The notes beneath the pieces are model-generated. The model did not search any database. It was not told the origin of the DNA and saw nothing but the letters and a program-made list of their open reading frames with translations. Position numbers and translations under genes: made by a program. From NCBI GenBank assembly GCA_029865385.1, contig JAOUGX010000030.1, forward strand, positions 1 through 35,887: 35,887 nt of DNA, read 5' to 3'. The DNA comes from Gammaproteobacteria bacterium. GTDB lineage: Bacteria > Pseudomonadota > Gammaproteobacteria > Steroidobacterales > Woeseiaceae. Below are positions 1 through 35,887 of the stretch, one piece after another; within the stretch, counting starts at the first letter, position 1, and each line of letters starts with the position of its first letter.

Positions 1-1
1 C

Positions 2-613
2 ACGACAGCAACCGGCAAGCATCCGACGCACATCGCAAGCGGGAACAATTGTGATGATTGCCATACGACAGTCGCCTGGATCCCTGCGAACTTTGACCAT
101 GCCGGGATAACCAGCGGATGCGTCAGCTGCCATAACGGCACGGATGCGACGGGCAAGAACCCGACGCACGTCAATACGACCAACGTCTGCGAAGACTGTC
201 ATAGCAAACTGACATGGATACCTGTGGTTACCGTTGACCATTCGCAGGTTCTAGGTTCTTGCTCGTCTTGCCACAATGGAACAGACGCAACCGGCAAGAA
301 TCTCGGGCATTTTGTTACTCCGATGGAATGCAACGTTTGTCACGACACTACGGCGTGGCTACCTCACACATTTCAGCACTCGGCCTTGCCGTACGAGCCC
401 CTGGATCACAGGCGAAATCTGAATTGCAATAATTCGCGCTGCCACCAAGGGAATTCACAAATCGTAAATTGGCAATCTCCGCAGTACCTGCCAAATTGCG
501 CCGGCTGTCATGCAAATGACTACAAGGCAAGCGTCGACAAGCACAACGGTATCAACAACGACCAGAATTGTGCCAACAGTGGCTGTCACAGGATTTCCGA
601 CAATGAATGGTAG
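2..613 (+). CDS. Multiheme cytochrome c (3' part), tandem diheme repeats
   Basis: The frame is open from the left edge to the TAG at 611-613, so only the last 203 residues are present and the start lies outside the window. Six CXXCH heme sites are visible in order (CDDCH, CVSCH, CEDCH, CSSCH, CNVCH, CAGCH), plus two CX4CH sites (CNNSRCH and CANSGCH) near the C-terminus, giving up to eight c-type hemes in this fragment. Conserved His residues outside the motifs (PTHI, FDH, VDH) are candidate distal ligands for bis-His hemes. The N-terminal part is built from 46-47-residue modules. Proteins with doubled CXXCH modules are periplasmic or extracellular electron carriers. The next genes encode an outer-membrane-type barrel and a lipoprotein, which suggests electron transfer across or outside the outer membrane; that role is inferred. 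Substrate, total heme count and export signal cannot be seen. Confidence 0.9.
   Translation, partial: TTATGKHPTHIASGNNCDDCHTTVAWIPANFDHAGITSGCVSCHNGTDATGKNPTHVNTTNVCEDCHSKLTWIPVVTVDHSQVLGSCSSCHNGTDATGKNLGHFVTPMECNVCHDTTAWLPHTFQHSALPYEPLDHRRNLNCNNSRCHQGNSQIVNWQSPQYLPNCAGCHANDYKASVDKHNGINNDQNCANSGCHRISDNEW
5..382 (+). repeat. Tandem 46-47-residue diheme modules inside the cytochrome
   Basis: Units begin at 5, 143 and 284 with the signature (D/T)ATGK. Each complete unit runs through CXXCH, a W-I-P element, a DH and a second CXXCH followed by NGT. The third unit is complete only through its first heme site and then diverges. Copies of the NGTDATGK segment differ mostly at synonymous positions, so the repeats are old and held by selection on the protein rather than freshly copied. 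Confidence 0.8.
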
Positions 614-673
614 TCACCTAGGCTGGTTTGGGGCGAGCCTGCAGCGCGTCATCCATTAAGGTTTGCTTATCTG

Positions 674-3196
674 ATGGTAATCAGAAGCGGAATATTTCAG
701 AGTTTGCTGCAATTTTTTTGCGGTTTCATTCTGTTACTAGCAATGCAGCAGGGATACGCTGGGCCGGGATTCGTTGCAGGAGCAGACATTAAGAGCGGTT
801 CGTCGCTGGCGCAACTCAATATTCGTTTCAATTGCCGAATATCCTACCAGTCACACGAGCCAGGAAATCATGGCGCTATTCTGCGAATTCACGTGGAATC
901 TACAGGTATCTGCAGCGGCGTTTCCCCGACCGTGGCGGAAGACAGGGAGCAACACCGGCCTAGCGGCGCCGACGATGCCAAGATTGTCGATTTCGAGTAT
1001 GACGGCACGATGGCAGCCGGCCCCACTCTCACGGTAAATTTCAGTGAAGACGTGCGCTATGAAGTTTCTGCACCCGCGGCCGGCGACGGGTTATCCGTAC
1101 GGATCTATTTGAATCCGCCAGTGGTGGGCATCGAGCCGTCCAGGTCCGCCGCAAGCTCGACGGCGGAGACCCGATTGAAGCCTCGCGACGAATCGACCGG
1201 GCAGAAATACGTTATCAATCTGCGCTCCTCACTGAAGCCGAGCAGCCGCGCGGAAATGGCGGCTGTGAGCGCCGAATCAGGACAGGTAGTGTTCGAAACC
1301 GAGGCGCTCGTCGGCGAGAAAACCTGGTATCGGCTGCGCCTCGGTTACTTCCCAACTGCTGATGCAGCGTCGGCTGCTGTGTCGAAACTCCGGCTACAGT
1401 ATCCCGGTGCCTGGATCGACCGCCTTGCCGAGAAGGACGTGGCAGCCTCTGCCGCTGCAATGGATTCGACAGGGGGCATGTCCGGTATTGAGGCCAGCGC
1501 AAACACCGCCGCGGTGCCAGCTACGGTGGCAGCACTTGGCGATGTAGGGACTCCGCCGGATGCCAATGCGAAAGTGCAACAGTTAATGGCGGATGCACGT
1601 CAGGCCATGACCGATGGCGAGGTATCGCGGGCTGTTCAGATCTACACCAAGATCCTGCAGATGCCGCCAACGGATCAGTCACCCGTCGCGCTCGAGTATC
1701 TCGGACTTGCACGTGAGCGTAACGGGCAGATCGCGCATGCGACTGCGGAGTACCAACGTTACCTGGCTACGTATCCGGACGGCGAAGGTGCCGCGCGCGT
1801 TCGACAAAGGCTGTCGGCGCTGGTGTCCGTTGCCAATCCCGGAAGCAGGTCAACTCAAAGCCTCGCTTCCAGATCATCCGGTACTGCGGCAACCCGGAGT
1901 CCGTGGAGTTCAAACACATTCCTCACGCAATACTACCGCCGCGATGTTAACCAGTTAAATGAGCAAGATCAGGTTATCAGTCAGTCCGCAGTCTTTTCGG
2001 ACGTCAATTTCGATCTTCGTCGGCGGGGCGAGCGATACGATTTCAGCTCGAGGATATCGGTCGGCTATCAACACGATATGCTCGACGAAGAGTCCAGCTC
2101 GGGTAACGATACTCGTCTTTCTTACGCTTATGCCGACCTCGCGGACTCGCGGACGGGCCTTCGCGGCAGGCTGGGGCGGCAGTCACGCAATACCGGAGGG
2201 GTTCTCGGTAGATTTGACGGCGCGAATCTGGCGTACCGGCTCGGCGAGAAAGTGTTGCTGAATACCGTGGTAGGCAAGCCTGTCAATTCGACGTCGGACG
2301 GCGTCGACGATGAGCGGACGTTTTACGGCCTTAGCGCGAACTATGGCCCGGTAGGCGACGGCCTGGACCTGGGCGCGTTTTTTGTCCAACAAACTGTTTC
2401 TGGAATGACGGATCGCCAGGCCGTGGGCGCTGAGATGCGTTACTTTGCAAACGGCAAGAGCTTGTGGGGAATGCTCGACTACGATATTTCGTATCAGGAA
2501 CTTGGTAGTGTCTTTCTTCAGGGCAGCTGGCGTTTCGAGTCCGATCTGACACTGAATGCTTTGATCGACAGACGCCGAAGCCCGTTCCTCAGTACCAGTA
2601 ACGCATTGATTGGTCAGCAATTCGAAACTTTTACAGACTTGGCCTCAACCTTGACCGAAGAGGAGTTGCGGCAGTTAAGCCTTGATCGAACTGCCATCAG
2701 CACCACGTACACACTCGGATTTTCACGGTCGCTGACACCGAGACTGCAACTAACCGCCGATGCTTCGCAGTCCGTCATCGACGCAACGCCAGAGTCCGGC
2801 GGAGTGCCCGGCAATCCGCAGTCGACGTATCGGTATTATTCGACGAGCCTGCTTGCCAGCAGCCTGATCAAGGAAGGTGACGTTTCGATCATCGGCCTGA
2901 GAATGTCGGATTCGAGCAGTACCCGCGTATATTCAGTGAATCTCGACACGCGCTATCCGTTCGGCAACGGGCTTCGAATCAATCCCAGGTTGCGCGTTGA
3001 TTACAGGGAAATACTCTCGGATATGAGCACCGAGTGGATCTATACTCCAGGCTTGCGACTTCAATATCGGATGGGCCGGCGGGGTCGAATCGACCTGGAG
3101 GGTGGAAAGCAGATTTCCAAACGCAGCGCGGAGACCATAGACCTCGATCGAGATTCATATTTCATCAATTTCGGATACCAATTAATTTTCCAATAA
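674..3196 (+). CDS. Outer-membrane beta-barrel protein with AMIN-like, SPOR and TPR regions
   Basis: 840 residues. A signal peptide is visible at about 1-29 (hydrophobic core, then GYAG). Residues 40-150 are beta-rich and resemble an AMIN-type module (weak). About 176-250 fits a SPOR domain (YVINL start and a TWYRLRLGYF element), a fold that binds peptidoglycan. After an Ala-rich linker, about 300-385 looks like TPR helices (ARQAMTDGEVSRAVQIYTKI and a second helical pair). From about 415 to the end there are alternating amphipathic strands with many Arg, Tyr and Ser, ending in YQLIFQ with an aromatic near the terminus, as in outer-membrane barrels. The gene starts 60 bp after the cytochrome and ends 2 bp before the lipoprotein gene, so the three are probably one operon. 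A conduit or anchoring role for the cytochrome is inference; it is not recognisable as MtrB/PioB. No strong ribosome-binding site is seen. Confidence 0.8.
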   Translation: MVIRSGIFQSLLQFFCGFILLLAMQQGYAGPGFVAGADIKSGSSLAQLNIRFNCRISYQSHEPGNHGAILRIHVESTGICSGVSPTVAEDREQHRPSGADDAKIVDFEYDGTMAAGPTLTVNFSEDVRYEVSAPAAGDGLSVRIYLNPPVVGIEPSRSAASSTAETRLKPRDESTGQKYVINLRSSLKPSSRAEMAAVSAESGQVVFETEALVGEKTWYRLRLGYFPTADAASAAVSKLRLQYPGAWIDRLAEKDVAASAAAMDSTGGMSGIEASANTAAVPATVAALGDVGTPPDANAKVQQLMADARQAMTDGEVSRAVQIYTKILQMPPTDQSPVALEYLGLARERNGQIAHATAEYQRYLATYPDGEGAARVRQRLSALVSVANPGSRSTQSLASRSSGTAATRSPWSSNTFLTQYYRRDVNQLNEQDQVISQSAVFSDVNFDLRRRGERYDFSSRISVGYQHDMLDEESSSGNDTRLSYAYADLADSRTGLRGRLGRQSRNTGGVLGRFDGANLAYRLGEKVLLNTVVGKPVNSTSDGVDDERTFYGLSANYGPVGDGLDLGAFFVQQTVSGMTDRQAVGAEMRYFANGKSLWGMLDYDISYQELGSVFLQGSWRFESDLTLNALIDRRRSPFLSTSNALIGQQFETFTDLASTLTEEELRQLSLDRTAISTTYTLGFSRSLTPRLQLTADASQSVIDATPESGGVPGNPQSTYRYYSTSLLASSLIKEGDVSIIGLRMSDSSSTRVYSVNLDTRYPFGNGLRINPRLRVDYREILSDMSTEWIYTPGLRLQYRMGRRGRIDLEGGKQISKRSAETIDLDRDSYFINFGYQLIFQ

Positions 3197-3198
3197 AT

Positions 3199-3795
3199 AT
3201 GTCCGTACTAATGCGAACGACAGGCGTCAAGCAGGCGCTCGGAGTCGTGTTCCTGTTTTTCGTTTCCAGTTGCGCGTCTTTCGGCGCGTCAACTATCGAA
3301 AAACTCGATCCGCTGACCAGCGTTACGCTGACGGCCGTCAAGACGCCGATGATTTTTTACCGGGACAATTCCGGACGGGCGGCATACGCAAAGGACTTCG
3401 CCAATCTCGGGCCGATCCAGGTTAACCAGAGTGGTCGGTACCGGTACTTTCTGTGGGTTGGAATCTGGAGTACCGGGCAGGAGAGCGCTGACACTCGCCG
3501 CAGAGACAACTTTGAGGAACCGGTGTTGTATATCGACGGCGAGCCTTTCCAGTTGGTGCTGGCGGGCTGGACGCCCGAGTCGATCGGAGCGAGTGAAGGG
3601 ATTTACACGAAGCCGGTCGCCTCGGCAATCGATGCCTATTACGAAGTCACGCCGGATGTTATTCGATTGCTGGTCCAAGCCTCGGACGTCCGCTTGCGTA
3701 CGGGAGGCATCGACGGCGTATCGTTTGAGCCGTGGAACGATCAGCAGGCTGCCAGAGACAGCCTCAAGGACTTTCTTGAGCTGATTGCGTACTAG
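3199..3795 (+). CDS. Putative lipoprotein, function unknown
   Basis: 198 residues. The N-terminus has basic residues, a hydrophobic stretch (GVVFLFF) and a lipobox VSSC with Cys25, so it should be processed by signal peptidase II and lipidated. The mature part is beta-rich with no motif I recognise; conserved-looking elements are YFLWVGIW, LYIDGEPFQLVLAGW and a TPDVIRLLV stretch. The ATG lies 2 bp after the stop of the barrel gene, and an alternative ATG is at 3211. It is the last gene before the terminator at 3811. The context suggests a periplasmic or outer-membrane partner of the barrel and cytochrome. This is inferred from position only. Confidence 0.75.
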   Translation: MSVLMRTTGVKQALGVVFLFFVSSCASFGASTIEKLDPLTSVTLTAVKTPMIFYRDNSGRAAYAKDFANLGPIQVNQSGRYRYFLWVGIWSTGQESADTRRRDNFEEPVLYIDGEPFQLVLAGWTPESIGASEGIYTKPVASAIDAYYEVTPDVIRLLVQASDVRLRTGGIDGVSFEPWNDQQAARDSLKDFLELIAY

Positions 3796-3810
3796 CGAAA
3801 ACTGAAAAAA

Positions 3811-3830
3811 AGCCCCCAGGTTTGGGGGCT
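3811..3830 (-). terminator. Bidirectional rho-independent terminator
   Basis: An 8-bp perfect stem (AGCCCCCA / TGGGGGCT) with a GGTT loop. On the - strand it is followed by seven T, making it a strong terminator for tRNA-Asn. On the + strand the tail is weaker (CTTTC), but it can still end the cytochrome operon. Confidence 0.9.
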
Positions 3831-3841
3831 CTTTCAATATT

Positions 3842-3917
3842 TGGCTCCTCGGGCCGGACTCGAACCAGCGACCAATTGATTAACAGTCAATCGCTCTACC
3901 AACTGAGCTACCGAGGA
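3842..3917 (-). tRNA. tRNA-Asn (GTT)
   Basis: 76 nt with encoded CCA. On the - strand the acceptor TCCTCGG pairs with CCGAGGA, the D-arm is AGCTCAGTTGGTAGAGC, the anticodon loop is ACTGTTAATC with anticodon GTT, and the T-arm contains GGTTCGAGTCC. A promoter lies upstream and a strong terminator lies directly downstream, so it is a monocistronic tRNA unit. Confidence 0.97.
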
Positions 3918-3949
3918 ATTTCGTGCTGCCGTCCAGCACACGGGGCGGC

Positions 3950-3978
3950 ATTCTGGTCCAGCAGCCGGAGCGTGTCAA
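3950..3978 (-). promoter_or_regulatory. Sigma-70 promoter for tRNA-Asn
   Basis: On the - strand there is a perfect -35 TTGACA (3978-3973), a 17-bp spacer, then CAGAAT (3955-3950) as -10. This places the transcript start some 25-30 nt before the mature tRNA. Confidence 0.6.
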
Positions 3979-4030
3979 GCAAGCAGCCGGAGTGCGTTTT
4001 TTCGCCTATTTCCGTTGAACTGCGGGCATT

Positions 4031-5212
4031 TTACACCAATACGTTGCGAATTCTTTCGACGGCGGTCTCAAGATCGGACATGGAACAGGCAAAGGAGATA
4101 CGCACGTAGCCGGGCGCGCCGAAAGCGCTTCCCTGAACCATGGCAACGTCCGCTTTCTGCAGTAGGTACCGGACGAATTCGCCGTCGTCCTCGAGCTTCA
4201 AACTCTTAATCGCCGACTCCACGCGTGGAAACGCATAGAAAGCTCCCTGACCCTCCCGGCATTGAAATCCGGGCAATTCGTTCAGGGCCATGGAGATAAA
4301 GCGGCTGCGCTCCCGATAGGCAGCGACCATTTCTTCGACGCAGGTCTGGTCGCCGTCCAGCGCGGCAATCGCGGCGGCCTGCGAAATGCTGCAGGGATTC
4401 GACGTGCATTGGCTCTGTATAGTCTTCATCGCGCCAATGACGGCGGCTGGACCGCCGGCGTAACCAATGCGCCAGCCGGTCATGGCGTGGCTTTTCGAGA
4501 CGCCATTAATTGTGACTGTGCGATCCGCCAATTCAGGGCACGCGCTAGCGAAGCTGCAAAAGGGCTCGTCTGCCCAGTAGATTTTTTCGTAGATGTCGTC
4601 GGCCGCAATGACTACCTGCGGGAATTTCGCGAGCACGCTGCCAAGCTTTTCCAGTTCGGCTTTCGAATAACAGCTGCCGGTAGGATTGGACGGACTGTTC
4701 AGGAACAGTAGCCGCGTCCGGTCTGTTAGTGCCGCTTTCAAAGCGTTGGCCGAAATCTTGAATTCGGCCTCGATATCTGTCTCGATAATGACCGGCTCGG
4801 CGTCGGCCAGGCGCACCATATCCGGATACGACACCCAGTAAGGCGCGGGCACAATGGCCTCATCGCCCGGGCTCAGAACTGCCTGACACACATTGAACAG
4901 GGTCTGTTTGGCGCCGCTGGATACGAGAATCTGCCCGGGCTCATAGTGCAGGTTGTTATCCCGCACGAACTTGCGTTGAATCGCCGCTTTGAGCTCAGCT
5001 GTACCGTCGATCGGCGTGTATTTGGTCATACCGGCATGGATAGCGTCGATGGCCGCCTGCTTGACGTGAGCAGGAGTATCGAAATCCGGCTCGCCGGCCC
5101 CCAGGCTAACGACATCGCGTCCGGCTGCCTTGAGCTCGGCGGCGAGTGCCAGGGCGGCGCTGGTCGGCGACGGCCGTACCCGTGTCATCCGTTCCGAAAC
5201 TGATAAACTCAA
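4031..5212 (-). CDS. PLP-dependent class I aminotransferase (aspartate aminotransferase, Ib type)
   Basis: 393 residues from the TTG at 5212. It transfers amino groups between an L-amino acid and 2-oxoglutarate, most likely with aspartate as donor (AspB/AatA-like). Family features seen: start [27 protein letters not shown], the TKYTPIDGT substrate loop, [10 protein letters not shown] phosphate-binding region, [15 protein letters not shown], and the PLP lysine in [17 protein letters not shown] (Lys240). The TTG is chosen because GGAG lies 8 nt upstream and the N-terminus then matches the family; a GTG at 5239 would add nine residues. It is divergent from uvrB with only 27 bp between the start codons, an arrangement also known in Pseudomonas. 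Exact substrate preference is not fixed by sequence. Confidence 0.9.
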
Positions 5213-5239
5213 CTGTTTGTCTCCGAAAAACCGGCGCAC

Positions 5240-7300
5240 ATGGTACGTGAATCTGTAACCCTTCCCAAGAAGACTTTGTCGGACGAGCGGGACCGGCTGA
5301 CACTGGTATCCGGCTACCAGCCGGCAGGCGACCAGGCAGCGGCCATTGCCGGTCTCGTCGAAGGCCTGAACGATGGCCTGGCCCGCCAGACCTTGCTCGG
5401 GGTGACCGGTTCAGGAAAGACCTTTACTGTTGCCAGTGTGATTCAGGCAGTGCAGCGGCCGGCGATAGTGCTGGCGCCCAACAAGACGCTGGCGGCTCAA
5501 CTCTACGGGGAAATGCGTGAGTATTTCCCGCGAAATGCCGTGGAGTATTTCGTCTCGTACTACGACTACTATCAGCCGGAAGCTTATATGCCGAGCTCCG
5601 ACACCTACATAGAGAAAGACGCATCGATCAACCAGCACATCGAGCAAATGCGACTTTCGGCGACCAAGGCACTGATCGAAAGACCGGACGCCATTATCGT
5701 TGCGACCGTATCCGCCATCTACGGCCTTGGCGATCCGGAAGCCTACTTCAGCATGGTCTTGCACCTGGATCGAGGCGACAGGATCGATCAGCGAACATTG
5801 CTGCGGCGACTCGCGGAGATGCAGTACAAGCGCAATGAGATCGAGCTTGCCCAGGGAAACTACCGGGTCCGCGGGGATGTCATCGATATCTTCCCTGCGG
5901 AATCCGAGCGGGATGCCGTACGTATCGAGCTGTTCGATGAAGAAATCGAGTCGCTGTCGTATTTTGATCCGTTGACCGGTGAGGTGTTGCGGCGCGTGCC
6001 GCGGCTGACCGTTTTCCCCAAGACGCATTACGTGACTCCGCGCGAGAAGTTGCTGGCGGCCGTCGATGACATAAAAGTCGAGCTGAAAGATCGACTCGAG
6101 TACCTTCGTGGAGTAAATAAACTCCTTGAAGCTCAAAGGCTTGAACAAAGAACTTTATTTGATATCGAGATGATTCGCGAGTTGGGATATTGCCAGGGTA
6201 TCGAAAACTACTCGCGCTACCTGTCCGGTCGATCCGAGGGTGAGCCGCCGCCATGCCTGTTCGACTACCTGCCGCCAAATGCACTCCTTATCATCGACGA
6301 GAGTCACGTCACGATCCCGCAGCTCGGCGGCATGTACCGCGGCGACCGGTCGCGAAAGGAAACCCTGGTGGAGTACGGTTTTCGTTTGCCGTCCGCGCTC
6401 GACAACCGGCCACTCAGATTCGATGAATTCGAGCACCTGGCGCCGCAAACCATTTACGTCTCGGCGACGCCCGGTGATTTCGAGAAAGCGCATGCCGACA
6501 ATGTCGTCGAACAGCTGGTCCGACCGACCGGGCTGGTCGATCCAATGCTCGAGGTTCGCCCGGCACGCACCCAGGTTGACGATGTGCTGTCAGAGATCCG
6601 TAAGCGTGCTGCGGTGGACGAACGGGTGCTGATTACAACGCTGACCAAGCGCATGGCGGAGGATCTGACCGACTACCTTCAGGAGCACCAGGTCCGGGTA
6701 CGCTACCTGCATTCCGACATCGGCACGGTCGAAAGAACGGAGATCATTCGTGATCTGCGCCTCGGCGCTTTCGACGTACTGGTCGGAATCAATTTGCTCC
6801 GGGAAGGCCTGGACATGCCGGAAGTCTCGCTGGTCGCCATTCTTGATGCCGACAAGGAAGGATTCCTGCGCTCGGAGCGGTCATTGATCCAGACCATCGG
6901 GCGGGCCGCGAGGCACTTGCACGGCACGGCAATCCTGTATGCCGACAGGATGACCGGATCGATGACGCGAGCGATTGACGAAACCAACCGACGGCGTGAA
7001 CGTCAGCTGGTCTACAACGAAACACATGGCATCGAACCTGCGACCATTGTCAAGCAAGTAGCCGACATCATGGAGGCCGCCTATCCGATCCCGGGGCGGG
7101 GCTCCCGGCGAGTTGCTGAAGACGGTCAAGGTTATTCGGCGATGACGTCCGAGCAGCTGCTTCGCAAAGCAGCGACAATGGAACGCAAAATGCTGAAACA
7201 CGCGAGAGACCTGGAATTTGAAGAGGCTGCGCGCCTTCGAGACGAAATCAGAGCGGTTCGACAGATGAGCCTGGGACTGGGCAACACGCCTGCAGATTGA
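5240..7300 (+). CDS. uvrB: Excinuclease ABC subunit B
   Basis: 686 residues, close to the usual length. UvrB is the damage-verifying helicase-like subunit of nucleotide excision repair, loaded by UvrA and nicking DNA with UvrC. Visible motifs: Walker A GVTGSGKT (54-61), the beta-hairpin region [23 protein letters not shown], Walker B-like [48 protein letters not shown] and motif [11 protein letters not shown]. The C-terminal UVR motif ([18 protein letters not shown]) binds UvrC. The N-terminus is about 20 residues longer than in E. coli; no clear Shine-Dalgarno precedes the ATG, and a TTG at 5276 is an alternative. A short AT-rich patch lies at about 6112-6165. Confidence 0.97.
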
Positions 7301-7324
7301 CCCGGGCAGGCCATTATTCAATTC

Positions 7325-7353
7325 TTGCAGAGCGTGGGGGCCTTGAGTATCTT
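7325..7353 (+). promoter_or_regulatory. Possible promoter upstream of tRNA-Val
   Basis: TTGCAG (7325-7330), 17-bp spacer, TATCTT (7348-7353). The match is only moderate, and the start would fall about 120 nt before the tRNA, so the transcript would include the repeats at 7381-7474. Confidence 0.25.
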
Positions 7354-7380
7354 TGTGCGCCCGCCGCTGGAGGGGCGATT

Positions 7381-7500
7381 TTTTCAGGGGGCGATTAGCT
7401 CAGGGGCATTCAAGCGAAGGCAAAGGATTTTCAGGGGGCGATTAGCTCAGGGGCATTCAAGCGAAGGCAAAGGATTTTCAGGGGGCGATTAGCTCAGGGG
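7381..7500 (+). repeat. 47-bp tandem repeats containing the 5' end of tRNA-Val
   Basis: Two identical 47-bp units (7381-7427 and 7428-7474) are followed by a third partial copy (7475-7500) that continues into the real tRNA-Val. Each unit contains the first 18 nt of the tRNA (GGGCGATTAGCTCAGGGG), followed by CATTCAAGCGAAGGCAAAGG where the gene would continue with TAGAGCG. The partial copies have no anticodon arm, so they cannot be tRNAs. Confidence 0.9.
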
Positions 7501-7557
7501 TAGAGCGCCACGTTGACATCGTGGAGGTCGTTGGTTCGAAACCATCATCGCCCACCA
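7483..7557 (+). tRNA. tRNA-Val (GAC)
   Basis: 75 nt with encoded CCA. Acceptor GGGCGAT pairs with ATCGCCC; the D-arm is AGCTCAGGGGTAGAGC; the anticodon stem CCACG/CGTGG encloses TTGACAT with anticodon GAC; the T-loop is TTCGAAA. The T-stem GTTGG/CCATC contains one T-T mismatch. Confidence 0.95.
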
Positions 7558-7710
7558 TCCTGCCGTTCGCTTGTTGCCGCAGCGCCAATTAACGGGCTCG
7601 TTGGCGAGGCGTAACGGGGACGGGCCCGACGCCGGATTCAGTATCGGCGAGCAAGTCGCAATTCTGGCATTTTTCGATGAATTTTCAGGTATTTCCGGGC
7701 GTAGCAGGCC

Positions 7711-7739
7711 TTGTTTCTTGCCTGTCAGCTCTATAGAAT
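7711..7739 (+). promoter_or_regulatory. Putative promoter of the infC operon
   Basis: TTGTTT (7711-7716), 17-bp spacer, TAGAAT (7734-7739, five of six to the -10 consensus). It would give a leader of about 55 nt before the infC start, containing the hairpin at 7751-7768. Confidence 0.4.
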
Positions 7740-7750
7740 TCGCGTCCCGC

Positions 7751-7780
7751 GGTCTGCTTTGGCAGGCCGTGGCCTTTTTG
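7751..7780 (+). promoter_or_regulatory. Leader hairpin before infC, attenuator-like
   Basis: GGTCTGC (7751-7757) can pair with GCAGGCC (7762-7768) around a TTTG loop. A second short GGCC/GGCC option is directly followed by five T (7775-7779). It resembles a weak terminator or a leader structure just ahead of the infC ribosome-binding site. Function not shown. Confidence 0.3.
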
Positions 7781-7799
7781 TTGTTTGGAGGATACAAGG

Positions 7800-8318
7800 A
7801 TCGCAGCCACAAAGCGTGTCAGGCGTAACGAAGAAATCGACGCAGCGAAAGTCAGGGTGATCGGAGCCGACGGCGAGCAAGCCGGCGTAATGTCACTGTC
7901 CGCCGCACTGCAGATAGCAAGAGACGACGAGCTGGATCTTGTCGAAGTATCACCAACGGCGGATCCACCGGTTTGCCGAGTGATGGACTTCGGAAAGTAC
8001 ATCTTCGAACTGAACAAGAAGGCGCAGACTGCCAAGCGCAAGCAAAAGCAGGTGCACGTAAAGGAAATCAAGTTTCGTCCCGGTACGGATTCGGGCGACT
8101 ACAAAATCAAGTTGAGGAAGCTCATCGAGTTCCTCGAAGACGGTGACAAGGCAAAAGTCACCTTGAGATTCAGGGGCCGGGAGATGGCGCACCAGGAATT
8201 GGGTGCAAAGCTGCTGGCAAGGGTCAGGGATGACCTTGAAGAATTTGGTGTCGTTGAACAAATGCCGCAATTGGAAGGGCGGCAGATGATCATGGTGATG
8301 TCACCAAAGAAAAAGTGA
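7800..8318 (+). CDS. infC: Translation initiation factor IF-3, ATC start
   Basis: 172 residues. IF-3 binds the 30S subunit, keeps 50S away and checks the start codon-anticodon match. Family blocks seen: RVRRNEEI near the N-terminus, [21 protein letters not shown], the Lys-rich linker, [29 protein letters not shown] and the end [13 protein letters not shown]. No ATG/GTG fits the conserved N-terminus. An ATC at 7800 follows GGAGGA (7787-7792) by 7 nt and gives (M)[15 protein letters not shown] at 7785 overlaps the Shine-Dalgarno and is unlikely. IF-3 genes commonly use rare starts (ATT in E. coli) so that IF-3 limits its own synthesis; the same control is expected here. First gene of the infC-rpmI-rplT-pheS-pheT-ihfA run. 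thrS, its usual neighbour in enterics, is absent. Confidence 0.95.
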
Positions 8319-8371
8319 GTAACGGCTAAGGGCCTCGAAAGAAGCCTGCGAGCTAATACCCGCCTGTCGCG

Positions 8372-8387
8372 GCAAGCGAACGCTTGC
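8372..8387 (+). promoter_or_regulatory. Hairpin in the infC-rpmI spacer
   Basis: A perfect 6-bp stem GCAAGC/GCTTGC with a GAAC tetraloop lies in the 100-nt spacer before rpmI. In E. coli, L20 represses rpmI and rplT through structures in this region. The hairpin is a candidate part of such a site, but the L20-binding features were not verified. Confidence 0.3.
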
Positions 8388-8418
8388 ACATGGCAAGGCT
8401 AGAAAATCGGAGACGACA

Positions 8419-8616
8419 ATGTCGAAAATGAAGACCAACCGGGGCGCTGCCAAGCGCTTCCGCCGGACGGGCAAGGGCGGCTTTAAGAGAGCCCAATCCC
8501 ATCTCAATCACATCCTGACGAAAAAGAAGTCGAAGCGTAAGCGTCAGCTGGGTCTTACCCAGCAGGTCGCGGATTGCGACGTCAAGAGCGTGCGTCGCAT
8601 GCTCCCTTACAGTTGA
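8419..8616 (+). CDS. rpmI: 50S ribosomal protein L35
   Basis: 65 residues, the normal length for bL35. Typical start [22 protein letters not shown], a highly basic middle ([14 protein letters not shown]), and the C-terminal [16 protein letters not shown] lies before the ATG. It sits between infC and rplT as in most bacteria. L35 is a small component of the large ribosomal subunit. Confidence 0.98.
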
Positions 8617-8628
8617 GGAGATTGAGCA

Positions 8629-10028
<1,400 letters not shown>

Positions 10029-10041
10029 GGGGATTCGTGCA

Positions 10042-12420
10042 GTGAAATTCCCAGAGAACTGGTTGCGCGAATGGGTAAACCCCGAACTCGATACGGCTGC
10101 ACTTGCGCACCAGCTGACCATGGCCGGACACGAAGTCGACGAAATCACCGTGCAGGGCGCAAACCTCGACGGCGTGGTCGTCGCGGAGGTCCTGTCGGTC
10201 ATACGTCATCCCGACGCGGACCGCCTGAGCGTGTGTCAGGTTACTTACGGTGAAGATGCGCCTGTCGAGGTGGTTTGCGGCGCTCCAAACGTCCGACAGG
10301 GAATGAAGGCAGCCTTTGCCGGGCCCGGCACAAGCTTGCCGAACGGAATGAAATTGCGGCGTTCGAAAATTCGTGGCGTCGTTTCCAACGGTATGTTGTG
10401 TTCGGCGATCGAACTGGGTCTGGGAGATGAATCTGACGGGATCATCGAGCTGCCTGCGGATGCACCGACCGGCAAGCCATTGACAAAATACCTGGCGCTG
10501 CCGGACGCGGTTCTCGATATCAACCTGACGCCCAACAGGGGTGACTGCTTCAGCGTTGCCGGCATTGCCCGGGACATTGCGGCGATGACCGGCGCGAAGC
10601 TGGTCAGCCCGGTGCTGCCTGCCGTCCCGGTTACCTCAGACACCTCCCACCCGGTGCGGATCGGCACGCCGTCTGCCTGCCCCCGATTCGCCGGTCGGGT
10701 GGTTCGCAATATCGACCCGAGTGCGACCAGCCCGTTGTGGATGATAGAGAGGCTGAGACGCGCCGGCCTTCGGGCAATTCATCCGGTTGTAGATATTACG
10801 AACTACGTGATGCTGGAGCTGGGCCAGCCTCTGCATGCTTATGATTTCGCGAAGCTGAACGGGGCGATTGAACCGCGATTTGCCAAGGCAGGCGAGATTC
10901 TGGTGTTGCTCGACGAGCGCGAAATCGAACTCCACGAAGAAACGTTGGTTATCAGCGATGATTCCGGCCCGATTGGCCTGGCTGGAATCATGGGCGGGCT
11001 CTCTACGGCAGTGTCGGATGAAACGCAGGATGTGTTTTTCGAAGCAGCGTTCTGGCCGCAAGACGTAATCTCCGGAAGGGCCCGACACTACAGTTTGCAC
11101 ACAGACGCGTCGATGCGTTTCGAGCGAGGAGTGGATCCAGGTATTCAGGCCCGGGCAGTGGACCGCGCAACGGGGCTTTTGTTGAGCATCGCCGGCGGTG
11201 CGGCAGGGCCATTGACCGATGTGCGTGACGAAAACCATTTGCCAGGCGTCCGGACAATCGAATTGCGACGTTCGCAACTTGCACGGTTGCTCGGTACCGA
11301 AATTCCGTCAGAAGACGTCGAGAAAATTCTCGACAGTCTGCAGATCGACGTCAAATCGAAGAGCGATGGCTGGTCGACACGGGTTCCCCGCTACCGCTTC
11401 GATCTGGCCATTGAGCACGATTTGATCGAGGAGATTGCGAGAATCCATGGCTACGACCGGATTCCAGAAAAAACGGAAACGGCGGCATTGCCACTGTCGG
11501 CCGTTTCCGAAAAGCACACCGATCTGGAACGGGTGGCCGACACACTGGTAGCCCGCGATTACCGCGAAGTCGTCACTTACAGCTTTGTCGATTCGAAGAC
11601 AGATCGGCTGGTCACCGGCCAGTTGTCCGAACTCGTTCTGGCAAACCCGATTTCATCGGAAATGGCTGTCATGCGCGGCAGTTTGTGGGGTGGGATGCTC
11701 GGCTCTGCCGCGATAAACCTCGCACGGCAACAGGAACGCGTCCGCGTTTTCGAGATCGGCAAATCCTTTCATGGCACTCTGGCAGAACCGGTTGAAATCC
11801 TGCGGGTTTCCGGGCTCGCTATTGGTGCAGTGCACGGAGAACAGTGGGGTAGCAAACCCCGTCCTGTTGATTTCTTTGACATAAAGTCAGACTTGATGGC
11901 GGTACTGCATCTGACCGGTAGCGCGCAGCATTTTACATTTGCGGCCCAGGAACATGCCGCACTTCAACCCGGACAATCGGCCGGCATCTGGCGAGACGGC
12001 GCGCTGGTCGGAATGATCGGCAAGTTGCATCCGGCAATCGCAAAGGAACTCGACATCCGCAAAGACGCGTTTCTTTTTGAACTCGATGCGGATGCGGCGT
12101 TTGCGGCAAGCATTGCAATAGCCGGGCCAATTTCCCGCTTTCCGTCGATCCGGCGTGATATTGCTGTAGTCGTCAAGGAGGAGGTTTTGGCCGCAGAGCT
12201 GCAACAGGCCGTTGCGGCCGCGGTGCCGGAATTGATTCGCGAGGTTAGAGTCTTTGATATCTATCGGGGCCAGGGCATAGAAGCCGGGCTAAAAAGCGTC
12301 GCTTTAGGCTTGATTTTGCAAGAAACATCCCGCACGCTTACCGACCAAGATGCGGACTCGGCAATGCAACAGGCAGTGCGCAAGTTGGAGCAGGAATTCG
12401 GCGCGGAACTAAGAGACTAA
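10042..12420 (+). CDS. pheT: Phenylalanyl-tRNA synthetase beta subunit
   Basis: 792 residues, typical for the bacterial beta chain. It starts at GTG with GAGGGGAT upstream, giving [14 protein letters not shown]. Domains in order: N-terminal tRNA-binding OB-fold (about 40-150, ending [20 protein letters not shown]), B3/B4 editing region (about 210-400, [11 protein letters not shown] and [22 protein letters not shown]), B5 (about 400-475), the inactive synthetase-like core, and the C-terminal ferredoxin-like anticodon-binding domain ([14 protein letters not shown]...SVALGLILQ). It supports tRNA binding and removes mischarged Tyr. It directly precedes ihfA. Confidence 0.98.
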
Positions 12421-12425
12421 AAGAA

Positions 12426-12725
12426 ATGGCGCTTACCAAAGCAGATATGGCGGAATCCCTGTTTAACGAGCTTGGCCTTAACAAGCGCGAAGCGCGAGAA
12501 TTGGTGGATCTGTATTTTGAAGAGCTGCGAGCGTCGCTCGCAGTTGGGGAGCAGATTAAACTTTCCGGCTTCGGGAACTTTGATCTTCGGGACAAGAATC
12601 AACGACCGGGACGAAATCCAAAGACTGGTGAAGAAATTCCTATCACCGCAAGACGAGTTGTAACTTTCAGACCGGGACAAAAACTAAAAGCCCGAGTAGA
12701 GGCCTATGCTGGAACCGGGGAATAA
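12426..12725 (+). CDS. ihfA: Integration host factor alpha subunit
   Basis: 99 residues. It is half of the IHF heterodimer, which bends DNA sharply at specific sites for recombination, replication and transcription. Features: [18 protein letters not shown] start, [13 protein letters not shown], and the DNA-inserting arm with the conserved [14 protein letters not shown] Pro turn, then [13 protein letters not shown]. It follows pheT by 5 bp, the arrangement found in E. coli and Pseudomonas. The last 20 nt overlap the next gene. Confidence 0.98.
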
Positions 12726-13062
12726 CGACGAATTACCACCAATCCCAGGAAAACGCTATTTCACCATAGGTGAAGTCAGTGACCTGTGTGCTGTAAAGCC
12801 GCATGTGCTGCGCTATTGGGAGCAGGAGTTTCCTCAGCTGAAGCCGGTGAAGCGGCGCGGCAATCGCCGTTATTATCAGCGACAGGATGTGCTCATCATT
12901 CGTCAGATTCGTAGCCTACTTTACGACGACGGTTTTACCATCGGCGGCGCAAGGCAGCGCCTGACCGGTGACCAGGCCAAAACCGACGTCAGCCAGAGCC
13001 AGCAAATTATCAAGCAGTTGCGGCTGGAGCTCGAGCAGGTACTCAAAATCCTGCGCAGGTAG
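12706..13062 (+). CDS. MerR-family transcriptional regulator
   Basis: 118 residues. The N-terminal winged helix-turn-helix is clear ([27 protein letters not shown], then [19 protein letters not shown]), followed by a helix ending at about residue 85 and a short coiled coil ([18 protein letters not shown]). It has no Cys-based metal site and no large effector domain, so it is a short MerR-like protein. It overlaps the end of ihfA by 20 nt and is followed by tRNA-Pro. The same ihfA-merR-tRNA-Pro order occurs in Pseudomonas, where the protein is also uncharacterised. Its target is not evident. Confidence 0.92.
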
Positions 13063-13119
13063 CCGTAGCAGGGTCCGGCCGTCGCCGGACATCGACCTGC
13101 GACGCCACAATCTTCCCGG

Positions 13120-13149
13120 TTGGAATGGGCCGCGAGATCAGCGTATCGT
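13120..13149 (+). promoter_or_regulatory. Possible promoter of tRNA-Pro
   Basis: TTGGAA (13120-13125), 18-bp spacer, TATCGT (13144-13149). The transcript start would be about 30 nt before the tRNA. Both boxes are only partial matches. Confidence 0.35.
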
Positions 13150-13185
13150 CGGCGTCCAGAATTTCTTCGTCCAAAGGCATACGGT

Positions 13186-13262
13186 CGGGGCGTAGCGCAG
13201 CCTGGTAGCGCACCACAATGGGGTTGTGGGGGTCGGGAGTTCGAATCTCCCCGCCCCGACCA
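13186..13262 (+). tRNA. tRNA-Pro (GGG)
   Basis: 77 nt with encoded CCA. Acceptor CGGGGCG pairs with CGCCCCG; the D-arm is AGCGCAGCCTGGTAGCGC; the anticodon stem CCACA/TGTGG encloses ATGGGGT, anticodon GGG; the T-arm is GGGAGTTCGAATCTCCC. It follows the merR-like gene. Confidence 0.97.
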
Positions 13263-13307
13263 TTTTTCAATTGGCGAGTCTGGCCGCAGACAAGGGCGGC
13301 TTCGGTT

Positions 13308-14579
13308 CTAAACGGGTCGCGCTTCCTGCCGTGCGCCTGACGGATTTCGATTCGCGGTCAGTTTTCTGTCCTCGATACCCAGCAGAATCGGCTCGGCCTT
13401 CTCCCGATAGATGTTTACCTTGGCGTTGTAAGCCGATCGGGTCAGACCGTGTTTGTCGCGAATGCTTAGCTTCCTGATATTGAATTCGCCGCTTTCCATG
13501 CGTTCGCCTGTCAGGTAGCACTTGATTGCCGAAACGCGTTCCCCGGACAGAATCAACCCGCTCAGCTTTGACAGGTTTCCTTGCGCGCGCTGCAGGAACG
13601 TTACGGCGTCCAGATTCAATTGCGACTCGGCAGGGTCGAGAGTCTGGCCATTCAGTTCGGCCATGAAGTCCCCAACCAGTATCTGGCCCGGCATGGCTGC
13701 TTCAATCATTCGCGCCAGTTCGATAGTTACGTCGCCGACGATGAAATCGTGAATGGTTGGATTCAAGCCTTCCGCCTGGTGAAATTCGTAGCAACTGCCG
13801 ACATGAAAGCACGCCCGAAGCCGCGGAACGGTTTTTGAAACGGACTTGCTCCTGGCGATCGCGTTGTCGGCAAGCACCAGGTGCATGAAATGGTACAGAT
13901 TTACGTTTGCTTCCAGGCCGTGGTCCCGATTCCAGATATAGAAACCGTCGCCACTCGACGATCGCGCAAAGTTAATTCCTACATCCAGCTCAAGCATTTT
14001 TGCGTGAGCTGAATTCAGCGAATAAGACAGGCTGTTCAATTGGGTCATCTGTTCGAACGGCGTCAACAACCCGAAACCCACGATATCGAACAGGGTCACC
14101 GCTCGACTGGCGACATAGTTGATGCCGTAGCGACGAATCATTTTTTCGATGATTTGCGTTTCTACCGGGTGGTTATCCAATGGCTGGCGAAGCGCAATGA
14201 ATTTCGGCTCAACCTGCAGCAGGCGCGCAACCTTTTGCATCTGCAGCAAGGTGAGCTGACGATTGCCCGAAATCAGTTCAGTTATGAAAGTTGCCGAAAC
14301 ACGCTGCGGTAGCCGGGAATCGCCTCCCGGGGCTGCCGTGTACTCGGCTATCGCGTAGTGCGGCACAACCAGGACCAGCATTCCGTCATCGAGTGGCGTC
14401 CAGCTGAGAATGCTGTTCTGCCCGAGGCACCATTCTTCATTGAGGCAGCGTTCGAGATGGACCAGGTTGCTGCGTTGCCGCAGGCCCATTTCGCTGGCAA
14501 GGCCAGCCAGCTGGTCCAGGTAGGGCGAATAATTGGCGATTCGCCGTATACCGGACTGCGAAAGTTCGTCATATTCCAT
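13308..14579 (-). CDS. Class III nucleotide-cyclase-like protein, probably degenerate
   Basis: 423 residues from the ATG at 14579 (MEYDELSQSG); a GTG at 14660 would add 27 residues. The N-terminal 140 residues are of unknown type. From about 155 the sequence resembles a class III adenylate/guanylate cyclase homology domain: VTLFDIVGFGLLTPFEQMTQLN has the first metal Asp (Asp165), SSGDGFYIWN holds the second (Asp211), and FIVGDVTIELARMIEAAMPGQILVGDF matches the late GD..N.AARL..PGQI block. In that block the transition-state Asn is replaced (ELARM), so catalysis is doubtful and a regulatory role is possible. The C-terminus (YNAKVNIYREKAEPIL) is of unknown type. No transmembrane segment is seen. 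It is convergent with tRNA-Pro and has its own promoter candidate. Confidence 0.75.
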   Translation of the reverse strand: MEYDELSQSGIRRIANYSPYLDQLAGLASEMGLRQRSNLVHLERCLNEEWCLGQNSILSWTPLDDGMLVLVVPHYAIAEYTAAPGGDSRLPQRVSATFITELISGNRQLTLLQMQKVARLLQVEPKFIALRQPLDNHPVETQIIEKMIRRYGINYVASRAVTLFDIVGFGLLTPFEQMTQLNSLSYSLNSAHAKMLELDVGINFARSSSGDGFYIWNRDHGLEANVNLYHFMHLVLADNAIARSKSVSKTVPRLRACFHVGSCYEFHQAEGLNPTIHDFIVGDVTIELARMIEAAMPGQILVGDFMAELNGQTLDPAESQLNLDAVTFLQRAQGNLSKLSGLILSGERVSAIKCYLTGERMESGEFNIRKLSIRDKHGLTRSAYNAKVNIYREKAEPILLGIEDRKLTANRNPSGARQEARPV

Positions 14580-14770
14580 GCGGTTCGCCTGGCTTGGTAG
14601 GACTGAGCAGGGTCGGATAGGGGCGCCGGGGTTACCACGGCTCGTGGTTTCCCGTCGCACGTTGCGACCAGATCAGGTGCTACAGCTTATATTCCCCAAC
14701 GAAGGACGGCATCCAGCAGTGCATCGCTATCGTCTTGGCAAATTAATCAACAATCCTGAACAGCGCAAGT

Positions 14771-14800
14771 ATTATCAGGAATCAACTGTAGCTTATTCAA
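14771..14800 (-). promoter_or_regulatory. Promoter for the cyclase-like gene
   Basis: On the - strand: TTGAAT (14800-14795), 18-bp spacer, GATAAT (14776-14771). TCCTGA and TCAGGA half-sites (about 14754-14780) form an inverted repeat overlapping the -10, a possible operator. The rest of 14580-14914 is AT-richer non-coding DNA in which I see no gene. Confidence 0.45.
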
Positions 14801-14914
14801 ATTTCAAAGAATGATGTTGTACGCAGAATCCGCTGTTTTACATAAGCTATGGATCGGGCTGGCAAGCAATAGGGCATTGCCTGCCAGCGTATTGAATGCA
14901 CGGGCAGGTGCCGA

Positions 14915-15904
14915 TTGACAGAAGACTTCCCCCGCATCGACGCCTTGCGGGCATTGCACAGCCGGCTTTCGGAATGGGTGGTCGAAACACCGATCTTGCG
15001 CTGTGCCGCGCTGGAACAGCGACTGGGTGGCGGCACGAAGGTGTACGCGAAACTCGAGTTTCTGCAGGGTACCGGGACTTTCAAGCTTCGCGGCGCGTTG
15101 TCGACAATGCTTGCGCTGTCGGCGGAACAGTTGAAACAGGGCGTAACTGCGGTAAGTGCGGGAAACCATGCTATTGCTGTTGCCTACGCCGCAGGCAAGC
15201 TGGGTACTTCCGCCAAGGTCGTCATGTTGAAGACCGCCAGCCCGAGCAGAATACGTGCATGCCAGGATTTCGGCGCAGAGGTCGTCCTGGCCGACGACGT
15301 ACATTCTGCTTTCGCACTGGCGCAGGGCATCCGGGACAGTGAAGACCGCTACCTTGTACATCCTTTCGAAGGGCCTCAGATTGCCGCCGGCACGGGCACG
15401 ATGGGGCTGGAATTGTGCAATCAGCTGGAGCACTTCGATTCCCTGGTCGTGCCCATCGGCGGCGGCGGACTCTGCGGCGGGCTTTCTTGTGCCGTCAAGC
15501 AGCTTCGACCGCATTGCGAGATTTTTGGCGTCGAACCCAGCGGAGCCGATTCGATGCATCGGAGCTTCGCCGCGGGCGCGCCGGCAAAAATCGACAAGGT
15601 CCGGACCATCGCCGACAGTCTGGGCGCACCCTATGCGTTGCCGTATTCCTACGCTCTCTGCAAGGCGTATGTCGACGCACTAGTAACAGTCGATGACGCT
15701 GCGCTCAAGCGTGCGATGGCATTGCTCTACCACAGCCTGAAGATCGCCGTTGAACCGGCTTGCGCTGCCAGTACGGCCGCCCTGCTTGGTCCATTGGCCG
15801 GTCGGCTTCGGGGGCGCAGTGTCGTGATCATTTTTTGCGGCAGCAACATTGATTGGGCGACGTTCGCGCGGGACGCTGACCTGGACGCGGCCATTGCTCA
15901 TTGA
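14915..15904 (+). CDS. PLP-dependent threonine/serine dehydratase-like enzyme
   Basis: 329 residues of the fold II PLP family. Motifs: WVVETPILRCAAL, the PLP lysine in GTGTFKLRGA (Lys57), the substrate loop VSAGNHAIAVAYAA, the phosphate-binding glycine loop PIGGGGLCGGL, and CGSN near the end. Threonine dehydratases of this size deaminate Thr or Ser to 2-oxoacids; serine racemase and hydroxyaspartate dehydratase share the motifs, so the substrate is not certain. There is no C-terminal ACT-like regulatory domain, so it is the catabolic/short form rather than the long IlvA. The start is a TTG with GGGCAGG about 6 nt upstream; no ATG fits. Its end overlaps the next gene by 11 nt, implying co-translation with an FAD-linked oxidase. 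Confidence 0.88.
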   Translation: MTEDFPRIDALRALHSRLSEWVVETPILRCAALEQRLGGGTKVYAKLEFLQGTGTFKLRGALSTMLALSAEQLKQGVTAVSAGNHAIAVAYAAGKLGTSAKVVMLKTASPSRIRACQDFGAEVVLADDVHSAFALAQGIRDSEDRYLVHPFEGPQIAAGTGTMGLELCNQLEHFDSLVVPIGGGGLCGGLSCAVKQLRPHCEIFGVEPSGADSMHRSFAAGAPAKIDKVRTIADSLGAPYALPYSYALCKAYVDALVTVDDAALKRAMALLYHSLKIAVEPACAASTAALLGPLAGRLRGRSVVIIFCGSNIDWATFARDADLDAAIAH

Positions 15905-17282
15905 AAAACTGAAATCGATTGTCGGCGTGGAAGGCTGGGTTGACGAGCCGGCCGTTCTTGAATCTCACCTGACCGAATGGCGGGGAGCCTACCGGGGAAA
16001 GACGCCCCTGATGGTCGTGCCCCGCACGACTTCGGAAGTCTCCGAACTGGTGCGCGCCTGCGCCGCTGAACGCACCGCGATTGTGCCACAGGGGGGTAAC
16101 ACGGGCCTATGCGGTGGGGCGATTCCGGATTCGAGCAATACGCAGATACTCTTGTCGCTGGCACGCCTCAACAGGATTCGGTCGGTCAGTCCGGACGACT
16201 ACTCGCTGGTCGCCGAAGCGGGCTGCGTCCTCGCGGACGTACAGAGCCAGGCACGTGAGATCAATCGCCTGTTTGCGTTGAGCCTGGCTGCCGAGGGCAG
16301 CTGCCAGATCGGGGGGAACATTTCGACCAACGCCGGCGGCACAAACGTGCTTCGATTCGGCACGGCGAGAGAGCAGGTGCTGGGTCTTGAAGTGGTGCTG
16401 GCCGATGGCAGCATCTGGGACGGAATCCGATCTCTGAGAAAGGACACGGCGGGTTACGATCTGAAGCAGCTTTTTATTGGCGCAGAAGGGACGCTCGGGA
16501 TCATCACTGCTGCGAGTCTGAGGCTCTTTCCGCTGCCGCGCGACTTGCATACCGCCATCATTGCCGTGGCAAGCCCCGGCGATGCCGTGGCGCTGCTCTC
16601 AGACCTTCGATCGCAGCTGTCGGATCAGATCCAGGCTTTCGAATTGATTTCCGATCGCGCATTGCGTTTCGTGATGCGTCACATTGCGGGAGTTCGTGCA
16701 CCCTTTGCGGAGAATCACCCCTGGTATGTCCTCATCGAAGGCAGCGTCCCTGGAGGGCAGAAAGGTTTTGACACCGTTCTGATGAACACGATGGACCGCG
16801 GCCTTGCGCTCAATGCGATAGTTGCTGGCAGCCTGCGGGAAGCAGACGAGTTCTGGCGGCTGCGTCATTCGATTTCGGAAGCGCAAAAGTCCGAGGGCGC
16901 CAGCCTCAAGCACGATGTTTCAGTCCCGGTCGGCAGAATCGGCGATTTCATCCGGAGTGCCGAGTCTGCAGTTCAAAAAGTATTGGCAGACGCCCGGGTT
17001 GTTGCATTCGGTCATGTAGGTGATGGCAACGTACACTTCAATATCAGTCAGCCAAAATCGCAGTCGCTCGAGCAATTCGGCGGGTACGCCGCAGCATTGA
17101 GTGATGCTGTGTATTCCGTGACTCTTGCATTCAACGGCAGCATCAGTGCCGAACACGGAATAGGCAAGGCCAAACGCGAGCTGCTGCGGAAAGTTCGCGG
17201 TGAAACCGAACTGTCGCTTATGCGGGCGGTCAAGCAGGCGCTGGATCCGGCCAACATCATGAATCCGGGAAAAGTCCTGTAA
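15894..17282 (+). CDS. FAD-binding oxidase, GlcD / D-2-hydroxyacid dehydrogenase type
   Basis: 462 residues from a TTG at 15894; an upstream TTG at 15849 would extend it further into the previous gene. VAO-type FAD domain: VVPRTTSEVSELVRACA, the FAD pyrophosphate loop PQGGNTGLCGG, CQIGGNISTNAGG, and GAEGTLGIITAASLRLFPLP. The C-terminal FAD-linked oxidase domain has GHVGDGNVHFN, a SAEHGIGKAK block and ALDPANIMNPGKVL. Homologues oxidise D-lactate, D-2-hydroxyglutarate or glycolate and pass electrons to quinone, ETF or a cytochrome. Which 2-hydroxyacid is used is not clear. It overlaps the dehydratase gene by 11 nt, so both are probably made together, possibly in a shared 2-oxo/2-hydroxyacid route (inferred). 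Confidence 0.9.
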   Translation: MLIEKLKSIVGVEGWVDEPAVLESHLTEWRGAYRGKTPLMVVPRTTSEVSELVRACAAERTAIVPQGGNTGLCGGAIPDSSNTQILLSLARLNRIRSVSPDDYSLVAEAGCVLADVQSQAREINRLFALSLAAEGSCQIGGNISTNAGGTNVLRFGTAREQVLGLEVVLADGSIWDGIRSLRKDTAGYDLKQLFIGAEGTLGIITAASLRLFPLPRDLHTAIIAVASPGDAVALLSDLRSQLSDQIQAFELISDRALRFVMRHIAGVRAPFAENHPWYVLIEGSVPGGQKGFDTVLMNTMDRGLALNAIVAGSLREADEFWRLRHSISEAQKSEGASLKHDVSVPVGRIGDFIRSAESAVQKVLADARVVAFGHVGDGNVHFNISQPKSQSLEQFGGYAAALSDAVYSVTLAFNGSISAEHGIGKAKRELLRKVRGETELSLMRAVKQALDPANIMNPGKVL

Positions 17283-17421
17283 TTTCTGCCACTTTGAAGG
17301 CATGACGCTCGGTTTTCTGACGACCAGTTCCCAGTGCCAGGCGCCCGGATGAGGCTAGAATCGTATTCTTTCCTTGCACCTCGTCGCCGAGGAAGCCAAA
17401 GATCAGGGCTCTTGTCCGGAA

Positions 17422-19749
17422 ATGAGTATCGGTTCTGAAAAAGTAAAGTTGTATCACGAGCAGTTGGCAGCGCTCGAGCAGCGACTCCAGGCGCAAATCG
17501 ACGACGAATCGACCTTGCATGATATCCAGCGGGCGTTCGAAACGTTACTGGCGGGCAGCGGCGAAGCGGAAAAAGATATCAGAATGGTTTTGCAGCGGCA
17601 GTTCTCGAACGGACAGCTTCGCAAGGAAACCTTTGAACTCGTACGGCAAATTCTGAATCGCATCGTCAGCGAGAACCTGGCGACGGAACCCGGTGCGACC
17701 ATTGCTGAGCCCGATTCCAGTTCACCCGATTCCAATTCGCCCGATTCGTTCAGTGATACGACCATCATTCCAAGTGATACATTTATTCCGATCCCGGCAG
17801 AGGAAAGACTGCAAGTCGGATCGGTGCTTCGGGACCGTTTTCTTCTGCAGGAAAAGGTGGCCGGCGGCAGCATGGGGGCGGTTTACAAGGCGCTTGACAG
17901 AAGGCTTGCGGAAGTCGGCTCGGAGAGTTCGTTTGTAGCCATCAAGGTACTTGCACCCAAGCTGTCCCGGAACGGCAATGCGTTGCGTGCCCTGCAGCAG
18001 GAAGCGGCAAAAGGTCGTTGCCTGTCGCACCCGAACATTGTCAGGTTTATCGACCTGGACAGGGATGACGATCTGTATTTCATCGTCATGGAGTGGCTTG
18101 ATGGCCGATCCCTCGCGGACATACTGGATGACGGCCGTAACAGCAAGATCGATAGTGCAACCGCCTTCGATATCGTGCGACAGATTGGCCAGGCTTTGGA
18201 CTACGCGCATCGCTGCGGAGTGGTGCACGCGGATGTGAAACCCGGCAATATAATGATCACGCCGTCCGGGCAGGCAAAACTGTTTGATTTTGGTGTTGCA
18301 AGAATCCGGCAAAAGCAACATTCGAGCCAGGCGGACTTCGATGCGGGTGTGATGAATGCGGCAACGCCGATTTATTCGAGCATGCAGGTTCTGACGGGCG
18401 AAGATCCTGTGCCGGCCGACGACGTCTTTTCGCTCGGCTGCCTCTTGTACCGATTGCTCGCCGGCTACCGGGCTTTCGGACCGCGAAATGCAGCGGAAGC
18501 TGCGGAAGCGGGTATGGAGCCACAGCGCTTGCAGGGCATCAGTCAGGTGCAGTGGAGCGCATTGAAAAAATCGCTGGCCTATTCGCGTGTTTCGCGTTAC
18601 CCGTCCGTTGCCGATTTCCTCAAGGCGTTAGATGGCGACAGCAAGCCATTGACAGAAACCCAAACACTGCCCGATGTGATCGAAACCTCGCGCGGCACCT
18701 CTCTTTGGCGAATAGTGATCCCGATTTTGGCTCTTGTGGTCGGGGGCGTCATCGCGCAGCAATTGGGTCTTGTTGACCAGTTCCTCGGAAGTCGCGTTAT
18801 AAACACGGAGCCGGTTGCGATCGTGCCGTCCGAAACGCAAAGTGAATTTTCGGGATTACAAACCGACCAGCCGGAGTTCATTGAGGCCGAAACGGGGGTC
18901 GCAACACCGGTCGAACCCGACATTTCAGATGTCGTCAACGAGATCGCGGACACGTCCCAAGTCGAAGCGACGCCGCCGGGCGAAATCGATTTCTCACAGC
19001 TGCCCCCGGCCAGGCTCGTCGTCAGCCTGGGAATGCCGGGCTCGAAAGCGGTCGAGGCCGGGCTGGAGCTGATCGAGGACGGAGACGGCGCCATAATCGA
19101 CTTTATTCGAAGTGCGAACGTCGCACTGCCCTTGACGCTTCGCCTCGAGGAGGCCAGCTATAGCGGCAACCGATCGCCGTGGGAGTCAGGTCAGTACAGA
19201 ATGCAGGACAATGGACAGATTCGCTTCGCGGCAGGCCAGTCGCGCGCTCGAACAATGATTACCATGGCATCGGATCCCTTGCGCGAACCGGACCGCGATG
19301 TCGTGCTGCGAGTACGCGATGCAGACTATCCGGACTCAGACTTTGCGTTGTTGCGACTGAACCTGATGGATGACGACCAGCGCAGATTCGAAGCGGGGCT
19401 TAAGCCGAACACGGTGGCATTTGCGGTGAGCCAGGTATCGGTGCGCGAGCGGGATCCCGCGGTGCAGATCGATGTATTGAGGTTCAAACCGGATGCGAGC
19501 AATCTGGACGTTGCTTACTTTGTGCGCGATGTTACGGCGACGGAGGGCGAAGACTATTTTGCGCCGCCGACCGGGACGGTCAGCTTCGGCCCCGGCCAGA
19601 GAACAGCGAGAATCTTCATTCCCCTGGTGCAGGACGTACTCAAAGAAACGGATGAAGCTTTCATGCTCGAGCTCGATCCTTCAATTCGCGACGATGATGC
19701 CAACATTTTCGTACGAATCGCGGTTATGATCAGGGATGATGATTCCTGA
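17422..19749 (+). CDS. Membrane Ser/Thr protein kinase with Calx-beta-like extracytoplasmic domain
   Basis: 775 residues from ATG 17422. The N-terminus (1-90) is helical, then a Ser/Pro/Asp-rich linker (SSPDSNSPDSFSD). The Hanks-type kinase covers about 135-405: Gly-rich loop KVAGGSMGAVYKA, Lys175 in VAIKVL, catalytic loop HADVKPGNIM (HAD instead of HRD, Asp271), DFGVAR (Asp289), and DDVFSLGCLLYRLL. One transmembrane helix lies at about 430-447 (IVIPILALVVGGVI). The outside part holds an acidic linker and two beta-rich stretches; the last (TEGEDYFAPPTGTVSFGPGQ...DEAFMLELDP) fits a Calx-beta motif, often a Ca-binding fold. A cytoplasmic kinase tied to an exported Calx-beta sensor suggests transmembrane signalling; ligand and targets are unknown. 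The active loop residues are intact. Confidence 0.88.
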   Translation: MSIGSEKVKLYHEQLAALEQRLQAQIDDESTLHDIQRAFETLLAGSGEAEKDIRMVLQRQFSNGQLRKETFELVRQILNRIVSENLATEPGATIAEPDSSSPDSNSPDSFSDTTIIPSDTFIPIPAEERLQVGSVLRDRFLLQEKVAGGSMGAVYKALDRRLAEVGSESSFVAIKVLAPKLSRNGNALRALQQEAAKGRCLSHPNIVRFIDLDRDDDLYFIVMEWLDGRSLADILDDGRNSKIDSATAFDIVRQIGQALDYAHRCGVVHADVKPGNIMITPSGQAKLFDFGVARIRQKQHSSQADFDAGVMNAATPIYSSMQVLTGEDPVPADDVFSLGCLLYRLLAGYRAFGPRNAAEAAEAGMEPQRLQGISQVQWSALKKSLAYSRVSRYPSVADFLKALDGDSKPLTETQTLPDVIETSRGTSLWRIVIPILALVVGGVIAQQLGLVDQFLGSRVINTEPVAIVPSETQSEFSGLQTDQPEFIEAETGVATPVEPDISDVVNEIADTSQVEATPPGEIDFSQLPPARLVVSLGMPGSKAVEAGLELIEDGDGAIIDFIRSANVALPLTLRLEEASYSGNRSPWESGQYRMQDNGQIRFAAGQSRARTMITMASDPLREPDRDVVLRVRDADYPDSDFALLRLNLMDDDQRRFEAGLKPNTVAFAVSQVSVRERDPAVQIDVLRFKPDASNLDVAYFVRDVTATEGEDYFAPPTGTVSFGPGQRTARIFIPLVQDVLKETDEAFMLELDPSIRDDDANIFVRIAVMIRDDDS

Positions 19750-19803
19750 TTCGATGCACTACGATCGAACCGTAAACAAGACCAAGATCCGAAGAGCGAT
19801 AAC

Positions 19804-21486
19804 ATGAGTGACAAGGAGCTACGGCGCTATTCGCGCGTCGTTGTCGACGGAGTTGAGCATGCTCCGAGTCGGGCAATGCTTCGCGCAGTCGGTTTCAAGG
19901 AAGACGATTTCGCCCGGCCCCAGGTTGGAATTGCGTCGACATGGAGCATGGTCACGCCATGCAACATGCATATCGACGAGCTTGCCAGGCAGGCGGCCTC
20001 CGGCGCGGACATCGCCGGTGCGAAAGCTGTCATATTCAATACGATTACCGTGTCGGATGGCATTTCCATGGGAACGCCGGGAATGCGTTATTCACTGGTA
20101 TCGCGGGAAGTTATCGCCGATTCAATAGAGACGGTGGCGGGAGCGCAGGGATTCGATGGGCTGGTAACCATTGGCGGCTGCGACAAAAACATGCCGGCAT
20201 GCGTCATGGCCATGGCCCGCCTGAATCGGCCCTCCGTATTTGTCTACGGCGGCACGATCAAGCCCGGAATCAAGCGTCGTGACATCGTGTCGGTGTTCGA
20301 GGCGGTAGGCGCGTTCGCCGGCGGAAAAATCAGCGCCGCAGAGCTCGACGAAGTCGAAAAAACGGCGATCCCCGGTCCGGGAAGTTGCGGGGGCATGTAT
20401 ACCGCGAACACGATGGCTTCGGCGATTGAAGCGCTCGGCTTGAGTCTCGCGAACAGTTCTGCCCAGGAAGCCGTTTCCCCTAACAAGATTGCTGATTGCC
20501 AGCGAGCGGGTGCGGCCGTCGTCAATCTGTTGAAGGAAAATATCCGGCCGTCCGATATCCTGACGAAAGAGGCGTTCGAGAACGCCATTACGGTCGTCAT
20601 TGCACTCGGTGGTTCGACTAACGCCGTTTTGCATTTGCTTGCGATTGCTTACGAAGCGGGCGTCGATCTGACGCTTGAAGACTTCTCGCGAATTGGTGCG
20701 AGAGTACCGGTGCTGGCTGACGTTAAACCCAGTGGACAGTATCTGATGTCGGAACTGATCGGGATCGGTGGAATCCAGCCGTTGATGAAACGCTTGCTGC
20801 AGAAAGGATTGCTGCACGGCGAATGTTTGACAGTAACCGGCCGGACCGTGGCGGATAACCTTGCTGATGTCGAAGATTATCCACCGGGGCAGGACATTGT
20901 TCGGAGCTTTAGCAATCCGGTGAAACCCGACAGCCATCTGGTAATTCTGCGCGGCAATCTGGCACCGGAGGGTGCGGTGGCGAAGATCAGTGGAAAGGAA
21001 GGATTGGTTTTCAAGGGTGTGGCGAGGATTTTTCATGCCGAAGAGGAGGCGCTGCAGGCAATTCTCGACGGCAAAATCAAGGCAGGAGACGTTGTCGTGG
21101 TGCGCTACGAAGGACCCAAAGGCGGCCCCGGTATGCGTGAGATGCTCAGTCCGACGTCTGCCATCATGGGTAAAGGCCTGGGCAAGGACGTTGCGCTGAT
21201 TACGGACGGACGTTTTTCCGGTGGCAGCCACGGTTTTGTTGTGGGTCATGTCGCGCCGGAGGCAGCTGTCGGCGGCCCGATCGCGCTACTCGAAGACGGA
21301 GACAGCATTGTCATTGATGCTGCAAAAAAGACAATCGACGTCGACATTCCTGCAACCGAGCTGGAACGGCGTCGCAAGGCCTGGGTTCGTCCTGAATCCA
21401 ACGTCATCAGGGGTCTGCTGGCGAAATACCGAGCCGAAGTGCAATCAGCGTCCAGTGGTGCGGTAACGGTCGCGCCGGATTGGTAA
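19804..21486 (+). CDS. ilvD: Dihydroxy-acid dehydratase
   Basis: 560 residues, typical length. It dehydrates 2,3-dihydroxy-3-methylbutanoate or -pentanoate to the 2-oxoacids that become valine (and leucine) or isoleucine, using an Fe-S cluster and Mg. Cluster cysteines are seen at Cys53 (TPCNMH), Cys126 ([10 protein letters not shown]) and Cys195 ([14 protein letters not shown]). Other family blocks: [29 protein letters not shown], and near the C-terminus [14 protein letters not shown] and [11 protein letters not shown]. It stands alone 54 bp after the kinase; no other ilv gene is in the window. leuBCD, which use its product line, lie 12 kb downstream. Confidence 0.97.
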
Positions 21487-21530
21487 GTCTGTCGAGCGGC
21501 TCCGCCACGAACGACAGCAGTAAAATGCTC

Positions 21531-21559
21531 TTGACCTCGATTGGCTGGTCGGATTTACT
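21531..21559 (+). promoter_or_regulatory. Possible promoter of the lysAC leader
   Basis: TTGACC (21531-21536), 17-bp spacer, TTTACT (21554-21559). Transcription would begin near 21566 and give a leader of about 290 nt containing the hairpins described below. Confidence 0.35.
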
Positions 21560-21576
21560 TCCAGCTTGCAGCTAAT

Positions 21577-21626
21577 ACCTATCTCAAAACCCTGCTGTGC
21601 CCCTAGGGGGCAATTTTGAGACAGGT
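21577..21626 (+). repeat. 50-bp inverted repeat, terminator or MITE-like
   Basis: ACCTATCTCAAAA (21577-21589) pairs with TTTTGAGACAGGT (21614-21626) with one mismatch. Inside lies a second palindrome of TGCCCC/GGGGCA centred on CTAG. No T-run follows. It could be a stable 5' RNA hairpin, or paired ends of a tiny mobile-element remnant; copy number elsewhere is unknown. Confidence 0.6.
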
Positions 21627-21681
21627 TCTATTTGTCATCCGCGTAATGTGCCGTGGTCATGAAGTAGGTATGGCCCGAAAA

Positions 21682-21798
21682 CCATTAAAACGAATGGCGC
21701 GCCAGAGGTGCGCGGGTGGCCATGGCGGTAGTAACGGCTAGACAAGAGCCAGCTATCACCACACGACCCGCAAGGACTGTTCCTGCGGGTTTTTTTTT
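21682..21798 (+). promoter_or_regulatory. Structured leader with strong terminator before lysAC (candidate attenuator or sRNA)
   Basis: In order: CCATT/AATGG (21682-21697), CGCGC/GCGCG (21698-21714) with loop CAGAGGT, GGCT/AGCC (21736-21750) inside GGTAG/CTATC, then a rho-independent terminator at 21766-21798 (ACCCGCAAGGA / TCCTGCGGGT and nine T). GCGGGT at 21712-21717 can pair with ACCCGC at 21766-21771, the 5' arm of the terminator, so exclusive terminator and antiterminator folds are possible. The terminator ends 58 nt before lysAC. This may be a transcription attenuator, or an sRNA that ends here. It does not fit the lysine riboswitch length. Confidence 0.5.
21766..21798 (+). terminator. 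Rho-independent terminator upstream of lysAC
   Basis: Stem ACCCGC-A-AGGA / TCCTGCGGGT with one bulged A, CTGT loop, and nine T (21790-21798). It is the strongest + strand terminator in the window, located between ilvD and lysAC. Confidence 0.9.
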
Positions 21799-21856
21799 GT
21801 ATCGCCAACACAGTCTGGCGGAAGGAATTTGCGATTAACAGTCAGAGGCAGGGATC

Positions 21857-24502
21857 GTGGCGGTGAACGACATAGCCGAGGCAGCATTTGCAGACAGCAC
21901 CACTCTCGGTGCCGACAAGCCAATCGCCGATTCACCCTGGGTAGTAATGAAGTTCGGCGGCAGCAGTGTTACGTCAGTGGACAGCTGGTTGACGGTTGCG
22001 ACGCTTGTCAGGGCCAGGCTCGCAGCCGGTCTGCGGCCGGTTGTTGTGCACTCCGCACTGCAAGGCGTGTCCAATAAGCTTGCCGGTATCGCCGCCAAAG
22101 CCGGCAATGTCGATCATTCCAGCGATGTGAAACAACTCCGTGAACAACACCGGACGCTGGCCGTCGCATTGGGCGTGTTCGACGAAATGCTGCTGTCTGC
22201 ACATTTCCGAATCCTCGACAACTTATTGGAGGAGTTGCGGTCGACGGCAAGCTCGACGCCTCGGCTGCAAGCGTCAATTCTGTCGCAGGGGGAACTGCTG
22301 GCAACGGCCATCGGTGCTGCCTATTTACAGCGACAAGGTCTGCAGGTCAGTTGGCAGGATGCGCGGCACCTTCTCAAGAGCGACGAGCGGATGCATCGTT
22401 CACCGACACAGCGGTATCTTTCAGCAACCTGCGGCCACGAGCCGGACAGGGATCTGCAGGACCGGTTTGCCGCAGCGGGAGAAGTCATTCTGACGCAAGG
22501 GTTCATAGCGTCAGACGAAAACGGCGATACAGTCCTGCTGGGTCGTGAGGGCTCGGATACATCCGCTGCCTATCTTGCTGCATGTTTGCAGGCGCGTCGC
22601 CTGGAGATCTGGAAAGACGTACCGGGCATGTTTTCCGCTGATCCTCGCCTCGTACCGTCAGCCCGATTGCTGGTCGACCTGCATTACGATGAGGCCAGGG
22701 AACTCGCGTCTACGGGAAGCACGGTATTGCATCCACGCTGTCTTTCCCCCCTGAGCCGGCATGGCATTCCGCTCTTTATTCGATGCCTCGCCGCGCCGCA
22801 AATTCAGGGAACGATCATTTCGGCGGCACCCAGGGAGTCGGCGCCCCAGGTCAAGGGGATTTCGGCCCGCAAGGGTGTGACGCTGATTTCGATGGACGGC
22901 ATGGCCATGTGGCACGAGGTGGGATTTCTTGCCGATGCGTTCGCGCAATTTGCAAAGCACGGTGTATCTATCGATCTTGTGTCGACATCCGAGTCGAATG
23001 TCACGGTGTCGGTCGACAACATCGATGGCATGTTTCCGGAGCCGATTCGAAACAAGCTGCTGGCCGACCTGAAGAAACTGTGTCGGGTACGCCTGATACC
23101 GAATTGCGCGGTCGTCAGTCTGGTCGGTCGCAGGATTCGCAGCAATCTGTCGCGCATGTCGCCGGCGTTATCGGTTTTCGAGGAAGAAAAGATTCACCTG
23201 GTGTCCCAGGGAGCCAGCGACCTGAATTTCAGTTTCGTCATCGATGAGGACCAGGTTCCCAAGTTAATGCCGAAACTGCATTCGACGATGATACGAACGT
23301 CCGGCAGCGGCCCGATATTCGGTCCCAGCTGGGAACAATTGTTCAAGCCAGTCATTGACAAAGATAAGGCGCAGAGTGCCTGGTGGGCAGGGCGCCGCAA
23401 GGAGCTGTTGGAAATCGCGTCGCGCCACGGCAGCGCTTACGTTTATGACAGCAAGAGTATCGAGGCAGCCGCGAGAAATATACTGTCTTTGAAGTCGGTC
23501 GACAGGGTCCTGTATGCGATGAAGGCCAACTTCAATCCCGAGGTAATCAGGCTGCTTGCGCAAACCGGAGTTGATTTCGATTGCGTTTCGCCGGGCGAGG
23601 TTGCTCATTTGCGCGAGGTTGTTGCGGATCTCGATCTCGATCGAATTCTCTACACACCGAATTTTGCAGCGCGAGACGAATACGCTTGGGCGATTGAGGA
23701 GGGACTTCGGCTCACACTGGACAGCCTGTATCCGTTGCAGGCATGGCCGGATCTGTTCGATGGAAGCCAGCTGTTTATCCGCCTTGATCCCGGAAAGGGG
23801 CAGGGTCATCACGATCATGTAAAAACCGCGGGTATTCACTCGAAGTTCGGCGTGCCACTCTTCGAAATCGACGAGCTGGTCGAGAGTCTGGACAGGGCCA
23901 ATGCGACGGTGGTCGGTCTGCATGCCCACAGCGGCAGCGGTATACACGATCCGGACAACTGGCTGGCTGTGGCAGAAAAGCTCGCACAGGTCGCGCAACG
24001 CTTTCCGCAGGTCAGCGTTCTGGACCTGGGCGGCGGCATTGGCGTGCCGGAGAAGCTCGGCGATGCTGTATTCGACCTGCCGACACTCGACAGGATGTTA
24101 GCGGAGTTCAAAAATCGCCACCCGCAATACCGGCTCTGGCTGGAACCTGGCCGCTACCTTGTTGCACAAGCCGGCGTGTTGCTCAGCCGCGTGTCGCAGA
24201 TCAAAGGCAAGTCGGAAATGCGTTATATCGGGATCGGGACCGGCATGAACTCCCTTATTCGTCCCGCTCTTTACGGCGCGTACCATGAAATCGTCAACCT
24301 GACTCGATTCAACGAACCTGCAGTGGAGACCGCGACGATTGTCGGTCCGATTTGCGAGTCTGGTGACAAACTCGGCAGCGACAGGTTGCTGCCGCACACG
24401 CTCGAAAACGACGTACTGCTAATTGCCAATGCGGGCGCCTACGGGTACGCGATGAGCTCGAACTACAATCTGAGAGAACCCGCCGGCGAACTTGTCATCT
24501 GA
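21857..24502 (+). CDS. lysAC: Bifunctional aspartate kinase / diaminopimelate decarboxylase
   Basis: 881 residues joining the first and last steps of lysine synthesis. The N-terminal aspartokinase (about 25-310) has KFGGSSV (Lys32), VHSALQGVSNKL, LLGREGSDTSAAYLA, WKDVPGMFSADPR and ARELASTGSTVLHPRCL. ACT-like repeats follow (about 335-475, KGISARKGVTLISM...FLADAFAQFAKHGVSIDLVSTSESNVTVSVD), where lysine feedback is usual. The C-terminal DAP decarboxylase (about 495-881) has the PLP lysine Lys556 in YAMKANFN, HAHSGSGIHDP, the phosphate loop GGGIGVPE, EPGRYLVAQAG and Cys833 in CESGDKL. It starts at GTG after a purine-rich AGAGGCAGGG. Such fusions are known in Xanthomonas and Xylella. A structured leader precedes it. 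Confidence 0.96.
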   Translation: MAVNDIAEAAFADSTTLGADKPIADSPWVVMKFGGSSVTSVDSWLTVATLVRARLAAGLRPVVVHSALQGVSNKLAGIAAKAGNVDHSSDVKQLREQHRTLAVALGVFDEMLLSAHFRILDNLLEELRSTASSTPRLQASILSQGELLATAIGAAYLQRQGLQVSWQDARHLLKSDERMHRSPTQRYLSATCGHEPDRDLQDRFAAAGEVILTQGFIASDENGDTVLLGREGSDTSAAYLAACLQARRLEIWKDVPGMFSADPRLVPSARLLVDLHYDEARELASTGSTVLHPRCLSPLSRHGIPLFIRCLAAPQIQGTIISAAPRESAPQVKGISARKGVTLISMDGMAMWHEVGFLADAFAQFAKHGVSIDLVSTSESNVTVSVDNIDGMFPEPIRNKLLADLKKLCRVRLIPNCAVVSLVGRRIRSNLSRMSPALSVFEEEKIHLVSQGASDLNFSFVIDEDQVPKLMPKLHSTMIRTSGSGPIFGPSWEQLFKPVIDKDKAQSAWWAGRRKELLEIASRHGSAYVYDSKSIEAAARNILSLKSVDRVLYAMKANFNPEVIRLLAQTGVDFDCVSPGEVAHLREVVADLDLDRILYTPNFAARDEYAWAIEEGLRLTLDSLYPLQAWPDLFDGSQLFIRLDPGKGQGHHDHVKTAGIHSKFGVPLFEIDELVESLDRANATVVGLHAHSGSGIHDPDNWLAVAEKLAQVAQRFPQVSVLDLGGGIGVPEKLGDAVFDLPTLDRMLAEFKNRHPQYRLWLEPGRYLVAQAGVLLSRVSQIKGKSEMRYIGIGTGMNSLIRPALYGAYHEIVNLTRFNEPAVETATIVGPICESGDKLGSDRLLPHTLENDVLLIANAGAYGYAMSSNYNLREPAGELVI

Positions 24503-24548
24503 ACCGCTCGAGAAGAGGCCCGATGCTGTCTTCTGATAACGAGTTCGT

Positions 24549-24830
24549 TTATTCCTTGTGACGTGCCTGCAGGCAATCGGCGACTTCAGCGAGCGACAGA
24601 TCGAGTGAGGCCAGAAGTACCTGGAAGTGAAACATCAGGTCAGCCGCCTCCTCAAGCTGGTCGGAACGACTGCCGGCGACGGCAGCCAATGCAAGTTCCA
24701 CCGCCTCTTCGCCGACCTTTTGCGCCACGCGACGGGTTCCCGAAACCACCAGCTGCGAGGTATAGCTACCGGTCGAGTTTTCGTCTATGCGATGCCGAAT
24801 GATCTGTTCCAATTCGTATAGGAAATTCAT
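24549..24830 (-). CDS. hisE: Phosphoribosyl-ATP pyrophosphatase
   Basis: 93 residues, a stand-alone HisE (MazG-like all-alpha fold). It hydrolyses PR-ATP to PR-AMP, the second step of histidine synthesis. Seen: LYELEQIIRHR start, the metal-binding helix KVGEEAVELALAA (Glu-Glu-x-x-Glu pattern) and the partner DQLEEAADLMFHFQVLLA. In many gammaproteobacteria this is the C-terminal half of a fused HisIE; here no HisI part is attached or adjacent. It starts 1 nt after the hisF stop and is the last gene of the operon. Confidence 0.95.
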   Translation of the reverse strand: MNFLYELEQIIRHRIDENSTGSYTSQLVVSGTRRVAQKVGEEAVELALAAVAGSRSDQLEEAADLMFHFQVLLASLDLSLAEVADCLQARHKE

Positions 24831-24831
24831 T

Positions 24832-25620
24832 TCAGTTCCACTCTTTGTTTAGCCGGCTGCGGACATGTACGCCGGCGTCATGCAGGAAATGCTTCAATTC
24901 TTGAATGTCGATTTCTCCGCTGTGAAAAACGCTGGCTGCGAGCGCGCCGTCGACTTCCGCTTCCCGGAAGACCTGTCGAAAATGGTCGGCCGAGCCGGCG
25001 CCACCTGACGCGACAAGCGGCACCGTGCAGATGTCCCGAACCCGTCGCAGCTGGGTCGTATCGTAGCCCTTTCTGACGCCGTCCCTGTTCATGCAATTCA
25101 GGACGATTTCACCGGCACCGAGATCCTGTACCTCGTTAACCCAATCAAGTGTTCGCCGGCGTGCTGCCACCGTCCTCGATGAGTCGCCGGTAAACTTGTA
25201 GACGAAAAAGTCGCTGTCCTTTTCCATGCTGTCGATTCCGACCACGACACATTGCGAACCGAAGCGCTTTGCAAGCTCCGTGATCAGCTTCGGAGACTGC
25301 AATGCGGGGGTATTGATCGATATCTTGTCTGCGCCCTTGTTCAATACGTCCTCGGCGTCGGCCACGCTGCCAATACCGCCGGCAACGCAAAAGGGAATGT
25401 CGAGGACCGCTGCTACTTCGGCAACCCACTGCCTGTCGACGGTCCGGCAATCCGGACTGGCGGTGATGTCGTAGAAAACGAGTTCGTCCGCGCCCTCTCG
25501 ACTGTAACGTGCAGCGAGCGGCAGGATGTCGCCTACGATCCGGTGATCACGAAATTGCACCCCCTTGACGACTTTGCCATCGCGAACGTCCAGGCAGGGA
25601 ATTATGCGGCGGGCAGGAAT
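24832..25620 (-). CDS. hisF: Imidazole glycerol phosphate synthase cyclase subunit, ATT start
   Basis: 262 residues. A (beta/alpha)8 barrel that, with HisH, turns PRFAR plus ammonia into IGP and AICAR. With the ATT at 25620 the protein begins (M)[19 protein letters not shown], matching the E. coli start [12 protein letters not shown] residue for residue and placing catalytic Asp11. After the in-frame TAG just upstream there is no ATG, GTG or TTG until the GTG at 25560, which would delete the first strand and Asp11. GAGGAG (25629-25634) lies 8 nt before the ATT. Other blocks: [31 protein letters not shown], and [13 protein letters not shown], the enterobacterial type with Asn where other lineages have Asp130. 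It overlaps the end of hisA by 19 nt. Confidence 0.93.
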
Positions 25621-26342
25621 GACCTGATCTCCTCGCTACTGATCCTGCCGTCGAGCAGGGCGCGTCCGGTTATTGCCGCGTGGACCCCCGCGTCGCTCAG
25701 AGTTTGCAGGTCTGCCACATGCCGGACGCCGCCGGACGCCTGAAGTTGCAGCGCAGGATAGCGAGTCATCAGGTCGCGATAGAGCTGCGCATTCGGGCCG
25801 CTCAGTGCGCCGTCGCGGCTGATGTCGGTGCACAGGACGTGACACAGTCCGACGCCGAGGTAGGACTCGATGCACTCCCACAGGCTTGTATTTGCGGTCC
25901 TGGTCCAGCCGTGGGTCGCCAGCATCGGCATACCATCCGCTTCCACTCGGACGTCCAGTGCGAGCACGATTCTTGCCGGACCGAATTCGGCGAACCAGGA
26001 TCTGACTGTATCCGGTGCCGTGACCGCCAGGCTTCCGATGACACAGCGCTTGACGCCGAACTCCAGCCACTGGCGAAACGTGTCGGCATCGCGGATACCG
26101 CCGCCCAGCTGAATCGCCAGTCCGGTGGCATCCGCGATCTTGCGTACACTCGCCTGGTTGTGCTGGATCCCCAGTTTTGCGCCGTCCAGGTCAACCACAT
26201 GCAGGGATTTGAGTCCCATCCTCTCGAATTGTTTCGCGACCTGCTGAGGCATGTCGCTGTAGACCGTTTGCCGGGCGAAATCGCCCTGGAACAGCCTGAC
26301 ACAGCGCCCGTCTTGCAAGTCGATTGCGGGTATCAGCTGCAT
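25602..26342 (-). CDS. hisA: ProFAR isomerase
   Basis: 246 residues, family length. It converts ProFAR to PRFAR by an Amadori rearrangement. The (beta/alpha)8 barrel is recognised by [20 protein letters not shown] (catalytic Asp8), VVDLDGAK, the phosphate loop [22 protein letters not shown] with the second catalytic Asp, and [11 protein letters not shown]. It begins 2 bp after the hisH stop, and its last 19 nt overlap hisF. Confidence 0.97.
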
Positions 26343-26344
26343 CG

Positions 26345-26944
26345 TCAGATACTCAGGAAATTCTGCAGCAATCGCGCACCGGCGGTCGATGAGCGCTCCG
26401 GATGAAACTGCGTTGCGTAGAAATTTTCTCGTGCGAGTACCGCGGTTATCTCCGATTCGTGATCTGCCGTCGCCAGTGAGAAGTCACCGGGCGGGAGAGC
26501 ATAGCTGTGGATGAAATAAAAATAGCTGCCGGTCGTGATTCCATCCAGCAGGGGATGTGACCGCGTTACCCGGATCGGACACCAGCCCATGTTGGGAACC
26601 GGGTTCCTGCTTGAACCGGTCAGCTTGCTGGCGATGACGGGAACGATACCGAGGCAGGTTGCATCGTCTTCCTGTGAAGCCTCGGCAAGCAGTTGCATGC
26701 CGAGGCAGATGCCGAGCACCGGTTGCGTCAGTTGCGGCACTACAGTGTCGAGCCGCCTGTCACGCAGTTTCGACATGGCATCTGCCGCAGCGCCGACCCC
26801 GGGCAGGATAACGTGGCTCGCATTGCGGATGAGCTGTGGATCCGTCGTCAGCACCGATTCTGCGCGCAGGCGGTCGAGCGCAAAGCGAAGCGAAGCGATG
26901 TTCGCACCGCCGCTGTCGATGATGGCAACCTGAACCGCAGCCAT
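26345..26944 (-). CDS. hisH: Imidazole glycerol phosphate synthase glutaminase subunit
   Basis: 199 residues, a class I glutamine amidotransferase that makes ammonia for HisF. The nucleophile is Cys80 in GICLGMQLL, and the His-Glu pair is His181/Glu183 in FHPERSS. VAIIDSGGANIASL at the start and NMGWCPI in the middle are typical. It starts 1 nt after the hisB stop (TGA then C then ATG), so translation is likely coupled. Confidence 0.97.
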   Translation of the reverse strand: MAAVQVAIIDSGGANIASLRFALDRLRAESVLTTDPQLIRNASHVILPGVGAAADAMSKLRDRRLDTVVPQLTQPVLGICLGMQLLAEASQEDDATCLGIVPVIASKLTGSSRNPVPNMGWCPIRVTRSHPLLDGITTGSYFYFIHSYALPPGDFSLATADHESEITAVLARENFYATQFHPERSSTAGARLLQNFLSI

Positions 26945-26945
26945 G

Positions 26946-28028
26946 TCAGCTCAACGTACCTTTGGTGGACGGAACGTCGGCTCCGCCGGCGCGAATCGCC
27001 TGCCGAAGCGTTCGTCCGACCGATTTGAAACAGGCTTCGATCATGTGATGTGCGTTTTCGCCACGGACTTCGATATGCAACGCCGCACCCAGTGAGTCGG
27101 CCAGCGAGCGGAAAAAATGCGGTACCAGTTCGCTGGGTAGTTCGCCGACGCTGGGCCGTGGAAAATCGCCCTTGAACTCGAATGCCGCGCGACCTGAAAG
27201 ATCGAGGGCAACACGTGCCTCGCTTTCGTCCATAGGTAACAGAAAGCCGTAACGCTCGATGCCGCGCTTGTTTCCCAGCGCATGGCGCAGCGCGGTACCA
27301 AGACAGATCGCCGTATCTTCAACGGTGTGGTGCTCGTCGACCTGCAAATCGCCGCGACATTCCAATGTCAGGCTGAAGCCGCCATGTCGCGCGATCTGCT
27401 CCAGCATGTGATCGTAGAAGCCTATCCCGGTGTCGATGCGCACCGGCTCTGTCGCGTCCAGATCCACGCGAGCGGCGATCTCTGTTTCCCTGGTCTTTCG
27501 ATTTACAATCCCGCGCCGTGACTGCGCCAGCAGCTCCCGCGTGACGGCCGGCCATTGCTTATCCGGATCGCCGCCCTGCATTACCCGAAATCCGCGAAGT
27601 CCGAGTTTGTCGGCGAGCTGCAAGTCCGTGTCCCGGTCACCGATCACAGCCGAGGCGTGAGTATCGATGCTGGTCGATGCCAGGAAGCGCGTCAGCAAGC
27701 CCGTTCTCGGCTTGCGGCAATCGCAGTTTTCTGCCGGCAGGTGCGGGCAGATGAATACCTCGTCGAACACGATCCCCTGGCTGGCGAATATGTCGACGAT
27801 ATGAGCTTGTACCGCCTCGAAAGCGGCGAGCGGATAGCCGTCGCTGCCGAGGCCGTCCTGGTTGCTCACCATGACAAGGCTGAATCCGGCCTGTCGCAAT
27901 GAAATCAGTGATGGAATTACCGCCGGAAGCAGCCGCACCTTGTCCAGTCGATCGACCTGGAAATCGCCCGGTTCCTCGATCAGCGTACCGTCGCGGTCTA
28001 TAAATAGAACCTTATTCATGTCATGCAT
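26946..28028 (-). CDS. hisB: Bifunctional histidinol-phosphatase / IGP dehydratase
   Basis: 360 residues, the two-domain form found in gammaproteobacteria. The N-terminal HAD phosphatase (about 1-165) has DRDGTLIEEP (Asp11, Asp13), VSNQDGLG, ICPHLPAENCDCRKPRTG with the Zn-binding Cys and His, and GDRDTDLQLA. The C-terminal IGP dehydratase (about 170-360) has the metal-binding HHTVEDTAICLG and DESEARVALDLSGR, and the end HHMIEACFKSVGRTLRQAI. It performs the sixth and eighth steps of the pathway. A start at the internal ATG (28019) is equally possible. It overlaps the hisC end by 8 nt. Confidence 0.97.
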   Translation of the reverse strand: MHDMNKVLFIDRDGTLIEEPGDFQVDRLDKVRLLPAVIPSLISLRQAGFSLVMVSNQDGLGSDGYPLAAFEAVQAHIVDIFASQGIVFDEVFICPHLPAENCDCRKPRTGLLTRFLASTSIDTHASAVIGDRDTDLQLADKLGLRGFRVMQGGDPDKQWPAVTRELLAQSRRGIVNRKTRETEIAARVDLDATEPVRIDTGIGFYDHMLEQIARHGGFSLTLECRGDLQVDEHHTVEDTAICLGTALRHALGNKRGIERYGFLLPMDESEARVALDLSGRAAFEFKGDFPRPSVGELPSELVPHFFRSLADSLGAALHIEVRGENAHHMIEACFKSVGRTLRQAIRAGGADVPSTKGTLS

Positions 28029-29082
28029 CGCTGTTGGTCAGCGCCTTTAGCAACAAATCGTTTTCATCAGTTGACCCGATCGTGATACGGGCGCAGTCAT
28101 GCAAGCCCGGATCCGTCGAGAAATCGCGAATCAGAATCCTGTGTTCCGCCAGCCGCCTGGTGACCCCGGCCAGGTTGCGAAATCGGACCAGCAGGAAATT
28201 GGCATCGCTCGGCCAGACCCGCTCCACGTCGGTACAGTCCGGCAACGCGGTTTCCAGCCTGCGACGTTCGGCGCGCAGCGTCTCGATCTGTGCGGCAGTG
28301 CATGCTAGCCGGTCGCCAGTCAGGGCCGAGAGTGCCAGCTCGATAATCGGCGTAGCAATCGCGTAGGGAGCCATTACGCTGTCCAGCAGGGCGATCACGG
28401 ATGCCTCGGCGATTACCGAGCCAACCCTGGCGGCGGCGAGTCCGTATGCTTTCGACATCGTGCGCAAGACCACAAGATTTTCGTGCCGGGCCATCAGGCC
28501 GACAGTCGATTCTTTACTGGTGAATTCGACATATGCCTCGTCAACGACAACCAGCGATTTTCCTTTGCGGTTCCGCAGCAGTCGCAGAAGATCGTCCGAC
28601 CGAATGGAATTGCCGGTGGGATTGTTCGGCGAACAGACGAAAACCAGTTTAGTGGCGGCGTCGCAGGCTTCCAGCAATGCGCACACGTCCGGGGCGAAGT
28701 CACTTCCGGCCGAAGTATTTATGCAGCGGACCTCCGCACCCTGAATATCGGCATAGACCTTGTACATGCCGAAAGTCGGCGTGGAGATTACGATGTTGTC
28801 TATCGCGGGCCGGCAAAAAACTCGCAGCAGGAGATCGATGGCTTCACTGCTACCGCGCGTTACAAGGACCTGCTCGGCCAATACGCTGTAGATTTCCGCT
28901 AGCCGCTCACGCAATTTCCACGGGCGAACGGGCGGGTAGCGATTGAGTTCGGTATCAACCGCGGAGTTTGCATTCGACGGCATCTCGTTGGCATTCAGGC
29001 GAATGGTCAGGTTCGCCTGTGTTGCAGCTGCGTACGCGCTGAGCGAGGCGATCTCCGGTCGGGCAAGGCTTGCGACTGTCAT
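28021..29082 (-). CDS. hisC: Histidinol-phosphate aminotransferase
   Basis: 353 residues, a PLP enzyme of fold type I that transfers an amino group from glutamate to imidazole acetol phosphate. Motifs: IRLNANEMP near the start, NRYPP, VTRGSSEAIDLLLR, CSPNNPTGNSI, VVVDEAYVEF, and the PLP lysine in RTMSKAYGLAAARVG (Lys211). Its ATG overlaps the hisD TGA in an ATGA unit (29082-29079), a classic coupling signal. Confidence 0.97.
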   Translation of the reverse strand: MTVASLARPEIASLSAYAAATQANLTIRLNANEMPSNANSAVDTELNRYPPVRPWKLRERLAEIYSVLAEQVLVTRGSSEAIDLLLRVFCRPAIDNIVISTPTFGMYKVYADIQGAEVRCINTSAGSDFAPDVCALLEACDAATKLVFVCSPNNPTGNSIRSDDLLRLLRNRKGKSLVVVDEAYVEFTSKESTVGLMARHENLVVLRTMSKAYGLAAARVGSVIAEASVIALLDSVMAPYAIATPIIELALSALTGDRLACTAAQIETLRAERRRLETALPDCTDVERVWPSDANFLLVRFRNLAGVTRRLAEHRILIRDFSTDPGLHDCARITIGSTDENDLLLKALTNSDA

Positions 29083-30407
29083 GAATCGCTCCTTGCAGTA
29101 CCGTCGATGCGGATACTCACCGCCGCTGCGTGCGCATCCAGTCCTTCAAGCCCGGCGAGTTCCCGGACTGCAGGCGCGATCGATCGAAGCCCGTCCTCGC
29201 TGAGTTCCTGAACCGTCATCTGGCGCATGAACTGATCGACGCCGAGACCGCTGTAGCTGCGCGCCGCGCCGTAAGTCGGCAGCACGTGATTCGTGCCGCT
29301 GCAATAGTCACCGACCGACTCCGGCGACCAGCGCCCAAGAAATACAGAACCGGCGTTTCGCACGCTGGCAAGCCAACGTCGCGCTTCGGCGACCTGCAAG
29401 ATCAGGTGTTCGGGCGCGTAGCGGTTACTGATGTCAATTGCTGTCGCAAGATTTTCTACAAGCACAATGCGACTGTGTTGCAGTGCGCGCCTGGCGACGT
29501 CCGCTCTGCTCAATTGGCCGAGCTGCTTTTCGATCTGTGACTTGACCTCCGTCGCGAGGCTATCGCAGTTCGTAAGCAATATGACCTGCGAGTCCGGTCC
29601 ATGCTCGGCCTGGGCCAGCAGGTCGGACGCAACAAATGCCGCATCGGCACTGGCATCGGCGATCACCAGCACTTCGGACGGTCCGGCGGGCATGTCGATG
29701 GCCGGTCCACCGGTTTCAGCAGTGACCAGCGCCTTCGCTGCGGTCACCCAGGCATTCCCCGGTCCGAATATCTTGGCGACCTGTGGAATGGATTCCGTGC
29801 CGTAGGCCATGGCCGCAATAGCCTGCGCACCGCCGACTTTGTATATCGAGTGGACTCCGCAGCGGCGGGCGGCAGTTAACACGGCCGGATCCGCTCCGCC
29901 GTCCGCACGCGGCGGTGTGCACAGCACGATCTGCGGACAGGCCGCAATTCGGGCCGGTACCGAAAGCATGATGGCGGCAGACGGTAGCGGGGCGCTGCCG
30001 GCGGGTACGTAGAGACCGACTGCGTCGATTGGATGCGCCACGCGTTGGCAGCGAATTCCCGGCATGGTTTCGATGTCGATTGCCGCGGGGATTTGCTTTT
30101 CGTGAAATCGACGCACGTTTGAAATCGCCGTATCGATCGCCGCGAGCGCGGACGATGACAGGGTCGCTGCTGCAGCCTCGTACTCCTCATCCGTAACCTG
30201 CAACCTGCCGAGCGCCACGCCATCGAGTTCCAGCGTCAACTCGCGCAGCGCGCTGTCTCCGCGATCGCGTACCTGTGCCACGATATTGGCTGCCTCGCGT
30301 CGTGTATTGGCATGCACGGAATACAGCGGCCGTCGCAGCAGGTCGGCTTGCCCTTCGGCACTCAGCTTGTTCCAGCGGATGGTTCCTTTCGCCGCGTCGT
30401 AGGTCAT
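29079..30407 (-). CDS. hisD: Histidinol dehydrogenase
   Basis: 442 residues. A Zn enzyme that oxidises L-histidinol to L-histidine in two NAD steps, the last two reactions of the pathway. Seen: VGLYVPAGSAPLPSAAIM, GGAQAIAAMAYGTESIP, FGPGNAWVTAAK, DMPAGPSEVLVIAD, AEHGPDSQVILLT, YAPEHLIL, the FLGRWSPESVGDYCSGTNHVLPT block with Zn and active-site residues, and YSGLGVDQFMRQ. It begins 4 bp after the hisG stop. Confidence 0.97.
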   Translation of the reverse strand: MTYDAAKGTIRWNKLSAEGQADLLRRPLYSVHANTRREAANIVAQVRDRGDSALRELTLELDGVALGRLQVTDEEYEAAAATLSSSALAAIDTAISNVRRFHEKQIPAAIDIETMPGIRCQRVAHPIDAVGLYVPAGSAPLPSAAIMLSVPARIAACPQIVLCTPPRADGGADPAVLTAARRCGVHSIYKVGGAQAIAAMAYGTESIPQVAKIFGPGNAWVTAAKALVTAETGGPAIDMPAGPSEVLVIADASADAAFVASDLLAQAEHGPDSQVILLTNCDSLATEVKSQIEKQLGQLSRADVARRALQHSRIVLVENLATAIDISNRYAPEHLILQVAEARRWLASVRNAGSVFLGRWSPESVGDYCSGTNHVLPTYGAARSYSGLGVDQFMRQMTVQELSEDGLRSIAPAVRELAGLEGLDAHAAAVSIRIDGTARSDS

Positions 30408-30411
30408 TTTT

Positions 30412-31314
30412 TCAGGCCAGCATCTTTTCGACGGGCAGCACCAGCAGGGAACTGGCGCCGGCGCTCTTCAGGTTCTCGAGGGTTTCCCAGAAGACGAATT
30501 CACGGCAAACCGCGTGAACCGCTACTTTGTCCGGTTGGCCTTCAAGCGGAATCACAGTCGGAAATTCCGACCCTGGCAGCAGCCGGGTGATTTCAGCCAG
30601 CGCTGCTCGCGGTGCGTGCAACATGATGTACTTGCTCTCGCGGACCTGCAGTACGCCGTCGAGCCGCTGCAGGATTCTCGCAACCCACTCCTGCTTCAGG
30701 TCCGACAATGGAGCGCGTGTCTGGATAACAACAGCCTCACTCTCGAAAACGGTTTCCACTTCGCGCAGTTGATTTGCGGACAGCGTCGCGCCGCTGGACA
30801 CGAGATCACAAACAAAATCGGCGCGCCCGAGCTTCGGCGCGATTTCCACGGCGCCGGAAAAATACACAATCTCTGCCTGGATGTTATTGCGAGCCAGGAA
30901 GTCCGTCAGAATGCCGGTATAACTGGTTGCAATGCGGGTATTCTGCAGGCTTGCAACGCCATCGTAGGACGCGGCTTCAGGCGCTGCGATTGCCAGGTGG
31001 CAGTGCCCGAAGTCCAGTTGAAACACGCGGTCGAATTGTCCCTCGCCTCCGTTGTTTTCAAATTGCAGGCGCTTTTCCTCGACGACATTGAGCCCGACGA
31101 TTCCGAGATCACAGACATCGTCACTGACGAGTGCGGGAATGTCGTCGTCACGAACCAGCAACAGATCGACCGGCATGTTTTCGCCATAACAAAAAAGCTG
31201 ATCTTTGCTTTGCGTAAATTTGAGGCCGCATCGCTCCAGCAGATCAAGTGAGTGATCTGTCAGACGACCGGATTTCTGCACCGCAATCTTGATGCGCTGC
31301 TCCTTGGTATTCAT
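30412..31314 (-). CDS. hisG: ATP phosphoribosyltransferase, long form
   Basis: 300 residues, the long HisG type with a C-terminal ACT-like regulatory domain (from about 225) that senses histidine, so no separate HisZ is needed. It commits ATP and PRPP to histidine. Blocks: RIKIAVQKSGRL, VDLLLVRDDDIPALVSDDVCDLGIVG, RIATSYTGILTDFL, FSGAVEIAPKLGRADFVCDLVSSGATL (PRPP-binding) and PGSEFPTVIPL in the C-terminal part. It follows the TrpR-like gene by 9 bp. Confidence 0.97.
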   Translation of the reverse strand: MNTKEQRIKIAVQKSGRLTDHSLDLLERCGLKFTQSKDQLFCYGENMPVDLLLVRDDDIPALVSDDVCDLGIVGLNVVEEKRLQFENNGGEGQFDRVFQLDFGHCHLAIAAPEAASYDGVASLQNTRIATSYTGILTDFLARNNIQAEIVYFSGAVEIAPKLGRADFVCDLVSSGATLSANQLREVETVFESEAVVIQTRAPLSDLKQEWVARILQRLDGVLQVRESKYIMLHAPRAALAEITRLLPGSEFPTVIPLEGQPDKVAVHAVCREFVFWETLENLKSAGASSLLVLPVEKMLA

Positions 31315-31323
31315 CGGGATTCC

Positions 31324-31662
31324 TTAGTGGGAGGCGCTTGATTTTCGCGGTGGATGCTTGCGCTGGGAACGTTCGATAGCAGTGTGATAGCCGCCAAAGC
31401 CGTCGCTGAGAAAGCGTGCGACACGACCAATCGTGGTTACGCTGACCCCGGTCTTGTCATGAATCTGCCTGTAAGGCATGTCCTGCAGCAATAATTCGAC
31501 GACCTGCCAGCGATCGGCCAGTGCCTGCAACTCTGCTGGCGTACACAGGTCCTTCAGGAAGTTGCGGCACTCGGCTACGGTTCTTAGCGAAGCCACGGCG
31601 CGAAACAGCGCGTCTTCGGCGCGCTTTTGCTGGTTTGCGGACTCCTTGCGATTGGGTTTCAT
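31324..31662 (-). CDS. YerC/TrpR-family regulator, probable his-operon repressor
   Basis: 112 residues. The TrpR-like fold is clear: LRTVAECRNFLKDLCTPAELQALADRWQVVELLLQDMPYRQIHDKTGVSVTTIGRVARFL, with the helix-turn-helix in the last part (YRQIHDKTGVSVTTIGRV). It is the first gene of the his operon, 9 bp before hisG. In Firmicutes YerC-type proteins have been proposed as histidine regulators. Here a CTAG-centred palindrome lies directly upstream, which fits autogenous his control (inferred). The effector is not known from sequence. Confidence 0.88.
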   Translation of the reverse strand: MKPNRKESANQQKRAEDALFRAVASLRTVAECRNFLKDLCTPAELQALADRWQVVELLLQDMPYRQIHDKTGVSVTTIGRVARFLSDGFGGYHTAIERSQRKHPPRKSSASH

Positions 31663-31694
31663 TGGGTCGATTTCGGGTTTATCTATGTATTAAT

Positions 31695-31720
31695 GTATTA
31701 ATGCGCTAGTACGCTAATAC
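31695..31720 (-). promoter_or_regulatory. CTAG-centred palindrome, candidate operator for the his regulator
   Basis: A 26-bp imperfect palindrome with outer arms GTATTA and TAATAC and centre CTAG (31706-31709), preceded by a tandem TGTATTAA. It lies 33 bp before the ATG of the YerC/TrpR-like gene. TrpR operators also carry CTAG cores. No clean -35/-10 pair was assigned; the AT-rich TTAATAC repeats may serve as the -10. Confidence 0.55.
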
Positions 31721-31821
31721 AAGATATGAACCGAATCAAGCAGAATTATTGCTTGATGGACTGGCCCGCGAAGTGCGTACCCAGGGTTTCCGCTGAAACC
31801 AAAAAGATGTGATGGCCCGAC

Positions 31822-31851
31822 TTGACCATTTTCCACAACTGCCACTAGACT
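31822..31851 (+). promoter_or_regulatory. Promoter of the metB riboswitch transcript
   Basis: TTGACC (31822-31827), 18-bp spacer, TAGACT (31846-31851). The predicted start at about 31858 falls exactly at the beginning of riboswitch helix P1, which supports both assignments. Confidence 0.55.
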
Positions 31852-31859
31852 GCAGTCGA

Positions 31860-31985
31860 CTCATCGAGACCGGCTGAGGGAAAGGCCCATTGAAGCCGGG
31901 GCAACCTTCAGGACTAACCATCCTGAAAAGGTGCCAACTCCTGCGGAGCAAATGCCGGAAACGGTTGCTGCTTTCGAGAGATGAG
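31860..31985 (+). ncRNA. SAM-I (S-box) riboswitch
   Basis: P1 is CTCATC (31860-31865) pairing with GATGAG (31980-31985). Diagnostic core elements in order: CGAGAC, GAGGGAAAGGCCCATTGAAG, CCGGGGCAACC, a P3-type hairpin TTCAGGA/TCCTGAA, AGGTGCCAACTCCTGCG, and CGAGAGATGAG. This is the standard S-box order. It should turn metB down when S-adenosylmethionine is high. The expression platform at 31986-32128 holds a CGGAC/GTCCG hairpin and a GCGAC/GTCGC hairpin, but no obvious T-run, so translational control is as likely as termination. No coding sequence is seen in 31736-32128. Confidence 0.93.
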
Positions 31986-32128
31986 GGGCGGTGTAACGCA
32001 GCAATCGGACCACGGTCCGAAATGAGCGCAGGGCACAGCACCCTTTCTTGCGGTTTCTGCAGGATTCTGATGAGAAACGGCGACGTTTGTCGCTTCATTG
32101 GAATCGAATTTCTTGTGGAGACCCGAAC

Positions 32129-33322
32129 ATGACTTCCCCAGCCGACCCCGCCACGCTGGCAGTACGCGCCGCACTCGAATCTGACAGTCAGCACGGCGCC
32201 GTCGTGCCGCCGCTGCACCTGTCGTCAAACTACACGTTCGAGCGCTTCGGCGTAAAACGCAGATACGATTATTCGCGCAGCGGCAATCCGACCCGCGATT
32301 CCCTGGCCGACGCCCTGAGCGCTCTGGAGGGCGGTGCCGGCGCGGTTGTAACAGCATCCGGGATGGCGTCGTTGACCCTGCTTACGCACCTGTTGCAGCC
32401 TGGTGATCTCCTGGTCGCGCCACACGACTGCTACGGCGGTACCTATCGCCTGTTCGAACACCTGGCCGCAAAAGGCCATTTCGAGGTGTGCTTTATCGAC
32501 CAGACGGACCCGGCAGCGTTGGATGTGGCATTTGCGAGGGACCCTGCGTTGATTCTCGTTGAAACGCCGTCCAATCCGTTGCTGAGAATCGTCGATATCG
32601 CGGCCTTGTCGAGACTCGCGAAGAAGCACGGCACCTTGCTTGCCGTCGATAACACGTTTCTGTCGCCGGTTTTGCAGCAACCGATTGGTCTGGGCGCGGA
32701 CATCGTGCTGCATTCGACAACGAAGTACCTGAACGGCCACAGCGACGTGGTGGGCGGCGCTGTCATTGCCGCTTCCAACGAGCTGGCCGAGACGCTCGCC
32801 TGGTGGGCAAACTGCCTTGGGCTGACCGGCGCACCGTTCGACAGCTATTTGACCTTGCGTGGCATCCGGACTCTGCACGTCAGGATGCGCCAGCATGAAG
32901 AAAGCGCGAATCGAATTGCTCAAGTTCTGCATCAACATGCGTCCGTATCGCGGGTCTATTACCCCGGTCTTGCCGACCACCCCGGCCACGAAATCGCAAA
33001 AATTCAGCAACGCGGTTTCGGTGGCATGGTGAGCTTCGATATCAAGGGCGGCGAAGCAGCGGTAAGGGCCTTCGTCGAGGCATTGCGGCACTTCTCGCTG
33101 GCCGAGTCACTGGGAGGCGTCGAGAGCCTGGTCTGTCATCCGCCATCGATGACGCATGCGCCGGTCAGCAGAAAGGCACTGGCGGAAGCCGGAATCGGCG
33201 AGAGCCTGATACGCCTGTCTGTCGGCCTGGAAGACACGGACGACCTGCTGAATGACATCCTGCTGGCGCTGGACGCAGCGTCGCACGCGGTGACGTTGAG
33301 AAGCGTCAGTGGGTCCTGCTGA
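32129..33322 (+). CDS. metB: Cystathionine gamma-synthase
   Basis: 397 residues of the Cys/Met metabolism PLP family. It joins an activated homoserine and cysteine to form cystathionine on the way to methionine. Motifs: VPPLHLSSNYTF, YDYSRSGNPTRD, ASGMAS, PHDCYGGTYRLF, ETPSNPLLRIVDI, VDNTFLSPVLQQP and the PLP lysine Lys199 in HSTTKYLNGHSDVVGG; then LGGVESLVCHPPSMTHAPV. Cystathionine beta/gamma-lyases and O-succinylhomoserine sulfhydrylase share the fold; the SAM riboswitch in front favours a biosynthetic role. The ATG at 32129 gives the normal N-terminus and follows GTGGAG. Confidence 0.9.
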   Translation: MTSPADPATLAVRAALESDSQHGAVVPPLHLSSNYTFERFGVKRRYDYSRSGNPTRDSLADALSALEGGAGAVVTASGMASLTLLTHLLQPGDLLVAPHDCYGGTYRLFEHLAAKGHFEVCFIDQTDPAALDVAFARDPALILVETPSNPLLRIVDIAALSRLAKKHGTLLAVDNTFLSPVLQQPIGLGADIVLHSTTKYLNGHSDVVGGAVIAASNELAETLAWWANCLGLTGAPFDSYLTLRGIRTLHVRMRQHEESANRIAQVLHQHASVSRVYYPGLADHPGHEIAKIQQRGFGGMVSFDIKGGEAAVRAFVEALRHFSLAESLGGVESLVCHPPSMTHAPVSRKALAEAGIGESLIRLSVGLEDTDDLLNDILLALDAASHAVTLRSVSGSC

Positions 33323-33356
33323 CCAGGATGTCAGGCGGTTCGAAGCTTGAGTCAGC

Positions 33357-34418
33357 TCATTCCAGCTGCGCCAGAATCGCGTTGGTCATTTCGCTGGTGG
33401 TCAGAACCGTGTCATTGCCCCGGGCGATATCGGCGGTCCTTGCGCCGGCGGCGATAACATCCAGCAGGGCTTTTTCGATGAGCGCCGCTTCTTCCTCGAG
33501 ACCGAGGCTGTGCCTCAGGAGCAGGGCGGTGCTTGCGATGGTGCCGCAGGGATTTGCAATGCCGCGGCCGGCGATGTCGGGAGCGGAACCGTGGATAGGT
33601 TCGTACAATCCCCGTTTCGAATCCCCAAGGGACGCCGACGGCAACATGCCGAGAGAGCCGGCTAGCATGGACGCCTCGTCGGTCAGAATATCGCCAAACA
33701 TGTTCTCGGTGACGATGACGTCGAAATCCCGAGGCCTTGCCAGGAGGTGCATAGCGGCTGCGTCAACCAGCATGTGTTCCAACGCGACGTTCGGGAATTC
33801 GTTTGCCATCGTTCGAATCGTGACATCGCGCCAGAGCCGGGAGGTCTCTAAAACATTGGCTTTGTCGACCGAGCAAAGCTTGCCACTTCGCGCCACAGCA
33901 AGCCGCGCCGCGACGCGCACAATGCGCTCGACTTCGAAAGTCTGATAGACGCACAGATCGCTGGCGAAATCCGGCGTTCGCTTTTTCTCTCCGAAGTAAA
34001 TGCCGCCGGTCAGTTCACGCACGACCATCAAATCAACGTTTTTCAGCAACTCGGCCTTCAACGGTGACGCAGCCGCCAGTTCGTCGATGACGCGAACCGG
34101 GCGCAGATTGGCGAAAACACCGAGCTCGGCGCGAATTTTAAGCAATCCCTGCTCCGGTCGAATTTGGGCGTTCGGGTCCGACCACTTCGGTCCGCCGACC
34201 GCACCGAGCAATACGGCGTCACTCTCGCGACAACTGGCGATCGTATCCGGTGGCAGCGGATCGCCTCTGGTGTCTATAGCAGCGCCGCCGATCAACTGGT
34301 TCGAGAAGCGAAATCGGTGGCCGAAGGAATCCGCTATTCGTTGCATTACGGCGACGCCGGCGTCAGCAACTTCGGGGCCGATGCCGTCACCCGGCAAAAC
34401 GGTAATCAGGGCTTCCAG
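33357..34418 (-). CDS. leuB: 3-isopropylmalate dehydrogenase, CTG start
   Basis: 353 residues with the CTG at 34418 as start, giving (M)EALITVLPGDGIGPEV, which restores the first strand and the conserved LPGDGIGPE. The next usable codon, TTG at 34397, would remove seven residues and has no ribosome-binding site, whereas GAGGAG (34427-34432) lies 8 nt before the CTG. The enzyme oxidises and decarboxylates 3-isopropylmalate with NAD and Mg. Blocks: GAVGGPKW, the substrate Arg region IRAELGVFANLRPVR, VRELTGGIYFGE, VDKANVLETSRLWR, DVIVTENMFGDILTDEASML and YEPIHGSAPDIAG. It overlaps the leuD end by 13 nt. It is convergent with metB; the 34-bp gap holds no clear terminator. Confidence 0.93.
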   Translation of the reverse strand: MEALITVLPGDGIGPEVADAGVAVMQRIADSFGHRFRFSNQLIGGAAIDTRGDPLPPDTIASCRESDAVLLGAVGGPKWSDPNAQIRPEQGLLKIRAELGVFANLRPVRVIDELAAASPLKAELLKNVDLMVVRELTGGIYFGEKKRTPDFASDLCVYQTFEVERIVRVAARLAVARSGKLCSVDKANVLETSRLWRDVTIRTMANEFPNVALEHMLVDAAAMHLLARPRDFDVIVTENMFGDILTDEASMLAGSLGMLPSASLGDSKRGLYEPIHGSAPDIAGRGIANPCGTIASTALLLRHSLGLEEEAALIEKALLDVIAAGARTADIARGNDTVLTTSEMTNAILAQLE

Positions 34419-34990
34419 GGTCTTGTCTCCTCGAATCTTTGGATTTCATGCGAGTGCTTTTGCAGGTACCCCAGCTGATCGATCCCTTCAATCAGGCAAT
34501 ATCGGGCAAAACCGTCTATCGGAAACGAAATCGACGACCCGTCCTCGAGTGTCAGGGTCGTGTCCGAGAGATCGATCCTGACAGTTTCGCCAGGGTTCTT
34601 CAGCAGGTGCTGGTGTACGTCGGTAGAAACCAGGACCGGCAACAAACCGTTCTTCAATGAATTGCTGCGGAAAATATCGGCAATGTCGGTGCTGATAACA
34701 GCCTTGATACCGAAATCGAGCAGTGCCCAGGGGGCATGTTCGCGTGACGATCCGCAGCCGAAATTCCTGCCGGCGACCAGCACACGGCAGCCTTTCGCTT
34801 GCGGGGAGTTGAGCGGAAAGTCCTCGTTCAGCCGTCCGTCTTCCTTGTAGCGCCAGTCGTGAAACAGGTTTTCGCCCAGGCCGTCGCGGGAGGTAGTCGT
34901 AAGAAATCGAGCAGGGATGATCTGGTCGGTGTCGACGTCATTGACCGGCAGAACGACGGTTCGGGAAGTTAGTTGCTGTATGGATTGCAT
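34406..34990 (-). CDS. leuD: 3-isopropylmalate dehydratase small subunit
   Basis: 194 residues. With LeuC it isomerises 2-isopropylmalate to 3-isopropylmalate. Seen: PVNDVDTDQIIPARFL, FHDWRYKEDG, LVAGRNFGCGSSREHAPWAL (substrate-binding loop), ISTDIADIFRSNSLKNGLLPV and the end HEIQRFEETRPWKP. It begins 14 bp after the leuC stop and overlaps the leuB start. Confidence 0.97.
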   Translation of the reverse strand: MQSIQQLTSRTVVLPVNDVDTDQIIPARFLTTTSRDGLGENLFHDWRYKEDGRLNEDFPLNSPQAKGCRVLVAGRNFGCGSSREHAPWALLDFGIKAVISTDIADIFRSNSLKNGLLPVLVSTDVHQHLLKNPGETVRIDLSDTTLTLEDGSSISFPIDGFARYCLIEGIDQLGYLQKHSHEIQRFEETRPWKP

Positions 34991-35004
34991 GCTGGCTCCG
35001 GCGC

Positions 35005-35887
35005 CTAAAGAAAGCGGCGGGGATCCGCCACTTTACCGGTGATTGCGGATGCTGTTGCCGTTAGCGGGCTTGCCAGGATAGTTCGGGCGCCGATGCCCTG
35101 GCGGCCTTCGAAGTTACGATTGCTTGTGCTGACACTGAGTTTGCCGCGCCCGACCGTATCGCCGTTCATACCGAGGCACATAGAACAGCCCGATTCACGC
35201 CACTCGGCGCCTGCGGAGCGGAATACTTCGTCGAGGCCGATTGATTCTGCTTCCTTTTTGATTTGCTGCGATCCGGGTACGACCAGCATTCGGACGCCTG
35301 TGGCCACTTTCCTGCCGCGCAGAATTTCGGCCGCCTGCTGCAGGTCCGACAGCCGGGAATTGGTGCAACTACCGATAAATACCACGTCAACGTCGACCTC
35401 GCTCAGTGGCTGGCCCGGCCGCAGTTGCATGTAATCGAGTGCTTTGCGGAATCCGGAACTGCCGTCGCCGTGCGGAACAGCGGCATCCACCGGCACCACC
35501 ATGCCCGGGTTGGTCCCGAAGGTAACCATCGGCTGCAGCGAATTGCCCCGTACCGTTACCGACTTGTCGAATTCGACACCGGTGTCGCTCTTCAATTGGC
35601 GCCACCGGCGCACCGCGTCATCCCAATCTTTGTCCTGAGGCGCCCGAGGTCGACCCGCAAGGTAGGAAAATGTCGTGTCGTCCGGCGCGATCATGCCGGC
35701 GCGAGCACCTGCCTCGATGGACATGTTGCAGACCGTCATGCGCTCATCCATGGACATCGAGCGGATGGCATTGCCGCGGTACTCGATGACATGCCCTGTG
35801 CCGCCGTCGACGCCGATCTGCCCGATAGTCGCAAGAATGACGTCCTTTGCCGTTACACCGTTCGAAAGCTTGCCGTCGACATCGATC
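35005..35887 (-). CDS. leuC: 3-isopropylmalate dehydratase large subunit (5' part missing)
   Basis: About 294 C-terminal residues; the frame is open to the right edge, so the start lies outside. It is the [4Fe-4S] aconitase-type subunit. Cluster cysteines appear in [13 protein letters not shown] and in [12 protein letters not shown]. Other blocks: [46 protein letters not shown] and [12 protein letters not shown]. It is the first visible gene of leuC-leuD-leuB; leuA is not in the window. Confidence 0.97.

Follow-up and report, generated by a model that had tools for sequence, protein, structure and literature searches.

Genes at the Locus

The window, meaning the whole 35,887-nt stretch analyzed, begins with three plus-strand genes followed by a convergent tRNA-Asn gene (Table 1). 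The first ORF is open at the 5' edge of the window and represents, as had been predicted, the end of a repeat-built multiheme cytochrome (MHC), with a match to Cytochrome_C7 (E 1.5e-10). It is followed by the gene of a porin-type protein and, after a gap of 2 bp, by an ORF which indeed reads as a lipoprotein; VSSC precedes its mature part (read by eye from the sequence), and no match was found in Pfam or NCBIfam. The run had also been described as ended by a terminator, which did not hold. The sole strong call near its end lies on the minus strand (3835–3806), directly 3' of the tRNA-Asn gene for which the hairpin scores, while the plus-strand scan called no terminator at the end of the run and gave five sites as against 4.3 in shuffles. 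The minus-strand hairpin may also serve the plus-strand run.

Table 1. Features of the window and of the contig carrying the upstream genes.
Feature	Position	Strand	Remarks
C-terminal end of large repeat-built multiheme cytochrome ("extracellular MHC" of PCC3)	2..613	+	6 CXXCH
PCC3 porin-type protein, 840 aa	674..3196	+	signal peptide, N-terminal domain, SPOR, TPR, beta-barrel-like C-terminal domain
Small N-terminal domain, residues ~31–150	764..1123	+	homologous to separate small gene "mid"
SPOR domain, residues 203–248, putative peptidoglycan binding	1280..1417	+	Pfam SPOR; DamX SPOR profile match
TPR region, residues 315–380	1616..1813	+	Pfam TPR_9 below cut-off; CpoB TPR profile match
C-terminal beta-barrel-like domain, residues 415–840	1916..3193	+	~22 candidate strands
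Order-specific putative lipoprotein	3199..3795	+	directly 3' of barrel gene
Hairpin with T6 tail	3806..3835	-	downstream of tRNA-Asn
tRNA-Asn	3842-3917	-	convergent with cytochrome/barrel/lipoprotein run
5' part of large cytochrome	L005:16203-17450 (contig C19)		15 CXXCH
307-aa membrane protein	L005:13747-14670		SGXXG and WX3HX13H motifs present

The proposed three-gene operon is present, but its genes make up just the 3' portion of a longer one. The end of C19, another contig of the same genome, carries the remaining genes, namely an FAD/NAD(P)/ferredoxin oxidoreductase, the membrane protein, a cytochrome with 21 CXXCH motifs and the 5' part of the large cytochrome, whose repeat unit on this contig measures 279 nt. 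The upstream extension suggested by the original prediction has yielded the large cytochrome's 5' part and an inner-membrane protein, both on C19, which we infer from sequence to join the window's contig, C119. The assembly broke inside the 279-nt repeats, and the last repeats of C19 match the first 207 bp of the window at 96% rather than 100% identity, so that the numbers of repeats and hemes across the join are inexact. The order oxidoreductase, membrane protein, 21-heme cytochrome, large cytochrome and barrel start is found on one contig at locus L007 and likewise at L041 and L051, both from the window's taxonomic order.

Assignment to PCC3

The gene set corresponds to PCC3, a cluster published in 2017 (He et al., 2017, PMC5566968; see also PMC10734462), and the run in the window, which had been observed largely correctly, appears to be the 3' end of such a porin-cytochrome cluster. 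The inner-membrane protein of PCC3 is described as having ~300 aa and carrying SGXXG as well as two copies of WX3HX13H (PMC5566968); the published periplasmic MHC has a median of 21 hemes at 22–39 aa per heme. Here, the 307-aa membrane protein contains SGXXG and two WX3HX13H motifs, the putative periplasmic cytochrome combines 526 aa with 21 CXXCH (25.0 aa per heme motif), the large MHC is built from 279-nt repeats, and the porin adjoins MHC genes and has no MtrB_PioB match. Published PCC3 porins include Slit_0867 and Slit_1449 of S. lithotrophicus ES-1; the present assignment was made by published gene features and gene order. In the PCC3 model, a porin of neither MtrB nor OmbB kind forms an outer-membrane conduit together with multiheme cytochromes (PMC5566968). 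Since this gene set is PCC3, the claim of a new electron-transfer conduit is not supported in its novelty; the conduit itself stands by analogy with PCC3. Two findings on S. lithotrophicus ES-1 speak against this reading: compared with thiosulfate, growth on Fe(II) is reported to give lower levels for both of its PCC3 clusters (PMC8788666), and the extracellular cytochrome Slit_1448 is reported with a score of 0 in each of eight proteome columns (PMC12016527).

Domain Plan of the Porin-Type Protein

The SPOR domain exceeds the Pfam gathering score (PF05036, 31.3 bits vs 21, E 2.7e-7), and the family profile matches the DamX SPOR domain 2lfv (E 3.3e-6). The TPR region remains under the Pfam cut-off (TPR_9, E 5.4e-5), and the family profile matches the CpoB TPR 6g5s (E 1.4e-6). 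TPR plus barrel is the part common to all 46 aligned relatives, with Pfam matches to TPR_16 in 31 and to SPOR in 28. As the other 18 have no SPOR match, peptidoglycan binding cannot be essential. The small N-terminal domain matches nothing in Pfam or, by profile search, in the PDB; in several relatives its homolog "mid" is a gene of its own, located between those of the cytochrome and the barrel. Although the domain resembles AMIN on inspection, it is not assigned to it, since Pfam (in the family-wide search, among the 25 of 30 families listed) and the PDB profile search gave no AMIN match.

Support for an outer-membrane beta-barrel-like domain at residues 415–840 is indirect only. Beta-type hydrophobic periodicity exceeds that of shuffled columns in this region (family average, z 5.5; window protein on its own, z 3.3), and the TPR region is alpha-periodic in the same test. 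What the test detects is beta structure and not specifically a barrel, because a non-membrane part of the protein, the N-terminal domain, is beta-periodic too (z 3.8). An aromatic residue occupies one of the last two positions in 43 of the 46 relatives (terminal F in 35), six match Pfam OMP_b-brl, and the strand number in Table 1 comes from approximate counting at an arbitrarily chosen threshold. AlphaFold2 models were unusable both for the whole protein (three sequences aligned, mean pLDDT 32.5) and for residues 410–840 (two sequences aligned, mean pLDDT 27.1). Of the predicted architecture, SPOR and TPR are corroborated, and the barrel is indirectly supported. The combination of SPOR and TPR with a barrel was rightly considered unusual: the PCC3 papers searched use neither word with that meaning in their main texts, a literature search for multiheme proteins with a SPOR domain gave no match, and one for porins with peptidoglycan-binding and TPR regions gave nothing relevant by title.

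Cytochromes and Inner-Membrane Partners

The large cytochrome is predicted to be extracellular. Its complete relative in L007 contains 51 CXXCH motifs, and across loci the barrel-adjacent cytochrome ranges from 15 to 133, lower counts coming from cut contigs. DmsE/MtrA decaheme identity was rejected, as the window part (26.2 bits), the C19 part (72.6) and the 21-heme protein (32.6) all score below the cut-off of the DmsE model TIGR03508 (192.2 bits). A point against the PCC3 reading is that the large cytochrome of L007 reaches 233.4 bits by summing 11 repeat stretches, and that it also passes the Pfam cut-off for MtrC/MtrF domain II/IV.

SGXXG and both WX3HX13H motifs occur in 33 of 34 ORFs of the membrane protein, the exception being truncated. 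By crude hydropathy, four segments exceed the threshold; together with the HX13H stretch, this is consistent with a five-helix, bis-heme-b-like protein. In the FAD/[4Fe-4S] protein, the second cluster motif C-x2-H-x2-C-x3-CP is present in 34 of 35 sequences and the FAD/NAD(P) part is without a redox CxxC in all 35. The main texts of the PCC3 literature, to which the search was confined, do not mention a conserved membrane-anchored partner of this kind.

Co-occurrence Across Genomes

Among 369 sampled genomes of the window's class, the barrel was found in 45, the membrane protein in 42 and both in 40, as against 5.1 expected (hypergeometric 1.6e-45, ignoring relatedness). For the membrane protein (A3) and the lipoprotein (A6), the models derive from loci adjoining the barrel, which may bias them accordingly; among the 21 membrane-protein genomes which gave no rows to A3, 19 have the barrel. 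A same-strand ORF with at least five CXXCH lies 5' of 44 of the 51 barrel ORFs having 600 bp of room, and of 18 of 19 in the window's order. It counts against the conduit reading that homologous barrels without a neighboring cytochrome occur, at L077, L078, L079, L083, L088 and the broken L066. Two large cytochromes accompany a single barrel at L040, L054 and L064. Among the 38 loci offering 6.5 kb or more of room, 30 include the FAD/[4Fe-4S] gene; an ankyrin/Sel1 protein is found at many loci. The lipoprotein is restricted to the window's order, which accounts for all four of its occurrences among the class genomes; it adjoins the barrel in 19 of 21 genomes having both, three of the 19 (G000, G017, G368) having given rows to A6. 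The three named genes were therefore rejected as one conserved unit: cytochrome and barrel co-occur widely, but the lipoprotein does not. No relative was found in plasmid records.

Proposed Mechanism and Alternatives

From the observed gene content, gene order, conservation, motifs and domain matches, a PCC3-type porin-cytochrome electron conduit is quite probably the best explanation of the locus. At the cytoplasmic membrane, the anchored FAD/[4Fe-4S] oxidoreductase and the five-helix protein would exchange electrons. The 21-CXXCH cytochrome, if localized to the periplasm and loaded with heme, would be long enough to bridge it, and electrons could cross the outer membrane through the barrel to the very large cytochrome at or beyond the cell surface, presumably in the direction of either metal oxidation or metal reduction. 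SPOR and TPR would most likely tether the assembled complex to peptidoglycan and align the periplasmic cytochrome, and the lipoprotein may be an added outer-membrane part in the window's order. The original suggestion that the barrel threads the cytochrome gains no support from these data.

The barrel adjoins multiheme cytochromes with partial DmsE-model scores, as would be expected of an ordinary MtrAB/MtoAB or MtrCAB system. However, the porin has no match to MtrB_PioB (PF11854) at E up to 1, and a genuine MtrB_PioB porin (438.7 bits, serving as positive control) lies elsewhere in the same genome, on G000:C31, where it forms a separate MtrAB-like pair with an adjoining cytochrome of 10 CXXCH. 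Comparison by hhalign finds no alignment between these porins (probability 2.3%), which refutes MtrB/PioB membership, as had been anticipated, and leaves this reading with almost no credibility. That the genes are chance neighbors, or that C19 and C119 are falsely linked, is scarcely more probable: the join is inferred across an imperfect overlap, but three loci hold the same genes in the same order on single contigs.

A more serious alternative, still judged unlikely, is that the TPR-barrel protein is mainly a channel through which the large cytochrome is exported or assembled, and not the sheath of a trans-membrane heme wire. The TPR-barrel core shared by all aligned relatives, a weak TPR_Slam match in six of the 46 relatives, the loci with two large cytochromes per barrel and the near constant length of the barrel region (median 427, range 372–467 residues) beside cytochromes of such variable size would agree with export. 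A conduit, however, could equally well combine a sheath of constant size with an external wire that varies, and the tight co-conservation with the 21-heme cytochrome and the inner-membrane redox protein fits a conduit better than an exporter alone.

Within the favored conduit reading, the FAD/[4Fe-4S] partner suggests NADPH-oxidase-like, NAD(P)H-linked electron entry, whereas published PCC3 models place the quinone pool at the inner-membrane entry. On this proposal, which is rather unlikely as a whole, PCC3 could be a split NADPH-oxidase-like trans-envelope machine. Its anchored FAD/NAD(P)/[4Fe-4S] protein would relay electrons between NAD(P)H or ferredoxin in the cytoplasm and the membrane protein's two b-hemes, without need for the quinone pool; from there they would run along the 21-heme cytochrome and the giant one, by way of a barrel that its SPOR part fastens to peptidoglycan. 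Given how widespread PCC3 is in the class, as a putative conduit whose role is assigned by analogy, the domain plan of the barrel protein offers testable handles on its function. With its constant barrel beside 15–133 heme motifs, the family also offers a ready-made range in which to study the limits of a protein wire.

Comparison With Known Systems

Slam, PgaA and BcsC are exporters in which a periplasmic TPR region is fused to a C-terminal barrel. The window protein likewise has TPR followed by a barrel-like domain, but it shows no significant sequence match to them beyond the TPR, and its genomic context is redox. MtrCAB, MtoAB and PioAB share the general design of an outer-membrane barrel with multiheme cytochromes; their porins have no detected sequence relation to the present one, and heme numbers here are far larger. 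The inner-membrane partner of MtrCAB-type systems is CymA-like, that of the window system b-type-like instead. The same genome also has a porin-free cluster on G000:C94, in which a multiheme cytochrome and an FAD/[4Fe-4S] protein adjoin a protein distantly related to the membrane protein (E 1.0e-21); this cluster differs in the absence of a PCC3 porin, in a cytochrome with 10 CXXCH and an FHA domain and in an oxidoreductase with cNMP-binding domains. PCC3 agrees in its non-MtrB porin, large repeat cytochrome, ~21-heme cytochrome, motif-bearing membrane protein and conserved gene order. Compared with its main texts, the N-terminal, SPOR and TPR domains of the porin, the FAD/[4Fe-4S] oxidoreductase, the ankyrin/Sel1 protein at many loci and the order-specific lipoprotein are extra here, although supplements may list them. 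What the present sequences add to the known PCC3 is the predicted domain plan of the outer-membrane protein and the neighbors which travel with it.

Identity and organization of the locus

Contig C119, which makes up the window, belongs to a 3.92-Mb genome (G000; 198 contigs, estimated completeness 99.96%), and its first genes resemble the porin-cytochrome cluster type PCC3. As described in the PCC3 passages of He et al. (2017; PMC5566968), this type comprises a porin, two multiheme cytochromes (MHCs; one extracellular with a median of 34 hemes, one periplasmic with a median of 21) and an inner-membrane protein of ~300 aa with an SGXXG and two WX3HX13H motifs, and its hosts are Alpha-, Beta- and Gammaproteobacteria. 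Genes for the remaining parts lie on a second contig of the genome, C19. The first 207 bp of the window are 96% identical to the end of C19, within 279-nt repeats, and we infer that the two contigs join because gene order in other genomes supports it: stretch L007 (JAACFE010000051.1, Gammaproteobacteria MAG bin.24) carries the C19 gene set in identical order on a single contig up to the barrel, and the arrangement in L041 and L051, both from the window's taxonomic order, also backs the join. A further stretch, L006 (JAHKKM010000259.1), encodes a barrel 73% identical to that of the window, plus the lipoprotein. In G000, galU lies directly 5' of the locus.

Genes of the locus in the window and on contig C19
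Feature	Position	Strand	Remark
Multiheme cytochrome gene	2-613	+	open at window start; six CXXCH
Barrel protein, 840 aa	674-3196	+	ORF
Lipoprotein	3199-3795	+	ORF
tRNA-Asn	3842-3917	-	3' of lipoprotein
FAD/NAD(P)/ferredoxin oxidoreductase, 443 aa	C19 (L005)	-	
CcmI/CycH-like protein	C19 (L005)		
Membrane protein, 307 aa	C19 (L005)		
Cytochrome, 526 aa	C19 (L005)		21 CXXCH
Large cytochrome, start only	end of C19 (L005)		15 CXXCH

The 307-aa protein contains both WX3HX13H motifs, as do 33 of 34 relatives (SGXXG in 34/34), the 526-aa cytochrome has 25.0 aa per heme, and the large cytochrome is a repeat cytochrome. Judged by sequence features, these genes match the published description of PCC3, and the locus would be a real, well-conserved conduit of an already described kind (He et al., 2017; PMC5566968) rather than the new one that the original prediction had considered. 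As for the proposed terminator at the end of the run, a hairpin lies between the lipoprotein and tRNA-Asn genes and is called as a terminator on the minus strand only, which assigns it to the tRNA.

Two other redox clusters occur in G000. An MtrB_PioB porin (C31:53589-55520, L114; 438.7 bits) beside a 10-CXXCH cytochrome is, by sequence, a predicted second, MtrAB-like conduit. On C94 (L094:1341-6247), a porin-free cluster encodes a cytochrome with an FHA domain and 10 CXXCH, a 789-aa FAD/cNMP/[4Fe-4S] protein and a protein distantly related to the PCC3 membrane protein.

Conservation

Among 369 tool-drawn genomes of the class, the barrel model matches 62 at E up to 1e-3, some through SPOR alone, and 45 at 1e-20; the membrane-protein model matches 42 at 1e-20. 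Both proteins are found in 40 genomes, the barrel without the membrane protein in G159, G178, G302, G304 and G360, and the reverse in G093 and G326. The comparison of gene neighbourhoods covered 51 stretches and 56 barrel ORFs, fragments and weak matches included. Of the 51 ORFs with 600 bp or more of sequence on their 5' side, 44 have a same-strand ORF with at least five CXXCH upstream; the other seven are two broken-barrel pieces in L066 and the barrels of L077, L078, L079, L083 and L088. Where at least 6.5 kb is available (38 loci), the membrane protein accompanies the barrel in at least 32, the FAD/[4Fe-4S] protein in at least 30, the 21-heme-type cytochrome in at least 29 and an ankyrin/Sel1 protein in at least 26, all undercounts because stretches L057 and L064 end before the upstream genes.

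The ankyrin/Sel1-repeat protein (~670 aa, e.g., L042:15236-17278), which thus far occurs alongside the FAD/[4Fe-4S] gene at 26 or more of these 38 loci, is absent from the C19 stretch of G000. L066 (G264:C129) is a decaying PCC3 locus, with the barrel in two ORFs, the membrane protein truncated and carrying an internal stop, and no cytochrome genes within the stretch.

The expected co-occurrence of cytochrome, barrel and lipoprotein holds widely for the first two, but the lipoprotein is confined to four of the 369 class genomes, all from the window's order. Within 117 genomes of that order, barrel (E up to 1e-15) and lipoprotein (E up to 1e-3) are each present in 23 and together in 21; in 19 of these 21 the two genes share a strand and the lipoprotein directly follows the barrel, while G401 and G472 carry it on a different contig. 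Lipobox-like motifs are seen in L006, L041, L051 and L093. As a guess, the lipoprotein may be an accessory of the conduit in the outer membrane. Close to galU in another genome of the order, which has no confident match to the PCC3 barrel, lies a distant lipoprotein homologue (L093:8852-9415, G275:C8). The barrel is patchy even under a single genus label (g2), being present in five and absent from six of the genomes listed for this order (74 more have no match and lie outside the listing), which suggests loss or transfer.

Barrel protein and proposed electron entry

The predicted SPOR/TPR architecture of the barrel protein is supported by domain matches. When the window protein is aligned with 45 relatives, all 46 sequences fill 60% or more of the columns for TPR and barrel, 32 do so for SPOR and 37 for the N-terminal domain; Pfam (E up to 0.05) detects SPOR in 28 and TPR_16 in 31. 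Searched against solved structures, the family profile matches the DamX SPOR domain (E 3.3e-6) and the CpoB TPR domain (E 1.4e-6), with no solved barrel among 36 matches up to E 5. At several loci the N-terminal domain is also encoded by a gene of its own, lying between those for cytochrome and barrel.

Among 35 relatives of the oxidoreductase, 33 have the FAD motif, 30 GGGD[ST]A and 31 a hydrophobic N-terminal segment; a canonical CxxCxxCxxxCP is present in 31 and a C-x2-H-x2-C-x3-CP motif in 34, and the FAD/NAD(P) part lacks CxxC in all 35. The best NCBIfam match, YpdA, falls far under its cut-off (157.4 vs. 339.9 bits). He et al. (PMC5566968), in their passages on the PCC3 membrane protein, compare it with ferric-reductase/NOX domains and propose quinones as its exchange partners. 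Its pairing here with a cytoplasmic protein of the FAD/NAD(P)/[4Fe-4S] type suggests that the two may form a NOX-like unit in two parts. The word ferredoxin is absent from the main text of PMC5566968, PMC8788666, PMC12442390 and PMC12016527; it occurs 15 times in PMC10734462, where the places shown concern proteins other than PCC3.

Comparison with described PCC3 systems

PCC3 is termed functionally unverified in a passage of PMC12442390, which also places both PCC3 clusters of CL21 above mean expression with or without iron oxidation. In ES-1, both clusters are reported at lower levels with Fe(II) than with thiosulfate (PMC8788666), and the magnetite proteome entries for the second cluster record the porin, periplasmic MHC and inner-membrane protein as detected and the extracellular MHC as 0 in every column (PMC12016527).

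Porins of PCC3 are credited with up to 42 transmembrane regions in the relevant passage of He et al. (PMC5566968); a rough count at an arbitrary threshold gives ~22 candidate strands for the window protein, whose N-terminal half is assigned to SPOR and TPR. The barrel region spans a narrow 372-467 residues (median 427), whereas the cytochromes beside it reach 4071 aa and 133 CXXCH. This largest PCC3-type ORF, in G213 (C17; L086:14022 onward into L057), was joined from two overlapping stretches, and its 133 CXXCH exceed the 85 that He et al. give as the largest known to them in 2017 (PMC5566968).
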